Origin: Pedobacter sp. BAL39
GTDB lineage: Bacteria; Bacteroidota; Bacteroidia; Sphingobacteriales; Sphingobacteriaceae
Direction of reading: 5' to 3'
NCBI RefSeq assembly: GCF_000170795.1
Contig: NZ_ABCM01000009.1
Location: 1-64,000, forward strand
Length of the DNA stretch: 64,000 nt
Position numbers and translations under genes: made by a program. Below, piece after piece: positions 1 through 64,000 of the stretch; position 1 is the first letter of the stretch, and the number at the start of each line of letters is the position of its first letter. The notes under the pieces were generated by a model. It saw only the letters and a list, made by a program, of their open reading frames with translations. It had not been told where the DNA came from and did not search any database.

Positions 1-288
1 CACACCATATACCGGCTGCAGAAGAAGCTTACTGATCTGTGTTATCGCAAAAGCGGAACTGGTTTCCATGGCAATCAGCACAGAGTCGCTGAAATTAAAA
101 GCACGTCTGTCTTTTACATGCATGGAGCCAAAGAGGTAGGAGCTTTTTTTTAGGCCATTTCCGCTGATCTCCCACAACAGATTATAAGGTTTCTTATCCT
201 GGGCAGTGCCAGTAAGGTGTAAAGCGGCAAATATCAGTAAGAATGCGTAGTGTGTCCAGCCTCGGCTGGAGAAAAGAGAGAGATTCAT
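1..288 (-). CDS. TraB/GumN family protein, N-terminal part (cut by window edge)
   Basis: The reading frame starts at ATG 288 and stays open to base 1, so only 96 N-terminal residues are visible. They begin with a hydrophobic signal-like stretch (about residues 12-30). LLWEISGNGLKKSSYLFGSM follows at about 37-56 and then HVKD. This matches the TraB/GumN opening, where a Trp-x-hydrophobic strand precedes the conserved S-Y-L-F-G-(T/S)-M-H motif. The family is thought to include Tiki-like metal-dependent peptidases; the role here is unknown. The gene lies downstream of the efflux operon on the same strand but is separated from it by a strong terminator hairpin, so it is probably transcribed separately. 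Confidence 0.75.
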   Translation of the reverse strand, partial: MNLSLFSSRGWTHYAFLLIFAALHLTGTAQDKKPYNLLWEISGNGLKKSSYLFGSMHVKDRRAFNFSDSVLIAMETSSAFAITQISKLLLQPVYGV

Positions 289-361
289 CGGGCGTAAAAT
301 TTAGGCATATTATGCAGGCGCTAAGATAGAATTATTTTACAGCTCAGTCCCAGATAAACAT

Positions 362-391
362 AAAAAGGAACATGAATATATGTTCCTTTTT
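362..391 (-). terminator. Terminator of the RND efflux operon
   Basis: A perfect 11-bp stem (362-372 with 381-391) encloses an 8-nt loop. Read on the minus strand, its 3' arm ends in five T residues. It lies 41 bases past the stop codon of the RND gene, as expected for the operon's intrinsic terminator. Confidence 0.75.
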
Positions 392-431
392 AAATTTGCA
401 TGGTGCTCCGCAACCTAACGAGTTGCTTTCA

Positions 432-3400
432 CTATCCCGCCTCTTCCGGAAGGGGTACAACTGCCGGTGGCAACAGTTTGTACATCACCGGAGTAACCAG
501 CCTTGACAATAACGTCGAACTGATCAGTCCGCCAATCAGTACCAGTGCCAGCGGCGAATACAGTTCACTATATTCGATAACGAGTGGCAACAACCCTCCG
601 ATTGCCGTCAGCGATGTCAGCAAAATAGGCACAAACCGGATTTCTCCAGCCTCAATGATCGCTTCTTCAATGCTCCTTCCCTGCTGCCGCAGCTGATTGG
701 TAAAATCAACCACCAACAATGAGTTTTTAACCTCAATTCCCACCAGTGCAATGAAACCTATCGTTGCGGTGAAGGATAAAGTCTCTCCGGCAAGAAACAA
801 CATGATCAGTCCGCCGACAATCCCCAGAGGGATCACTGACAACACAATGAGAATGCTCTTAAAGGTTTTAAATTCCAGGATCAGCACCCCAAGAAATCCG
901 AAGACGGTAACAATGAGGATGATCCCGAGATTGCCAAAACTTTCCTCCTGACTTTCTTTCTCTCCTGCCACCTTAAAAGAAAAACCTTTGGGAAAATTAA
1001 AGCTGTTGAGCTGTGCCGTGATGGACTCATTCAGTCGCTGCACATTGTAGCCAGGCTTTACGAATGCGGATATCGTGACGTAACGGTCTTTATCATAGTG
1101 TCTGATCTGGTTCGGAGAGCTTTCAAACCCTATATCTGCCACACTCTTGAAAGGGATGGCCCTGCCGTTTGCGGCAGGTACATAAAGGTGATCAAACATC
1201 TGTTCATCCTGGATCTTTCCCGGGCGGGCAATGGATACATTCACATTGTAGTTATCGGCTTTGCCGACATCTTCTCTATAAGTAGCGACATTCAGACCAG
1301 CGGCGCCGAGACGCACCGCCATGTCGATATCTCCCGAGGCAATGCCCAGCAGACCCGCTTTTTCCCTGTTGATGTTTACTTTTAGGTCTGTAGGTTTTAC
1401 CAGCAGCGGATTGTTGACATAAATGGTACCATCTACTTTCCCAATCATTGCAGCGATGTCAAAAGCAGTTTTCCGGAGGGCGATAAGGTCATCAGAATAG
1501 ATGCGGTAGGCCAGCGGTGCCTCCACCGGCGGCCCCTGTTCAAAATCCTTCACCCTGATGGTGGCGCCGGGATATCCCTCAAGATCTTTTCTCAGCCGTT
1601 CGATCACCGCTACTTTCTCTCTTGTTTTCAACCCTGCCACCTGCACGAATACCTGCGCATAGTTCTCACTTTCATTGTGAGGGACCACATTGTAATAAAT
1701 CCGCGGGTTACCCTTGCCCACATTACTGGCAAAAGAACTGATTTCCGGAACCTTCTTCAGCACAGACTCCACATAACGTGTGACCTTATCTGTAGCCGCA
1801 ATATTGGTACCCTCAGGGGTTTCAATCTCCACCAGGAACATCGGTTTTTCAGATTTCGGAAAAAGGCTGCTGCCAATTACCGGCACCAGGGCCAGGGAGG
1901 CCAGGAAGATCCCCCCAATGACCAGCAGGGTCACCAATGGTTTGCCCAGCGCTAATGCCAGCACTTTTCCATACGTCGTATGAATGCCTTTTTTCATTGC
2001 CCGAAGCAGGAAGTTTCCCTCTTCACTCTGATGAGGCTTCAGAATGATGCTTGCCAGAAAAGGAACTACAGTCAGCGACACAACCATGGAAGCCAGGATG
2101 GTCGTGATTACCGATAAAGGAAGACTTCGGATGAAATCTCCCGCCCCTTCAGGAAGAAATACGATGGGTAAAAAGGCAAAAATCAACAATACCGTGCAGC
2201 CTACCACCGCAATACCGATCTGCGAAGTGGCCTTAATGGAGGCTTCCAGCTTCCCGTATCCCATCCGGAGATACCTTTCAATATTTTCCACGACCACGAT
2301 GCTGTCGTCGACCAGGATGCCCAGTGCGACAATCATGCCGACAATACTGAGCTGGTTGATGTTGTAACCAAGGACATTCATGAGGGTCAGCCCGATGGCC
2401 AGCGACAATGGGATAGAGATCATCACTACGACAGAGGCGCGGGTGCCCAGGGGAAGCAGGGTGACGAGCACCAGCAGGATGGCGATGCCAAAGTCCCTCG
2501 TGAAGTGTGAAAGCCTGACATCCACGCTTTGTGCCTGGTCAAAAACCTTGATCAGATCGATGTTCGCAGGGAGATCCTTTTTAAAATCTTCAATCACGGG
2601 CGCAATCTTGTCCTGCACACTGATGATGTTTTCCTTATCTTTCAGACTTGCATTCACAAAACTACAGCGATAGCCGTTCAGGCGTGTGAGGTGCGTTTCC
2701 TCTTCATAACCGAGACGGACATCCGCAACGTCCTTGAGGTAAACAATTTTGCCGGCACCAGAATACACCACCGTATTGCGCACTTCTTCAATGTTGGTGA
2801 AGTTACCACTGGTTTTCACATTCAGCTTCTTATCGCCGATGCTGATGCTACCCCCCGGGATGTTTACATTTTCACTGCGCAGGGCATTGATCACCTGGTT
2901 CTGTGTGAGCTGCTGCTGAGCAATCTTCTCCAGGTTCAGTCGCACGTTGACCTGGTGCTCCGGCAGACCAACATAGTCTACTTTTTTTAATGCAGGAATC
3001 TTTTCAATCTTTTCTTTTAGCGCCTTTGAGTATTTCTTTAATACCCCGTAAGACGCATTTTCACTGACCAGGGCATATTGATAAATACTCACATCAGATG
3101 GGCTGAACTTCTCTATCCTGATGTCGGCAATATCTTCAGGAAGTGCGGTTTTAAGGGCATTGATCTCCCGAACCACTTCCTGGTATTTATCGTCAGGATC
3201 CGAAGCATATTTATAAATGATCTGTATGACCGCCAGGCCGTTGCTGATGTCGGTGGTGATGTGCTTGATGTCATCAAGCTCATGTATTTTCTTTTCAATA
3301 GGGTCTACCACCAGCTGCTCCATGTCTTTCGGGTTGGTACCGGGATAAACGACGACCACGGAAAACTGGGGTGAATGTACTTCGGGGTCTTCACTACGGG

Positions 3401-3497
3401 GCATGGTAAACAAGGAATAAAGCCCAAGGGCAAAAACCGCAACAAATACAATCAGCGTAAACTGGTAATTTTTAACTGCGAATTCAGGTAATTTCAT
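432..3497 (-). CDS. Efflux RND transporter permease subunit
   Basis: This is a 1021-residue inner-membrane pump of the AcrB/MexF-like RND superfamily, which exports substrates using the proton gradient. It has the RND layout: TM1 at about residues 10-30, a first periplasmic loop, a TM bundle at about 335-540, a second periplasmic loop, and a final TM bundle at about 855-1000. The TM4 motif LVDDSIVVVENI near residue 395 carries the paired Asp residues of the proton relay. It is the third gene of an operon tolC-adaptor-pump, with 17 bases between it and the adaptor gene. A TetR repressor lies upstream. The substrate cannot be read from the sequence; drugs or other hydrophobic compounds are more likely than metals because CzcA hallmarks are not obvious. 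Confidence 0.93.
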   Translation of the reverse strand: MKLPEFAVKNYQFTLIVFVAVFALGLYSLFTMPRSEDPEVHSPQFSVVVVYPGTNPKDMEQLVVDPIEKKIHELDDIKHITTDISNGLAVIQIIYKYASDPDDKYQEVVREINALKTALPEDIADIRIEKFSPSDVSIYQYALVSENASYGVLKKYSKALKEKIEKIPALKKVDYVGLPEHQVNVRLNLEKIAQQQLTQNQVINALRSENVNIPGGSISIGDKKLNVKTSGNFTNIEEVRNTVVYSGAGKIVYLKDVADVRLGYEEETHLTRLNGYRCSFVNASLKDKENIISVQDKIAPVIEDFKKDLPANIDLIKVFDQAQSVDVRLSHFTRDFGIAILLVLVTLLPLGTRASVVVMISIPLSLAIGLTLMNVLGYNINQLSIVGMIVALGILVDDSIVVVENIERYLRMGYGKLEASIKATSQIGIAVVGCTVLLIFAFLPIVFLPEGAGDFIRSLPLSVITTILASMVVSLTVVPFLASIILKPHQSEEGNFLLRAMKKGIHTTYGKVLALALGKPLVTLLVIGGIFLASLALVPVIGSSLFPKSEKPMFLVEIETPEGTNIAATDKVTRYVESVLKKVPEISSFASNVGKGNPRIYYNVVPHNESENYAQVFVQVAGLKTREKVAVIERLRKDLEGYPGATIRVKDFEQGPPVEAPLAYRIYSDDLIALRKTAFDIAAMIGKVDGTIYVNNPLLVKPTDLKVNINREKAGLLGIASGDIDMAVRLGAAGLNVATYREDVGKADNYNVNVSIARPGKIQDEQMFDHLYVPAANGRAIPFKSVADIGFESSPNQIRHYDKDRYVTISAFVKPGYNVQRLNESITAQLNSFNFPKGFSFKVAGEKESQEESFGNLGIILIVTVFGFLGVLILEFKTFKSILIVLSVIPLGIVGGLIMLFLAGETLSFTATIGFIALVGIEVKNSLLVVDFTNQLRQQGRSIEEAIIEAGEIRFVPILLTSLTAIGGLLPLVIEYSELYSPLALVLIGGLISSTLLSRLVTPVMYKLLPPAVVPLPEEAG

Positions 3498-3514
3498 CTC
3501 TGCAGGTCTTTAAG

Positions 3515-4549
3515 TTATTTAACAATTCTGAGGCTTGACCCTTCACTGAGGTAAGCTGAGCCTTCCCTGATGACCCGGTCCTGTGAGCTGATCCCTGAGG
3601 AGATAAAAGCTTTGCCATCTTTCATATAGGCGACCCTTACGGTCTTTTTTGCAGCCTTCTGATTCACCGCGGTAAATACAAAGGCACTATCGTTATTGCC
3701 TTCCACAATGGCATCCATTGGTACAGATAGCAGTTCTGTTTTTCCAGAAGGGAAGATTTTCACTTTCGCAAAGAGACCAGATACCAGTTTCACACCTTCC
3801 GGCTCCAGCCTGATCTCCACCTGGTAGAGGCCCGACCCGGCATCACTGCCCTGGGCAATAGACTTCACCTTACCACGGACCGTCTGCGGAAGAACATCAA
3901 AATGAAGCTCAGCATTTTCATTCCCATGGATCCTGCTGCGTTCCTTGTCGGTAATGCCACATTTGATCACCCAGTCTTTGCTGGCAATGCTGCTGATGTA
4001 AAGAACAGGTGTTCCACCGGTAACCTGCTCGCCTTCATTCGCCAGTTTCTTCAATACCACTCCATCCGTATTGGCAATGATACTGGATTGGGTCGTGTTG
4101 AACCGGGCAATGTCGTATTGTTTCTTTGCGATGTCCAGGGCCGTCTGACTATTTTCCAACTGTTCACGCGTACTCACACTGTCGCGGTACAGGTTGGCAA
4201 TACGCTGGGCATCTCTTCTAGCCTTCTGGTACTGTGCTTCCGCCTGTCCCAGGTTGGCGTTCACTTCGGTCATGTTCAGCAGTGCCAGCACCTGACCGCG
4301 GCGCACATGGTCGCCTTCTTTCACTTTGATCGCATTGATGATACCACCTGTTTTAAAGGATAGGTTGCTCTGTTGCTCAGAGGAAAGCAGCCCAGAGCTC
4401 TGGATGGCTTCCGTTTCCTGAAGTTCATCCGCAGAAATCAGTTTTACAGGAATGGTGGTATCCGTTTTCTTTACAGGTTCTGGCTGATGACAACCTACTG
4501 TAGCCATACACGTAGAAATCAGGACGGCGTAGTATTGAATATGTTTCAT
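3515..4549 (-). CDS. Efflux RND transporter periplasmic adaptor subunit (lipoprotein)
   Basis: This 344-residue membrane-fusion protein would bridge the RND pump and the TolC channel. The N-terminus is a lipoprotein signal with Cys20 in an ATVGC lipobox, so it is probably anchored by lipid. A biotinyl-lipoyl-like half motif (VKEGDHVRRGQVLALLN, about residues 76-92) is followed by a coiled-coil hairpin rich in Gln/Ala/Arg (about 100-150). The second lipoyl half (about 160-185) and a beta-barrel domain come next. The gene sits between tolC (18 bases upstream) and the pump (17 bases downstream), so the three are almost certainly cotranscribed. Confidence 0.92.
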   Translation of the reverse strand: MKHIQYYAVLISTCMATVGCHQPEPVKKTDTTIPVKLISADELQETEAIQSSGLLSSEQQSNLSFKTGGIINAIKVKEGDHVRRGQVLALLNMTEVNANLGQAEAQYQKARRDAQRIANLYRDSVSTREQLENSQTALDIAKKQYDIARFNTTQSSIIANTDGVVLKKLANEGEQVTGGTPVLYISSIASKDWVIKCGITDKERSRIHGNENAELHFDVLPQTVRGKVKSIAQGSDAGSGLYQVEIRLEPEGVKLVSGLFAKVKIFPSGKTELLSVPMDAIVEGNNDSAFVFTAVNQKAAKKTVRVAYMKDGKAFISSGISSQDRVIREGSAYLSEGSSLRIVK

Positions 4550-4567
4550 TTTCGAGGTATTTTAAGG

Positions 4568-5905
4568 TTAATATTGATAGCTGGCATTGGCGCGTTCCAG
4601 CTCTGTCTGCCGGGTTTGCACATTGAGGTAAGCGATGCTTTGCTTCTGCTGATCGTTGATGAGCCTGGTCTGCGCGTCGAGCAGCTCCAGGTAAAGTGCC
4701 TGTCCTTCCTTATAGAGGCGCTGCTGGTCTTTGAAATATTGTTCAGACAGAGACACCTGACTTTGTGCAGCAGAAAAGGCCTGATTAGCAGCCTCCAGCC
4801 TGTTTTTCGCTGTCAGCACTTCCATCTGCAGCTGTTGTTCTACCTGCTCCAGTTGTGTATGTGCAGACCTGAGCTCCAGCTGTGCCTGCTGAATTTTATT
4901 GTTGTTGCGGTTTCCGGAAAAGATGTTCCAGGACAGGGTGACTCCAAAAAGATAATAGGGTGTTTCTCCATTCACTTTTATAAAATCCCCCTGCGAGCCA
5001 AGATCCAGGAAAGTGGAAAGTTTCGGCAGCATATTGGATTTGGTCATACGCAGGGAAAGCTCATTGAGCTGAGTGGCAGAGGCCATGGCAGCAAGCTCTT
5101 CACGTTGTCCTCCCGCAGTCGTGTCTTTCACAAGCGGTTGCTGAAAATCTGCTTCAATGGCTGCGTCCAATGGCCTGTTTAGCAGGAAATTGAAGTAGGC
5201 CGCAGCGTTGAGCGAAGTTGCCTTCGCATCGCCAAGCTGCGCCTGTAGACCTGCAACTTCGTTTTCTGCGCGACTGACGACGGTCCTGATGGCTTTGCCA
5301 TTTTTTACCATGGATTGGTTGATGCGCAGGTTTTCATTCGCGAGCAACAGTCCGTTTTCCAGGATCTTCAATGACTGTAAAGATTGCTGATAGCCGTAAT
5401 AGCCCAGTTTCACCTGCTTGACCAACTCTCTTTTATACACGCTGAGCTGTGCCTGCTGATAACTGATCTGCTCCTTTTTAATCCGGCTGTTGTAAATCAC
5501 CTCTGCATTGTAAAGCGGCATGGTGGTGTGCAGCTTGGCATCGTAATAATTGGTAGGGTTAAAAGCCTGACTGACATTCTTTACCTGTGGAAAGCGGGAG
5601 GAATTGGTGAGGTTGTTCAGGGTGCTGTACACCGGGTTCAGCAAATCGCCGATAGGGATTTCTATTTTACGACCTCCGCCGGAAGTAACATAAGAGGTAT
5701 TGAACTCCACCTCAGGCAGGAAAAGGCCTTTAGCTTCTTTCAGCGCATAGAGGCTTTTCTGCAGCGCGAAGTCCTGCTGCTTCAGGCCAAGATTGTTGCT
5801 GATGGCTTCCGCGATATATTTGTCGAGCGGCTCTTGTGCCTTCAGGTCTCCTGGTAGCCATAAAGCCAGAAGAAGACAGCAAAAGATGGTTAAGTTTGTT
5901 TTCAT
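4568..5905 (-). CDS. TolC family outer membrane efflux protein
   Basis: This 445-residue protein starts with a cleavable signal peptide ending near AQ at residue 24. The body consists of long Ala/Gln/Leu-rich helical segments repeated in two halves (about 130-240 and 320-440). This is the TolC fold that forms a trimeric outer-membrane and periplasmic tunnel. It is the first gene of the efflux operon. Its 183-base upstream region holds two copies of a 14-bp motif also present in front of the TetR gene, which suggests repression by that regulator. Confidence 0.9.
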   Translation of the reverse strand: MKTNLTIFCCLLLALWLPGDLKAQEPLDKYIAEAISNNLGLKQQDFALQKSLYALKEAKGLFLPEVEFNTSYVTSGGGRKIEIPIGDLLNPVYSTLNNLTNSSRFPQVKNVSQAFNPTNYYDAKLHTTMPLYNAEVIYNSRIKKEQISYQQAQLSVYKRELVKQVKLGYYGYQQSLQSLKILENGLLLANENLRINQSMVKNGKAIRTVVSRAENEVAGLQAQLGDAKATSLNAAAYFNFLLNRPLDAAIEADFQQPLVKDTTAGGQREELAAMASATQLNELSLRMTKSNMLPKLSTFLDLGSQGDFIKVNGETPYYLFGVTLSWNIFSGNRNNNKIQQAQLELRSAHTQLEQVEQQLQMEVLTAKNRLEAANQAFSAAQSQVSLSEQYFKDQQRLYKEGQALYLELLDAQTRLINDQQKQSIAYLNVQTRQTELERANASYQY

Positions 5906-5980
5906 TACATATTGATTTACTGTGGTCTACAATTTATTTGAGTATGGAAGAGCAGGTTTAATTATTCGACGTTCATAAAC

Positions 5981-5994
5981 TAAACACTGTTCAT
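5981..5994. promoter_or_regulatory. Putative TetR operator, copy 1 (upstream of tolC)
   Basis: TAAACACTGTTCAT is an imperfect palindrome (AACA-C-TGTT core). The identical 14-mer occurs again at 6059-6072 and 6728-6741. It lies 76 bases before the tolC start codon. Binding by the neighbouring TetR protein is inferred. Confidence 0.55.
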
Positions 5995-6058
5995 ATAGAT
6001 GGGTGATTTTGCGTATTGTTACATGTTCCACTTTAAAAAATGATTGATGGTTTTTTAA

Positions 6059-6072
6059 TAAACACTGTTCAT
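6059..6072. promoter_or_regulatory. Putative TetR operator, copy 2
   Basis: This is an identical 14-mer to those at 5981 and 6728, between tolC and tetR. It overlaps a small hairpin (6062-6080) that may be the tetR terminator, so this copy could serve either purpose. Confidence 0.4.
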
Positions 6073-6080
6073 GTCAGTGT
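6062..6080 (-). terminator. Possible tetR terminator hairpin
   Basis: ACACTG (6062-6067) pairs with CAGTGT (6075-6080) around a 7-nt loop. On the minus strand it is followed by TTTATT. It lies 8 bases past the tetR stop codon. The stem is short, so confidence is limited. Confidence 0.35.
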
Positions 6081-6088
6081 AATTTTTT

Positions 6089-6703
6089 TTAGTGTGCCAG
6101 GTTTTTGATAAAATAATTCATGGCGTGTTTGAGGATCTCTCCATCACTATCTGAACCTATGCCCATAGATTTAAACCGTTCGCGGATATGCAGCGAAACC
6201 AATCCATGCGCAAACGACCAAACAGTAACTGCAATGACATTGACGTCTCCAGGCACGATCAGCTTCTGGTCAAGGCATTCCTGTACCGTATTCAGCAGAA
6301 ACTGGAAGGCGTGGTCACCTGCATCCCATTTATCGTGACAGGCAATCTGACCAAGCGGCGCTCTCATGATGAACATAAGGTCATAATAATCTGGATTATT
6401 AAGGGCGAAATTGATGTAGGTACTGCCCAAGGCATGCAGGCGCTCTAAGGAGTTAGCGATTTCAAGGAGGGGCTGAAACTCCTGATGAAGTAATGCAAAT
6501 CCCTGCTCATGGATAATAAAAAAGATTTCATCTTTCTCTTTAAAATAAAGATAAATGGTTGCCGGGCTGTATTCGATATCATCGGCAATATTGCGGATAG
6601 AAGTTTTATCATAACCCTGCTCTAAAAACAGTTTGGTAGCCGATGCGATGATCAACTTCTGCCTATCCAGCTTGTCCCGTTCTTTTCTGTCTTTAATTGC
6701 CAT
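6089..6703 (-). CDS. TetR/AcrR family transcriptional regulator
   Basis: This 204-residue repressor has an N-terminal helix-turn-helix (about residues 18-60, including SIRNIADDIEYSPATIYLYF) and a variable C-terminal ligand domain. I place the start at ATG 6703 rather than an in-frame TTG six codons upstream. The ATG lies 25 bases from an operator-like repeat at 6728-6741. The gene is immediately upstream of and parallel to the tolC-adaptor-RND operon. The shared 14-bp motif at both promoters suggests that it represses both itself and the pump. The C-terminal domain resembles the WHG-type TetR group, but the ligand is unknown. Confidence 0.9.
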   Translation of the reverse strand: MAIKDRKERDKLDRQKLIIASATKLFLEQGYDKTSIRNIADDIEYSPATIYLYFKEKDEIFFIIHEQGFALLHQEFQPLLEIANSLERLHALGSTYINFALNNPDYYDLMFIMRAPLGQIACHDKWDAGDHAFQFLLNTVQECLDQKLIVPGDVNVIAVTVWSFAHGLVSLHIRERFKSMGIGSDSDGEILKHAMNYFIKNLAH

Positions 6704-6727
6704 AATTTTATAACACCGCAAATATAC

Positions 6728-6741
6728 TAAACACTGTTCAT
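6728..6741. promoter_or_regulatory. Putative TetR operator, copy 3 (tetR promoter)
   Basis: This is the third identical copy of TAAACACTGTTCAT, 25 bases before the tetR ATG. The position fits autorepression. Confidence 0.55.
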
Positions 6742-7087
6742 AAAAATCAAATATTATTCAATATTTAAATAATGGATCAAGTGTGATGCTAATGTTATGT
6801 TAACCAGCCTATCATTAATCCTGCCTCAGTCAGCTGCTGGTGGAAATCCTTGAAGTTAATTGCGGTTGTTTTAATTGGCGTTAGTTATTGTCCTCAATGT
6901 GCGAAGGTCATAAATACCATTTCATAAATGACCTGAGGGTGTTTAAGTTTTTGGTAAAAGATTGATATTTTTGATTGATAGAATACATTACCGCAGCGCG
7001 GACTGAAAATTATTGCAGCCTTAACAGCATACATAGATCAGCATAGCGCAGCATGAAAACACTATTGCAGCAAAGACAGCATACATT
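6742..7087. other. Intergenic region with one inverted repeat
   Basis: No gene is visible between tetR and the small AraC gene. An inverted repeat pairs AGGTCAT (6905-6911) with ATGACCT (6928-6934), and the flanks extend it. The last 70 bases before the AraC start repeat the words CAGCATA and GCAGCAAAG several times without forming clear tandem units. No consensus promoter was found. Confidence 0.4.
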
Positions 7088-7525
7088 ATGGCAGCAAAGA
7101 TTCCCAAGAAAATACTCGCCAGGCAGCATGAAATCACTGGTATTTTTTTAGCAGAGGTCGATAAACACCTATCTGACATTGTCAACCAGCGTGCTACGGA
7201 GATGTTTGAGATCCGGGACATTGCAAACCTGATGTTTATACATCCGACACACCTGAGCAATACCATCAAACTGGCTACAGGAAACTCACCATGTTTTTTC
7301 TTTGAGGAAAAGATCCTTGACATTGCCAAAGCAATGCTGGAAAAGAACGACAGGTCAATCAGTTCCATAGCGATGCTGCTGACCTATGATCCTTCCAACT
7401 TCACGAAATTTTTCAAACGTTTTACCGGAATGACACCAAAACAATACCGGGAGGCTGCCTTGGGACCTGTCACTCAGCAGGGAAGCGTCGCCTTAAATAA
7501 AAATACTGTACTACTCACCATTTAA
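7088..7525 (+). CDS. Small AraC-family DNA-binding protein
   Basis: This 145-residue protein contains essentially only an AraC/XylS double helix-turn-helix domain (about residues 20-125). The first HTH includes FEIRDIANLMFIHPTHLSN, and the second includes ISSIAMLLTYDPSNFTKFFK followed by RFTGMTPKQYR. There is no N-terminal ligand or cupin domain, so it is half the usual length of about 290 residues. It lies 99 bases upstream of an SDR gene on the same strand and may regulate it, as is common for such pairs. It could be a truncated regulator, but the ORF is intact. Confidence 0.8.
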   Translation: MAAKIPKKILARQHEITGIFLAEVDKHLSDIVNQRATEMFEIRDIANLMFIHPTHLSNTIKLATGNSPCFFFEEKILDIAKAMLEKNDRSISSIAMLLTYDPSNFTKFFKRFTGMTPKQYREAALGPVTQQGSVALNKNTVLLTI

Positions 7526-7624
7526 CAGGAAGCTATCACCATTTTCCGGAACCTTTCAACGCTACTTTTGTATTGTTAATTCAACAATAGAATGTGTTTT
7601 AAACATTCCATAAACTTTAAACAT

Positions 7625-8386
7625 ATGAAAAGTAGTCACATTGCATTAGTAACAGGCGGAAGCCGCGGACTCGGTAAAGACATGGCTTTAAACCTTGCAA
7701 AAAAAGGGCTGGATGTCATCTTAACTTATAACAACGAAAAAGAAGCAGCACTTCAGGTATCGGAGGCCATCGAGGCCCTTGGCCAGAAGGCGGCTGTAAT
7801 TCAGTTAAATGTGGGCGAAGCAAAATCTTTCGACAGCTTCTTCCTGAACCTTAAAAACACCCTTACAGAAACCTTTCAGGCAGCGCACATCAATTTTCTG
7901 ATCAACAATGCAGGTATAGGGCTGGAATCTCATTTTGAAAAAACATCCGAGGAAGATTTTGATACCTTAATGAATATCCATTTCAAGGGTGCTTTTTTTC
8001 TTACCCAAAAGGCATTGCCTTTTCTTGCTGACGGGGGTGGGATTGTAAACATCTCCACAGGCTTATCTCGTTTCGCCTTCCCTGGCTATGCTGCCTATGC
8101 ATCTATGAAGGGGGCGATCGAAGTGCTGACAAAATATCAGGCAAAAGAACTTGGGGAAAGAAGGATCCGTGTGAACGTAGTGGCTCCCGGTGCTATCGAA
8201 ACAGATTTCCGCGGTGGCGCAATACGCGATAATGCTGCTGCAAACAAAGCCGTTGCGTCGATGACAGCGTTAGGAAGAGTCGGACTGCCAGAAGACATTG
8301 GCGGCGTAGTGGCCTTCCTTTGTACTGATGAAGCCCGATGGATCAACGCACAGCGCATCGAAATATCAGGCGGTATGATGTTGTAA
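7625..8386 (+). CDS. SDR family NAD(P)-dependent oxidoreductase
   Basis: This is a 253-residue classical short-chain dehydrogenase. The N-terminal TGGSRGLGKDMA is the dinucleotide-binding TGxxxGxG motif, NNAG lies near residue 96, and the catalytic Ser-Tyr-Lys set is visible as NISTGLSR followed by YAAYASMKGA. I use ATG 7625; an upstream in-frame ATG at 7592 adds 11 residues of unlikely sequence before MKSSHIALVTGG. The C-terminus (ISGGMML) is typical of FabG-like SDRs, but the substrate is unknown. It follows the small AraC gene and ends before a strong terminator. Confidence 0.88.
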   Translation: MKSSHIALVTGGSRGLGKDMALNLAKKGLDVILTYNNEKEAALQVSEAIEALGQKAAVIQLNVGEAKSFDSFFLNLKNTLTETFQAAHINFLINNAGIGLESHFEKTSEEDFDTLMNIHFKGAFFLTQKALPFLADGGGIVNISTGLSRFAFPGYAAYASMKGAIEVLTKYQAKELGERRIRVNVVAPGAIETDFRGGAIRDNAAANKAVASMTALGRVGLPEDIGGVVAFLCTDEARWINAQRIEISGGMML

Positions 8387-8454
8387 TAAGGCAACATCAC
8401 ATTGTTTCCATGCGGTGTACCGCTGCAACAGAAATTGAATCATGTCCTACCAGA

Positions 8455-8489
8455 AAAAGGCATTCCTGAATAGTTCAGGAATGCCTTTT
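8455..8489 (+). terminator. Terminator after the SDR gene
   Basis: A perfect 16-bp stem (8455-8470 with 8474-8489) with loop TAG ends in TTTT on the plus strand. Its A-rich 5' arm means it could also act on the minus strand. Confidence 0.75.
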
Positions 8490-8624
8490 ATCGATGCGAA
8501 GCAGGAAAGCCTCAGGAGGTCATTCTGAAGGCAAATAAGCAAGACGACGAATAATTTTCTTTTTTTTTCACTGCGCAGATAGACTGCGCAAAGGCTATAT
8601 TTCTTTGTATCATTAAATAATATA

Positions 8625-10085
8625 ATGATTATGGAAAAGCTAAAAGTAAGCAACACTGAATTAAGGGCATTGGGCGTCAATGACGATGAAATGCTGGAGC
8701 GCTTTAGCCGGGTAGCCAATGGCCTGCTGAAACACGAAGTAATGGGTAAGCAAGAAATCCTGTCCAATCTGGAAGCCCTGATTGACGATCCCATGCCTTA
8801 CGCGATGAAAAAGGGAGGCAAATTCAAAAATATTGCCGAAACCATCATTCAAATGCGAAGTGAGGGAAGATTTATTAAACAACCCCGCAGCATTTATGCC
8901 TTAAAACAGGAGATTGCTGATTTCCCGGTATACGGAATTGAAAATATTGAGGTCGGCGCTTTGTCTCAAATGAAAACTGCAGTGAAACTACCGATATCTG
9001 TGGCTGGGGCGCTGATGCCGGATGCCCACCAAGGTTACGGCTTGCCTATTGGGGGTGTGCTTGCCACTACCGCAAACACCATTATCCCCTTTGCTGTGGG
9101 CGTGGATATTGCCTGCCGGATGTGTCTGAGCATCTTTGAACTGCCTGCAACTACGGTGGATGATGATAAGAATAAGCTCAAAGGGATGCTGATGGACCAT
9201 ACCTATTTTGGGATGGGTTGTAGCACAAAAAGCTATTTTGACAGTTCTTTGTTCGACAGCAAGACCTGGAGTGAGACCAAGGTGATCCGGAGCCTTAAGG
9301 ACAAGGCATATGCACAATTAGGTACCTCCGGTACAGGGAACCACTTTGTAGAATGGGGAGAGCTGACTATTGCTGAGGGTGCATTGGAGGGCGTTCCTGC
9401 GGGTGCATATCTTGCATTGCTGTCTCATTCCGGATCACGTGGTTTCGGCGGGAACATTGCCGACCATTATTCAAGGATTGCCATGAACAAAACCCGGCTG
9501 CCGGCAGAGGCGAAACACCTGGCATGGCTGGATCTTGATAAAGAGGAAGGGCAGGAATACTGGATTGCCATGAACCTTGCCGGAGAATATGCTTCCTCGA
9601 ATCACCATGAAATCCATAACAAAATTGCAAGAGCCTTGGGGATACAACCGATGGTCCGCATTGAGAACCATCACAATTTTGCATGGAAGGAACAACTTGC
9701 CGACGGCACAGAAGTAATGGTACACCGTAAAGGGGCCACCCCTGCCGGAGCAGGTGTCCTGGGTATTATTCCAGGCAGCATGAGTACTCCGGGATTTGTA
9801 GTGCGTGGTAAAGGAAATGAGACATCCATCAACTCAGCTGCACATGGTGCCGGCCGACTGATGAGCAGAAGTGCCGCATTCCGGACGATTGATAAAGATC
9901 TGGTGGCCGCAAACCTGATAGAGAAACGGATCACGTTGATTGGCTCAGACCTGGACGAAGCCCCGATGGTGTATAAGGATATTCATACCGTCATGGCAGC
10001 TCAGGAGGATCTGGTTGAGGTCCTTGCAGCATTTCAGCCGAGAATTGTGAGGATGGCGGATCCAAAAGAGAAACCTGAAGATTAA
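8625..10085 (+). CDS. rtcB: RtcB family RNA-splicing ligase
   Basis: This 486-residue protein belongs to the RtcB GTP- and Mn-dependent RNA ligases, which join 2',3'-cyclic phosphate (or 3'-phosphate) ends to 5'-OH ends. Family motifs are present in order: DAHQGYGLPIGGV (canonical D-x-H-x-G-Y-G), GVDIACRM with the metal-binding Cys, GTGNHF, LLSHSGSRGFG, ENHHNFAW, HRKGATPA and AHGAGR, which holds the guanylylated His. Some residues differ from the E. coli form (GVDIACRM instead of GVDIGCGM), as in the longer Bacteroidetes branch. The start could be ATG 8625 or ATG 8631. No archease or RtcA neighbour is present. Confidence 0.88.
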   Translation: MIMEKLKVSNTELRALGVNDDEMLERFSRVANGLLKHEVMGKQEILSNLEALIDDPMPYAMKKGGKFKNIAETIIQMRSEGRFIKQPRSIYALKQEIADFPVYGIENIEVGALSQMKTAVKLPISVAGALMPDAHQGYGLPIGGVLATTANTIIPFAVGVDIACRMCLSIFELPATTVDDDKNKLKGMLMDHTYFGMGCSTKSYFDSSLFDSKTWSETKVIRSLKDKAYAQLGTSGTGNHFVEWGELTIAEGALEGVPAGAYLALLSHSGSRGFGGNIADHYSRIAMNKTRLPAEAKHLAWLDLDKEEGQEYWIAMNLAGEYASSNHHEIHNKIARALGIQPMVRIENHHNFAWKEQLADGTEVMVHRKGATPAGAGVLGIIPGSMSTPGFVVRGKGNETSINSAAHGAGRLMSRSAAFRTIDKDLVAANLIEKRITLIGSDLDEAPMVYKDIHTVMAAQEDLVEVLAAFQPRIVRMADPKEKPED

Positions 10086-10125
10086 GCGATGATAGCTTAG
10101 AAGTCCTGATGTTCCTGCAAAATAT

Positions 10126-10167
10126 AAGCGCCCTTCATCCTGATGACATTCAGAACCAAGGGCGCTT
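10126..10167. terminator. Bidirectional terminator between rtcB and an AraC gene
   Basis: AAGCGCCCTT (10126-10135) pairs perfectly with AAGGGCGCTT (10158-10167) across a 22-nt loop. It is followed by TTA on the plus strand. It lies between two convergent genes and can serve both. Confidence 0.6.
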
Positions 10168-10211
10168 TTAGGTGATGTGATGTACCGGCTTTCTATAGTT
10201 AATTCCAATCA

Positions 10212-11132
10212 TCAACTGAACATTGTACGAAATTTCAAAGGTGAAATGTTGGTCTTGTTTTTGAAAAGTTTGTTGAAGGACTGCGGATATTCAAATCCGA
10301 GCTGATAAGCAACCTCACTCACCGAAAGTGTCGTTGTGGAGAGTATTTCTTTGGCTTTTTCGATCAGTTTGTTATGAATGTGTTGCTGTGTGTTCATTCC
10401 TGTAAGTGAGCGCAGCATTGCGCTTAAATAATTTGGCGATACATTAAGCTGCTCGGAAACATATTGTACAGTCGGCAGCCCTTTCTCCTGCAACAATGAC
10501 CCTTCAAAATATTCAGAAAGCAGGTCTTCCATCTTTACCAGCAGGTCGTGATGCATGACCTTTCGAGTGATAAACTGCCGGTTATAAAAGCGGTTAGCAT
10601 AGTTTAACAGGACCTCGATATGAGAAATGATGACATCCTGACTAAAAGGATCAATTGTTGAGTGGTATTCTTCTTCAATGTGATGGAGTACACCTTCAAT
10701 CATACCCTCCTCTTTTTTTGAAAGATAGAGGGCTTCTGTTACACTGTAGGAGAAAAACTCGTAGTTTTTAATGCTTTTTGCAATTGGATAGCCCCTCAGA
10801 AAATCAGGATGGAAAAGGAGCATATAACCTTCCAGAGCTTTATCATCGGCTACGCTTCGGTAACACAGCTGGCCAGGGGCGATGAACGACAATACGCCTT
10901 CATCAAAATCCAGATAGTTCTGTCCGTATTTTATTTTTCCTTTAAAGTCTTTTTTGATACAGATCATAAAGAAGTTCAGCAGAAAACCTCCGGCAAATAC
11001 CTGATCATCATAATCTATCTTATTAAAATCTACAATGCTCACCATGGGATGCTGAGGTTCAGGAATGTGCAGTATCCGGTGCAGTTCAGAAATGGATTGT
11101 ACGGTAAGCGGCAGATGGTTTGTCTTTTTCAT
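10212..11132 (-). CDS. AraC family transcriptional regulator
   Basis: This is a 306-residue regulator with an N-terminal cupin-like ligand domain (about residues 1-170, including GGFLLNFFMICIKKDFKG) and a C-terminal AraC DNA-binding domain (about 200-305). The first HTH is TVQYVSEQLNVSPNYLSAML. The second is VSEVAYQLGFEYPQSFNKLF and ends with the family K-(x)-P-x-(K/Q)-F-R signature. The start is ATG 11132; an in-frame TTG upstream would add 12 residues. The target is unknown, and no gene on either side is an obvious partner. Confidence 0.88.
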   Translation of the reverse strand: MKKTNHLPLTVQSISELHRILHIPEPQHPMVSIVDFNKIDYDDQVFAGGFLLNFFMICIKKDFKGKIKYGQNYLDFDEGVLSFIAPGQLCYRSVADDKALEGYMLLFHPDFLRGYPIAKSIKNYEFFSYSVTEALYLSKKEEGMIEGVLHHIEEEYHSTIDPFSQDVIISHIEVLLNYANRFYNRQFITRKVMHHDLLVKMEDLLSEYFEGSLLQEKGLPTVQYVSEQLNVSPNYLSAMLRSLTGMNTQQHIHNKLIEKAKEILSTTTLSVSEVAYQLGFEYPQSFNKLFKNKTNISPLKFRTMFS

Positions 11133-11228
11133 GGTGATGCAGGAAATAAATTGAGGAATATTCAACAATGAAAATTATCCATATCAACCGGTATTGTATC
11201 CAAAACAGTAAGTGAAAATGCCCGGGGA

Positions 11229-11741
11229 TCAGAGGTCGCCCAGCTCAATCGTCTGGTTTCGGTCGGCCCCTGCGGGGCGCCAGTAAAGTGTGCCCTGAAG
11301 TTTGGCAGGTATAAAATAACCGATCCGGAGCTGTGTAGTTTTGCCGGATTTCAGCAGTTCCGGAGTTGGAGGCTGCTTACCCGCAGTCACCAGCTGTGCC
11401 TGATCAAATACCATGTCTTTTTTGCCATCATTGACCAGCAATTCACCATAAGTGATACTCCTGTTTTCCGCACCCGTGTTTTTGAATGTTGCAGTAATGA
11501 CAATCAGCATTTTCCCGGCACTATCTACCCTGGCCATATCCGTTGCCGTAACCTCAAAAAATGAAGTTGCGAGCGTAGTACCAATCGGAGTCCGGATTGC
11601 AATCTGCTTCTGAAGATAGGCCTCTGCTGTGGGGTTGGTCTGATCATCGCCACTGAAAACAACAATGACCGCCAGTATGCAACCTATAATTGCGACAGCA
11701 TAAAGAAGTCCTTTAACGACAGATGATGTTGATTTTTTCAT
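11229..11741 (-). CDS. Membrane-anchored DUF4352-like protein
   Basis: This 170-residue protein has one N-terminal transmembrane helix (about residues 9-28) after a short Lys/Ser tail, so it is probably held in the inner membrane with an extracytoplasmic domain. Residues 45-165 look like the immunoglobulin-like beta-sandwich of DUF4352/TRF2-type proteins, where strands such as MLIVITATFKNTGAENRSI lie near the middle. The function is not known. A good -33/-7 promoter lies upstream (11770-11800). Confidence 0.6.
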   Translation of the reverse strand: MKKSTSSVVKGLLYAVAIIGCILAVIVVFSGDDQTNPTAEAYLQKQIAIRTPIGTTLATSFFEVTATDMARVDSAGKMLIVITATFKNTGAENRSITYGELLVNDGKKDMVFDQAQLVTAGKQPPTPELLKSGKTTQLRIGYFIPAKLQGTLYWRPAGADRNQTIELGDL

Positions 11742-12062
11742 GAGTGACGAAAATAAAGATGCAGGTACACAAAGATAAATATAAACAGCTGACTGACAAC
11801 AACCATAATATGGTAAAAATAGTTATGCGCTCATTGACATTGGCTATTCGGGCAATCTGAATGATCCATCACGCGCGTTAAGCGTTTCAGGCCCGGGCGA
11901 GTGTGGACACACAGGAAAATAGGCTACAAATTTATACCACATCATTTTCCGCAAGAATATCTTGCAGGTCCGGACAGAATAAATTACCATTTGATAAACT
12001 TTCGGTCAACCGGATTGTTTAAATTTACTGAGCATCAACCTATAACATTAACAGCTTTTGTG
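11742..12062. other. Divergent intergenic region
   Basis: This 321-base gap lies between the DUF4352-like gene (minus) and the NTF2-like gene (plus). It contains the minus-strand promoter at 11770-11800. Plus-strand codons in frame with the NTF2-like ORF exist from 11901, but they read as non-conserved sequence and were not used for the start. No RNA gene is apparent. Confidence 0.4.
11770..11800 (-). promoter_or_regulatory. Bacteroidetes-type promoter of the DUF4352-like gene
   Basis: On the minus strand GTTG (11800-11797) is followed after 19 bases by TATCTTTG (11777-11770), an exact TAnnTTTG box. It lies 28 bases before the start codon. Confidence 0.6.
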
Positions 12063-12440
12063 ATGACCAAAATTAACGTACTTACTGATTGCGGCAACTC
12101 ACCTAAAAATACCTTTATCAGGGATTTCAACATCGCCTTTGCTGCAGGGGATCTTGCCAAACTCAGCGCAATGGTAAGCGACGACGTCACCTGGGAAATT
12201 ATCGGAGAACATATTTATTCCGGGAAGCATACATTTATCGCCGCCGTTGAAAAGATGAAATGTCAGGAGTTACTTGAGTTTACTCTTGATACCGCCGTTA
12301 GCCATGGGACAACGGCCTCAGCAAGCGGCAGTATGGTGATAAAAAACGGCATCCAGTTTCTTTTTTCTGACGTATATGAATTTTCCTCAGTAAAGGGAGA
12401 TCAGATAAAAGTGATCAAATCATACGTAATCAGTGCTTAA
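12063..12440 (+). CDS. Nuclear transport factor 2 / SnoaL-like protein
   Basis: This 125-residue protein resembles the NTF2-like fold. An N-terminal helix is followed by AFAAGDLAKLSAMVSDDVTWEI-type spacing and a Trp-containing strand at the domain entrance. A second helical segment and repeated beta strands end in IKVIKSYVISA. Members include SnoaL-like enzymes and small-ligand binding proteins; no catalytic residues are certain here. The start is chosen at ATG 12063, where the NTF2-like sequence begins. It lies 70 bases upstream of an ABC exporter gene on the same strand, though no functional link is obvious. Confidence 0.65.
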   Translation: MTKINVLTDCGNSPKNTFIRDFNIAFAAGDLAKLSAMVSDDVTWEIIGEHIYSGKHTFIAAVEKMKCQELLEFTLDTAVSHGTTASASGSMVIKNGIQFLFSDVYEFSSVKGDQIKVIKSYVISA

Positions 12441-12510
12441 AATAGATCAAATACCTTTCAAAACCATTCTACGTCTCTTGCGTTTATAAATCAGGCACAT
12501 TTACACCTCC

Positions 12511-14253
12511 ATGAAGATCCTTTTAAAATACCTTGCACCGCACAGATGGCTTATTGTGACGTCACTTCTTCTTGCAGCATCGGCACAACTGCTGAGTTTA
12601 CTGGATCCGGTTATTTTCGGAAAGATCATTGATGACTATTCAACAAATAAACACCAGCTCAGCGAACGGGAACTTATATCGCAGGTCTCCTATTGGTTAC
12701 TGATTGCACTCAGTATCGCACTTGTTGCACGGTTATGTAAGTCGGTACAAGAGTTCATCACCAGAAAGGCCGTGGCAAGATTTGGGATGAACATATTTAA
12801 TGATGGACTGAAACAAACATTACGCCTTTCTTTCCAGGAGTTCGAAGAGAGCCGCAGTGGCACAACACTTTCTGTATTGCAAAAGGTGAAAACAGATGCT
12901 GAGCGTTTTATCAATGCCTTTATCAATATTCTTTTTTCCTCTCTTGTTGGTGTCGGTTTTTTATTATGGTATAGCCTCAATAAAAATTGGCTGCTCGTAC
13001 CTGTATTTTTTGTGGGTGTTCTTGTTTTAGGCTCTCTTACTGGTCTTGTCTCGAAAAGGATCAAGGCAATTCAGCGCTCCATCAACCGTCAGGCGGACCA
13101 GCAGGCGGGTGTCATCACTGAAAGTCTGCGCAATATAGAGCTGGTCAAAAGCCTTGGACTCACCTTTGCCGAAATCAGGAGGCTGAACAAGCAGACGCTC
13201 AAAATATTTGACCTGGAGATGGTGAAGGCCAGGAAAGTCAGCATGCTCTCTTTTTTACAAGGAAACATGCTCAACCTGCTTAAACAATCTGTATTGTTCA
13301 TATTACTGTGGCTCATTTTCCGAAAGGTATTGAGTACTGGAGAACTTATCGCCATGCAGTTTATCTCTACCGCGATCTTTACACCCCTTCAGGATCTTGG
13401 CAACATGATCATTCTTTACCGGGAGGCCGATGCCTCACTGAAAACTTTCGACAGGCTGATGCAAAAACCCATAGAAACACGTCCCGAGAACTCTATAGAG
13501 CTGGACGATCTTGAGAAACTGGAATTCCAACAGGTAATCTTCAGACATAAAACAGCGGGATACAATGCCATCGACGGCATTTCCTTTCAAGTTCAGCGTG
13601 GCCAGACGGTGGCTTTTGTGGGGCCTTCAGGCTCAGGTAAATCGACCCTTGTCAAGCTACTCGTCGGCCTGTACCTTCCTGGTGGTGGTGACATTTTCTT
13701 CAACGGCACAAGCTCGACCCGTATCCGCTACAATCCCTTGCGCCGGCAAATAGGTTTTGTAACCCAGGATACCCAGTTGTATGCAGGAACGATCAGAGAC
13801 AACATGTTATTTGTAAAACCCACAGCCACTGAGGCCGACATCATCGAAGCCCTTAGAAAAGCCTCAGCTACAGGACTTATATCAAAAGCTGAAAAAGGAA
13901 TTGATACTGTGCTTGGTGAAAACGGAATGAAACTCTCCGGAGGAGAAAAACAGCGGATATCCATTGCCCGTGCACTACTTCGAGACCCCAGGTTGCTGAT
14001 CTTTGATGAGGCCACCTCTGCCCTCGACTCCCTAACGGAAGAAGAAATCTCAGGGACCATACGTGAAATCTCTGCCCGAAGAGATCAGATGACGATATTA
14101 ATTGCCCACAGGCTATCCACTGTCATGCATGCTGACAACATCTATGTGCTGGAGAAAGGAAAAATTTCAGAAATGGGCAGTCATGAAGAACTTCTGAAAA
14201 AGAAAGGATTATACTATTCTATGTGGCGCCAGCAAATCGGGGAGCGCAGATAA
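12511..14253 (+). CDS. ABC transporter, fused permease and ATP-binding protein
   Basis: This 580-residue half-transporter of the MsbA/LmrA type would act as a homodimer or heterodimer in the inner membrane. It has six TM helices in about residues 1-310 and a nucleotide-binding domain from about 340. Walker A GPSGSGKST is near residue 370, the signature LSGGEKQR near 475, and Walker B LLIFDEATSALD near 495, followed by the H-loop IAHRLST. The exported substrate is not evident. It is followed after 34 bases by an antiporter gene on the same strand, possibly in one transcript. Confidence 0.92.
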   Translation: MKILLKYLAPHRWLIVTSLLLAASAQLLSLLDPVIFGKIIDDYSTNKHQLSERELISQVSYWLLIALSIALVARLCKSVQEFITRKAVARFGMNIFNDGLKQTLRLSFQEFEESRSGTTLSVLQKVKTDAERFINAFINILFSSLVGVGFLLWYSLNKNWLLVPVFFVGVLVLGSLTGLVSKRIKAIQRSINRQADQQAGVITESLRNIELVKSLGLTFAEIRRLNKQTLKIFDLEMVKARKVSMLSFLQGNMLNLLKQSVLFILLWLIFRKVLSTGELIAMQFISTAIFTPLQDLGNMIILYREADASLKTFDRLMQKPIETRPENSIELDDLEKLEFQQVIFRHKTAGYNAIDGISFQVQRGQTVAFVGPSGSGKSTLVKLLVGLYLPGGGDIFFNGTSSTRIRYNPLRRQIGFVTQDTQLYAGTIRDNMLFVKPTATEADIIEALRKASATGLISKAEKGIDTVLGENGMKLSGGEKQRISIARALLRDPRLLIFDEATSALDSLTEEEISGTIREISARRDQMTILIAHRLSTVMHADNIYVLEKGKISEMGSHEELLKKKGLYYSMWRQQIGERR

Positions 14254-14287
14254 ATTCATAACTTAGTATTCTAAATTCCCGAATTTC

Positions 14288-15862
14288 ATGCTCGAATACT
14301 TCCCATTCTATCTGGGGCTGATCGTTACCATTCTATTGCTGATCATGCTCGCGAACAAAATAAAGGTAGCCTATCCTGTACTGCTCGTACTTGCCGGGCT
14401 GGCCATCAGCTTCATACCCGGAATCCCTACGGTACACATCGATCCGGAACTCCTCTTCATCATCTTCCTGCCGCCCTTGCTTTATGAAGCCTCCTGGGCC
14501 ATCTCCTGGAAAGAATTGTGGAAATGGCGGCGCATCATCGGCAGCTTTGCTTTTGTTGTTGTTTTCCTCAGTGCGCTATCTGTCGCCTTTGTAGCCAACC
14601 ATTTTATTCCCGGCTTTTCACTGGCATTGGGATTTCTGCTTGGAGGCATCGTTTCTCCTCCCGATGCGGTGAGTGCAGGTGCCATATTAAGATTTGTAAA
14701 AGTACCAAAACGCATGTCGTCCATTCTGGAAGGAGAAAGTCTGCTGAATGATGCTTCTTCTCTAATTATCTTCAGGTTTGCAGCAATTGCCGTGGCTACA
14801 GGACAGTTTATATGGACTGATGCAGCATTGAGCTTTTCCTGGATGCTTATTGGGGGCGTTGGCATTGGCCTTGCCATCGGGATGATTTTCATGAAGCTGC
14901 ATAAATACCTGCCCACAGACACAAATATTGATACCGCCCTGAGCATCATTACCCCCTACCTGATGTACATTGCTGCAGAAGAAGCCCACACTTCAGGTGT
15001 ATTGGCTGTGGTAAGCGGTGGATTGTTGCTTTCCAACAAAAGGCATCACTTCCTCAGCAGCGGCTCAAGGCTCCGTGGTGTGAACGTTTGGGAAAGCTTG
15101 GTATTCATTCTGAATGGACTAGTGTTTACACTGATTGGCCTGGACTTACCCGAAATCACCTCTAGCCTGGGGCCGGTAAGCATTACATCCGCAATCGGAT
15201 ATGGCCTGCTGATCTCGGCAGTGCTGATTGTCGGCAGGATACTGGCGGCATACGGAGCAGTTGTTGTGACGCTGATTGCACGAAATTTCATCAGCGTTGC
15301 CGACACAAGGAACCCGGGCATTAAGGTTCCTTTTATACTCGGCTGGACAGGCATGCGCGGCGTTGTATCTCTTGCTGCTGCCTTGTCCATCCCTGTTCAG
15401 TTGACTGACGGCACCGCGTTTCCGCAACGCAACCTGATCCTCTTCATCACCTTCATTGTCATCCTTGTCACCTTGCTGCTGCAGGGCCTGACTTTACCTT
15501 ACCTCATCAAAAAAATCGGACTGCCTGATGTCGACAATATCCTCCCGGAAGAAGAAGCGGATGGACTGATCAGAAAACAGATGGCGGAACATGGATTACT
15601 GCACCTGCGTACAAATTATGCGGCTCAACTCAGTGCCCAGCCTTTTCTGCAGCAAGTTGCCAGTAAATGGGAAAATACGGGGCAACTGGTAGATGAAACC
15701 GATATGGCACGGGAATCCAAAGCTGTATACCTCGACCTGCTCGACCACCAGCGACAATGGCTCCTCAACAAGAATAAACAAGAAGAAAGCCTGGATGAGG
15801 ACATCATCAGGAAACACCTCAAGTACCTGGATCTGGAAGAAGAAAAACTGCGTTTTACCTGA
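14288..15862 (+). CDS. Na+/H+ antiporter, CPA1 family
   Basis: This 524-residue protein has about 12 transmembrane helices in residues 1-420 and a cytosolic C-terminal tail of about 100 residues rich in Glu and Leu. Motifs GGIVSPPDAVSAGAILR and ESLLNDASSLIIF match the conserved Pro-Asp and Asn-Asp regions of CPA1/NhaP-type exchangers, where Asp binds the cation. It would exchange Na+ (or K+) for H+ and help pH or salt homeostasis. It probably shares a transcript with the ABC exporter upstream. Confidence 0.88.
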   Translation: MLEYFPFYLGLIVTILLLIMLANKIKVAYPVLLVLAGLAISFIPGIPTVHIDPELLFIIFLPPLLYEASWAISWKELWKWRRIIGSFAFVVVFLSALSVAFVANHFIPGFSLALGFLLGGIVSPPDAVSAGAILRFVKVPKRMSSILEGESLLNDASSLIIFRFAAIAVATGQFIWTDAALSFSWMLIGGVGIGLAIGMIFMKLHKYLPTDTNIDTALSIITPYLMYIAAEEAHTSGVLAVVSGGLLLSNKRHHFLSSGSRLRGVNVWESLVFILNGLVFTLIGLDLPEITSSLGPVSITSAIGYGLLISAVLIVGRILAAYGAVVVTLIARNFISVADTRNPGIKVPFILGWTGMRGVVSLAAALSIPVQLTDGTAFPQRNLILFITFIVILVTLLLQGLTLPYLIKKIGLPDVDNILPEEEADGLIRKQMAEHGLLHLRTNYAAQLSAQPFLQQVASKWENTGQLVDETDMARESKAVYLDLLDHQRQWLLNKNKQEESLDEDIIRKHLKYLDLEEEKLRFT

Positions 15863-15898
15863 ACATCACTACACGGTTGCCTGAAACTGATAACGCCA

Positions 15899-17032
15899 CT
15901 ATTGGTCGGAATCCTGCCCCAGCAACCGCTGAAAAAAGGGCTTAAGCTCATCGGCAAGCACAAGGTGATCTGCAACACTCGGGTGCCCGGTACAGCCATG
16001 GGCATCCATAGGCTCAAAAAAGAATGTCCGCACCGCGGGATCATCGGGGTAAAGCGCATCTACTTGTGCCTTTACTGCCCGGAGGCATTCCTGTAACAAC
16101 TCCCTGGAGTCGCCTTTGATCATCGGACTGCTCAACAATACCAGTTGTGCTTTCGGATATTTTTTTTTGATAAGTTTGACAAAATCCACATATGCTGAGG
16201 TAAAGATCTTCTTGTTAAAGGGATCACGTGGCGTTTTTCCATCACCGTTACTGAGATCATTTGTTCCCAGGGCAATGCTGACAATCCGGGGGCTATAGGT
16301 ATTGAAGTTCCATTTTGTTGTATTGCGCTCCTGAAAGTCAATATTTTCATATACTTGAGGCATTGAGGGGGATGGCTTGTTCCAGGTGCGGTAGATACCA
16401 ATGCCACTTACACTGCTCAGGAAGTAGTTAACTCCCAGCGCCCTGGCCAGACGTGGGCCATAAGCCATATATGCATTGTGCTGGTCGTGGTAATCACCAG
16501 TACCACAAGGAACATCCGTAGTATCTGATGCAGCGCCACAGGTAATGCTGTTGCCAATAAATTCAATAACAGGCAACGTTCCGGCTTCAAGCGCCCTAAC
16601 TCCCTGAGCTGCGACCTTCGAGACCACTACTGCACCGGTATGCGCTTCGGTTGCTTTATAAATCCAAATCTGATGTTCACCTGGCCCGGCAGCATCGATC
16701 AGCACCGGACCAGGATCATTACCATTGATTCGGATTCTCTTTTGATAAACCCCGTCCAGCTCATATTGAATGTAGTTGTGGCCTTTCACATCATTTAAAG
16801 AGAGATACAGTGCACACTGGCTTCCTTTGAACTTCAAACCAAAGTGCATGGCAGAACTGATCATCTCCAATCTGCCCTTCTCATCATAAGCGTATCTGCC
16901 AAAAGGCTTTAATTTAGTTGCATATAAAGTATCCGTTTTAAGGAACCGTTGCGGATTGCCGCTACGTATTGCAAATCCTGAAGACTGTGAACCGAATAGA
17001 ATGGTAAAAACTAGAAGAATACTGACTTTCAT
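15899..17032 (-). CDS. SGNH/GDSL hydrolase, CE2-like esterase
   Basis: This is a 377-residue secreted enzyme. A signal peptide (residues 1-21) precedes an N-terminal jelly-roll region (about 25-145) like that of carbohydrate esterase family 2. An SGNH hydrolase domain follows. FIGNSITCG holds the catalytic Ser, ALGTNDLSNGDG the Asn block, and DAHGCTGHPSVADH the Asp-x-x-His pair. Such enzymes remove acetyl groups from polysaccharides such as xylan or glucomannan. The start is ATG 17032; an upstream in-frame start would add 13 non-signal residues. No other polysaccharide utilisation genes lie beside it. Confidence 0.82.
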   Translation of the reverse strand: MKVSILLVFTILFGSQSSGFAIRSGNPQRFLKTDTLYATKLKPFGRYAYDEKGRLEMISSAMHFGLKFKGSQCALYLSLNDVKGHNYIQYELDGVYQKRIRINGNDPGPVLIDAAGPGEHQIWIYKATEAHTGAVVVSKVAAQGVRALEAGTLPVIEFIGNSITCGAASDTTDVPCGTGDYHDQHNAYMAYGPRLARALGVNYFLSSVSGIGIYRTWNKPSPSMPQVYENIDFQERNTTKWNFNTYSPRIVSIALGTNDLSNGDGKTPRDPFNKKIFTSAYVDFVKLIKKKYPKAQLVLLSSPMIKGDSRELLQECLRAVKAQVDALYPDDPAVRTFFFEPMDAHGCTGHPSVADHLVLADELKPFFQRLLGQDSDQ

Positions 17033-17145
17033 GATGATGGAACAATGGTTATTTTTGTTCCAAGATAGCAAACAAAGATATGCCTGTTTGCGATCGTCGG
17101 AAAACTATCATAAAAAGATTAAAAAGTATATGCTTTGAGGCAGCA

Positions 17146-18033
17146 TTACTTTCGTTTCGGCTTATCCGTATACGATTTGCCTGCGGCGGTATTCAAAAAA
17201 TCTTCCGCCTCTGCATGATCAGTGGACAAACTGACTTCCAGCCATTCTTCCATTTCAGCATCTCTGGAGGCGTTTGCACTTTTCAATATGCCAATGGCTT
17301 CACTTCCCAGTACAAGATGTGTCGGTGGCGCAGGATGGGCCGCCAGTATAACCATTACTTCGGCCGCCTTTTCAGGATCACCAACAGGTATAAATTTCCC
17401 GCTCTTAAATAGATCTGTTCGCTGATTCACCATGTCATAACCCTCGATCTCCTTTGCGTAAGTCATGGATGCACCAGCCCAGTCTGTACGGAAGCCTCCA
17501 GGCTCTACACTGGTTACAAAGATTCCCAGTGGAGCTACTTCCTTCGCCAGGGCCTCTGTAAATCCTCCAAGTCCAAACTTGGCCGCCTGATACATTGTCA
17601 GTCCCGCATTTCCTACCCTTCCACCCACAGAACTGATCTGCAAAATCCTGCCTGCAGCCTGTTTACGCATGTAAGGTAAGACAGCCCTAGTCAGCGCTAT
17701 GGGGGCATAAAGATTAGTTTCCAGCTGACTGCGCACCTGATCATGTGTGTATGCCTCGGCAGCCCCGATGATACCAAATCCTGCGTTGTTGACCAGCACG
17801 TCAATTCTTCCAAAATGTTCTATGGCAACAGAAACCGATTGGTAAACCTGCTCATGATCCGTAACGTCCAATCCGATTGGCAGAATCTGCTCAGGAAACT
17901 GTGTAACAAGATCATCTAATTGTCTGACGTCCCTCGCTGTTGCGGCAACACTATCGCCATTTTTTAGTACTGCAGTGGTAAGGCTGCGTCCTAAGCCCCG
18001 TCCACTACCTGTAATGAACCATATCTTTTTCAT
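17146..18033 (-). CDS. SDR family oxidoreductase
   Basis: This 295-residue short-chain dehydrogenase begins MKKIWFITGSGRGLGRSLT, with TGxxxGLG for NAD(P) binding. NNAGFG lies near residue 86, the catalytic Ser in ISSVGGRVGNAG, and the YxxxK pair in YQAAKFG. The sequence after it (PGGFRTDWAGASM) is typical of the larger SDRs close to 3-oxoacyl-ACP reductase-like or retinol-type enzymes. The start is ATG 18033. The substrate is unknown and no partner gene is adjacent. Confidence 0.88.
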   Translation of the reverse strand: MKKIWFITGSGRGLGRSLTTAVLKNGDSVAATARDVRQLDDLVTQFPEQILPIGLDVTDHEQVYQSVSVAIEHFGRIDVLVNNAGFGIIGAAEAYTHDQVRSQLETNLYAPIALTRAVLPYMRKQAAGRILQISSVGGRVGNAGLTMYQAAKFGLGGFTEALAKEVAPLGIFVTSVEPGGFRTDWAGASMTYAKEIEGYDMVNQRTDLFKSGKFIPVGDPEKAAEVMVILAAHPAPPTHLVLGSEAIGILKSANASRDAEMEEWLEVSLSTDHAEAEDFLNTAAGKSYTDKPKRK

Positions 18034-18270
18034 CGTCGTATTTTTAAGTTGAAACAAAGATATGCTCAGTACAGCGCGGAATGCTTTGTTGAGAAGTTCA
18101 AAGTAATTTGTCAGGAAGCTCAGGCCGGCTTGCTACTTAGAATTTGAAAAAACTAGCATCTGAATTTACGACTAATGGTGGTCATCTCTGTAATATTCTG
18201 ATTAGAAAACTATATGATGATTTTATTATTGTATTTATTTGTAAATTAAGCACTTAAACACATATCAAAT

Positions 18271-18822
18271 ATGAACCTTTTATTAACCTCTATGTTGGCT
18301 TTAGCGCTCGGCAGCCAGCTCCCCGCCTCAGCGGCAAGTACAGACACTACAATCCCGGGTAACTTTGATCAAAGTTCGTTATCAGACACCACGAAAAAAG
18401 CCATGTCTGCAAAAGACTGGAAAAAGATGGAAAAGGAAATCAAGAAGAGTATGCCAAAGGACATGGCTAAAATCATGATCAAACAGCTAAAATCCGTTGA
18501 CCCCAATAAAATGGGTGATTTCAAGGTGAAGTCAGGAAATGCTGCGCTTACGAATTACGACCTGAGCTCTTCAGATATGGAAGAAGCTTTTGACAAATCC
18601 GAATATAGGGAAGAGCGAAAGGACATCATTGACGATTTCAAAAGCGAATCTTTTGACAGTGGTTCGGAACGAAGAGAAGCCAGAAAAGAAATGAAGCAGG
18701 AATTGCGCGAACTCAGAAAAGAATTTAAGAGAGAACAAAAAGATACGAAAAAAGAAAGCAAACAAGACCAGAGGGAAATGAAGCGCGATCTTAAGGAGGC
18801 AATGCGGGACATGAAAGGATGA
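18271..18822 (+). CDS. Secreted Lys/Glu-rich protein of unknown function
   Basis: This 183-residue protein starts with a signal peptide ending near ASAAS (residue 23). The mature part is strongly charged. Residues 50-80 are Lys- and Met-rich, and residues 115-183 form a long predicted helix or coiled coil made of Lys, Arg and Glu (for example KQELRELRKEFKREQKDTK). I do not recognise the family. The protein would be periplasmic or surface exposed. It lies upstream of, and convergent with, the RNase HI gene. Confidence 0.7.
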   Translation: MNLLLTSMLALALGSQLPASAASTDTTIPGNFDQSSLSDTTKKAMSAKDWKKMEKEIKKSMPKDMAKIMIKQLKSVDPNKMGDFKVKSGNAALTNYDLSSSDMEEAFDKSEYREERKDIIDDFKSESFDSGSERREARKEMKQELRELRKEFKREQKDTKKESKQDQREMKRDLKEAMRDMKG

Positions 18823-18857
18823 TCATTGCCCTCCCAGCCTATTAACGATAAAAGTGA

Positions 18858-19331
18858 TTAGAGGAGTCTCTGGCTATTTTTCTCCGCTTCAAAAGGAGCA
18901 TCAATCGCCAGGGCTGCTTTATTTTTTGATGCTGCCACGGCAAGCACGTCACACCGCTCATTTTCGGGATGGGCATTGTGTCCTTTGATCCAGGTAAACC
19001 TGACCTGATGTAATTTATAAACCTCTAGGAAACGGAGCCAGAGGTCTTTATTTTTTTTGTCTTTAAAGCCCTTTTTCACCCAGCCAAATACCCATTTCTT
19101 TTCAACAGAATCCACTACATATTTCGAATCAGAAAAGATCATTACTTCCTGTCCAGGTGTTTTTAAGGCATTCAGCCCAACGATCACCGCCAACAGCTCC
19201 ATACGGTTATTGGTGGTCATTCTAAAACCTCCACTCAGTTCTTTGTAATGGTTTCCTGAACGCAAAATCACGCCATATCCACCAGGACCTGGGTTTCCAC
19301 TAGCTGCACCGTCGGTATAAATTTCAATCAT
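18858..19331 (-). CDS. rnhA: Ribonuclease HI
   Basis: This 157-residue enzyme cleaves the RNA strand of RNA/DNA hybrids, for example R-loops and Okazaki primers. The full DEDD catalytic set is visible: YTDGA, NRMELLAVI, FSDSKYV and NERCDVLA. GNPGPGGYG follows the first Asp, as in the E. coli enzyme. A TAGATTTG -7 box lies only 8 bases before the ATG, so the transcript may be almost leaderless. Confidence 0.93.
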   Translation of the reverse strand: MIEIYTDGAASGNPGPGGYGVILRSGNHYKELSGGFRMTTNNRMELLAVIVGLNALKTPGQEVMIFSDSKYVVDSVEKKWVFGWVKKGFKDKKNKDLWLRFLEVYKLHQVRFTWIKGHNAHPENERCDVLAVAASKNKAALAIDAPFEAEKNSQRLL

Positions 19332-19339
19332 AACTGAGA

Positions 19340-19370
19340 CAAATCTATGTTTTTAAGCTTTAAAAGCAAT
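19340..19370 (-). promoter_or_regulatory. Promoter of rnhA
   Basis: On the minus strand ATTG (19370-19367) is spaced 19 bases from TAGATTTG (19347-19340), an exact TAnnTTTG box. The start codon follows 8 bases later. Confidence 0.6.
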
Positions 19371-19459
19371 TTATGTAAGGCAATTTAAATTTTATTCAAA
19401 ATTCAATTCGCTGAATTTTAATTGATTAAAAGAAATTTGCATTTTGGAGGTTAAAAATA

Positions 19460-19490
19460 TTTGCGGGGAATGATTTAAATCGTACTTTTG
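19460..19490 (+). promoter_or_regulatory. Promoter of tRNA-His
   Basis: TTTG (19460-19463) is followed after 19 bases by TACTTTTG (19483-19490). Both boxes match the Bacteroidetes consensus exactly. The tRNA starts 19 bases downstream. Confidence 0.8.
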
Positions 19491-19509
19491 TGGCGTTGCA
19501 AAACATACG

Positions 19510-19583
19510 GTGGTTTTAGCTCAGTTGGTTAGAGCATCGGTTTGTGGTACCGAGGGTCGTGGGTTCGAGCCCCATATTCCACC
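19510..19583 (+). tRNA. tRNA-His (anticodon GTG)
   Basis: A cloverleaf folds with D stem GCTC/GAGC, anticodon stem TCGGT/ACCGA, loop TTGTGGT with anticodon GTG, and T stem GTGGG/CCCAT with TTCGAGC. The base before it, G19509, is the extra G(-1) required for tRNA-His and pairs with discriminator C19583. CCA is not encoded. The acceptor stem appears to have two U-U mismatches (positions 5-68 and 6-67), which is unusual. Confidence 0.93.
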
Positions 19584-19592
19584 CGTATTTTG

Positions 19593-19620
19593 AAAGCAGT
19601 CTGAAAAGACTGCTTTTTTT
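19593..19620 (+). terminator. Terminator of tRNA-His
   Basis: AAAGCAGTCT (19593-19602) pairs with AGACTGCTTT (19607-19616) around a GAAA tetraloop, followed by a T run. Confidence 0.85.
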
Positions 19621-20000
19621 TGTTTTCGGGAAAATTATTAAAAATGAATTTTGATATTTATATATCATGCTTAGCATTAAGTTCAACACTTGGTATCATT
19701 GTGCTCTCAACATCTCTCCATCCCTATCCAAATACTACCACTTCGCAATGCTATTACTTCAGACTGATATAGATTAGCTTTTTACATTTCAATAGACCTT
19801 CCAAAAATATTATACAGAAGCCGACAACAAGTCTTCCCGTCATTAAAACGATCAACCTCTACACCTGGTTGTCGTTATGATTTCCATATGGGCTTAGGCA
19901 AGCTGAATAGAACAGTGATAAAACGCATCTTTTATCACGCTCATTATGAGTACTAAAACAAAAACCCAGTACTCTCCGTTTACTAATTAATCATTTGCAG
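19621..20000. other. Intergenic region with a small hairpin
   Basis: No gene was found in this 380-base AT-rich stretch. A 9-bp perfect inverted repeat, GTGATAAAA (19915-19923) and TTTTATCAC (19930-19938), lies 63 bases before the next start codon. It could be a regulator site or an RNA hairpin. Confidence 0.4.
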
Positions 20001-20531
20001 ATGGAATTAAAAAAAGCGCTAAAAGCAATATTTTTTGCGATGGCAATGTTCTGGCAACTTGCTTGCCTCGTACAGAAAAAAATGGACTTAGCACAAATCA
20101 ACTTTTCTGAAGATATAAAAGAGTTAATCGATAATATGCCCGACCTTCATCAAGGAAAATTGGGTAACAGGCAAGATATGACCTCTTACGGTTTCGACAA
20201 CGATGGTAGATTTACTTTTACCGGATTGGTTCCATCACACATAGAGTTGATATCCTGGAATGGTAAATTAGTGAGCTATGCTTTCAAGATCAGATCCTTC
20301 GCTGACCAGCAAAAAATTGAAAACTTTTTTAAGGTGAAGTATAAGAATGCCAATCTTCAAACCTCAAAATTCATAAACATTTACCAGTACAAGGACGATA
20401 AGATTACTGCAGAACTAAGGACAGTCATTGAAGAAAAATTCCAAGACGGTGCCAGCGGGTATTTTGATGTGAAGAGCATAGATTTTTCGAAAGCATTTGA
20501 AGAAAAATACCCAATTTTAATTCAGAATTGA
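20001..20531 (+). CDS. Hypothetical exported protein
   Basis: This 176-residue protein has a hydrophobic N-terminus (about residues 8-24) containing FAMAMFWQLAC. This may be a lipoprotein signal with a non-canonical lipobox, or a membrane anchor. The rest is mixed alpha/beta with an SWNGKLVSYAFKI strand region. I do not recognise the family. The start is ATG 20001; an in-frame TTG lies two codons upstream. It lies 60 bases before the GH31 gene on the same strand. Confidence 0.55.
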   Translation: MELKKALKAIFFAMAMFWQLACLVQKKMDLAQINFSEDIKELIDNMPDLHQGKLGNRQDMTSYGFDNDGRFTFTGLVPSHIELISWNGKLVSYAFKIRSFADQQKIENFFKVKYKNANLQTSKFINIYQYKDDKITAELRTVIEEKFQDGASGYFDVKSIDFSKAFEEKYPILIQN

Positions 20532-20591
20532 GATGGCAATCATTTTTTTTACCATCCATAAGTTCGATGTTTATAAAAAAAGTATGCGCTT

Positions 20592-22766
20592 ATGTCTAAA
20601 ATTGCCAGGTTTCTGAGTCTGATCACAATTTTATTATTGTTCCACCCTTTATTTACTGAGGCACAGCCTGTCGCCATTGCCCGTTCCGGAATGGTAGGCA
20701 AATCCATTGCACAGTTTGTACCCGAGGGGTTTGACGCGAACAAGACACCATCTCTCATCCTCAAGAGCACGCCAGTCATAAGTGGGCGCCTGCCATCCCA
20801 CTGGAAGATTTATCCTGAGTTCTCGGTAACCGAAGGGAAAGCAAGTGCGATCATACATCTTAAAGGTAAGGTTAGCCTATACGGAGGTGGGGAGGTAACG
20901 GGTACGCTTCTGAGGAATGGGCAGACCATCAGGCTATGGAATACGGACAGCGGGGCTTATGGCGTTGATGGTGGTTCGCGTCTTTACCAGTCCCACCCAT
21001 GGGTGATGGGCTTACGGGAGGATGGAACTGCCTTCGGGGTAATTTTTGATAGCTTCTGGAAGGCCGAGCTACGTACAGATGATGACAAGATTGAATTCAA
21101 TACTGAAGGAGCACTTTTCAATGTATATGTGATCGACCGCAATTCGCCCCAGGAAGTATTGCAAGGTCTTGCAGAGCTGATCGGTACTATAGACTTGCCA
21201 CCGCGCTGGTCACTTGGTTACCAGCAATGTCGGTTTTCCTATGGTACTGAACAGCGGGTAAGAGAAATTGCGAGTACCTTCAGGGCGAAGCAACTCCCCT
21301 GCGATGTCATCTGGATGGACATCGACTATATGGACGGCTATCGGGTGTTCACCTTCAACAAAGCTACTTTCCCTAACCCGAAACAGTTAAATGCAGACCT
21401 CCATGCAAAGGGTTTTCGTTCTGTATTTATGATTGACCCAGGCGTAAAAGTAGATGCCGGTTATGATGTCTATAACTCTGGAACAAAGCAGGATGTTTGG
21501 TTGAAGGATCCTTCCGGAAAGGAATACCATGGCAAGGTATGGCCGGGCGACTGTGCCTTTCCTGATTTCACCATGCCCCGTACTCAACAGTGGTGGGCAG
21601 ATTTATACAAACCCTTTCTTGCCAATGATATTGATGGAGTTTGGAACGACATGAACGAACCAGCGGTGAACGACAATGAACTGCCTGAGGCAATGCGACT
21701 GGGGACCATTCCTTACGACATCCCCCATCGCGGTGGAGCCAACCTTCCTGCCGGCCCCCATCTGCTTTATCACAATGCTTACGGCAGACTCATGGTAGAA
21801 GCAACAAGAAAAGGTGTCCTGGCAGCAAAACCGGATAAACGACCCTTTGTCCTTACCCGCTCCAACCTGCTGGGCGGCCAGCGTTATGCTGCAACATGGA
21901 CCGGCGACAACTATGCTGATGAAAAATTCATGAAGGTTACCCTGCCCATGTCGGTGACACTCGGTCTTTCGGGGCAGCCATTCAGCGGCCCTGATATCGG
22001 TGGTTTTCTGGGAAATACAAGTCCGGATTTATGGGGACAGTGGATTGGTTTTGGTGTCTTCCTGCCTTTTGCACGTGGACACGCCTGTGCAGGGACTAAT
22101 GATAAAGAACCCTGGGCCTTTGGGCCTGAGCTGGAGAGAACGTCGAAGATTGCACTTGAACGCCGATATCGCCTGTTGCCGTATCTATACACTTTATTCT
22201 ACAATGCACACAAGACAGGATTACCGGTCATGTGTCCTGCATTTTTTGACGATCCAGGAAATACTGCGCTTAGAAGTGAAGAGCAGATCTTTCTATTGGG
22301 CAAAAACCTGCTGGTTGTTCCAGCCTTTGCCAAAAGCCCCAACTTACCTACCGGTATCTGGGAAACACTGAACCTGGTTGATGGTGACCAATCTGACCGG
22401 TATCAGGCAAAATTACTGGTAAAAGGCGGAGGCATTGTTCCCGCAGGTGAAATTATCCAGAACACGACCGAAGAGTCATTAAGACAACTCACCTTATACA
22501 TTTGCCTGGATGCCAAAGGTAAGGCTGGAGGGGAACTGTACTGGGATGCCGGTGAGGGCTGGGATTTCAAAAAGAACGGTTTTAAACTGCTGAATTTTCA
22601 AGCCAGCAGGAGCAAAAACCTGGTTAGCGTCTCTGTCAAATCTGCATTGGGCAATTATGATCTTAGTCCGGAAATCCGCAAGGTTAAAGCCATTGTCCTG
22701 CATCAGGGAAAACAGTATGAAGGTATTGGCAGCCTTAAAGATGGTGTTCAGGTGAATATGCATTAA
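20592..22766 (+). CDS. Glycoside hydrolase family 31 (alpha-glucosidase-like)
   Basis: This 724-residue exported enzyme hydrolyses alpha-linked glycosides. A signal peptide (1-24) precedes an N-terminal beta-sandwich (about 25-200) and a (beta/alpha)8 catalytic domain. The nucleophile is Asp353 in WNDMNEP, and the likely acid/base is Asp439 in TGDN. LTRSNLLGGQRYAATW fits the GH31 block before it. It could be an alpha-glucosidase or alpha-xylosidase; the sequence alone does not decide. Periplasmic or surface location is inferred. No susC/susD pair is adjacent. Confidence 0.9.
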   Translation: MSKIARFLSLITILLLFHPLFTEAQPVAIARSGMVGKSIAQFVPEGFDANKTPSLILKSTPVISGRLPSHWKIYPEFSVTEGKASAIIHLKGKVSLYGGGEVTGTLLRNGQTIRLWNTDSGAYGVDGGSRLYQSHPWVMGLREDGTAFGVIFDSFWKAELRTDDDKIEFNTEGALFNVYVIDRNSPQEVLQGLAELIGTIDLPPRWSLGYQQCRFSYGTEQRVREIASTFRAKQLPCDVIWMDIDYMDGYRVFTFNKATFPNPKQLNADLHAKGFRSVFMIDPGVKVDAGYDVYNSGTKQDVWLKDPSGKEYHGKVWPGDCAFPDFTMPRTQQWWADLYKPFLANDIDGVWNDMNEPAVNDNELPEAMRLGTIPYDIPHRGGANLPAGPHLLYHNAYGRLMVEATRKGVLAAKPDKRPFVLTRSNLLGGQRYAATWTGDNYADEKFMKVTLPMSVTLGLSGQPFSGPDIGGFLGNTSPDLWGQWIGFGVFLPFARGHACAGTNDKEPWAFGPELERTSKIALERRYRLLPYLYTLFYNAHKTGLPVMCPAFFDDPGNTALRSEEQIFLLGKNLLVVPAFAKSPNLPTGIWETLNLVDGDQSDRYQAKLLVKGGGIVPAGEIIQNTTEESLRQLTLYICLDAKGKAGGELYWDAGEGWDFKKNGFKLLNFQASRSKNLVSVSVKSALGNYDLSPEIRKVKAIVLHQGKQYEGIGSLKDGVQVNMH

Positions 22767-22826
22767 TAAGTCAAGCTATCCAGTCAAAGTATTTAGAGGG
22801 CGTCTTCTAACACCCTCTGAAATTCT

Positions 22827-23882
22827 TCAAGCTTGAAACACTTTACCCACGACAGCGCCATAATGTTTGTCCTGCTCTGACGAATATTCTGCCATCATGC
22901 CCTCTGCCATGGTCACCATTTCCCTGGAGCCGATAAATATGGAGCTGCGTTCATGTAGTTCTGACGGTTCGATTTCCATGATCCTTCTGAAGCCATCGGA
23001 TGCAATGCCACCAGCCTGTTCCACAATAAACGCCATTGGATTACACTCATAGAGCAGTCGCAGTTTTCCATTCGGTGAGCTAGCGGTAGTTGGATAGATG
23101 TAAATCCCCCCTTTGATGAGGTTCCGATGGATGTCGGCCACCATAGATCCAATGTAACGGGAGGTATAAGGCCTGTTTGTTCTTTCATCATGTACCTGCA
23201 CATATTTAAGGTATTTCTTTACACCTTCCGGAAAATGCACATAGTTACCCTCATTGAGCGAATAGATATTCCCATGTTCAGGAATTTTCATGTTTGGGTG
23301 AGAAAGACAAAATTCTCCAATTGATGGATCAAGGGTGAAGCCATTTACGCCCTTACCTGTAGTATACACCAGCATGGTGGACGAGCCATAGATGACATAG
23401 CCTGCTGCCACCTGCTCCGTGCCTTTTTGCAGAACATCGGAAAGCACCGCCTCTCCTTCTGTCGATTTTCTTCTATAGATTGAGAATATGGTTCCCACCG
23501 CTACGTTGCAATCGATGTTTGACGAACCATCCAGCGGATCAATACAGACGATGTATTTGGCGTTTTTAGAAACCGGGGAATCTATCCTGACGAACTCGTC
23601 TTCCTCTTCTGTTGCCACAATACAACACTCCCCACCACTGGTCAGGGCACTGATAAACTGAAGGTTTGCAAACACATCCAGCTTCTTCTGCCCTTCTCCC
23701 TGGATGTTTACTGTTCCTGCCTCCCCGAGAATGTCCACAAGCCCCGCCTTGTTCACCTCCCTGTTGACGATTTTTGATGCAATTCCAATGTCTCTGAGCA
23801 GCCTCGAAAGCTCTCCTTTTGCATATGGAAAATCTGCCTGTTTCTCAATGATAAACTGGCCTAATGTTTTGATACCTGACAT
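22827..23882 (-). CDS. fbp: Fructose-1,6-bisphosphatase, class I
   Basis: This 351-residue enzyme removes the 1-phosphate from fructose 1,6-bisphosphate in gluconeogenesis. The metal-binding motif [14 protein letters not shown] lies near residues 110-125. [20 protein letters not shown] and an E-Q-A-G-G near 285-290 complete the sugar-phosphate site. Length and motifs match the class I family. It precedes a YfcE-like phosphoesterase gene on the opposite side, with only 22 bases between them. Confidence 0.93.
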
Positions 23883-23904
23883 ACTACTTAGTGTACTTAA
23901 TACG

Positions 23905-24396
23905 TTATCTATTGCCTATTTCTATGGCTTCTAAGGTATGTATTTTTTCTTCTGAAACACAAAATCTGATCAATGTTTTCACCCGATGCCAGCCGGAATT
24001 ACCCGCCGAACCGGGATTTATATGCAGACAATTGATTTTTTTATCAAATAAAACTTTAAGGATATGGGAATGTCCGGAGATGAACAACATCGGGGGCTTA
24101 GTGTATATTTCACGCTTTACCTCCGGCGCATAACGGCCCGGGTATCCGCCTATATGTGTCATCCATACATCTACATTTTCACAGTGAAAACGAAGGTGTT
24201 CCGGGAAAGCACTTCTGATGGTTTTGTCGTCGATATTACCATATACGCCTTTTAATGGTTTAAAGGCTGCCAGCTGATCAGCCACCCCGGGACCGAAGTC
24301 GCCGGCATGCCAGATTTCATCACAGCCATCAAAATGTTTAAAAACAGCATCGTCCAGGAAACCATGCGTATCAGAAATGAGCCCTATTTTTTTCAA
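23905..24396 (-). CDS. YfcE/MJ0936-family metallophosphoesterase
   Basis: This 163-residue protein has the metallophosphoesterase signature: SDTHG at residues 8-12, GDFG near 32, GNIDD near 54 and GHSH near 112. Such proteins hydrolyse phosphodiesters with two metal ions. It starts with TTG (24396), because no in-frame ATG exists upstream before a stop and the family starts [21 protein letters not shown] -7 box lies 22 bases before this TTG. It is upstream of fbp on the same strand and could be cotranscribed with it. Confidence 0.85.
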
Positions 24397-24418
24397 GATG
24401 TCAAGTATATATAAGGTA

Positions 24419-24426
24419 CAAAGTTA
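24419..24426 (-). promoter_or_regulatory. -7 box of the phosphoesterase gene
   Basis: The minus strand reads TAACTTTG, an exact TAnnTTTG match. No good -33 box was found. It supports the TTG start at 24396. Confidence 0.45.
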
Positions 24427-24637
24427 GCCATTCCTGAACTGGTAAACCAGCATTGCAAGCAATCCCATTTGATTCGATTGATGAGATACTCCTTTCAAAT
24501 AGCCGCTCACCTGTCCATTGAAAGAATAATGCATATCTGATTTCAGAGCGTTTGGGCGAGAGCAGAATGTTTGTTACAGGCAAGAGTAAAATATCCCATA
24601 AAAAAGACATTCATTCCTTAAGACGGACACGAATGCA

Positions 24638-25345
24638 CTAAAAAGCCAGGAAGAAATCTTTTAAAAGGGATCGGTAGGCATCTGTATATACGCCCTGGGA
24701 TTGATAGATGTAAAAAGTCTCTTTTTTGATTGATGAGAGATGAGGAGAAAGACACAGGATGCGTCTGATAACTGGTTTAGATTCATCAGAACAAACATCT
24801 ATCTGATGGCGGAGAAACAAATTGAAACTGGCAGCAGAATTCAGCATCCAATCTGCCTGTTTCACAGGCAAAATTAACCAGAAGACACCATCAGAAGCTA
24901 ATAATTCTGCAGCTTTCGTCAGTAATCCATCAAAAAACTGCTCATCGGCATGCCTGGCAATTCCTTTTCTGACTTCCGGGTTTTTAAGGTCATTGACAAA
25001 AAAAGGAGGATTGGAAACAATGAGGTCATAAGGATGAGTACTTTCATAGTCCATAATTGAAGTATGATGAGCTGTTGTACGCGATGAAAAGTCTGACGAC
25101 CGGAAGTTCAGCCCTGCTCGTTCAGCAGCAACGCCATCAATCTCAACAGCATCTACCTGAGCCAATGGAAAACGCTGGGCGAGCATGAGTGCAATCACAC
25201 CTGTACCCGTACCGATATCCAATATTCTTCCGGAATCCATATTAGCCGTAGCAACCGCAGCCAGCAATACTCCGTCTGTATTGATTTTCATGGCACAACC
25301 AGACTGATCTACTCCGAATTTTTTAAATCTAAAGACATTACCCAT
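24638..25345 (-). CDS. trmN6: tRNA1(Val) (adenine(37)-N6)-methyltransferase, TrmN6
   Basis: This 235-residue SAM-dependent methyltransferase modifies A37 of tRNA1(Val). Motif I is LDIGTGTGVIALMLAQR (about residues 41-57) and the adenine-methylase motif NPPFF lies near residue 115. YFKKFG-like N-terminal residues (VFRFKKFGVDQSGCAMKINT) match YfiC/TrmN6. It lies 11 bases after a hypothetical gene on the same strand, so both are probably cotranscribed. Confidence 0.88.
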   Translation of the reverse strand: MGNVFRFKKFGVDQSGCAMKINTDGVLLAAVATANMDSGRILDIGTGTGVIALMLAQRFPLAQVDAVEIDGVAAERAGLNFRSSDFSSRTTAHHTSIMDYESTHPYDLIVSNPPFFVNDLKNPEVRKGIARHADEQFFDGLLTKAAELLASDGVFWLILPVKQADWMLNSAASFNLFLRHQIDVCSDESKPVIRRILCLSPHLSSIKKETFYIYQSQGVYTDAYRSLLKDFFLAF

Positions 25346-25356
25346 ATCACAATCTG

Positions 25357-25971
25357 CTAAAAGAAATGAGTAATACCATTGTAGCCGGCATTGAATACCT
25401 CAAAAAGATGGAATAGCTGCAGAAGGTTCTTTTCATCACCAAAATCTTCTACATCGTCCACCACGCTAAGCAGCGTATCCATGTTCCAGCGCTCTTCATA
25501 CAACTCCGCATCCATTTCAGCACCTTCCTGTATGTACAGCTGCGCGGCGGAATACATGACAAATCTTAAATTGAGGTACATATAATGAATGCCGTGTACA
25601 ATGTTCTCATAACCATCCTCTTCCCAGTTGCTGATAAAATTATTGAAAATATGAGAAGCCAGTTTGTTTGCGTCGTCATCATTCATGACTTCAAAATCGT
25701 CCATTGAATTGATCATCAGGTAAGTGGCGATGGTCTCATCTATTGCTTTCACGGATTTCATCAGCATCTTCACCAAGGGATCTTCTGACGCCTCCAGCAG
25801 GTCGAACTCCACCCCGGTAAAGGTCTCAGGATCCACTGTACCTTTGAGGTCGGTCATCTCCTTTTCCAGGATGACCATCATGCCATACTTGCAGATCTCA
25901 AACGAGCTGAAGCTCATGAGTTGTGCAATAGCAGCCCGAAGGGTATGATCGGAAAAATGTTGGAATGCCAT
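25357..25971 (-). CDS. Hypothetical cytosolic protein
   Basis: This 204-residue helical acidic protein is not recognised by me. It is rich in Asp, Glu and Met, with no signal peptide or membrane segment. Several hydrophobic helices alternate with acidic stretches, and Trp occurs at two spots near NWEED and EERWNMD. It lies upstream of trmN6 with 11 bases between them, which suggests cotranscription but does not prove a shared function. Confidence 0.65.
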   Translation of the reverse strand: MAFQHFSDHTLRAAIAQLMSFSSFEICKYGMMVILEKEMTDLKGTVDPETFTGVEFDLLEASEDPLVKMLMKSVKAIDETIATYLMINSMDDFEVMNDDDANKLASHIFNNFISNWEEDGYENIVHGIHYMYLNLRFVMYSAAQLYIQEGAEMDAELYEERWNMDTLLSVVDDVEDFGDEKNLLQLFHLFEVFNAGYNGITHFF

Positions 25972-26080
25972 ACAGCGAATTTGTGATAATTATCCAAATT
26001 AGCCTAATTATTTGACAACATTTATTGCAGCCGTTGCACCTGATATTGCAACTTACAATACCTCAGTGCCTTCGAAAAAC

Positions 26081-26116
26081 AAAAAAGCCCCGATCCTGAA
26101 CACATCAGAATGGGGC
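26081..26116 (-). terminator. Terminator of the tonB gene
   Basis: On the minus strand GCCCC...GGGGC (26116-26087) forms a hairpin with a small bulge near the middle, followed by TTTTTT. Confidence 0.65.
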
Positions 26117-26138
26117 AGAACAGATCAAAACTACCTCC

Positions 26139-26984
26139 CTACTGTGGCATCGCGAAACCAATGGGAATCGTATACCGCACCCGCACAGCCTGATCATTTT
26201 GCCGTCCTGGTTTCCACTTTGGTGATTTAGCAATTACACGGGCGGCCTCCTCATCGCAACCTGCACCAATCCCATTCACCACGGTAACATTGGAAACCGA
26301 TCCATCTCTTTCTACCACAAAGCTGATCAGCACCTTTCCCTGTACGCCTTTTTCCTGTGCCTGATATGGATACCTTAAATTGCGCTGGATAAACTTGGCC
26401 CAGGCTTTCATTCCTCCATCAAACTCAGGATAGACCTCTACGCCACTACTATTATATATAGTATTGTCTACCGTCGTTCCATTACCTGTGCCAGTGCCTA
26501 CCGCACCATTGCCATCACCTGTTATCGGCAGCGACTGCAGATTTGTCTCCTTGCCTTCCTGTGTCACTGGCCCAACAATGGCGTTGTCGAGGTCCTTCAG
26601 CATGGGAGGCTCTGCAGTGGTGTGCTCAACCACTACCACTTTCGACGGGATTTTCACCATTTTCAGTTTTTCTTTCGGCGCTTCAGCTTTTGCGGCGGCA
26701 GGCTCTTCTTCTTTTTTCAGCGGGAGGTCAATCGGCGGAGGCAATGGCGCAATCTCTACAGGCCCCTGATCAAATATTGCGACAACTTCATGAGGTTTCA
26801 GTTTCTGATAAATCATTGGTACCACAAATGACGATATGAACAAAGCTGAAGCAATCCACAAAGCTTTCATCTGAATGTTACCAGACTCTGCCCTTAACAG
26901 ATAAGCGCCATAGTTTTTATTTCTTCCTTTGAATACAAGGTCGAGCCACTCAGCCTTGTAAAGATTTGATGAATTGTTCAGCAT
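26139..26984 (-). CDS. tonB: Energy transducer TonB
   Basis: This 281-residue protein couples the proton motive force, through ExbB/ExbD, to outer-membrane TonB-dependent receptors. A cytosolic N-terminus (1-42) is followed by one TM helix (about 43-60), a proline-rich linker with PLPPPIDLPLKKEEE at about 80-95, and the C-terminal TonB domain (about 190-281) with YPEFDGGMKAWAKFIQRN and KVLISFVVERDGSVSNV. This N-terminal form is typical of Pedobacter. It is likely to serve receptors such as the one at 36514. ExbB and ExbD are not in the window. Confidence 0.92.
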   Translation of the reverse strand: MLNNSSNLYKAEWLDLVFKGRNKNYGAYLLRAESGNIQMKALWIASALFISSFVVPMIYQKLKPHEVVAIFDQGPVEIAPLPPPIDLPLKKEEEPAAAKAEAPKEKLKMVKIPSKVVVVEHTTAEPPMLKDLDNAIVGPVTQEGKETNLQSLPITGDGNGAVGTGTGNGTTVDNTIYNSSGVEVYPEFDGGMKAWAKFIQRNLRYPYQAQEKGVQGKVLISFVVERDGSVSNVTVVNGIGAGCDEEAARVIAKSPKWKPGRQNDQAVRVRYTIPIGFAMPQ

Positions 26985-27152
26985 ATTTTTTTAGGTTTTA
27001 TTTCTCTCATGATGTGAGCAATCCATCAATTCCATAAACAAAATCGTGTTCATATTCACATTAAACCCTTATTGTCGAAAATACACCAAGATCAGCGAAA
27101 GGTCATTTACCTGACACTCATCACAAAATGTTTTAAAAACCTCAAATATTTC

Positions 27153-27182
27153 TTTGATTATTTATTGACATTCGTATTTTTA
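27153..27182 (+). promoter_or_regulatory. Possible promoter of glnN
   Basis: TTTG (27153-27156) and TATTTTTA (27175-27182) are 18 bases apart. A second -7 box, TATTTTTG (27217-27224), is closer to the start codon but has no clear -33. Which is used is not known. Confidence 0.4.
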
Positions 27183-27245
27183 CAAACAATTCGGGACCAA
27201 TTCCAAACGAAACTTATATTTTTGACCAAATTATTAATCAAATAA

Positions 27246-29432
27246 ATGAAAAGCTTAAGGACAATTGCATTAAAAGAGGCGCAATCAAGAATTTCACCAG
27301 AAGTAAAGTCTCCTTCGACTAAGATTTCTGACTTTTTTGGCGCTAATGTTTTTGATAAGAGAAAAATGAAAGATTTCTTATCTAAGGAAGTTTATGAAAA
27401 ATTAGTGTCATCAATTGATCAAGGTGAGCTGATTAACCATGAAGATGCCAACCACATTGCTACGGCAATGAAAAGCTGGGCAATGGGTAAAGGTGCTACA
27501 CACTATACACACTGGTTCCAGCCTCTGACTGGCTCAACTGCCGAAAAACATGATTCATTCTTCGAACCAAGCAGCGACGGTGCAATTGAAAAATTTGCCG
27601 GCAGCGCACTTGTTCAGCAAGAGCCTGATGCATCAAGCTTCCCTAATGGTGGTATCCGCAACACTTTCGAGGCACGCGGTTATACTGCATGGGACCCTTC
27701 ATCTCCAGCTTTCATCATGGAAAGCAAAGCAGGTAAAACCCTTTGCATCCCTACAGTATTTGTTTCTTACACAGGTGAAGCCCTGGATTATAAAGCTCCT
27801 TTATTAAAAGCCCTTTCTGCTCTTGATAAAGCTGCTGTTGATGTTTGTCAGTATTTCGACAAAAGCATCTCTAAAGTAAATGCATCCCTTGGTATCGAGC
27901 AGGAATATTTCCTGGTTGACCTTGCTTTATACAATGCACGTCCGGATCTTGCTTTAACAGGCCGTACCTTATTTGGTCACATGTCTGCTAAAGGTCAGCA
28001 ACTGGAAGACCACTATTTCGGATCAATCCCTGAGCGTGTTTTCACTTACATGGTGGATTTCGAAAATGAAGCCCTTAAGCTTGGTATTCCTTTAAAAACC
28101 CGTCACAATGAGGTTGCTCCTTCTCAATTTGAGTGTGCTCCTATCTATGAAGAAATCAACCTTGCAATTGACCACAATCAATTGTTGATGGACTTAATGG
28201 AGAAAGTTGCCCTGAGACACAACTTCAAAGTGTTGTTACATGAGAAACCTTATGCAGGCATCAACGGTTCTGGTAAACACAACAACTGGTCGTTGATCAC
28301 TGATACTGGTAAAAACTTATTGTCTCCAGGAAAAACACCTAAAAACAACCTGATGTTCTTAACGTTCTTCGTTAACACCATCAAAGCTGTTCATGAGCAT
28401 GCTGACTTATTAAGAGCAAGTATTGCTTCTGTGAGCAACGATCACCGTCTTGGTGCAAACGAGGCTCCACCAGCAATCATCTCTATCTTCTTAGGTTCTC
28501 AGCTTGCTGAAGTTCTTGATGAGATCGAATCTTCAAGAAGCATCATCAAAAAAGTAAAAAGCGAAGATTCACTATGGTTAGGTATCCCTAAGATCCCTCA
28601 GATCCTGTTGGACAACACCGACCGTAACCGTACTTCTCCTTTCGCATTCACAGGTAACAAATTTGAATTGAGAGCGGTAGGTTCTTCTGCCAACTCTTCT
28701 GCGCCTATGACCGTGTTGAACACGATCATGGCTGATCAATTGAACAAATTCAAAGTTGAGGTTGATAAGCTGATCAAAAAAGGTGAGAAAAAAGATGTTG
28801 CCCTGTTAACAATCATCAAAAAATACCTTAAAGAATCTAAAGACATCCGTTTTGAAGGAAATGGTTATAGCCAGGAGTGGGAAGATGAAGCAGCTAAACG
28901 CGGTTTGTCAAACATCAAAACTACCCCTAAAGCACTTGATGCTTACGTAACTGAGAAGTCTACAGAGCTTTTTGTAAACAATAACATCTTCAGCAAACGC
29001 GAGCTGCATGCACGTCATGAAATCCTATTGGAAAGCTATTACAAAAAACTTCAGATCGAAGCAAGGGTAATGGGCGAAGTAACCAACAGCATGATCATCC
29101 CTGCAACCATCGCTTACCAAAACACTTTAATCACAAATGCTAAAGGTCTTAAAGATCTTGGTGTAGCTAAAGAATCTCTGGATGCTCCTGTTAGCATCAT
29201 TAACAAAGTTTCTGAGCACCTTGGTATCCTGAAAACCAACATCGATGCGATGCTGGAAGAACGTAAGAAAACAAATACCATCGAAGATACACGTGAAAAA
29301 GCGATCAGCTACGATGAGAACGTAAAATCTTACTTCGACAACATTCGCTACCATACTGACAAACTGGAGCAGATCGTAGACGACAGCGTTTGGCCTCTGC
29401 CTAAGTTCAGAGAGTTATTATTCTTGAAATAA
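27246..29432 (+). CDS. glnN: Glutamine synthetase type III
   Basis: This 728-residue enzyme makes glutamine from glutamate and ammonia. It is the large GSIII form typical of Bacteroidetes, much longer than GSI (about 450). The family blocks are visible: GIEQEYFLVD, an NEVAPSQFE glutamate site, HEKPYAGINGSGKHNNWS, and NDHRLGANEAPPA with NRTSPFAFTGNKFELRAVG. Codon use is slightly less GC-rich than that of its neighbours, as expected for a highly expressed gene. A strong terminator follows. Nitrogen regulation is expected but no specific site is seen. Confidence 0.95.
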   Translation: MKSLRTIALKEAQSRISPEVKSPSTKISDFFGANVFDKRKMKDFLSKEVYEKLVSSIDQGELINHEDANHIATAMKSWAMGKGATHYTHWFQPLTGSTAEKHDSFFEPSSDGAIEKFAGSALVQQEPDASSFPNGGIRNTFEARGYTAWDPSSPAFIMESKAGKTLCIPTVFVSYTGEALDYKAPLLKALSALDKAAVDVCQYFDKSISKVNASLGIEQEYFLVDLALYNARPDLALTGRTLFGHMSAKGQQLEDHYFGSIPERVFTYMVDFENEALKLGIPLKTRHNEVAPSQFECAPIYEEINLAIDHNQLLMDLMEKVALRHNFKVLLHEKPYAGINGSGKHNNWSLITDTGKNLLSPGKTPKNNLMFLTFFVNTIKAVHEHADLLRASIASVSNDHRLGANEAPPAIISIFLGSQLAEVLDEIESSRSIIKKVKSEDSLWLGIPKIPQILLDNTDRNRTSPFAFTGNKFELRAVGSSANSSAPMTVLNTIMADQLNKFKVEVDKLIKKGEKKDVALLTIIKKYLKESKDIRFEGNGYSQEWEDEAAKRGLSNIKTTPKALDAYVTEKSTELFVNNNIFSKRELHARHEILLESYYKKLQIEARVMGEVTNSMIIPATIAYQNTLITNAKGLKDLGVAKESLDAPVSIINKVSEHLGILKTNIDAMLEERKKTNTIEDTREKAISYDENVKSYFDNIRYHTDKLEQIVDDSVWPLPKFRELLFLK

Positions 29433-29459
29433 CCTAAACCAAAATAACCATGTTAAGTC

Positions 29460-29498
29460 AATAACCCTTCAATTCATTTTGAAGGGTTATTTTTTTGC
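29460..29498 (+). terminator. Terminator of glnN
   Basis: AATAACCCTTCAA (29460-29472) pairs perfectly with 29479-29491 around TTCATT, followed by a T run. Confidence 0.88.
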
Positions 29499-29550
29499 AG
29501 TTCCCCCTGTAATTTTTTTCCCTTAACGCTTTAACATTCGGGGGTTTCCC

Positions 29551-29558
29551 TATCTTTG
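29551..29558 (+). promoter_or_regulatory. -7 box of purM
   Basis: TATCTTTG is an exact TAnnTTTG match, 7 bases before the ATG, so the transcript may be nearly leaderless. A weak -33 (TTTA, 29530-29533) is spaced 17 bases. Confidence 0.5.
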
Positions 29559-29565
29559 CAGCAAC

Positions 29566-30747
29566 ATGAGTGATAACAGGTACAACCAACGTGGCGTTTC
29601 TGCGTCGAAAGAAGATGTGCACCAGGCCATCAAGAATATAGATAAAGGTATTTTTCCGCAAGCCTTCTGTAAAATCATCCCCGACATCCTGGGCAATGAT
29701 GAAAATTTCTGCGACATCATGCATGCCGATGGCGCCGGAACAAAGTCATCTCTTGCCTACGTGTACTGGAAAGAAACAGGCGATATCTCCGTATGGAAAG
29801 GAATCGCCCAGGATGCTATCATCATGAACATCGACGACCTGATCTGCGTGGGTGCTACCGACAATATCCTCCTGTCTTCAACGATCGGACGTAATAAAAA
29901 CCTGATCCCCGGAGAAGTGATTGCAGCCGTCATCAATGGTACTGAAGAAATTCTGGCTGAACTTCGTGACCTTGGCATTTCCATCTACTCCACAGGTGGC
30001 GAAACTGCTGATGTTGGCGACCTTGTTCGTACCATCATCGTAGATTCTACAGTAACCTGCCGCATTGAACGTGATAAGATCATCAGTAATGATCAGATCC
30101 AGGCTGGTGATGTCATCGTTGGCCTCTCCTCTTCTGGTCAGGCAACTTATGAAACTGAATACAATGGTGGCATGGGCTCTAACGGGCTGACTTCTGCCAG
30201 GCATGATGTATTTGATAAATCAGTTGCAGACAGCTATCCGGAAAGCTTCGATCCTTCAGTTCCTTACGACCTCGTATTTTCAGGTGGTAAGAAATTGACA
30301 GATACTGTCCGCATAGATGAAAATACTGAAATCACCGTGGGTAAGCTGGTGCTTTCTCCGACACGCACTTATGCGCCTGTGATCAAGCAAATCCTGGAAG
30401 GCTTCAGAAGCCAGATTCATGGTATTGTTCACTGCAGCGGTGGTGCGCAGACCAAGGTGCTTCACTTCGTTAATGATGATGTGCATATTATCAAAAATAA
30501 CCTCTTCCCTGTTCCACCATTGTTTCAATTGATACAGGAACAGTCTGGTACAGATTGGAAAGAAATGTATAAGGTATTCAACATGGGACACAGAATGGAG
30601 CTGTATGTCCCTGAAGCGATTGCCCAGGAGATCATTGCAATTTCTAAAAGCTTTAACATCGATGCCCAAATTATTGGACGTGTAGAGGCTGCTGCTCAGA
30701 AGCAAGTGACAATTGAAAGCGAAAAAGGTACTTTTGTGTATAATTAA
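29566..30747 (+). CDS. purM: Phosphoribosylformylglycinamidine cyclo-ligase (AIR synthase)
   Basis: This 393-residue enzyme closes the imidazole ring of purine precursors, turning FGAM into AIR with ATP. It has the PurM fold and motifs: HADGAGTKSSLAYVYW near residues 52-67, QDAIIMNIDDLICVGA near 85, GGETADVGDL near 145 and GLSSSGQATYE near 185. It is longer than E. coli PurM (about 345) and matches the Bacteroidetes form. Other pur genes are not in the window. Confidence 0.92.
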   Translation: MSDNRYNQRGVSASKEDVHQAIKNIDKGIFPQAFCKIIPDILGNDENFCDIMHADGAGTKSSLAYVYWKETGDISVWKGIAQDAIIMNIDDLICVGATDNILLSSTIGRNKNLIPGEVIAAVINGTEEILAELRDLGISIYSTGGETADVGDLVRTIIVDSTVTCRIERDKIISNDQIQAGDVIVGLSSSGQATYETEYNGGMGSNGLTSARHDVFDKSVADSYPESFDPSVPYDLVFSGGKKLTDTVRIDENTEITVGKLVLSPTRTYAPVIKQILEGFRSQIHGIVHCSGGAQTKVLHFVNDDVHIIKNNLFPVPPLFQLIQEQSGTDWKEMYKVFNMGHRMELYVPEAIAQEIIAISKSFNIDAQIIGRVEAAAQKQVTIESEKGTFVYN

Positions 30748-30769
30748 AAGCATTGATTACAAATTATTT

Positions 30770-30803
30770 AAGCCTGTGTCTATTCAGATACAGGCTTTTT
30801 TGT
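30770..30803 (+). terminator. Terminator of purM
   Basis: AAGCCTGTGTCT (30770-30781) pairs with 30786-30797 with one G-U wobble and an ATTC loop, followed by a T run. Confidence 0.85.
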
Positions 30804-31397
30804 TTTTCTCTTAAAAAGAAAGCCATTCTATTCAAGGCTGGAATCCTTTGCCCTGAAGTAGGGCAAAATATTCCTAGGCCTTTCACAGAAGGCATTCTTT
30901 TTTTGAACACCATTCATTAGCAAATTGCCGTTTTACCGGGGCTGGTTTAATTTACAAAGCAGGCCTAGTTTAGTGTGCAAAGAATGTGTAATTACATCAG
31001 ACGAGGCGTTAACGATTATTTGAAGAGTGGTTTAGGTCATAATTAAGCGAAAAATGCCATTGAACGATTTAATAAGACATACTGTCGATGCACACCGTTT
31101 AATGCGTTTCAGTCGACAGATTGTGAGACTTCCTGGTCAAGGTAACGGTAACTCGCAGCCTTTTACGCATTTTCTTAATCATCCTTGTTGGCGATCTTTG
31201 GCATCCATTTTTTTACGCTAAAACAAGATGGAACAACCGGCATTTTTTTCCTGAAGAATGGCAGTAAGAAAGGATCATCTCATTTTTTCTGTTACCTTTG
31301 AAAAACAGCCCGCTTTTCGCATCGGAACAGGCAACTTTATTATTTTTTTTAAGAAGTAAATATTAAGAATTAACCTCAACGCTTACCAGGAACTCCA
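30804..31397. other. Long intergenic region with several hairpins
   Basis: This region of about 594 bases holds no recognisable gene. It contains three hairpins: an 8-bp stem 30847-30854/30860-30867 (TTTGCCCT), a 5-bp stem 30878-30882/30889-30893 followed by a T run on the plus strand, and a CTGTCGA/TCGACAG pair at 31082-31088/31113-31119. A -7 box for the ROK gene lies at 31293. A small RNA is possible but no conserved class was recognised. Confidence 0.4.
31293..31300 (+). promoter_or_regulatory. -7 box of the ROK gene
   Basis: TACCTTTG matches TAnnTTTG exactly, 97 bases before the ROK start codon. No convincing -33 box is seen. Confidence 0.4.
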
Positions 31398-32618
31398 ATG
31401 AGAACTACCTTTTTTGATGACCACGATAAGAACATCACCGGTGTTGCTTACAAGAATATACACATTAAAAAAACCATCATCCTCTATTTTGCAGATAAGG
31501 GAAACACGACAATTACAGAATTGTGTAAAGAACTTAATTTAAGTGTTCCTAAAGTGACCACACTGGTCCTTGATCTTATTGCTGACGGACTGGTAAAAGA
31601 TTTCGGAAAGACAGGTTCTACTGGAGGGCGCAGGCCCAACATATACGGACTTGCGCCTGATTCGGTATTTTTTCTAGGTGTCGATGTAAAATATAACCAC
31701 ATCAACATTGGCCTTACTGACCTTCGTAAGAAACTGATCAGGATCTCCAAAGGGGTGCCGTATGACTTACAGAACAGCGAGGCTTCTTTAAAAGAACTTT
31801 GCCGGCTGATCCTCAACTTCATCAAGGAAACTGGCGTCCCCAAAGAAAAGATCCTGGGCATCGGACTCAATATGTCGGGCCGCATCAACTACCTTACGGG
31901 ATATAGCTACAACTTTTTTCACTTTAATGAGGAGCCACTTAATAAAGTGATAGAAAACGAACTCGGACTAAAAACCTATCTGGAGAACGACTCCAGGGCA
32001 ATGGCTTACGGTGAGTTCAATTCGGGTGCAGTGGAGGATGAGAAAAATGTACTGTTCCTTAATTTGGACTATGGTCTGGGAATGGGCATGATGATCAATA
32101 AGGAAATATATTACGGCAAATCGGGCTTTTCTGGAGAACTAGGGCACATTCCGCTGTTTAACAATGAACTCATCTGCAGATGTGGTAAAAAAGGATGTCT
32201 GGAGACAGAAGCCTCAGGTATGGCCATGGTAAGAATGTTTAAAGAGAGTATCAGCAATGGTTCCTCCAGTTCATTAAAAAAAGGCCCAAATGATGAAATT
32301 CAAATGGAGGAGATCATTGACGCCGCCAATAACGACGATGTGTTATGTATAGAACTGATGGAAAAGATAGGTTATAATCTGGGCCGTGGCATCGCGCTAC
32401 TTATTAATATTTTTAATCCTGAGCTGATCATCTTAGGGGGAGCACTAGCCACAACCGGCGAATACCTGCATCTTCCAATAAAAAGTGCATTGAATAAATT
32501 GTCACTAAGCCTGGCTAATAATGATACTCAAATCAGGATTTCCAGTCTTGGGGAAGATGCAGGTGTAATAGGCGCCTGCCTGCTTGCCAGAAAAAGGTTA
32601 TTGGAAGATACGCTATAG
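31398..32618 (+). CDS. ROK family transcriptional regulator (NagC/Mlc-like)
   Basis: This 406-residue protein joins an N-terminal winged helix-turn-helix (about residues 25-80, TITELCKELNLSVPKVTTLV) to a ROK sugar-kinase-like domain. The zinc motif GHIPLFNNELICRCGKKGCLE near residues 250-270 is typical. LENDSRAMAYGEF lies earlier in the ROK fold. Such proteins sense sugars or amino sugars and repress catabolic genes. No such genes lie next to it, and its target is unknown. Confidence 0.88.
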   Translation: MRTTFFDDHDKNITGVAYKNIHIKKTIILYFADKGNTTITELCKELNLSVPKVTTLVLDLIADGLVKDFGKTGSTGGRRPNIYGLAPDSVFFLGVDVKYNHINIGLTDLRKKLIRISKGVPYDLQNSEASLKELCRLILNFIKETGVPKEKILGIGLNMSGRINYLTGYSYNFFHFNEEPLNKVIENELGLKTYLENDSRAMAYGEFNSGAVEDEKNVLFLNLDYGLGMGMMINKEIYYGKSGFSGELGHIPLFNNELICRCGKKGCLETEASGMAMVRMFKESISNGSSSSLKKGPNDEIQMEEIIDAANNDDVLCIELMEKIGYNLGRGIALLINIFNPELIILGGALATTGEYLHLPIKSALNKLSLSLANNDTQIRISSLGEDAGVIGACLLARKRLLEDTL

Positions 32619-32648
32619 CAACTATATTGGCCGACTACCTTCGTTACA

Positions 32649-33869
32649 TCATATACTCACCGCTTTTTCCTGAGTGTGCCTGCTCCTGTAGAAAACAAAG
32701 GCGGCCGTTGCAGTGATGGCAATTAAACCTTCGATAAAAATTGCTGGTCTTGGCCCGATGGCATGCGCAGCCCAGCCAATCAACAGACTACCTACCGGAA
32801 TAATTCCTTGATAAGCCATTACATAATAGCTGATGGCCCGTCCACGCATTTCAGGAATTGCATGTGTCTGAATATAGGTATTGATTGCTGAGGTCTGTGC
32901 CATCATCCCTACCCCTGTCAGTGTCATAAACAACAGCGCAACCGGTAGCTGGGGAGCATAAGCCAGCAGCAGTAAGCTACCCCCAAAGACACCTCCTGCA
33001 ATCATGATCAGCTTCATCAATGTGTTGCTGTTTTTAAGGTTTGCGAGATAGATGGCACTAACGATAGACCCAAGGCCGGCAGCGCTTTCAAACCAGCTGA
33101 AGGTACGCGCATCACCGTTGAAGATGTCTTTGGCAAAAATTGGCATCAGTGTATTGAAAGGGATGACGAAGAGGCTGCTGATGGCAATCATGATAATCAG
33201 ACTACTCAGGTCTTTGTCGCCGGATACATATCTAAAACCTTCCTGCAATTCTGTCCAGATGCTTTTCTCTGATTTCTCAATGATGCTCACGTTCAGTTTC
33301 ATCATGAACAAACAGATCAGCACGGGAATATAACTCAGGAAGTTACCAATAAAACAGAAGTCGGTACCAAATGCACTTAGGATGATCCCGGCTACTGCGG
33401 GCCCTGCAATACGTGCAAAGTTGGCCATTGTGGAGTTCAATGCGATTGCATTTGGCAAATCCTCCTTCTTATCTACCATTTCGATCATCAGCGACTGCCT
33501 GCAGGTTACGTCGAAGGCATTGATGATCCCCTGTATCAAACTGAGCAGGATAATGAGCAGGATATTATTGAAACCAAAAAATATGATCCCTGCTAATGCA
33601 CCCGCCTGTACCATCGAGGCAATCTGAGTGATCACCAGAATATGATACCTGTTGTGTCTGTCGACCAAACTTCCGGCATAAGGTGAAAGAAACAATGAAG
33701 GGATCAGACTCACAAAACCAACTACTCCCAGTAACACGGCAGAACCTGTCAGCTGGTACACCAGCCAGCTTACCGCTGTCTTCTGCATCCAGGTGCCCAC
33801 CAGGGAGATAGACTGTCCGTAAAAAAAGAGTTTGAAGTTTCTTGACTTGAGTGATCTGAATAATGCCAT
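32649..33869 (-). CDS. MFS transporter (EntS/MFS_3-like exporter)
   Basis: This 406-residue protein has about 12 TM helices. It begins FRSLKSRNFKLFFYGQSISL and has GTWMQKTAVSWLVYQLTGSA, the MFS_3 opening seen in EntS-like exporters. SPYAGSLVDRHNRYH carries the loop 2-3 motif. It would be a proton-driven exporter of small molecules; the substrate is unknown. It shares a divergent promoter region (105 bases) with a LysR gene that is a good candidate regulator. Confidence 0.87.
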   Translation of the reverse strand: MALFRSLKSRNFKLFFYGQSISLVGTWMQKTAVSWLVYQLTGSAVLLGVVGFVSLIPSLFLSPYAGSLVDRHNRYHILVITQIASMVQAGALAGIIFFGFNNILLIILLSLIQGIINAFDVTCRQSLMIEMVDKKEDLPNAIALNSTMANFARIAGPAVAGIILSAFGTDFCFIGNFLSYIPVLICLFMMKLNVSIIEKSEKSIWTELQEGFRYVSGDKDLSSLIIMIAISSLFVIPFNTLMPIFAKDIFNGDARTFSWFESAAGLGSIVSAIYLANLKNSNTLMKLIMIAGGVFGGSLLLLAYAPQLPVALLFMTLTGVGMMAQTSAINTYIQTHAIPEMRGRAISYYVMAYQGIIPVGSLLIGWAAHAIGPRPAIFIEGLIAITATAAFVFYRSRHTQEKAVSI

Positions 33870-33901
33870 TTGTTATTGATATAGGTATCGATGTGATGGT
33901 A

Positions 33902-33932
33902 CAAATGTCGGCATTAGCCGTATATTTGTAAA
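33902..33932. promoter_or_regulatory. Overlapping divergent promoters of MFS and LysR genes
   Basis: On the plus strand TATATTTG (33921-33928) is an exact -7 box for LysR. On the minus strand TTTA (33932-33929) is spaced 19 bases from GACATTTG (33909-33902), one base off consensus, for the MFS gene. The boxes interleave, so one bound regulator could affect both. Confidence 0.5.
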
Positions 33933-33974
33933 ATTGATAGTTTTAATGATATTGATTAGTTTAAACGATTGATT

Positions 33975-34847
33975 ATGGAATTCAGACAGCTGAACTATTT
34001 TATAAAGGCGGCCGAATTACTCCACTTTACGGAGGCCGCAGCAGCGTCTTTTGTCACACAATCGACGCTTTCGCAGCAAATCAAACAGCTGGAAGAGGAA
34101 TTGGGAATGTTGTTGTTTGACAGGATTGGAAAACAGGTACGGCTTACAGAGGCCGGTAAGTTATTTCTCAGTCATGCAAGGCAGATTATGTTGGATATCA
34201 AGAAGTCTAAGCAGGCCATTTTTGAGCTCAATAACCTCATCAACGGAGAACTTAAGATTGGCGTAACTTACGCGTTCAGTTCCCTGCTCCTGCCGGCCCT
34301 TCGTCCTTTTTCAAAAAAATACCCAGGCATCATGATCCATATTGAATATGGCATTGCCGGCGAGCTGGAGACCAAGCTGCGCAGGGCAGACCTGGACTTC
34401 ATCCTGGCCTTCCATGAGCAGTCTCCGAATGAAGATCTGGAGATGCAGCATTTGTTTTCCTCGCGTATCAAAATGGTCGTGGCAAAGAAAAATCCGCTGG
34501 CACAGATGAGTAAAATTTCCATCAAAGAATTAGGCCAGGTAGAGATGATTTTGCCAAACAAGGGCTTCAGCTCCAGGGACCTGATTGATGAGATTTTCAA
34601 AAAGAATAAAATTAATCCGCAGATCAAGATTGAAATGAATGATACCCACTCGTTACTCTCACTTGTTGAAACCGGCAATTGGGTGACCATCATTAATGAA
34701 AAGGCTATTGGAAACTGGAAAAACCTGGTAGCAGTGCCGATCAGCGGGAAAGAGCTATACAAACAAGCTTATATATTATGGCAGAAGGATGTATTCAGAA
34801 AAAAATCTGCAACTCTTTTTATCGAAGAGTTGCTGAAAATTATGTAG
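33975..34847 (+). CDS. LysR family transcriptional regulator
   Basis: This 290-residue regulator starts with an N-terminal winged HTH (MEFRQLNYFIKAAELLHFTE, then SFVTQSTLSQQIKQLEEELG, about residues 1-60) and has a periplasmic-binding-protein-like inducer domain after residue 90. The start is ATG 33975; another ATG two codons upstream is also possible. The divergently transcribed MFS exporter is the obvious target, as LysR proteins usually regulate the neighbouring opposite-strand gene and themselves. Confidence 0.9.
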   Translation: MEFRQLNYFIKAAELLHFTEAAAASFVTQSTLSQQIKQLEEELGMLLFDRIGKQVRLTEAGKLFLSHARQIMLDIKKSKQAIFELNNLINGELKIGVTYAFSSLLLPALRPFSKKYPGIMIHIEYGIAGELETKLRRADLDFILAFHEQSPNEDLEMQHLFSSRIKMVVAKKNPLAQMSKISIKELGQVEMILPNKGFSSRDLIDEIFKKNKINPQIKIEMNDTHSLLSLVETGNWVTIINEKAIGNWKNLVAVPISGKELYKQAYILWQKDVFRKKSATLFIEELLKIM

Positions 34848-34867
34848 AGGGATAATTAAGGGTATAC

Positions 34868-36247
34868 TTAGCGGATCACGACGTTATGCAGGTTTTCTAC
34901 AGGAGCTACCCTGCGGTAATCGAGAATGGATTCACCAAAATCATACACCTGTATCTGGTTGCCGACCAGCGCATTAACAATGCTGCTTCCCGCAGCACTG
35001 CGATACCCGCCTGCACAATGTATGGCAACTGGTTTTGTTAATGGAATCTCCCCGATCCTTTCTCTAAGCGCTGCGAGTGGAATATGAAGTACATCCGAAA
35101 ATATCGGATTGTCTCTCACTTCAGTCTCATTCCTGACGTCTACGATCGTAAAATCATCAGGATGATACCTAAACTGCAACAGTGGCATTTCAAGGATTTT
35201 CGCTGGTCCCTTTATCGCCACAAAAGCCGCTTGTATATAGGCTTCATAACCGATGCTTGCGCTGCGGCTAATGAGTTCATCCAGCTCTTCCGGGGTACTT
35301 GCAGCAAGATAAAAACGTTCTCCAGGATTGACGACACTCCCCAGCCAGGTTTCAAACTTCATCCCGTTCATGATGTTGACCGAATTTGGAAGATGTCCCT
35401 TCTTAAACTCCTTTTCCGGACGCGTGTCAACAATGAGTACTTCTGGATCAAGCTCAGGAGGTTGCTGCATCACCGAGATCTTGTCCAGCTGGTCTTCATA
35501 TTCTGAAGCACCAATTCTGTTGAGCTCCACATCGAAGCCGAAGTATTTGGGCACAAATGGCTGGTCAGTATTTAGCTCTTTTACAAACTGTGCTTCGTCC
35601 ATTGGCTGAAGTGCCCAGTTCATGATTCTTTCCCTTCCAATGGTGCTTAGGTTATCATGGCTCAACGCTCGTCCGCACAAGCTGCCGGAACCGTGTGCAG
35701 GATAGACCAGCACTTCGTCTTCCAGTGCCATCAGCTTTTCACGAAGTGAATAGTACATCTGGGCCGCCAACTCATCTCTTTTTGCGGTGAGATTGCCTAC
35801 AGACTCTCTCAGATCCGGTCGTCCGCAATCGCCTATAAACAAGGTATCGCCGGTAAATACAGCTTTATCATTGCCATTTTGTTCAAGAATAATACAGATA
35901 CTGTCGGGTGAATGTCCAGGGGTGTGTATACTTTTCAATTTGAGTTCGCCAAGGACAATTTCGGCACCTTCATCAAAAGGTGTTTGAGGATAACTCACCC
36001 CTGTAAGTGTATGGGAATAGATTTTTGCACTGGTGGTCATGTGGATCTCCAGATGGCTGCTGACAAAATCTGCATGCGGATGGGTTTCTATCACCCCAAC
36101 AATGGTGGCGCCATGTTTTGCTGCGAAGTCATAATAAGGTTGTGGATTGCGTGCGGGATCAATCAGGATCACCTTTTTCTCACTATTGCTTAAGATCGCA
36201 TAGCTGTAATGCGACAGGTATTTATCTTCAAATTGTTCTATGATCAT
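34868..36247 (-). CDS. CstB-like MBL-fold hydrolase with two rhodanese domains
   Basis: This is a 459-residue three-domain protein. Residues 1-220 form a metallo-beta-lactamase domain with HPHADFVSSH metal ligands, GHSPDS and GDTLFIGDCGRPDL. This pattern is found in persulfide dioxygenases. Residues about 265-355 are a rhodanese-like domain with the fold (VDTRPEKEFKKGHLPNS) but no Cys at the active loop (FYLAAST). Residues about 370-459 form an active rhodanese with the catalytic Cys in HCAGGYRSA. Architecture and length match CstB of Staphylococcus (444 residues), which oxidises low-molecular-weight persulfides to thiosulfate. Sulfide detoxification is inferred. Confidence 0.85.
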   Translation of the reverse strand: MIIEQFEDKYLSHYSYAILSNSEKKVILIDPARNPQPYYDFAAKHGATIVGVIETHPHADFVSSHLEIHMTTSAKIYSHTLTGVSYPQTPFDEGAEIVLGELKLKSIHTPGHSPDSICIILEQNGNDKAVFTGDTLFIGDCGRPDLRESVGNLTAKRDELAAQMYYSLREKLMALEDEVLVYPAHGSGSLCGRALSHDNLSTIGRERIMNWALQPMDEAQFVKELNTDQPFVPKYFGFDVELNRIGASEYEDQLDKISVMQQPPELDPEVLIVDTRPEKEFKKGHLPNSVNIMNGMKFETWLGSVVNPGERFYLAASTPEELDELISRSASIGYEAYIQAAFVAIKGPAKILEMPLLQFRYHPDDFTIVDVRNETEVRDNPIFSDVLHIPLAALRERIGEIPLTKPVAIHCAGGYRSAAGSSIVNALVGNQIQVYDFGESILDYRRVAPVENLHNVVIR

Positions 36248-36261
36248 TAGGATGGTTTTAA

Positions 36262-36325
36262 AATGCTCAGATTTATTTAACAGATATCACATATTGAGTA
36301 AATCCATTATACAAATCTGAGCATT
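36262..36325. repeat. 13-bp inverted repeat upstream of the CstB-like gene
   Basis: AATGCTCAGATTT (36262-36274) and its exact reverse complement (36313-36325) are separated by 38 bases, 15 bases before the start codon. It may be a regulator site or an RNA hairpin in the leader. Confidence 0.6.
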
Positions 36326-36463
36326 CAAGAAATCTTAATTAATGACCAAGGTCACACTTAGCTAAATCTGACATATACATACATATAGTTTCATCAAACC
36401 TTGCGATTTTCAGGTCATATTTAAGAAAAGCAGACCTCCGGCAGTGGAAAACACCAAAACAAA

Positions 36464-36493
36464 AAAGCCTTGCTTCCTAAGAAACAAGGCTTT
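36464..36493 (-). terminator. Terminator of the TonB-dependent receptor gene
   Basis: AAAGCCTTG (36464-36472) pairs with CAAGGCTTT (36485-36493), and on the minus strand the second arm ends in TTTTTT. Confidence 0.75.
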
Positions 36494-36513
36494 AATATCG
36501 AAATTATAATATT

Positions 36514-39500
36514 CTAATTGAAGATGTACCTTACACCAAACTGAGCAGCCCAGCGGGAAGGAATTTGATCCACTCCATAAGCAGTGCCACTTGTAGGTGC
36601 TCTGAAAGTATAACCACCTCCGCCTGCACTGTTGTAACCAATTAAAGAACTGGCATTATTGCTTAAGAAATAAGCCCTACCCCAATCTTTGTTTAACAAT
36701 GCGCCCACGTTAAAGATGTCAACTGACAATTGGATTTTGTTAGAAGTACCTTTAATCATGCCACCTAAATCCTGGATGAATTTTAAGTCGAATGAATGTT
36801 GCCAAGGTAGACGGGCACCATTTCTTTTAGCATATTGACCTCTGATGGTACTTAGATAAGAATCGCCCTCAATGTAAGCATTTAAGGCAGTCCATTGATC
36901 AGCAGCAGTAATTAGAGGAGTTGGATTAGCTCCTGTTGTAACAGCAGGAATATCTACCAATTTGATATCAGCAGCACTTATTGGTACAAAAAGTAAGTCG
37001 TTTCCATTTGAACCATCACCGTTCAAGTCACCATTATACAAATAAGTGAAAGGACTTCCAGATCTTCCTGCGTAGAACACAGCAATTGAAGTACCGAACA
37101 GCTTATTCTTGCCATAATGAATACCATAGTTTAAGCTACCAACAATGCGGTGTCTTGTATCAAAAGTTGAATAAGCAAGAGGTGTATTGTTAGGGTCTAA
37201 AACGATCTGGTTAAACTGCCAGTTAGATACTGCAGTAGAGCTTGTTCCACTATTTACGTCTTTAGCCTCACCATAAGTATACGCTACCATAGCACCCAAA
37301 CCGTTTGCAAAAGATTTTTGCAACTGAGCTGTTAAGCTGTAGGCAGATCCGTTATTGCTGTTTTCAAGTAAAATTGCATTGGTAACTTTAGAATTAACTT
37401 TACCACCGTAAGTAGGCCTGTTATCCTGACCACCAGACAATGCAGGATTAAGAGTACCTGTTACGCCAGCAATATTGATGTCTTTGTAAGTAATGTTGTT
37501 TAGCGTTTTGCTGTAGATAGCCTCTAAAGTTGCTGAGATACCGGCAAAAAGTTTAATATCACCAGCAAAGTTAGACCTGAATACTTGAGGAAGTCTGAAG
37601 TTTGGATCAATTAAGTTCAACTGATAATTACCAGGAGTACCTACCGAAGACTGAAGATTAGGATCAGGCTGGAATCCACCTGGAATTGCCGCGGCACTTG
37701 TCAGCCTTACCTCGCCAGTTAACAAACCGTTGTTAGAAAATTGGTTAGACAACCATACAAATGGAACACGACCTGTGAAAATTCCCGTTCCACCACGTAA
37801 TTGAAGTGTTTTATTTCCAAATACATCATAGTTAAATCCAATTCTTGGAGAAACCAAAGGTCTGCTTTTAGGAGTGATGTCAGTTCTGTAACCAAAAGAT
37901 GAAACGGCAACTGGATTAGCTAAAGGCGTATCGAAGAACAAAGGAACATCAACACGTAGACCAGCTGTAAATCTCAGTTCTGGAGTTACCTGAATATCAT
38001 CCTGTCCATAGAATCCAAGTTGAGCAGCACCAAATTTCGCTTCCCCAGGATTGTCACCGATAGGGAAAATTACTTCTAATCTAGATGGTCTATTAGCCTC
38101 AAAATCAGCTAAGCTATTGAATTGCCAGTAACCATATCTGTTGTTTACGAAAAGGTTTCTGAATTTATAGAACTCATTGTGTGTACCTACAGTGAATGTA
38201 TGGTTACCTGCAAAAATCTTAAAGTTGTCGGTTACCTCAAAGATATCCTGATCTAATTGATTCGCAGTACTACTACGCTCTGAACCGAAAGCAACTGTGT
38301 TTCCAGAAGCGTTAAAGTTCCTGATTTCTACATGAGGAAATAATGAACCTGATGTAGATCTCGCATCTCTTACTCTTGAATAACCCAATAATAAGTTGTT
38401 AGACAAACTTTCAGAAATTGTGCTTCTTAACTCTAACACAGAGATGTTCTGCTCACTATTATTTCTACCACCATTGTTGCCAAAACGAAACGCCGAAGAA
38501 GAGCGGGATAGTACATCATCATAAGCTTTGATATAGTTATGACGCAACATCAATTGATTCTTCGAATTAATGTTCCAGTCTAACCTGGCGAAAATTTTAT
38601 CATTTTGTGTCTCGGCATCAGTACCAGCACTTGAACCTACGTCATAACCATATGTATTTCTTACATAAGTAGACAGTGCATCAGCCTGCGCAACCGTTAA
38701 AACTGCTCCAGGATCACCGGCATTATTAATGGTGGGTTGTTTTTTCCTTCCCATCTCGCCGTTTACGAAGAAGAACAATTTATCTTTAACAATAGGTCCA
38801 CCTACTCTGAATCCATACTGGTAATCTGTAAAATCAGCTGATTTCAACCCATTTGGAGTTTTACCTACAGTGGATTGGTTACGCCCAAAACCATAAATAG
38901 AGCCTTCAACTCTGTTCGTACCTGAGCGGGTGATTGCATTTACGCCAGCACCGGTGAAGTTACCATAAGTAACATCATAAGGAGCTAACACGACTTGAAT
39001 CTCCTGAATTGCATCCAAAGAAATTGGCTGAGTATTCGCACCGCTTCCTGGAGTGATCGCAGAACTTGAAGCAGCAAAAACGTCATTATTTACAGCTCCA
39101 TCAATTGTGATGCTGTTAAATCTTTGGTTAGCACCGCCGAAAGAGTTACCATTAGCCTGTGGTGTAACACGATAGAAATCAGACAATGAACGATTCAATG
39201 TAGGTAAAGTTTCCAATTGTTCTTTACTGATGCTGGTAGACGCACCATTCTTTTTACTATTGAATATTGCATCACGTGTACCAACAACCTGCACCTGCTC
39301 CAGAGTTACGCCCTCATCTTTCAATACAATGTTCAATGAAAAAGGCTCGCCTAATTTCAAAGTGATGTTATCAAATTCCTGAGGCTGGAAACCTACGAAT
39401 GTGACGACAACTTTGTAAGTTCCACCAACACGCATGTTTGCGATGTTAAAACGACCTTCAGCGTTCGTTCCTGCCGTATAGGTTGTTCCTGTTGAGATTT

Positions 39501-39654
39501 GCGTTGCTTTAACGCTGGCACCAGGTAGCGGGCCTTTTGCATCTCTGACTGAGCCTGTCATACTGGAAGTCGTTACCTGTGCATAAGCACCAGATAATGA
39601 ACCAACAAAGGCAAAGACAATTACTACGATTTTTAATAGTAAAGATTTCTTCAT
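36514..39654 (-). CDS. TonB-dependent receptor, Oar-like, with carboxypeptidase-like N-domain
   Basis: This 1046-residue outer-membrane receptor has a signal peptide (1-25), then a carboxypeptidase regulatory-like beta-sandwich (about 28-115, SSMTGSVRDAKGPLPGASVK). A plug domain (about 120-260) with a LETLPTLNRSLSDFYR box follows, then a long beta-barrel ending in QFGVRYIFN, a C-terminal aromatic tail. The Oar-type family is involved in surface adhesion or uptake of large substrates; the ligand here is unknown. No SusD partner is adjacent, unlike polysaccharide loci. TonB at 26139 would energise it. Confidence 0.9.
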   Translation of the reverse strand: MKKSLLLKIVVIVFAFVGSLSGAYAQVTTSSMTGSVRDAKGPLPGASVKATQISTGTTYTAGTNAEGRFNIANMRVGGTYKVVVTFVGFQPQEFDNITLKLGEPFSLNIVLKDEGVTLEQVQVVGTRDAIFNSKKNGASTSISKEQLETLPTLNRSLSDFYRVTPQANGNSFGGANQRFNSITIDGAVNNDVFAASSSAITPGSGANTQPISLDAIQEIQVVLAPYDVTYGNFTGAGVNAITRSGTNRVEGSIYGFGRNQSTVGKTPNGLKSADFTDYQYGFRVGGPIVKDKLFFFVNGEMGRKKQPTINNAGDPGAVLTVAQADALSTYVRNTYGYDVGSSAGTDAETQNDKIFARLDWNINSKNQLMLRHNYIKAYDDVLSRSSSAFRFGNNGGRNNSEQNISVLELRSTISESLSNNLLLGYSRVRDARSTSGSLFPHVEIRNFNASGNTVAFGSERSSTANQLDQDIFEVTDNFKIFAGNHTFTVGTHNEFYKFRNLFVNNRYGYWQFNSLADFEANRPSRLEVIFPIGDNPGEAKFGAAQLGFYGQDDIQVTPELRFTAGLRVDVPLFFDTPLANPVAVSSFGYRTDITPKSRPLVSPRIGFNYDVFGNKTLQLRGGTGIFTGRVPFVWLSNQFSNNGLLTGEVRLTSAAAIPGGFQPDPNLQSSVGTPGNYQLNLIDPNFRLPQVFRSNFAGDIKLFAGISATLEAIYSKTLNNITYKDINIAGVTGTLNPALSGGQDNRPTYGGKVNSKVTNAILLENSNNGSAYSLTAQLQKSFANGLGAMVAYTYGEAKDVNSGTSSTAVSNWQFNQIVLDPNNTPLAYSTFDTRHRIVGSLNYGIHYGKNKLFGTSIAVFYAGRSGSPFTYLYNGDLNGDGSNGNDLLFVPISAADIKLVDIPAVTTGANPTPLITAADQWTALNAYIEGDSYLSTIRGQYAKRNGARLPWQHSFDLKFIQDLGGMIKGTSNKIQLSVDIFNVGALLNKDWGRAYFLSNNASSLIGYNSAGGGGYTFRAPTSGTAYGVDQIPSRWAAQFGVRYIFN

Positions 39655-39708
39655 ACTTTTTTATGTAAGTTTTTATTGTTTTTGATATTTAATTTTAAAA
39701 TATCGCCA

Positions 39709-39745
39709 CAAAAATAAATATTAATTTGTGTCCGGGAACGTTTCC
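39709..39745 (-). promoter_or_regulatory. Promoter and palindrome upstream of the receptor gene
   Basis: The minus strand has TATTTTTG (39716-39709), an exact -7 box. GGGAACGTTTCC (39734-39745) is a near-perfect 12-bp palindrome with a central CG, resembling LacI/GalR operators, and would overlap the -33 region. No LacI gene is in the window. Confidence 0.4.
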
Positions 39746-39930
39746 AATGTTAAATAATTATTAAATACGTCATTTCTTTTCAACATTTAACACCAGATTG
39801 AAATATCTAACTTACAGTTTACCAGTAATTTGAAATCAGTCTAAACAGCCCTTTCCTTCATCCCAATGTAACATAATGATGAAAACAGTAATTGGAAAAT
39901 CATAGAAGCTTTATTAATGAACATTTTTTT

Positions 39931-39938
39931 TAATTTTG
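39931..39938 (+). promoter_or_regulatory. -7 box of lpdA
   Basis: TAATTTTG matches TAnnTTTG exactly, 35 bases before the start codon. A weak -33 (TTTA, 39910-39913) lies 17 bases upstream. Confidence 0.45.
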
Positions 39939-39973
39939 GCAATTACTATAAGACTAATTTCCTTTAATAAGAT

Positions 39974-41362
39974 ATGAACTACGATGTAATTGTAATAGGC
40001 AGCGGTCCTGGTGGATATGTAGCTGCAATCAGAGCTTCTCAGCTAGGTTTAAAAACAGCAGTGATAGAACGTGAGTCTTTAGGCGGCATCTGCCTGAACT
40101 GGGGTTGTATCCCGACAAAAGCTTTGTTAAAAAGTGCGCAGGTTTTTGAATACATCAACCACGCTGCTGAATACGGCATCAAGACTGCTGAAGCAGAAGC
40201 AGATTTTGCGGCAGTCATCAAACGTAGTCGCGGTGTTGCCGACGGAATGAGCAAAGGTGTTCAGTTCTTAATGAAAAAGAACAAGATTGATGTCATCATG
40301 GGTACTGCCAAAGTGAAATCTGGAAGTAAGGTCGAAGTTAAAGGTGCTGATGGCTCACAAAAAGAATATACAGCCACCAGCATCATTGTCGCCACTGGCG
40401 GCAGGTCAAGAGAATTGCCTAACCTCAAACAGGATGGTAAAAAAGTGATTGGTTACAGACAGGCAATGGTATTGCCGGAGCAACCTAAATCTATGGTTGT
40501 TGTCGGATCAGGCGCCATCGGTGTAGAGTTCGCCTACTTCTATGCTACTTTAGGCACTAAAGTAACAGTGGTTGAATTCATGGACAATATCGTTCCTGTG
40601 GAAGATGAAGACATCTCAAAACAACTGTTACGCAGCTTCAAAAAAGCAGGCATCGAAGTGATGACTTCTTCGAGCGTGGAATCTGTAGATACCAGCGGTG
40701 CAGGCTGCAAAGTGCAGGTAAAAACAGCTTCGGGAATGCAGACTATTGAATGTGACATCGTCCTTTCTGCTGCTGGTGTAGTAGCCAACATCGAAAATAT
40801 CGGTCTGGAAGAAACAGGCATCAAAACTGAAAAAGGTAAAGTAGTGGTAGATCAGTTTTACAATACGTCCGTAAAAGGATACTATGCAATCGGTGACATC
40901 GTTGGCGGACAGTCCCTGGCTCACGTTGCTTCAGCAGAAGGCATCATCTGCGTGGAGAAAATTGCAGGACACCACCCTGAGCCTTTAGATTACAACAACA
41001 TTCCTGGATGTACTTACTGTACTCCTGAGATCGCTTCGGTAGGTTACACTGAAAAAGCAGCCAAGGCGGCAGGCTATGAGTTGAAGATCGGAAAGTTTCC
41101 ATTCTCGGCATCTGGTAAAGCAAGTGCTGCAGGTGCTAAAGACGGATTCATCAAAATGATCTATGACGCCAAATATGGTGAGTTACTGGGCGCACACATG
41201 ATTGGTGCAAACGTAACCGAAATGATCGCTGAAATCGTTGTTGCCCGTAAATTGGAAACTACTGGTCATGAAATCCTGAAAGCGGTTCACCCACACCCGA
41301 CCATGAGCGAAGCCATTATGGAGGCTACAGCTGATGCTTACGGCGAGGTTATCCACTTATAA
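39974..41362 (+). CDS. lpdA: Dihydrolipoyl dehydrogenase
   Basis: This 462-residue flavoenzyme (E3) reoxidises dihydrolipoamide in pyruvate and 2-oxoglutarate dehydrogenase and in glycine cleavage. GSGPGGY near the start binds FAD. GGICLNWGCIPTKALL (about residues 35-50) holds the redox-active disulfide. VVGSGAIGVEFAYFY (about 176-190) is the NAD site, and HPHPTMSEAIMEA near the C-terminus holds the catalytic His. The matching E1 and E2 genes are not in the window, so which complex it serves is not shown. Confidence 0.95.
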   Translation: MNYDVIVIGSGPGGYVAAIRASQLGLKTAVIERESLGGICLNWGCIPTKALLKSAQVFEYINHAAEYGIKTAEAEADFAAVIKRSRGVADGMSKGVQFLMKKNKIDVIMGTAKVKSGSKVEVKGADGSQKEYTATSIIVATGGRSRELPNLKQDGKKVIGYRQAMVLPEQPKSMVVVGSGAIGVEFAYFYATLGTKVTVVEFMDNIVPVEDEDISKQLLRSFKKAGIEVMTSSSVESVDTSGAGCKVQVKTASGMQTIECDIVLSAAGVVANIENIGLEETGIKTEKGKVVVDQFYNTSVKGYYAIGDIVGGQSLAHVASAEGIICVEKIAGHHPEPLDYNNIPGCTYCTPEIASVGYTEKAAKAAGYELKIGKFPFSASGKASAAGAKDGFIKMIYDAKYGELLGAHMIGANVTEMIAEIVVARKLETTGHEILKAVHPHPTMSEAIMEATADAYGEVIHL

Positions 41363-41367
41363 TTTAT

Positions 41368-41392
41368 ATACTTTCTGTATTGCAGAAAGTAT
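41368..41392 (+). terminator. Hairpin just after lpdA
   Basis: ATACTTTCTG (41368-41377) pairs with CAGAAAGTAT (41383-41392). It lacks a T run and lies just before a stronger terminator, so it may stabilise the 3' end. Confidence 0.5.
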
Positions 41393-41400
41393 CTATTTCG

Positions 41401-41434
41401 AAAAACCTGTTGAATCTCTTCAACAGGTTTTTTT
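41401..41434 (+). terminator. Terminator of lpdA
   Basis: A 14-bp perfect stem (41401-41414 with 41419-41432) with TCTC loop ends in a T run. Confidence 0.9.
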
Positions 41435-41470
41435 ATACATTTACCTTTTTCAAACCCAATTTTCAAGAAG

Positions 41471-42310
41471 ATGAATTTACATACGATCGATACCGGATTT
41501 TTCAAGTTGGATGGTGGTGCCATGTTTGGTGTAGTACCTAAAACCATCTGGCAAAAAACAACCCCCGCAGATGAGAACAACCTATGCACCTGGGCCATGC
41601 GCTGTCTACTGATAGAAGACGGTGACCGGTTGATCCTTATCGATAATGGAATTGGAGGCAAACAGGATGCAAAGTTCATGGGTCACTACTACCTGCACGG
41701 TGATGCTACACTGGACTCCTCTCTTGCGGCAAAAGGTTTCTCGAGAGATGACATCACCGACGTATTTCTCACACACCTGCACTTTGATCACTGTGGCGGC
41801 TCTATCGTGCGCAAGAACGGCCTTCTACAACCTGCATTCAAAAATGCGCTATTCTGGAGCAATGAGAAACATTGGGACTGGGCCATACATCCGAATGCAA
41901 GGGAGAAAGCTTCTTTTCTTAAAGAAAACATCATGCCGATCCAGGAAAGTGGCCAACTTCGTTTTATACCGGATCAGGAAGGGGTACACTTCCGCGAAGA
42001 CATCAACATCAGGTTCGCTTATGGTCATACAGACGCAATGATGCTTCCTCAAATCCAGTACAAAGGAAAAACCATCGTTTATATGGCTGACCTACTCCCT
42101 TCTGTCGCGCACATCCCTCTACCCTATGTAATGGGTTATGACATGTTCCCTATGCAAACCCTGAAGGAAAAACAGGCCTTCCTGGAAGAAGCAGCAGAAA
42201 AAGAATACATCCTTTACCTGGAACATGATGCAGTGCATGAATGCTGTACTGTTAAGCAAACAGAAAAAGGAGTCAGGCTCGACCAGACCTTCGACCTAGC
42301 CCATTTATAA
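41471..42310 (+). CDS. MBL-fold metallo-hydrolase
   Basis: This is a 279-residue metallo-beta-lactamase-fold protein. The metal motif FLTHLHFDHCGG (about residues 97-108) is followed by further His and Asp ligands, including GHTDAMMLPQ near 190 and EHDAVHE near 255. It lacks a signal peptide. The layout resembles the AHL-lactonase and carbamate-like MBL groups, but the substrate cannot be told. It stands alone between lpdA and rpoD. Confidence 0.8.
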   Translation: MNLHTIDTGFFKLDGGAMFGVVPKTIWQKTTPADENNLCTWAMRCLLIEDGDRLILIDNGIGGKQDAKFMGHYYLHGDATLDSSLAAKGFSRDDITDVFLTHLHFDHCGGSIVRKNGLLQPAFKNALFWSNEKHWDWAIHPNAREKASFLKENIMPIQESGQLRFIPDQEGVHFREDINIRFAYGHTDAMMLPQIQYKGKTIVYMADLLPSVAHIPLPYVMGYDMFPMQTLKEKQAFLEEAAEKEYILYLEHDAVHECCTVKQTEKGVRLDQTFDLAHL

Positions 42311-42856
42311 AGCAGATCGTTAAAATTTGTAAGGTTAGAACCGGGCTTGAAGGTGCACTTGAAACACAAGCAGGAGTAAGTACGGCCCACTAATACTGCA
42401 TTATGCAGATCATAAAGCACTGAACTAAACACCTAGAGAGCCATGTAAATACTGCTGAGTTTCCGGAAAACTGAAAAAATAAATGCCTGTCAATCTTTCC
42501 GGAAGCGTTTTGACTTCCTACTGACTACAATTATCGGACGCTATTATAGTCATAAAAACGGGACGAACCTGTCAGTCCCAAAATCCTACAAAAATAAGAC
42601 AAATCATTTTTTTACTTAAACTTCTTGTGATTGTGATTAATATTCAGCATTATATATTGTTTTACAACAAATTTATTCGTAGCAGCAAAGGTGCTTTAAA
42701 GCACTGACAAAAGTGTTTTGGAATAATTTTTGCTACTCTGACATTGTATAAATAACAGATGTAAAGTGTAACGTTTTCAGGAATTTATGTATATAAATTG
42801 CCTTTAAATTCTTACTTTTGCACGTTCAACACATAAAAGAGTACCAAAGTATATAA
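42311..42856. other. Long leader region upstream of rpoD
   Basis: This 546-base gap contains no ORF of note. A perfect 14-bp palindrome, GTGCTTTAAAGCAC, lies at 42691-42704. The rpoD -7 box is at 42813. The AT-rich tail from about 42590 resembles other promoter regions in the window. No ncRNA family was recognised. Confidence 0.4.
42813..42820 (+). promoter_or_regulatory. -7 box of rpoD
   Basis: TACTTTTG matches TAnnTTTG exactly, 36 bases before the start codon. No -33 TTTG was found at the right spacing. Confidence 0.5.
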
Positions 42857-43717
42857 ATGAGACAACTCAAAATCACGCAATCAATTACCAACCGCGAAAG
42901 TCAGTCCCTGGATAAATACCTTCACGAAATTGGTAAAGTCGATTTAATCACCGCAGAGGAAGAAGTAATACTAGCAAGGAAAATACGCGAGGGAGATCAG
43001 GCAGCATTAGAACGTTTAACTAAAACCAACTTGCGCTTTGTCGTCTCTGTGGCGAAACAATATCAGAATCAAGGACTGACATTGGGTGATTTGATCAACG
43101 AGGGTAACCTGGGTCTGATTAAGGCAGCCAAACGCTTTGATGAGACTAAAGGTTTCAAATTTATATCCTACGCAGTATGGTGGATCCGTCAGTCTATTCT
43201 TCAGGCCATCGCAGAGCAAAGCCGTATCGTTCGTTTACCTTTGAACCAGGTAGGCTCACTCAGCAAAATCAGTAAGGCCTTTTCTAAACTGGAGCAGGAA
43301 TATGAACGTGAGCCTTCTCCGGAAGAACTGGCAGATATCCTGGAAACTACGGTAGACAAGATCTCTGACACACTGAGCAACTCTGGCCGTCACGTATCCA
43401 TGGATGCACCATTTGTTCAAGGTGAGGAAAACACCTTATTGGATGTATTGGAAAATCACGAACCAAATACGGATAGCAGCCTGATCAACGAATCTTTATC
43501 TGAGGAGATCAAACGTTCCCTGTCTACATTGACTGAACGTGAGCGTGAAATTATTGTACTCTTCTTCGGACTGAGCACCAATCACCCACTCTCCCTGGAA
43601 GAAATCGGCGAGAAATTTAACCTGACACGCGAACGTGTACGCCAGATTAAAGATAAGGCACTGCAACGTCTGCGCCATACCTCAAGAAGCAAAATCTTAA
43701 AATCATACCTTGGATAA
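42857..43717 (+). CDS. rpoD: RNA polymerase sigma factor RpoD (primary, Bacteroidetes type)
   Basis: This 286-residue housekeeping sigma factor binds core RNA polymerase and recognises the -7/-33 promoters seen across the window. Region 1.2 ([21 protein letters not shown]) starts at about 17, region 2 includes [21 protein letters not shown] (WWIRQSI near 108), region 3 follows, and region 4.2 has [18 protein letters not shown] near 255-272. Region 1.1 is absent, so it is much shorter than E. coli RpoD (613), as is normal in this phylum. Confidence 0.94.
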
Positions 43718-43760
43718 ACATCAATTCCAGCCCCGGGTTTCCGGAGACAAATTATAATTA

Positions 43761-43797
43761 AAAAGATTGGGTACTCACCCAATCTTTTTTACTTTTG
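43761..43797 (+). promoter_or_regulatory. rpoD terminator overlapping the promoter of the GAPDH gene
   Basis: A perfect 12-bp stem (43761-43772 with 43777-43788) with ACTC loop ends in TTTT and would terminate rpoD. The -7 box TACTTTTG (43790-43797) begins in this T tract, and ATTG (43766-43769) inside the stem is 20 bases upstream as a -33. One sequence thus appears to end rpoD and start the next gene. Confidence 0.65.
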
Positions 43798-43824
43798 TGG
43801 CATTCTAACCAAAATATCCTTAGT

Positions 43825-45273
43825 ATGTTACAGAAATACCAATCCGAGTTTCAAAGCTGGATTGAAAAAGAAAAAAAAGCCATTGAATTGATCAATGTGG
43901 TGGGACAGCTTTGGTTCGACCGGTCAATTGAACTCGTGCTCTTCCGTAAACCTTTATTTGACATTGGCAGCAGCGAGATCCTCGCCCACCACCAGTATGC
44001 CAAGGAAGTCAGCGGCAAAGACATCGGGATCTATGAAACACTCGAAATTGCCACCACCATCGCCAAATGTAACCTCGCCCCTTCAAGGGTAGATATCGGC
44101 AGGCTCACCTCTGAATGGCTGGAAGAATACCACAACTTCCCTACCCTGCAGGATTTCGTCATCACCAAACTGGGTAACCACATCGGCAAAGATAAAATCA
44201 GTCTGAACCCTAAAGATGTGGTCTTGTTTGGCTTCGGAAGAATCGGCAGAATTGCAGCAAGGGAGCTCATCCTCCAAGCTGGTAAAGGCGAACAACTCCG
44301 TCTCCGGGCAATCGTTACCAGGAGTTACAGTGATGAAGAACTGATCAAAAGAGCAGAACTCCTGCGCACCGATTCTATCCACGGCCCCTTTAACGGTACC
44401 ATCACTGAGGATTTTGAAAATAAAGCACTCATCATTAACGGTCAGACGATCTATTTTATTCTTGCAGAAAACCCCGAAGAAGTCGACTATACTGCATATG
44501 ATATTAATGATGCATTGCTCATCGACAACACAGGCATCTTCCGCGACCGTGAGGGCCTTAGCAAACACCTAAAGGCAAAAGGAATTAGCAAAGTACTGCT
44601 GACAGCCCCTGCTAAAGGCGACATCCCCAATGTTGTGGCAGGCATCAATGACATAGACATTGACTTCAGTAATGCCGACGTCATTTCAAATGCCTCCTGC
44701 ACCACCAATGCCATTGTGCCTGTACTTAAATTGATGGACGATGCTTTTGGCATCGAAAAAGGACACATTGAAACCGTGCATTCTTATACCAACGACCAGA
44801 ACCTGCTGGATAATTATCATAAGAAATACCGGAGGGGAAGGGCTGCAGCACTTAACCTTGTGATTACGGAAACCGGTGCTGACAAAGCCGTGGCCAAGGT
44901 CATCCCGCATCTTGGAGGCAAATTAACTGGAAATGCAGTTCGTGTACCTACGCCGAACGTGTCACTGGCCATCTTAAACCTTTCTTTAAATACAGTAACC
45001 TCCAAAGAAGAAGTGTCAGAAATGTTGAGGAATGCTTCTCTTTTCGGCGATCTGTCTGAGCAAATTGAATATTCCATTTCCAATGAACTGGTGAGCTCCG
45101 ACCTCATCGGCAACAGTCACGCTTCCATTATTGATGGCCCTGCAACCATTATCTCCAGAGACCAAAAGTCTGTCGTCCTTTACACCTGGTACGACAATGA
45201 ATACGGCTACACCAGGCAGGTCATCCGGGTAGCAAAAAAGCTGGCTGGTGTGGTACGGCTGACTTATTATTAA
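43825..45273 (+). CDS. Glyceraldehyde-3-phosphate dehydrogenase, long form
   Basis: This 482-residue enzyme oxidises glyceraldehyde 3-phosphate to 1,3-bisphosphoglycerate with NAD(P). VVLFGFGRIGRIAARELI binds the nucleotide, SNASCTTNAIVPVLK carries the catalytic Cys, and HSYTNDQNLLD and VRVPTPNVSL follow. An N-terminal extension of about 130 residues before the Rossmann motif makes it longer than standard GAPDH (about 335) and matches the long Bacteroidetes form. The start is ATG 43825; an in-frame TTG at 43795 lies within the -7 promoter box and cannot be used. Confidence 0.93.
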   Translation: MLQKYQSEFQSWIEKEKKAIELINVVGQLWFDRSIELVLFRKPLFDIGSSEILAHHQYAKEVSGKDIGIYETLEIATTIAKCNLAPSRVDIGRLTSEWLEEYHNFPTLQDFVITKLGNHIGKDKISLNPKDVVLFGFGRIGRIAARELILQAGKGEQLRLRAIVTRSYSDEELIKRAELLRTDSIHGPFNGTITEDFENKALIINGQTIYFILAENPEEVDYTAYDINDALLIDNTGIFRDREGLSKHLKAKGISKVLLTAPAKGDIPNVVAGINDIDIDFSNADVISNASCTTNAIVPVLKLMDDAFGIEKGHIETVHSYTNDQNLLDNYHKKYRRGRAAALNLVITETGADKAVAKVIPHLGGKLTGNAVRVPTPNVSLAILNLSLNTVTSKEEVSEMLRNASLFGDLSEQIEYSISNELVSSDLIGNSHASIIDGPATIISRDQKSVVLYTWYDNEYGYTRQVIRVAKKLAGVVRLTYY

Positions 45274-45297
45274 GCTGTCCAATAAAATATCATAAAG

Positions 45298-45333
45298 AGG
45301 CCGGCAAAATAATAATCCTACCGGCCTTTTTTA
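45298..45333 (+). terminator. Terminator of the GAPDH gene
   Basis: AGGCCGG (45298-45304) pairs with CCGGCCT (45321-45327) around a 16-nt loop, followed by TTTTT. Confidence 0.75.
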
Positions 45334-45360
45334 ATGTCATGCATCAATGAAAGCTGAACA

Positions 45361-46344
45361 TTAAAACTGCGAAAGTTTTGGTTTGCTTTCTACAATATCT
45401 TCTATACGCAGCAGCAACTCAGTTGTCAGCAAAGGCAGGACCTCCAACGCTGTCAGATTTTCCTTCAATTGTTCTGGTTTTGAAGCGCCCAGTATCACTG
45501 TACTTACATGAGGATTCGTCAGACACCAGGCAAGGGATAACTTTGCCAATGGCACATTCAATTCATCTGCAATTTTCTGAAGCGCTGCAGCCTTTTTCAA
45601 TTTATCGTCCGTTAGCAGTGCATCTTTCAACCACTCATTACCTTTCACATCAAGACGGGTATCCTTCGCTTTACCGGAGGTATATTTCCCAGATAAAACT
45701 CCTGAAGCGAGCGGCGACCAGATGGTGATGCCTAGTCCATATTCATTTAACAATAACAAGTAATCATTTTCAACCTTATTGCGCTCAAAAAGGTTGTACT
45801 GTGGCTGCTCCATCGTCGGGCCTATCAAATGATATTGTTTGGCGACGCGGATAGCTTCCATAATTTCGACCGCACTCCATTCAGAGGTTCCCCAATAGAG
45901 AATCTTTCCTTGCTGTAAAAGTGTATTCATCGCCCATACGGTTTCCTCTATTGGTGTATTTTTATCAGGACGATGGCAAAAGTAAAGATCCAGGTAATCT
46001 ACCTGCAACCGTTTTAACGCCGCATTACAGGCCTCAATAATATGTTTACGCGACAACCCAATCCGGTTGGGGCCTTTCTGTGCGGTTCCGAAAAACACTT
46101 TACTGGACACGACAAACGACTCACGTTCCCATTTTTTTGCTTTGAGGATTTTCCCCATTACTTCTTCCGATTTCCCCTCTGCATAACCTTCCGCGTTATC
46201 AAAAAAATTCACTCCTGCATCATAAGCCAAACCCATTAATTCATCTGCAGTTTTGTCGCTGATTTGTGCACCAAAGGTCAGCCAGCTACCCAGCGAAAGG
46301 GAACTCAGCTGTATGCCTGATTTCCCAAGTCTTCTATATTCCAT
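45361..46344 (-). CDS. Aldo/keto reductase (Kv-beta-like)
   Basis: This 327-residue NADPH-dependent reductase has the AKR barrel. Catalytic residues are recognisable: NFFDNAEGYAEG (Asp and Tyr), VVSSKVFFG (Lys) and YFCHRPDKN (His). Sequence such as RLGKSGIQLSSLSLGSWLTFG and LASGVLSGKY resembles the potassium-channel beta-subunit and YghZ-like AKRs, which reduce aldehydes. The physiological substrate is unknown. Confidence 0.9.
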   Translation of the reverse strand: MEYRRLGKSGIQLSSLSLGSWLTFGAQISDKTADELMGLAYDAGVNFFDNAEGYAEGKSEEVMGKILKAKKWERESFVVSSKVFFGTAQKGPNRIGLSRKHIIEACNAALKRLQVDYLDLYFCHRPDKNTPIEETVWAMNTLLQQGKILYWGTSEWSAVEIMEAIRVAKQYHLIGPTMEQPQYNLFERNKVENDYLLLLNEYGLGITIWSPLASGVLSGKYTSGKAKDTRLDVKGNEWLKDALLTDDKLKKAAALQKIADELNVPLAKLSLAWCLTNPHVSTVILGASKPEQLKENLTALEVLPLLTTELLLRIEDIVESKPKLSQF

Positions 46345-46527
46345 AAGTTATGATTATTGATTTTCATCTATTATGAATTGATTCCAACATAAATTAATCC
46401 AACAAAGCCTGCATCGCACAGACTGGAGAAGTTTTGACACAGACATGTGATAAAGACAGCGTATGATAAATACCAACGAGATGAATATATTCAATATATT
46501 TACGTTATCTATTAAAATCCACCTGAT

Positions 46528-47469
46528 ATGAAATCTTACCTGGCCCTCCCCCTCGCCCTGATGTTAGGCTGCAGTTCTGTAAAAAATGAAACAACGGCAC
46601 AGACCGACCATAAACTACTGAAAGATGTGGAAATACTTTCATCTGATGCCTACGAAGGTCGAAAAACCGGCACTAAGGGCGCAGAGATGAGCAGGGCTTA
46701 CCTTAGCAAAAGATTCGAGGAAATTGGCTTAAAACCCATTTCTGTATTGGGTGGATATGAGCAGCTGTTTTCTTTCAACAATAGCGCGGGCGAAAAAGTA
46801 TATGGCAAAAATATGCTGGCTTATATCCCGGGCAAAAGTGAAGAAATCATTGTAATTTCTGCACATTATGATCACATTGGCATCATCAACAATGAGGTGT
46901 ATAATGGAGCTGACGACAATGCATCAGGCGTGGCTGGCCTACTTAAAATTGCCGCTCATTTCAAAAAACAGCAACCCAATCACAGCATCATCATTGCCGC
47001 GTTCGACGCAGAAGAAATGGGTCTTCGCGGATCCAAAGCTTTTATTGCAGATCCTGCCGTCCCACTTACAAAAATCAGACTGAACATCAACATGGACATG
47101 ATCAGTCATAATGATAAAAACGAGCTTTATGCCTGTGGCACGTTTAAAAACCCGGGACTCAAAAAGTACTTCATTTTCAACAATAACCGGATAAAAGTGC
47201 TTTTCGGACATGATGACCCCGCCACAGGGCACGAAGACTGGACCAACCAAAGCGACCAGGGTTCATTCAATGCCGTTAATATCCCTTTTATTTACTTTGG
47301 CGTGGAGGACCATAAAGACTATCACAAAGCTACAGACGAATATAAAAACATCAATGAAACCTTCTTCAACGATGCTGTATCTGCCATATTGCAGGTGGCC
47401 AGCAACATTGATAAAGAGAGGGATATCCAACAGATTTTCCGGGAAAAGTTACAAATGAAAAAACAATAA
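46528..47469 (+). CDS. M28 family zinc peptidase, lipoprotein
   Basis: This is a 313-residue putative aminopeptidase. The N-terminus is a lipoprotein signal with lipobox LMLGC (Cys15). The zinc ligands of family M28 are visible: SAHYDHIG (His), NGADDNASG (Asp), FDAEEMGLRG (Glu-Glu) and a further Asp in NINMDM. It would release N-terminal amino acids from peptides at the cell envelope. Its stop lies 2 bases from the stop of the convergent S41 gene. Confidence 0.88.
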   Translation: MKSYLALPLALMLGCSSVKNETTAQTDHKLLKDVEILSSDAYEGRKTGTKGAEMSRAYLSKRFEEIGLKPISVLGGYEQLFSFNNSAGEKVYGKNMLAYIPGKSEEIIVISAHYDHIGIINNEVYNGADDNASGVAGLLKIAAHFKKQQPNHSIIIAAFDAEEMGLRGSKAFIADPAVPLTKIRLNINMDMISHNDKNELYACGTFKNPGLKKYFIFNNNRIKVLFGHDDPATGHEDWTNQSDQGSFNAVNIPFIYFGVEDHKDYHKATDEYKNINETFFNDAVSAILQVASNIDKERDIQQIFREKLQMKKQ

Positions 47470-47471
47470 GA

Positions 47472-49082
47472 CTAGTTCCTGATGTTGTGCCTGGTTTCGA
47501 TCATTCCCTTGAAACTACGATCCTCAGACACGCCCTCAAGTACTTTACTCGACGCAGCTTTAGATTTTATCCCTGAAATACTCATCAATGCATTTTTTGA
47601 AACCACACCTGTCGCTCTTGAGCCTGGTGCCAACACTTTAATTGCGGCCGCCAGGTATTCATCTGACGGATTTCCAAAATCAAAATCACCATAATCGTAG
47701 CCCGCATCTACATCCGGGGTAAAACCACTATAATAGTTACCCTCACCAAGGGAATTTTTCACTTCAAACATCGCATACAACACATCGTATCTGTTTTCTA
47801 TACGTATCGGAAAAAATCCTACTGGTTTCCCATAAGTCTGCTCTCCTACCAGCTTCACGTTCATCTTTGGCTTCAGGCTATTGATCAACATTTCGCTGGA
47901 CGAAGCAGTACCGCCACTTACGATAAATACCACATTCTGAACCGTTGTTAACCCAGCCACCTTTTTAAACGGCCGCGTATTTCCGGTTACTGAATAGTCA
48001 ATATCAGCAAAAGTCAACATTTTACCGTTCTCATATTGAATGACATCATTGGCATCTGTAAAGGGCTGATGCGAAAGGATGGTTGCATCAGTAGATTTCC
48101 TGTTTTTGAGTTTGTTATTGTAATGCTCAACATACATCGTCCCGGTAGTACCTTCCGGGGCGATTAAATTCGCGAGGTGCTCGGCTGTACTGATATACCC
48201 ACCACCATTGTACCGCAGGTCAACAATCAGGTCAGTAACGTTTTTGACTTTAAAATCGTTAAAGATATTGGTTAGCTCCTCTTCAGAGTTCTCCGCATTT
48301 GAAAAACGGGCATAAGCCACATAACCGATAGTTTTGCCACTTACGGTAAGCACATTCGTTTTATAGATCGGACTGCTCTTATAAGAAGTTTTATTGAGTG
48401 TTACTTTGAAACTACTTCCATCGGTACGCACCCCTTCAAGATACAAAGTGTTCGGATCTCCATAGATGGTAGAATTGATTACCGTACGTTCTCTATCAAA
48501 ATCACCTCCAATAGCGGTAGTGTTGATCTTTGTGATGTAAGCACCGCGCGTTAATCCATTTCGGTCTGCAGGAGAGTTCTGGCTCACGGCTAGTATAAAC
48601 AGCTTATAGGTGATATTGTCCTCAGTGACCGGACTTATGGCGTAGATACCTACATCATTTCCATTACCTTCCAGATCCACAGATGCCCGGGTCAAAGGAA
48701 CGGCACCTGTAGCTGCAGGATTTCGGTCACGGATGTCTTCTATATAGGAATACTTGGTGGAATTACTGGCACTCAGGTAATCCGCAGAACCACTGACTTT
48801 TGCAATATTGATCAGGTTGGTCTCATAATTTAAAATGTCGGTTCCCGCTTTGGTAAACTGCCGTGGATTATAGGCATCATAGCTCGGCAATGATTCATTC
48901 CAGAAGTAAACTTCCTTAGCATATAGGAACAGTGAATCGTTGGTCAGCGCTACACGATCGGTAGTACTGGTCTGCGTTGTATTTTCCGCATCTGGAGTGG
49001 ACTTATTCTTTTTACAGGAAGTCAGGGAAACAGTCACACTTAACGCCAGGGAGAGCATGACAAAACGATTTATACTTTTCAT
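47472..49082 (-). CDS. S41 family C-terminal processing peptidase, lipoprotein
   Basis: This 536-residue serine protease has a lipoprotein signal with LTSCKKN (Cys23). A PDZ-like domain is at about residues 140-235. The catalytic part contains VDLRYNGGGYISTAEHLANL (about 285-304), the Ser in SGGTASSSEMLINSLK (about 390-405) and Lys in TYGKPVGFF (about 420). The Ser-Lys dyad marks Tsp/CtpA-like enzymes. It would process periplasmic proteins. Convergent with the M28 gene, with no space for separate terminators. Confidence 0.88.
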   Translation of the reverse strand: MKSINRFVMLSLALSVTVSLTSCKKNKSTPDAENTTQTSTTDRVALTNDSLFLYAKEVYFWNESLPSYDAYNPRQFTKAGTDILNYETNLINIAKVSGSADYLSASNSTKYSYIEDIRDRNPAATGAVPLTRASVDLEGNGNDVGIYAISPVTEDNITYKLFILAVSQNSPADRNGLTRGAYITKINTTAIGGDFDRERTVINSTIYGDPNTLYLEGVRTDGSSFKVTLNKTSYKSSPIYKTNVLTVSGKTIGYVAYARFSNAENSEEELTNIFNDFKVKNVTDLIVDLRYNGGGYISTAEHLANLIAPEGTTGTMYVEHYNNKLKNRKSTDATILSHQPFTDANDVIQYENGKMLTFADIDYSVTGNTRPFKKVAGLTTVQNVVFIVSGGTASSSEMLINSLKPKMNVKLVGEQTYGKPVGFFPIRIENRYDVLYAMFEVKNSLGEGNYYSGFTPDVDAGYDYGDFDFGNPSDEYLAAAIKVLAPGSRATGVVSKNALMSISGIKSKAASSKVLEGVSEDRSFKGMIETRHNIRN

Positions 49083-49118
49083 TTACAATAAATTACGATG
49101 ATATTAACGCATTAATGG

Positions 49119-49727
49119 TTACAATAGTTTATCAACGCTAAAAAAATCGATCCCCGCTGATCCAGCGCAAATGCGGTCGTTTTCAGTGTGGCCAATCAGC
49201 ACTACTTCTTCGGGCCTGAAATTATGCTTTTCCATGATCAATTCCAAGCCTTTGGGATCTGGTTTTGGAGCGGACTCTTCCGCAAAATAAACCACCAGGT
49301 TCTTTTCCAGTCCATTCCATTCGACCTGTCTTATTTTATTCAACTGCATCTGTGGGTGACCATCAGCAAATAGAAAAAGTTGTTTTGCCTGTCCGACAAT
49401 TTCCTGCAGCAGGTTCAGCACACCTTTATATATCAGGAGTTTCAAAGGCAAGCGTGCATTCTGCAGTAGTAGGTCAAAGTTCAGCTTATATTTTAGGGGG
49501 ATATCAAACTTTTCAGCGGTACGTTCAAAGATACCCTCCGCTCCCTCTTCCAGATAAGCAGACTGCATGAAGGCCACGATTTCCGCGGCGTTGATCTGCT
49601 CGCCATATTCGATGAACTGGGCAAAAAGATAATATACCTGCAACAGGTAGTCTTTTTCGGGATACAGCACATTGTCGAGATCAAAGACAAATGCCCGCTT
49701 CTCACTTAGTATAGATTGAAAATCCAT
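49119..49727 (-). CDS. HAD superfamily hydrolase
   Basis: This 202-residue protein has HAD motif I FVFDLDNVLYPEKDYL with the nucleophile Asp16. Motif II (FADGHPQMQ) and motif III (KPDPKGLELIMEK), with the final acidic motif at VVLIGHTENDRICAG, follow. The helical cap is short. It resembles sugar-phosphate or pyrimidine nucleotidase-type HADs, but the substrate is unknown. Together with the two upstream genes it forms a compact unit: lolD, a pre-ATP-grasp protein, then this gene, with gaps of 13 and 26 bases. Confidence 0.8.
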   Translation of the reverse strand: MDFQSILSEKRAFVFDLDNVLYPEKDYLLQVYYLFAQFIEYGEQINAAEIVAFMQSAYLEEGAEGIFERTAEKFDIPLKYKLNFDLLLQNARLPLKLLIYKGVLNLLQEIVGQAKQLFLFADGHPQMQLNKIRQVEWNGLEKNLVVYFAEESAPKPDPKGLELIMEKHNFRPEEVVLIGHTENDRICAGSAGIDFFSVDKLL

Positions 49728-49753
49728 GATGGTATTTTTGGATGATGCGATTT

Positions 49754-50251
49754 TTAATCGCCGATAGTATACAATACAGGGCGGATCCCTGTTGAGGTTT
49801 CCAGCAGGTGAAAAACACCATTCAGCCGTTCGGAATGTTCAATAACGGGAACCTTCCCTGCCTGAGCAGCATACAAGAGCTGTCCCTCCTGATATACTGC
49901 CCATGCAGCTACAGTTTGTGTTCCTTCCTGCAGCAATTCCGGCAGAACAGACATCTCCGGTAAAAGCACGCGAATGCCAAATTCTTCAAAGAGCACCATC
50001 GACCTGGATACAGCCGCAACTTCAAAATAATGGATGGGTATCAGTAGCTCTACCTGGCGATCCAGGCAGACATTCAGCAGCTGATGTGCGGTAATGTCAT
50101 CGTTCCGTTCTCCAAACGAGATCATGGTATACGCGGCTGAAGCAAAAGAGGGTACGTCTCCGTAGTCGCCTAAAATGACCTGATCCTGAGAAAAAGCCTT
50201 AATGAGCTTAAATGCGGCTGCAGACTTGCCTCCGGTAATTAGTATTTTCAT
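49754..50251 (-). CDS. Stand-alone pre-ATP-grasp-like protein
   Basis: This 165-residue protein begins MKILITGGKSAAAFKLIKAF and contains an alpha/beta domain (about 1-115) like the PylC/CarB-type pre-ATP-grasp Rossmann domain. The ATP-grasp domain that normally follows is absent. Residues 115-165 (TVAAWAVYQEGQLLYAAQAG and on) do not resemble it. It lies between lolD and a HAD hydrolase and is probably cotranscribed with both. The function is unknown; a degenerate or ligand-sensing role is possible. Confidence 0.55.
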   Translation of the reverse strand: MKILITGGKSAAAFKLIKAFSQDQVILGDYGDVPSFASAAYTMISFGERNDDITAHQLLNVCLDRQVELLIPIHYFEVAAVSRSMVLFEEFGIRVLLPEMSVLPELLQEGTQTVAAWAVYQEGQLLYAAQAGKVPVIEHSERLNGVFHLLETSTGIRPVLYTIGD

Positions 50252-50264
50252 TGGGTACTATATA

Positions 50265-50915
50265 TTATATGATGAGGCCATCCTTCATTGTCACCACACG
50301 ATCGCTGATCTGAGCCAGGTCTTCATTATGTGTGACGATGATAAATGTCTGTTTAAAGTTGTCGCGAAGGGTTATAAAAAACTCATGGAGTGCATTTGCA
50401 TTTGCAGAGTCCAGATTTCCCGACGGTTCATCAGCAAGGATGATGGAAGGGCTGTTGATCAGTGCTCTTGCGACAGCAATCCGCTGCTGTTCACCGCCGG
50501 ACAATTCGTTAGGTTTATGCATCGCACGGTCTTTCAATCCGAGCAAATCGAGCAATTCCAACGCCCGCAGTTCAGCCTGTCTCTTGCTTGTCTTGGCAAT
50601 GAATGCCGGAATACAAATATTTTCTAACGCTGTAAACTCGGGAAGTAAATGGTGGAATTGGAACACAAATCCAATATTTTTGTTACGAAAGACACTTAAT
50701 AATTCTCCTGACAGTTTACTGACTTTCGTCCCATTTAGCTCCACGATGCCCTCATCGGGCTTGTCTAAAGTACCCAAAATATGTAGTAAAGTGCTCTTAC
50801 CGGCACCTGAGGCACCTATAATACTCACGACCTCCCCTTTCTGGACTTCAAAATCGACTCCCTTAAGGATGGGTAAACTCCCATAAGCCTTCTTAATACC
50901 TGTTGCTTTCAGCAT
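50265..50915 (-). CDS. ABC transporter ATP-binding protein, LolD-like
   Basis: This 216-residue ATPase has Walker [10 protein letters not shown] (about residues 36-44), signature [15 protein letters not shown] (about 140-155) and Walker [13 protein letters not shown] (about 160-171). LolD-type ATPases drive LolCE to release lipoproteins, but MacB-like roles are also possible. No permease gene is adjacent. I use ATG 50915; a longer frame exists upstream but overlaps the divergent sucC promoter and is not conserved sequence. The -7 box is just 5 bases before this ATG. Confidence 0.88.
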
Positions 50916-50920
50916 AAATG

Positions 50921-50962
50921 CAAACTTACTGTTTTTAAAACCAATCTGAAATTGTAGATTTG
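50921..50962. promoter_or_regulatory. Divergent promoters of lolD-like gene and sucC
   Basis: The minus strand has TAAGTTTG (50928-50921) for the LolD-like gene, 5 bases before its ATG. The plus strand has TAGATTTG (50955-50962) for sucC, 18 bases before its ATG, with TTTT (50932-50935) 19 bases upstream. Both -7 boxes match the consensus exactly. Confidence 0.55.
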
Positions 50963-50980
50963 GACAAAATATTTCAGCAA

Positions 50981-52171
50981 ATGAATATCCACGAATACCA
51001 AGGTAAAGAAATTCTGAAAAGTTTCGGTGTAGCTGTGCAAGAAGGCATTGTTGCCGAAACTGTTGACCAGGCTGTAGAAGCAGCAAAAAAAATGAAAACT
51101 GACTTCAATTCTGATTGGGTTGTGATCAAAGCACAGATCCACGCAGGAGGTAGAGGTAAAGGCGGCGGCGTAAAGCTGGCGAAGAACCTGGATGAAGTCA
51201 AGGAAAGAGCAACCGCTATTTTAGGTATGCAATTGGTGACGCCACAGACAGGACCAGAAGGAAAAAAGGTTAACAAAGTATTGGTAGCACAGGACGTTTA
51301 CTATCCTGGTGCATCCGAAACGAAAGAGTTCTATGTGAGTGTACTTTTAAACCGTGCAAACGGCCGTAACATCATCATGTATTCTACCGAAGGTGGAATG
51401 GACATTGAGGAAGTTGCAGAGAAAACACCTCATTTGATATTTAAAGAAGAGATCGATCCTAAGGTAGGCCTTCAAGGCTTCCAGGCACGTAAAGTAGCCT
51501 TTAACCTTGGACTGAGCGGCGCAGCTTTCAAAGAGATGGTAAAATTTGTTACCGCACTTTACAAGGCTTACGACAGTACAGATTCTTCGATGTTCGAAAT
51601 CAACCCTGTATTGAAAACTTCTGATGACAAAATCATCGCTGTTGATGCTAAGGTGGATTTAGATGAAAATGCACTTTACCGTCATCCGGACTACGCAGCG
51701 ATGCGCGACAAACTGGAAGAAGATCCTACAGATGTAGAAGCAAGTGAATCCAACCTTAACTATGTTAAACTAGACGGAAACGTTGGTTGCATGGTAAACG
51801 GTGCAGGTCTTGCAATGGCCACCATGGACATCATCAAAATTGCAGGTGGTGAGCCGGCTAACTTCCTGGACGTTGGGGGTACAGCAAATGCACAAACTGT
51901 AAAAGCTGGCTTCAACATCATCCTTAAAGATCCTAACGTAAAAGCAATCCTCATCAATATCTTCGGTGGTATTGTTCGTTGTGACCGCGTTGCGCAAGGT
52001 GTAATTGATGCCTACAAAGAGATCGGTAATATCCCTGTTCCAATCATTTGTCGTCTTCAGGGTACCAACGCTGCTGAAGCAAAACAACTGATCGATGATT
52101 CAGGATTAAAGGTATATTCTGCCATTGCATTGAAAGATGCGGCTAACCTGGTTACTGAGGTACTGGCGTAG
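50981..52171 (+). CDS. sucC: Succinate-CoA ligase (ADP-forming), beta subunit
   Basis: This is a 396-residue ATP-grasp subunit of the TCA-cycle enzyme that makes succinate and ATP from succinyl-CoA. It starts [16 protein letters not shown], as in the family, and contains [14 protein letters not shown] in the nucleotide-binding region, [10 protein letters not shown] and a C-terminal flavodoxin-like domain ([10 protein letters not shown]). The start is ATG 50981. The alpha subunit gene sucD is not next to it, unlike in many bacteria. Confidence 0.95.
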
Positions 52172-52188
52172 TATCAATTTTCTTAAAG

Positions 52189-52226
52189 AAAAGGGCCAAT
52201 TGTTCAAACAATTGGCCCTTTTTATT
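52189..52226 (+). terminator. Terminator of sucC
   Basis: A long stem (AAAAGGGCCAATTG against its reverse complement up to 52222) is followed by TTTTTA. Confidence 0.85.
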
Positions 52227-52287
52227 TTCAATCCATCCCAGATAAAACTCGTCATTCCATTATTGCCCGACAGTTATTAAAAGACAT

Positions 52288-52327
52288 AAAAAAAGCAGCC
52301 TCCGATCATCCAATCGGAGGCTGCTTT
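52288..52327 (-). terminator. Terminator hairpin facing left
   Basis: AAAGCAGCCTCCGAT (52292-52306) pairs exactly with 52313-52327 around CATCCA. On the minus strand its end is followed by TTTTTTT. It would end transcripts from the histidine kinase gene, about 380 bases upstream. Confidence 0.75.
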
Positions 52328-52703
52328 AACCAAATATAAATTAAACGAGCAATACAAATATAGAGTTAAAAACCAAAAAACACAATTTATTTTTGATAAA
52401 ATTCAACATAAAGCAATAAATAACGATAGATAATTCAAAAAACCATACTTAAAATACATAAAACAACAATAAAACGACTTATAAATCACATAAAAACACA
52501 TAAAACACGTAAAAACAAGCAATTAAAACTAAAAAACAATATAATTTCATAATAAAAACAAAATAAATCGACAAAAAAACCAATAAATACAAAAAAAAGA
52601 CCAAAAAAAAACCAATATACCCATCGCAACTGATGAATAGTAAGGTCATGCTAATTACTGGAGATACAATAAATATGACGGAAGATAGCAGAACTTGGAG
52701 GGT
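52328..52703 (-). other. U-rich, G-poor transcribed tail of the histidine kinase gene
   Basis: On the plus strand bases 52331-52610 are mostly A with only about a dozen G, and CACATAAAA-like words recur near 52487-52515. On the minus strand the stretch is T-rich and ends in a strong terminator, so it is probably a long U-rich 3' UTR. It contains two minus-strand micro-ORFs (52479-52550 and 52341-52409) encoding hydrophobic peptides of 23 and 22 residues; these may be chance. Confidence 0.4.
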
Positions 52704-54038
52704 TTAGACACCTTCTAGGCGAAACGCCACTTGAAAGACAGATCCGGTACCCGAACGGCTCTCATACCAAATGGAACCTCCCTGCTGTTCTGTAAACTCT
52801 TTACATAGCAGCAATCCGAGGCCTATGCCTTTTTCATTATTGGTACCATAAGTCGCAGATGCCTTGAGGTTAAACAAAGTCTCCTGTTTATCCTTGGCGA
52901 TGCCGATTCCGTTATCGGAAATCACAATCACCCCATTGGATTCCCTGTACCTGGTAGAGATGACCACCTCTCCTCCTTCTGGTGTAAATTTCAAAGCGTT
53001 AGAGACCAGATTCCGCACCACCAGGTGCAACATATCATGATCAGCCATAATATTAAGCTGTCCTGCGGTTAATATGGCCAGCCGAATGCCCTTCTTAGCG
53101 GCGATAGACTTTTCCACCTTGAGCCAGTCCCTTAGGGTAGCATTGACATCCATGGGTTTCAATTTGATGCTCATACCGTTAAGCTGAGCTTTAGACCACG
53201 ACAAGAGGTTCATCAGCATCTCAGAAGTATCACGGGTGATCTGCAGCAACTGACCTTCAATCAGTTGTTTTTCTTCTTCTTCCAGGCCGATTCCGTTCAG
53301 AATTTCCAGATAACCTTGAATGGAACTCAAAGGCATCCTTACATCGTGTGCAACAATCGAAAACAAGCGGTCTTTTTCACTGTTTGAGGCCTCCAGCTCT
53401 GACTTCTGCAGTAAAATCTGTTCATTCTGCTCCCGAATAGCTTCATTGCGTTTTTCTACAGAAAGGCGCTCATGCTCATAATTTTTTCTCAGATAACTGA
53501 TGGAGAGAAAGATCAGTACAATGGTCACAAAGTAAGTCATGGCAAAATCAATGGCCCTGGTAGGCACATCTACATACAACATCGGGACCAGATGCGGATA
53601 TTTCAGCTCTATAAATATCAATGATAAGACGACTACAATATTCAAAGGAACCCAGATGATGTATTGTTTTTTCGGGATGATGGTGATCATCACAAATATC
53701 GAAAGTGCAAACAGCAGTGCATTAGGTCCATTGATACCTGAATTGTAGAAGTAATTATAAATGAAGGCCACATTATTGCCTATGCAAAACCAGGTAATGG
53801 CCGGCTGGGGCTTCCTTCTGATCTTCGAGTAATAATAGAGCACAAGGATCACAGCTGAAGACACCAGGCAAAGCCAGCCAAGTTCTGCCAAACCAATTGC
53901 AAAATTATAGGGTGCCTGCAATAAAAAGGCAATAAACGTAAACACACACACCGTATTGAATATGCGTTCTTCGAGCGTGAACTTATCCACTTCGCCTATT
54001 AATTTTTTCCAGATTGAAAGCTGTTTACCTGTTACCAC
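52704..54038 (-). CDS. Orphan membrane sensor histidine kinase
   Basis: This 444-residue protein has about six TM helices in residues 30-185, a coiled linker (about 190-220) and a kinase core. The H-box SIVAHDVRMPLSSIQGYLEIL holds the phosphorylated His, followed by an N-box near 330 and G boxes ISDNGIGIAKDKQE and KGIGLGLLLCK. It starts with GTG at 54038; no ATG is available upstream in frame. No response regulator lies beside it, so its partner is elsewhere. A hybrid receiver domain is absent. Confidence 0.88.
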   Translation of the reverse strand: MVTGKQLSIWKKLIGEVDKFTLEERIFNTVCVFTFIAFLLQAPYNFAIGLAELGWLCLVSSAVILVLYYYSKIRRKPQPAITWFCIGNNVAFIYNYFYNSGINGPNALLFALSIFVMITIIPKKQYIIWVPLNIVVVLSLIFIELKYPHLVPMLYVDVPTRAIDFAMTYFVTIVLIFLSISYLRKNYEHERLSVEKRNEAIREQNEQILLQKSELEASNSEKDRLFSIVAHDVRMPLSSIQGYLEILNGIGLEEEEKQLIEGQLLQITRDTSEMLMNLLSWSKAQLNGMSIKLKPMDVNATLRDWLKVEKSIAAKKGIRLAILTAGQLNIMADHDMLHLVVRNLVSNALKFTPEGGEVVISTRYRESNGVIVISDNGIGIAKDKQETLFNLKASATYGTNNEKGIGLGLLLCKEFTEQQGGSIWYESRSGTGSVFQVAFRLEGV

Positions 54039-54147
54039 CGTTATAGCATGAATTGGAATAACAAACTTAACATAATCCGGCGCATAAAAAAAAGAATATA
54101 CATCCGATATAAGGTATATTTAGCTATTAATTATTCCAATAAATCGC

Positions 54148-54155
54148 TATTTTTG
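54148..54155 (+). promoter_or_regulatory. -7 box of asnS
   Basis: TATTTTTG matches TAnnTTTG exactly, 20 bases before the start codon. No -33 match was found. Confidence 0.45.
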
Positions 54156-54175
54156 AGCCGCTCCACGATAAAATC

Positions 54176-55624
54176 ATGATAAAAAGAGAAAAAATAAAAA
54201 GCCTGCTGGAGACCGAAGAGTTCAACAGAGCAGTTAGAGTTATGGGTTGGGTACGGACTTTCCGCAACAACCAGTTTATCGCTATAAATGATGGTTCCTG
54301 CATGGGTAACATCCAGATTGTTGTTGATTTTAATCAAACTCCTGAGGAACTATTGAAAAGAATCACTACCGGCGCAGCCATTGCGGTTACCGGCGAGATC
54401 GTTGAATCTGTAGGTAAAGGCCAGCGTGTTGACATTAAAGCAACGGAGATTGAGATCCTTGGCGACAGTGATCCAGAGAAATTCCCTTTGCAGCCAAAAA
54501 AACACAGCCTGGAATTTCTGCGTGAGATTGCACACCTGCGTTTCCGCACGAATACTTTCAATGCAGTATTTAAGATCCGTCATGCCCTGGCCTTTGCCAT
54601 CCATAAATTTTACAACGAAAGAGGTTTTGTATACATGCATACTCCGGTGATCACGGCATCAGATGCCGAGGGTGCTGGTGAAATGTTCAAAGTTACTACA
54701 CTTGACTTCGACAACCCGCCACGTACTGACGATGGAAAAGTAGACTTCTCTGAGGATTTCTTCGCCAGAGCTACCAACCTCACCGTATCCGGACAACTGG
54801 AGGGCGAGCTGGCCGCTATGGCTTTTGGCCAGATTTACACCTTCGGACCTACCTTCAGGGCTGAAAATTCAAACACCACAAGGCACCTGGCAGAATTCTG
54901 GATGATTGAGCCGGAAATAGCATTTGCCGACCTGGAAGACAACATGCAACTGGCAGAAGACATGATGAAGTTTGTAATCAGCTATGCATTGGAAAACTGT
55001 AAGGAAGAGATTGACTTCCTCAACAACAGGTTACTGGAAGAAGAAAAATCAAAACCTCAAAATGAGCGTAGTGAGCTTTCCCTAATTGAAAAACTTAACT
55101 TCTGCCTGGACAACGACTTTGAGCGCCTGACTTATACAGAGGCTATTGCTATTTTAAGATCATCAAAACCGAATCAAAAGAAACAGTTTAAATACCTGAT
55201 TGACGAATGGGGAGCAGACTTGCAATCTGAACACGAGCGTTACCTGGTAGAAAAACACTTTAAAAAACCAGTGATCCTGACAGATTACCCTGCGGACATC
55301 AAATCATTCTACATGCGTCAGAACGAACCTGATTCCCAAGGTAGAAAAACCGTTGCCGCGATGGACATTCTGTTCCCTGGTATTGGCGAAATGATTGGCG
55401 GTTCGCAGCGTGAAGAGCGTCTTGACAAGCTGACTACAAGAATGGAGGAGCTGAACATCCCTCAGGACGAGCTGTGGTGGTATCTGGATACCAGAAGATT
55501 CGGATCGGCACCACACGCCGGATTCGGACTAGGCTTCGAGCGTTTAATCCTGTTTGTTACCGGCATGACCAACATCAGAGATGTTATTGCCTTCCCGCGT
55601 TTCCCTAGAAACGCAGAGTTTTAA
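54176..55624 (+). CDS. asnS: Asparaginyl-tRNA synthetase
   Basis: This 482-residue class II aminoacyl-tRNA synthetase charges tRNA-Asn. An N-terminal OB-fold anticodon-binding domain (about residues 15-115, [20 protein letters not shown]) precedes the class II core. Motif 2 is visible at [20 protein letters not shown] (about 225-244) and motif 3 at [15 protein letters not shown] near 445-459. An insertion between motifs 2 and 3 (about 280-350) is typical of bacterial AsnRS. Confidence 0.94.
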
Positions 55625-55663
55625 TCATTTCAGCAGGATAATGCAAAAAAACTTACCCTATTC

Positions 55664-55698
55664 AACGAGGCTGCATAAATAACAAATGTAGCCTCGTT
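55664..55698 (+). terminator. Possible asnS terminator
   Basis: AACGAGGCT (55664-55672) pairs with AGCCTCGTT (55690-55698) across a 17-nt loop, followed by TCATT. The T run is weak. Confidence 0.45.
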
Positions 55699-55816
55699 TC
55701 ATTCTATATCGTAACAGCGCTTTCAACATCACCAAAAACACCAAACCTGTTATAATAAAAACAGACAATAACCTCAAACTCTTTTTATTGTTTGCGGAGA
55801 GAAAATGCTCGGTCAG

Positions 55817-55897
55817 AAAAACACAAGTTCCTTTGAAGACCTGCAAATGTTCGCCCCTTCAGCGAAAATTTGAGGATGAAAAGGAACTTGTGTTTTT
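55817..55897. repeat. 81-nt long inverted repeat with inner hairpin
   Basis: AAAAACACAAGTTCCTTT (55817-55834) and its exact reverse complement (55880-55897) form an 18-bp outer stem. Inside, TTCGC/GCGAA (55850-55854 with 55862-55866) and CAAAT/ATTTG (55844-55848 with 55868-55872) form a second stem. The outer ends are poly-A and poly-T, so it may be a bidirectional terminator or a structured RNA. Confidence 0.65.
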
Positions 55898-55926
55898 TTA
55901 GTATAAGAACTTTAGAACGGAGTCGT

Positions 55927-57600
55927 TTATATCTGGGTTGAAGAAGCACCACTACCCAGCTGGTCACTAAAAGAATTCGCATGGGCATAGTCAATCAACG
56001 AAACTTTATAATCCGTAGGCACAAAGCTTTTAGCCGTACTCAATGCCATACCGAGCTCGAATCGCAGCGGATAAGGTGTATGCAGCAAGCTTCCCTCAGG
56101 AATATAGGGAAAGCTCTCCATGTAAGACTGAGTCACGTTAGGCGCAACACGTCTATTGATATAAGCTCGGGTCAGCTGGTGCGGATGTTTCAAACCCGCT
56201 GCACCAAGCAGCTCAACAGCGCTGCCTACTGTCAGACGATGAAAGTTAAAAACCCTGACCTTCTTATCCTCCACGACGAGCCCTTTCATGAGGCTTTGAT
56301 CCTGCGTAGCCACACCGGTCGGACAAGTATTGCTGTTACACTCCAAAGCCTGGATACATCCGAGGGCGAACATCATGCCGCGTGCAGAATTACAAAGATC
56401 TGCACCAAGAGCAATATTTTTAACGAGGTCAAAACCAGATGAGATTTTCCCTGAGGCAATAATCTTGACATGTTGTTTCAGGTTAAAGCCGCTGAGCACA
56501 TCATACACAAAAGCTACTGCTTCCCGCAGAGGCATACCCACCGCATTCGAAAATTCTTGTGGTGCAGCACCCGTACCACCTTCACCACCATCAACAGTGA
56601 CAAAGTCAACCGTATCGCCAGTTTCCGCCATGGCCTTACATATCGCAAAGAATTCACTCTTGCGACCTATGCAAAGCTTTATGCCTACAGGTTTTCCACC
56701 AGACAGTTGTCTTAACTTTTTCACGAAGGCTACCAGCTCCAGGGGAGTTGAGAATGCGGCATGCGCAGGTGGTGAGATCACATCGAACCCTTCCTTCACC
56801 AGCCTGATGCGGGCAATTTCGGGCGTCACCTTTTTGGCCGGAAGGATTCCCCCGTGACCAGGCTTGGCACCCTGAGAAAGCTTGATTTCAATCATCTTGA
56901 CCTGTTCCGTGGCAGCGCGTTCCGCAAAAGCATCGAAGTTGAAACTACCATCATGATGCCTGCAGCCAAAATACCCAGTACCAATCTGCCAGATGAGGTC
57001 GCCTCCGGGGTTGGCGTGGTAATCGCTGATACCACCTTCACCTGTATTATGGGCAAAGCCACCTAACTTAGCACCTCCATTGAGTGCCAGGATTGCATTC
57101 TGACTTAAGGAACCGAAGCTCATGGCAGAGATATTATAAATACTTGCAGCGTATGGTTTTGTACATTCCGGGCCACCAACCAGGACACGTGGATTCTCAT
57201 CCAGCTCATGGTGACTGATGGCAGCGATGCTGTGGCTGAGCCATTCATAACCATTTTCATAGACGTCTAGCTGAGTACCAAAAGGGATGGTATCATTCTC
57301 CCGTTTCGCACGCTGATAGATGAGTGAGCGGTTCAACCTACTGAAAGGTTTACCGTTGGTGTCACTTTCCACAAAGTACTGATAAACCTTAGGCCTGAGG
57401 TCCTCCATAAAATAACGCAGGCGCCCTACTACAGGATAATTTCTGACGATACTATGTTTAGGCTGATACAGGTCATAGATACCCAGAAGCACCACGGGGC
57501 CTGTAAATATAAATGCCCAGATAAATGGAGGCCAGGCCAGGCTGATCATGACTGTTGCAGTCACCAAAAACGCAGCAATTGCAATAAATGCTTTTCTCAT
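55927..57600 (-). CDS. FMN-binding glutamate synthase family protein
   Basis: This is a 557-residue protein with two N-terminal hydrophobic helices (about residues 1-45), so it is probably membrane anchored. The main domain is the FMN-binding alpha/beta barrel of glutamate synthase (GltB-like). It includes [48 protein letters not shown] and the Cys-bearing [17 protein letters not shown]. The glutaminase and GltD partners are missing, so it may not make glutamate. The start is ATG 57600; an upstream in-frame start adds nine residues. Confidence 0.85.
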
Positions 57601-57679
57601 AGGTATTAAATTAATAAAAAAGATCACAAAGAGAGCAATAATTCAGCTAATTCAGATCAAAGATTTTGTAATTTTACAT

Positions 57680-58300
57680 ATGCTTATCAAAATTTACCCT
57701 GAGAATCCGAACCCAAAAGCAATTGAACAGGCTGTTGAGGTATTAAAAAAAGGAGGAATCATCATCTATCCTACTGATACCGTGTATGGTCTGGGCTGCG
57801 ACATTACAAATCAGAAAGCGATCGAGCGCATCTGCAGGATTCGGGGCATCAAGCCTGAAAAAGCAAACTTCTCCTTTGTATGCTCCGATTTAAGGCACAT
57901 TTCCGACTACATCAAGCCAATAGACACAACCACTTTCCGTGTGTTGAAAAAAGCACTTCCAGGCCCATTTACCTTTATCCTGAATGCGAACAACAACGTG
58001 CCCAAGCTACTCAGCTCCAACAAAAAGACTGTAGGTATCAGGGTACCCGATAACGACATTGCACGGGAGATTGTACGTTTACTAGGCAACCCAATCCTGT
58101 CGACCTCCATTAAGGATGATGATGAGGTAATTGAATATTCTACCGATCCGGAGTTAATACATGAGAAATACGAAGATCGTGTAGATCTGGTGATTGATGG
58201 CGGTTATGGTGATAATGAGCCATCTACAGTTGTCGATTGTACCTCCGGCGAATTTGAAGTTATCCGTGAGGGTAAGGGAATACTGGATGACTACCTCTAA
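57680..58300 (+). CDS. Sua5/YciO/YrdC family protein (threonylcarbamoyl-AMP synthase-like)
   Basis: This 206-residue protein has the YrdC fold. [17 protein letters not shown] near residue 27 is the family hallmark, with later [14 protein letters not shown] and a GIRVPDN strand. Such proteins make threonylcarbamoyl-AMP for the t6A modification of tRNA, or are YciO homologues of unclear role. The start is ATG 57680, only 4 bases after a TAATTTTA box. A longer in-frame start from 57548 overlaps the divergent gene and was not used. Confidence 0.85.
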
Positions 58301-58384
58301 CCACCCGGCAACGAGATACCCGCCATCATCCTGAATAAATTACAGTATAACGACGGGTAGTAAATCACATTGAGTAGTGCTGAG

Positions 58385-59152
58385 TCAGCCCCTGATCTTT
58401 TCTACGAAACGGTGGACACTTCCTTTTAGGTCTTGTGGATCCAGACTTTTCACAAAAGCGCTACCGATGATACCACCGTTAGCAAACTTACAGGCTTTAT
58501 CGAATGTTTCCCCGCTGCTGATGCCAAAGCCGATCATCGTTGGATGGTCAAGCTTCATTGCAGCGATTCTGGAAAAGTACGCCTCCGTCTGGTCAGACAC
58601 CTGCAGGTTCTGCCCCGTCGTAGCCGATGAGGACAACAGGTAGATGAAGCCGGTAGTCAGTCCGTCAATTTTGCGGATGCGTTCATCAGAAGTCTGTGGC
58701 GTCACCAGAAAGATATTAGTCAACCCATGTTTTTTAAAAACGTCCATATAAAGCTCCTCATACTCTACCATTGGCAGGTCTGGAACAATGCAGCCATCCA
58801 CGCCGACCTCAGCGCAGGATTTACAGAAATTGTCGACCCCATACTGCAGCATTGGGTTCACATACCCCATCAGCAATACCGGAATGTTAACTGTCTTACG
58901 CAGTTCCTTTAACTGACCAAAAAGCAGCTGAAGAGTCATCCCTGCATCAAGGGCCTCCTTACTGCTTGCCTGGATCACCGGTCCGTCCGCAACAGGGTCA
59001 GAATATGGGAAACCTATTTCCAGCAAGTCTGCACCGGCAAGCTCCAGTTCTTCTGCAATCTTCAGCGTATCGTTAAGACCGGGATAACCGGCAGTATAAT
59101 AAATGGATAATATGTTCTTTTTTTCCTGGAATAACTTATTTATTCTGTTCAT
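58385..59152 (-). CDS. trpA: Tryptophan synthase alpha subunit
   Basis: This 255-residue subunit splits indole-3-glycerol phosphate into indole and glyceraldehyde 3-phosphate, passing indole to TrpB. The catalytic Glu lies in ADLLEIGFPYSDPVADGP (about residues 35-52) and Asp in DGCIVPDLPMVE near 125. It is the last gene of the operon trpD-trpF-trpB-trpA, 8 bases after trpB. Confidence 0.95.
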   Translation of the reverse strand: MNRINKLFQEKKNILSIYYTAGYPGLNDTLKIAEELELAGADLLEIGFPYSDPVADGPVIQASSKEALDAGMTLQLLFGQLKELRKTVNIPVLLMGYVNPMLQYGVDNFCKSCAEVGVDGCIVPDLPMVEYEELYMDVFKKHGLTNIFLVTPQTSDERIRKIDGLTTGFIYLLSSSATTGQNLQVSDQTEAYFSRIAAMKLDHPTMIGFGISSGETFDKACKFANGGIIGSAFVKSLDPQDLKGSVHRFVEKIRG

Positions 59153-59160
59153 TGTAGCTG

Positions 59161-60345
59161 TTATAAATCAAAATATTTCATGTAGGTATCCATGTCTTTA
59201 TCACCCCTTCCGGAAAGACATACCACTACATTTTCATGGCTTGTAAATTTCATTTTCTCCAAATAGGCAAGTGCATGGGCGCTTTCAATTGCCGGAATGA
59301 TGCCTTCAAGCTGCGTAAGCAGTAGCCCTGCCTGCAGCGATTCATCATCAGTTACGGAGACATACTCGCCACGTCCACTTTTAAAAAGGTGAGCATGCTG
59401 GGGTCCGATACCCGGGTAGTCCAGTCCGGCGGAAACAGAGTAAGGCTCTACCACCTGTCCATCCGGGGTCTGCATCAGGATACTTCTGCTACCATGCAAC
59501 ACACCCTCTTTACCAAGCGCTGTTGTCGCCGCAGAATGACCACTATCCACCCCTTTTCCAGCAGCTTCCACCGCTACTAGCTTCACTTTTTCATCGGCCA
59601 GAAAATGATAAAACATCCCCATGGCATTACTTCCACCACCTACGCAGGCCAGTACATAGTCCGGTTGATCACTTCCCGTCTGTTCCAGCAATTGTTTTTT
59701 CGTTTCTTCAGAAATGATGGACTGGAAGATGGCCACCATGTCAGGGTACGGGTGTGGTCCTACCACTGAACCAATGATGTAGTGTGTATCCACGGGGTTA
59801 TTAATCCAGTCGCGCATGGCTTCATTCGTCGCATCTTTCAGCGTTTTACTACCTGAAGTGGCTGGGACCACCTTAGCACCGAGCATCTTCATTCTCGCTA
59901 CGTTTGGTGCCTGTCTTTTGATGTCGATCTCCCCCATATATACTACACATTCCAAACCGCGCAAGGCACATACCGTGGCTGTAGCTACACCATGCTGGCC
60001 GGCACCGGTTTCGGCAATGATCCGCTTTTTGCCCAGTCGCTCTGCAAGCAGAATCTGACCGATGGTATTGTTGATCTTATGCGCACCGGTATGGTTCAGG
60101 TCTTCTCTTTTCAGAAAGATATTTGCATTGTATTTCTGGGACAATCTTTTCGCAAGATACAATGGCGAAGGCCTGCCTACATAGTCTTTGAGCAGCTCAT
60201 GAAATTCCTTTTGAAAATTCTCATCGGCGATAATTTTCAGGTAGCTGTTCCTTAGTTCTTCCACATTTGGATAAAGCATTTCGGGGATATATGCCCCTCC
60301 GAAATCACCATAATATCCTTTTTCATTCACAAAATAACTCATCAT
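59161..60345 (-). CDS. trpB: Tryptophan synthase beta subunit
   Basis: This 394-residue PLP enzyme joins indole and serine to tryptophan. The PLP Lys lies in [10 protein letters not shown] near residue 85, and [10 protein letters not shown] and [15 protein letters not shown] follow. Two ATG codons (60345 and 60342) are possible starts. It follows trpF after 27 bases and precedes trpA by 8 bases. Confidence 0.96.
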
Positions 60346-60372
60346 CTCTTTTTTTAAATTATTGTACAGGAA

Positions 60373-61092
<720 letters not shown>

Positions 61093-61138
61093 TCTGGTAC
61101 CTTGTTTTGTTTTGAGCTCTTTGTTGTTGTCAACTTCT

Positions 61139-62128
61139 TTAGACTGTCAGCAGTTTTTTGAAGCTATTCAATGCCCTTTTATTTATCAGTGATTCTTCAG
61201 CCTCATAAAAACAATCGGCGAAGGATTTTGAGGCATCAATGGTTTGAATGGCCAGTGCAGCATTACAAAGCACCACATTTACCTGTGCTTCTTCCCCTTC
61301 TCCATTTAGCACATTCATGAAAATTTTTGCAGAAGACTCTACCGTATCTCCACCCTTGATCAGTTGCTCATCAATCTCCTCAAATCCAAGATCTATAATT
61401 TTCGTCAGCGCTTCACCATTTTTGCTGAAAGTCTTGAAATCACAGGTCATCGATACTTCGTCAAAGCCATCCACAGCATGCAGGATCGTATAGTTTTTAT
61501 CTGTTTCCTGATATAGGTAAGCATAAAGTCGCGCGAGTTCCAGGCTAAAAACACCAACGATCTGATTTTTCGGCTGTGCAGGGTTCACCATTGGACCAAG
61601 CATATTAAAAAACGTCTTCACCCCCAGCTCTTTACGTATTGGAGCAACCGTTTTCATTGCCGGGTTGAACAAAGGGGCATGGAGAAAGCAGATCCCCGCA
61701 TGATCCAGACTGCGTTTCAGCAAGTCCTGATCATTGGTAAAGCTATACCCGAGGTATTCCATGACATTCGACGATCCGCAACCGGATGAAACACCGTAAT
61801 TACCATGTTTGGCCACCTTATGTCCGGCACCGGCCACGACAAAAGAAGCCAGCGTAGAAATGTTGAACGTATCCTTACCATCTCCACCTGTCCCGCATAG
61901 ATCTACAAGCTCATAGCTGGATAAATCTACCTTTATGCAGAGGTCGAGCATAGCATCCCTGAAGCCCTGCAATTCAGCTACAGTGATATTGCGCATACCA
62001 TAGGCCGTGATAAATGCGGCAATCTGCGAGGTATTGAATTCACCCAACGCAATTGAAGTGAGTATTTTCTGAGCTTCAGCCCTGCTGAAGCTTTTGTTTT
62101 CGAATAGGTGGTTAAGTATTTTCTTCAT
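61139..62128 (-). CDS. trpD: Anthranilate phosphoribosyltransferase
   Basis: This 329-residue enzyme transfers phosphoribose from PRPP to anthranilate. LCGTGGDGKDTFNIST (about residues 78-93) binds PRPP, and KHGNYGVSSGCGSSNVMEYLG near 108-128 is the anthranilate-binding region. It is the first gene of the trpD-trpF-trpB-trpA operon. A leader with an attenuator lies directly in front (62140-62263). Confidence 0.96.
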   Translation of the reverse strand: MKKILNHLFENKSFSRAEAQKILTSIALGEFNTSQIAAFITAYGMRNITVAELQGFRDAMLDLCIKVDLSSYELVDLCGTGGDGKDTFNISTLASFVVAGAGHKVAKHGNYGVSSGCGSSNVMEYLGYSFTNDQDLLKRSLDHAGICFLHAPLFNPAMKTVAPIRKELGVKTFFNMLGPMVNPAQPKNQIVGVFSLELARLYAYLYQETDKNYTILHAVDGFDEVSMTCDFKTFSKNGEALTKIIDLGFEEIDEQLIKGGDTVESSAKIFMNVLNGEGEEAQVNVVLCNAALAIQTIDASKSFADCFYEAEESLINKRALNSFKKLLTV

Positions 62129-62139
62129 GGGTATAAAAC

Positions 62140-62162
62140 AAAAAAGGTTGCCCTAAGCAACC
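62140..62162 (-). terminator. trp attenuator: transcription terminator
   Basis: On the minus strand GGTTGC (62162-62157) pairs with GCAACC (62151-62146) around TTAGG, followed by TTTTTT. It lies only 12 bases before the trpD ATG. Its 5' arm is also needed by the antiterminator, so the two structures exclude each other. Confidence 0.8.
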
Positions 62163-62208
62163 CTCAAAATATTTTTATGTAAGATAAAACGTTCAAACAG
62201 GGGGTTAC
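62157..62208 (-). promoter_or_regulatory. trp attenuator: antiterminator pairing
   Basis: GTAACCC (62208-62202), just after the leader stop codon, pairs with GGGTTGC (62163-62157) with one G-U wobble. This hides the 5' arm of the terminator. A ribosome stalled at the three Trp codons leaves GTAACCC free; one that reaches the stop codon would cover it. Confidence 0.65.
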
Positions 62209-62209
62209 A

Positions 62210-62263
62210 CTACGCTATTGCGTTGTGCCACCACCAAAGATTAAGTCCGTTTTGTTGTATCAT
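62210..62263 (-). CDS. trp operon leader peptide, WWW
   Basis: An 18-codon minus-strand reading frame encodes MIQQNGLNLWWWHNAIA and stops at TAG. Residues 10-12 are consecutive Trp codons. The frame lies between a promoter-like element and the attenuator structures, and is directly upstream of trpD. This is the arrangement of a classical trp leader. It is too short to be found by ordinary gene calling. The sequence is not homologous in detail to E. coli TrpL. Confidence 0.8.
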   Translation of the reverse strand: MIQQNGLNLWWWHNAIA

Positions 62264-62270
62264 TCTAAAG

Positions 62271-62302
62271 CAAATATGGAATTGTTTTCGCAAAGCAGCA
62301 AA
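62271..62302 (-). promoter_or_regulatory. Probable promoter of the trp leader
   Basis: On the minus strand TTTG (62302-62299) lies 20 bases from CATATTTG (62278-62271), one base off the -7 consensus. The leader ATG follows 7 bases later. Confidence 0.5.
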
Positions 62303-62321
62303 TGTTTCCTAAAAAAAATTT

Positions 62322-63182
62322 CTATCCATTGTTTTTAAGGAAATCAATGATCTCTCCATAAAGCTGATTTCTGCTGAAAACCATCTGACTGATCATACCT
62401 ACATGTTTTTTCCTTTTGATCTCGCGCAGGGTTACAGGAACATCATTAGTTTTCAATAGATTGGCCATCCTCTTCGACTGGATCTGTATCGCCGGATAAG
62501 TCCGATCTCCATAAAAAATGAGGTGAGGATTCTTCACATTTTCGATATAGTGTAATGGAGAGCCCAATATCCAGGTTGCAGGGTCATTGCTGAATGTACG
62601 CAAGAAGTTGTAGTAATTATCATCCTGTTCCGCATGACTCATGTACTCCCCCATATCCAGGCCAAAGGCATCATTGAGCACTACCCCCTTAATGTCGCCA
62701 TGAAAACCTACCGCTTTTAAATATTGCGGATCAGCATTGATCAGCTCAGCGAGATGTGCTCCTGCAGAATGCCCCATTAAAAAAATACGATCTGGATTTC
62801 CTCCATACTTCGCGATGTTTGCAGATACCCATTTTACCGCTGCTGCGCAGTCAGCGGCCATCTGTTTATATTGTTGCTCCGGGGCGAGGCCGTAGTTGAT
62901 GATGACCGTTACCACACCTTTCTTTGCCAGGTTCCTGCCAAGCCACCAATAAGTTTCCTTTTTACCGCTGCTCCAGGATCCGCCGTGAATAAAGATGAGT
63001 ACATCTGCCTGATCTCTCCCGTCAATGGACGTTACCGACTTTGATAAATCCTGATGATAAATATTGAGCTGCCGGCGCGAATCATTCATCGCATCTGTAT
63101 AGGCAATATTCTTAGACACCCGTACCTGTGCAGATACAGACAGTACAGAAATGGAAAACAACAGCATCATCAATATCTTCAT
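62322..63182 (-). CDS. Alpha/beta hydrolase (carboxylesterase-like)
   Basis: This 286-residue exported esterase has a signal peptide (1-19, ending near SVSAQ). HGGSW near residue 73 is the oxyanion-hole motif and GHSAGAHLAE (about 145-154) holds the nucleophilic Ser. The His is likely that in KKHVGM near the C-terminus. The fold resembles bacterial BD-FAE/feruloyl- or acetyl-esterases. The start is ATG 63182; an upstream in-frame extension of 30 residues lies in a degenerate 18-bp repeat and was not used. Confidence 0.82.
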   Translation of the reverse strand: MKILMMLLFSISVLSVSAQVRVSKNIAYTDAMNDSRRQLNIYHQDLSKSVTSIDGRDQADVLIFIHGGSWSSGKKETYWWLGRNLAKKGVVTVIINYGLAPEQQYKQMAADCAAAVKWVSANIAKYGGNPDRIFLMGHSAGAHLAELINADPQYLKAVGFHGDIKGVVLNDAFGLDMGEYMSHAEQDDNYYNFLRTFSNDPATWILGSPLHYIENVKNPHLIFYGDRTYPAIQIQSKRMANLLKTNDVPVTLREIKRKKHVGMISQMVFSRNQLYGEIIDFLKNNG

Positions 63183-63226
63183 TGAACAACAACATTTACC
63201 TTTCAACGCAATTATACATATTAACG

Positions 63227-63278
63227 CACTGACGCAGATGACCACACTGATACAGATTACCATACTGATCACCTACGA
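63227..63278. repeat. Degenerate 18-bp tandem repeat
   Basis: CACTGACGCAGATGAC (63227-63242) and CACTGATACAGATTAC (63245-63260) are spaced 18 bases apart, and a third partial copy begins at 63263. It is located in the 135-base gap between the esterase and the SDR gene. Confidence 0.5.
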
Positions 63279-63317
63279 GGCTGATCTAGATTATCGCACG
63301 GACATAGATCAGTACAT

Positions 63318-64000
63318 TTACTTGATCAGCGCATTCTTTTCTTTAGTGAAATGATTGAAGACCAATGTATCTGCCAGGCCCGGGAGCAATTTATTCAACC
63401 ATACGGTCAGCTTTCCCTGGCCAGTCATGATGAGTGTGCGTTTCCTGGCCGCCACTCCATTCACGATATTTTCAGCAACAGCTTCAGCGGTCATCATTTT
63501 CCCTTCTTCCATACTCGATTCTCCGTGTGCATGACCATCTTTGGCCAGCGCTGTCACGCGGATGTTGGAGGCAGTAAAGCCAGGGCAGGCCACCATCACA
63601 TGAACGCCTGTTTTCAGGAGCTCCGTACGTAAAGCTTCCATAAATCCATTCATAGCAAACTTGGAAGCCGAATAGCCTGTGCGTCCCGGTAGTCCACGAT
63701 AACCGGCAATAGAAGATACGCCAATGATGCTGCCTTTGGTTTTCAAAATCTCGGGCAGCGCATATTTTGTACAGTAAACCGCCCCCCAGAAGTTCACGTC
63801 CATTAGATTTCTAAGTACAGACAGGTCAAGTTCATCAAACAGTGCACGCATGGAAAGGCCTGCATTATTCACGAGGATATCAATTTGATTAAAAGTTACC
63901 ATTGCCTGTTTCACGATCAGCTCACAATCAGCTTCGTTGCTGACATCAGCCTGAACCGCTACTGCCCGGATTTGGTATTTTTTTTCCAGCTCTGCCGTAA
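63318..64000 (-). CDS. SDR family oxidoreductase, C-terminal part (cut by window edge)
   Basis: The frame stays open from the stop codon at 63318 to base 64000, so the N-terminal NAD(P)-binding TGxxxGxG motif is outside the window. Visible residues include AVQADVSNEADCELIV near the edge, DILVNNAGLSM, SSIAGYRGLPGRTGYSASKFAM with the Ser and the YxxxK pair, and a helical C-terminus. A GTG at 63914 could be taken as a start but is internal to the family sequence. It is a classical SDR of unknown substrate. Confidence 0.85.
   Translation of the reverse strand, partial: TAELEKKYQIRAVAVQADVSNEADCELIVKQAMVTFNQIDILVNNAGLSMRALFDELDLSVLRNLMDVNFWGAVYCTKYALPEILKTKGSIIGVSSIAGYRGLPGRTGYSASKFAMNGFMEALRTELLKTGVHVMVACPGFTASNIRVTALAKDGHAHGESSMEEGKMMTAEAVAENIVNGVAARKRTLIMTGQGKLTVWLNKLLPGLADTLVFNHFTKEKNALIK

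Follow-up and report, generated by a model that had tools for sequence, protein, structure and literature searches.

The trpL leader of E. coli has a Shine-Dalgarno sequence and a 5′ UTR longer than the 3 nt predicted for the leader described here. In Pseudomonas putida, more than one unit of a split trp pathway is reportedly attenuated, the title of the 2001 work of Olekhnovich and Gussin naming attenuators of trpE and trpGDC. Compared by that title, our locus resembles P. putida in having a split trp pathway, probably with more than one attenuated unit, and differs in its EGC/DFBA split, its phylum and its sequences. In the accessible parts of the respective papers, Bacteroid-trp appears among the cis-regulatory RNAs of Bacteroidetes (Weinberg et al., 2010, PMC2864571; Rfam RF01692) and is noted upstream of trp in F. 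psychrophilum (PMC6414381), for which 'strong clues' that amino acid operons are attenuated through leader peptides are also mentioned (PMC9723704). Among the literature matches listed, subscription papers aside, no title was recognised as describing such a trp attenuator for Pedobacter or Bacteroidota, or the split pathway.

The window, i.e. the whole 64,000-nt stretch of Pedobacter sp. BAL39 DNA analysed (contig NZ_ABCM01000009.1), carries a leader and hairpin region at 62263–62140 on the minus strand, immediately upstream of trpD in a trpD-F-B-A operon. We consider it highly probable that trpD-F-B-A is controlled through this region by ribosome-mediated transcription attenuation, with charged tRNA-Trp as the signal. 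Like Bacteroid-trp, the region belongs to Bacteroidota and consists of a leader ORF with consecutive Trp codons (WW or WWW), followed by a terminator, before trp genes; unlike Bacteroid-trp, it precedes trpD of a split pathway and has other helix sequences. The sequence-only reading had left membership in Bacteroid-trp to a covariance search, a caution that proved justified, as RF01692 gave the window 21.6 bits (E = 7.1) against a gathering threshold of 49 bits and accepted one of the 20 relatives tested (49.4 bits). Among 198 genomes of the class, eight had an RF01692 match above the cut-off and ten one at E ≤ 0.001 (stricter filters), all ten places being upstream of trpE or trpB, and none of the six family genomes in this sample had one. 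With the enterobacterial trp attenuator model (RF00513, Trp_leader), the window shares Trp codons, hairpins and U tract and aligns to the entire model, at 26.6 bits (E = 0.0028) against a gathering threshold of 41 bits. The window attenuator very probably acts in the same way as the E. coli and Bacteroid-trp ones and lies outside both Rfam families by their cut-offs; it would be a divergent new representative of an already known type of switch. The comparisons below support translation-coupled trp attenuation in a Bacteroidota family mostly missed by the Rfam models.

Layout of the leader upstream of trpD

Bacteroidota promoters have a −33 element, a candidate for which is the outermost of the features recognised here.

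62299–62302, minus strand: candidate −33 element TTTG, 20 nt upstream of the −7 box (sequence)
62271–62278, minus strand: sigma-A type −7 box CATATTTG, one mismatch to the consensus TAnnTTTG (box conserved in relatives)
62264–62266, minus strand: predicted 3-nt 5′ UTR with the transcription start at A62266 (from box position)
62210–62263, minus strand: leader peptide ORF MIQQNGLNLWWWHNAIA plus TAG (sequence; conserved frame; synonymous excess)
62228–62236, minus strand: three Trp codons TGGTGGTGG, putative sensor (sequence)
62220–62228, minus strand: segment 1, 5′ arm of the 1:2 hairpin, GCACAACGC (folding; covariation)
62207–62215, minus strand: 3′ arm of the 1:2 hairpin, GCGTAGTGT (folding; covariation)
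62202–62208, minus strand: segment 2, GTAACCC, 5′ strand of the putative antiterminator (sequence; 2:3 tests)
62157–62163, minus strand: segment 3, GGGTTGC, partner of 2 or 4 (sequence; pairing tests)
62146–62151, minus strand: segment 4, GCAACC, 3′ arm of the terminator (sequence; terminator scan; covariation)
62140–62145, minus strand: terminator U tract, six T in DNA (sequence; terminator scan)
61139–62128, minus strand: trpD, first structural gene, ATG at 62128 (Pfam PF00591 and PF02885)
60373–61092, minus strand: trpF (ORF and domain search)
59161–60345, minus strand: trpB (PALP domain; name from position and length)
58385–59152, minus strand: trpA (ORF and domain search)

The leader ORF has 17 codons, from the ATG at 62263–62261 to the TAG at 62212–62210. 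The sequence-only reading had described three tandem Trp codons in it, which are found at 62236–62228 and are conserved in relatives. It had also placed GTAACCC directly after the stop: the adjacent segment is there, with one base (T62209) intervening. Its pairing of GTAACCC with GGGTTGC is present and retains complementarity in relatives, with no excess covariation, and its terminator of GGTTGC, GCAACC and six U is likewise present, with a 3:4 helix that covaries. The position it gave, just before trpD, was confirmed by the two Pfam domains, trpF, trpB and trpA following. The 1:2 hairpin, which overlaps the third Trp codon by that codon's final base, had been absent from that reading; pairings 1:2, 2:3 and 3:4 together make the classical set of alternatives. 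Within trpF, the hexamer TGCTCC occurs in 7.2 perfect copies (60733–60775) and yields an in-frame (GA)n in the protein, where length polymorphism is possible.

We propose the following scenario. When Trp-tRNA is plentiful, the ribosome would get to the stop at 62212–62210 and cover segment 2 (62208–62202), segment 3 would then pair with segment 4, and RNA polymerase would halt at the U tract. When Trp-tRNA is scarce, the ribosome would stall at the Trp codons and mask segment 1, allowing 2:3 to form instead of the terminator, and trpDFBA would be transcribed. When the leader is not translated, the 1:2 hairpin would sequester segment 2 and the terminator would form. In the BAL39 genome, no match to TrpR was found.

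The fold of 62140–62263 has −33.2 kcal/mol (z = −2.88), only one of 200 shuffles being equally stable by minimum free energy, and this fold includes the terminator and the 1:2 hairpin. A terminator scan of 8.1 kb gave no excess, finding 6 sites where shuffles led one to expect 6.5, and the terminator by itself would therefore not mark the site. The leader with its hairpins exceeds chance expectation in fold stability, in conservation and in the covariation of 1:2 and 3:4.

Conservation and pairing in relatives

For comparison, the best 80 trpD loci from a search of the genome collection contigs were used, comprising Pedobacter, Mucilaginibacter, Sphingobacterium, other Sphingobacteriaceae and some unclassified relatives. 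The closest TrpD among the matches listed was that of Pedobacter caeni (90% identical), and the window genome is Pedobacter-type. Thirty relatives, the window not among them, served to train a covariance model (R1) with helices 1:2 and 3:4. R1 scored the window at 61.6 bits, the runner-up place in the same genome having 31.8 bits, and gave each of the 80 best trpD loci at least 41.4 bits; 50 of the 80 were outside training, some of them close kin of training rows. The Trp codons, the pairings and the site before trpD are kept across these 80 loci, which bears out the comparison with relatives that the sequence-only reading had called for. Two loci have two adjacent Trp codons rather than three (L053, CWW; L071, WWC). 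One locus is cut by a contig end (L025), and another, left out of the scripted extraction because the pattern missed it (L048), carries WWW and reaches 67.9 bits. The leaders of L021 and L022 lie beyond the 400 nt scanned upstream and were seen in the extraction.

At larger scale, R1 matched at E ≤ 1e-4 in 91 of 121 family genomes (counted by E-value, at least one false match, in G271, included) and at E ≤ 0.01 in 73 of 198 class genomes. Matches below about 49 bits were not taken as attenuators by score alone. A second match in G228 (48.3 bits) and the match in G271 (41.1 bits) were rejected as attenuators, each being a plain terminator beside an unrelated gene; a weak match in G203 (45.3 bits) is upstream of trpD. 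Because the weak matches inspected include plain terminators, the 73 class matches are mostly no evidence of an attenuator. As plain terminators score 41–48 bits, the lowest trpD loci (L071, 41.4 bits; L072, 46.0 bits) rest also on position and leader, and the 43.5–47.6 bits that R1 gave to five of the ten RF01692 places fall in the range of those terminators (G271, G228).

The trpD leader is coding-like by its sequence signature. An in-frame ATG within 45 nt with no stop was found in 78 of 80 extracted loci, the window included, compared with 0 and 4 in the other frames. Among close pairs, which are not independent of each other, 77 of 210 single-difference codons were synonymous against 17% expected.

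Pairings were examined in an Infernal alignment of 81 rows (78 distinct) fitted to the 1:2 and 3:4 structure, termed A4. RNAalifold on a first MAFFT alignment (A1) had given only four pairs because segment 3 was one column out of register between the Pedobacter and Mucilaginibacter rows; A1 was replaced by A2, with a hand-written structure, and then by A4. In A4, 93.7% of the cells of 1:2 and 3:4 are paired and both helices covary, with changes on both sides in 14 of 17 pairs and none of 500 shuffles doing as well on any of the five measures. For the terminator helix 3:4, both-side changes occurred among relatives in nine of nine pairs. The 2:3 pairing, which is not part of R1, is paired in 87.3% of cells, compared with 24.5–53.8% when slid, and lies above all 500 shuffles, but narrowly (shuffle mean, 86.1%). 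Its duplex energy against shuffled segment 2 had a mean z of −3.44, with z below −1 in 81 of 81 rows. No excess of 2:3 covariation was found in A4: two of eight pairs changed on both sides, which 391 of 500 shuffles reach as well, and the covariation score was reached by all 500. Support for 2:3 is thus conserved complementarity and not compensatory change.

The elements by which the attenuator class is recognised are therefore present as follows: a short leader with Trp codons, by sequence and coding signature, its translation being predicted; an intrinsic 3:4 terminator upstream of the operon's first structural gene, by covariation, its termination being predicted; and a mutually exclusive 2:3 pairing, by conserved complementarity without excess covariation. 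We observe the leader ORF, its Trp codons and three pairings that the RNA could form, all of them conserved in relatives, and from these we infer stalling, termination and the response to tryptophan. The comparative tests support the interpretation of the sequence-only reading as a trp attenuator, under which stalling and a tryptophan response would be expected.

The leader might control translation of trpD, the hairpin hiding the trpD start, rather than transcription, and in the window the U tract does end 11 nt upstream of the trpD ATG. Among the extracted loci, however, this gap ranges from 10 to 397 nt, which fits termination better, and the U tract right after the stem is conserved in relatives; we regard control of trpD translation as very improbable. 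In one Pedobacter clade (L021–L032), the terminator is separated from trpD by 24–397 nt of partly repeat-like sequence.

The hairpin might also be the ordinary terminator of the esterase gene at 62322–63194, which lies upstream on the same strand and whose stop is 157 nt before the start of the hairpin, the Trp ORF being incidental; terminator-like sites are common in the region. This explanation seems to us highly improbable, given that 76 of 78 relatives have a sigma-A-like box just upstream of the leader ATG, that the leader with its helices occurs in all 80 best trpD loci, and that an esterase homologue occurs upstream (up to 3 kb) in just 15 of these 80, at varying distance. The product of the gene at 62322–63194 is an alpha/beta hydrolase (BD-FAE/Abhydrolase_3). 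That the hairpins sense an RNA-binding protein or a metabolite, WWW merely reflecting needs of the RNA sequence, is scarcely credible. Some UGG conservation may indeed be structural, the last G of the Trp codons belonging to helix 1:2, but relatives keep the start codon, the reading frame and a bias toward synonymous change, and Trp codons recur in the trpE leader of these genomes, whose helix sequences are different.

The trpE-G-C half of the pathway

The attenuator proposed here heads only part of the pathway, and trpE has a separate leader, neither of which was in the sequence-only reading. trpF comes next after trpD in all 80 best trpD loci, and trpE, trpG and trpC were not found within up to 3 kb on either side of them. 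In the BAL39 genome, trpE-G-C is on a different contig from trpD, preceded by the following feature.

L083 (G000:C40), about 2552–2821: additional Trp-codon leader (WQW) upstream of trpE-G-C, with a terminator of its own

The leader ORF is MINNIHTWQWRSNSEKSSVVVLCTL and the terminator AAGCCCGGCG...CGCCGGGCTTTTT. In this assembly, trpC (4808–5529 of the same locus) is split over two frames, by a draft error or as a broken gene, and forms a single open frame in six relatives.

Within the family, trpE was found in 117 of 121 genomes, paralogues being among these matches. Seventy upstream regions of trpE, the 30 best and 40 picked for spread, were examined, and 66 of them have a short ORF with WW or W.W (filter WW, W.W or W..W); among the remaining four, Trp codons can be made out by eye in L142, which has a GTG start, and in L156. 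In the 30 longer trpE loci, trpG and then trpC follow in 29 and trpG alone in one. The trpE terminator (CCCG.CG/CG.CGGG) differs from that of trpD. A complementary segment 2 is found in many genera, with 51 of 69 measured trpE leaders below z −1; the 70th row, in which no Trp codons were placed, was outside this measurement, and the trpE leader of BAL39 itself has a weak 2:3 pairing (z −0.36). R1 matched the trpE leaders weakly, at best with 37 bits, and we do not claim that the trpD and trpE attenuators are copies of each other. Both halves of the split pathway carry a Trp-codon leader, the second of which appears to guard trpE-G-C.

Promoter boxes and distribution in Bacteroidia

The sigma-A consensus TAnnTTTG, with the box at −12 to −5, is given in the accessible part of a study of F. 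psychrophilum (PMC9723704). A box NA..TTTG within 40 nt upstream of the ATG was present in 76 of 78 trpD leaders (shuffles, 6%) and in 57 of 65 trpE leaders (shuffles, 12%). From its position, the 5′ UTR is predicted to be 4 nt or less in 30 of 76 trpD and 45 of 57 trpE leaders, and under 10 nt in 63 of 76 and 51 of 57, respectively, the choice of the most upstream ATG biasing these values toward short ones. Under the same rule, UTRs of 4 nt or less were obtained for 3 of 41 long ORFs in the window, 21 of 461 at the trpD loci and 0 of 56 at the trpE loci, a rough control in which many genes sit within operons. As far as the accessible parts of the sources go, about 3.7% of the 5′ UTRs of B. 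thetaiotaomicron are under 10 nt (PMC7366714), and the leaderless share in F. psychrophilum is 5.5% (PMC9723704). Since the box usually lies a few nucleotides upstream of the leader, the trpD and trpE leader mRNAs look nearly leaderless, and motif position predicts a transcription start 3 nt before the AUG of the trpD leader.

A wider scenario, which we put forward tentatively and do not rate as probable, is that the Sphingobacteriaceae divide the pathway into trpEGC and trpDFBA, each with its own separately diverged attenuator, and that both leader peptides are made from near-leaderless transcripts, the ribosome loading on the 5′-terminal AUG as it leaves RNA polymerase. If so, a phylum with few Shine-Dalgarno sequences would obtain the ribosome–polymerase timing that E. 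coli obtains through the Shine-Dalgarno-led trpL. Because the switch needs a ribosome close behind RNA polymerase, these apparently leaderless leaders may offer a direct test of transcription–translation coupling, of interest in such a phylum.

The class survey used only strong trpE and trpD places, i.e. better-scoring loci and not an even sample, and for the recount of leaders gene starts were placed by tblastn. In 61 class genomes both genes were placed, and their starts lie within 6 kb in 51; the other ten are the six family genomes and four with trpE and trpD on different contigs, where fragmentation is indistinguishable from a split. A Trp leader upstream of trpD was found in all six family genomes of this sample, where trpD and trpE are separated; none of the 24 trpD loci of other Bacteroidia has one. 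Of these 24, 23 lack any leader, two of them with just 206 and 362 nt of upstream sequence, and the remaining one has an ORF that shows no likeness. Upstream of trpE, WW or W.W leaders occur in 17 of 24 loci outside the family, two of the seven without one having just 45 and 142 nt of upstream sequence. A Trp leader before the first trp gene thus looks common where Bacteroidia have a trp operon, and in Sphingobacteriaceae, where the operon is cut, each half looks to have one. Three trpE loci outside the family (L254, L256 and L257) have WRW leaders, with Trp codons one Arg codon apart, a spacing like that of WQW, WLW and WHW in Pedobacter-type genomes.
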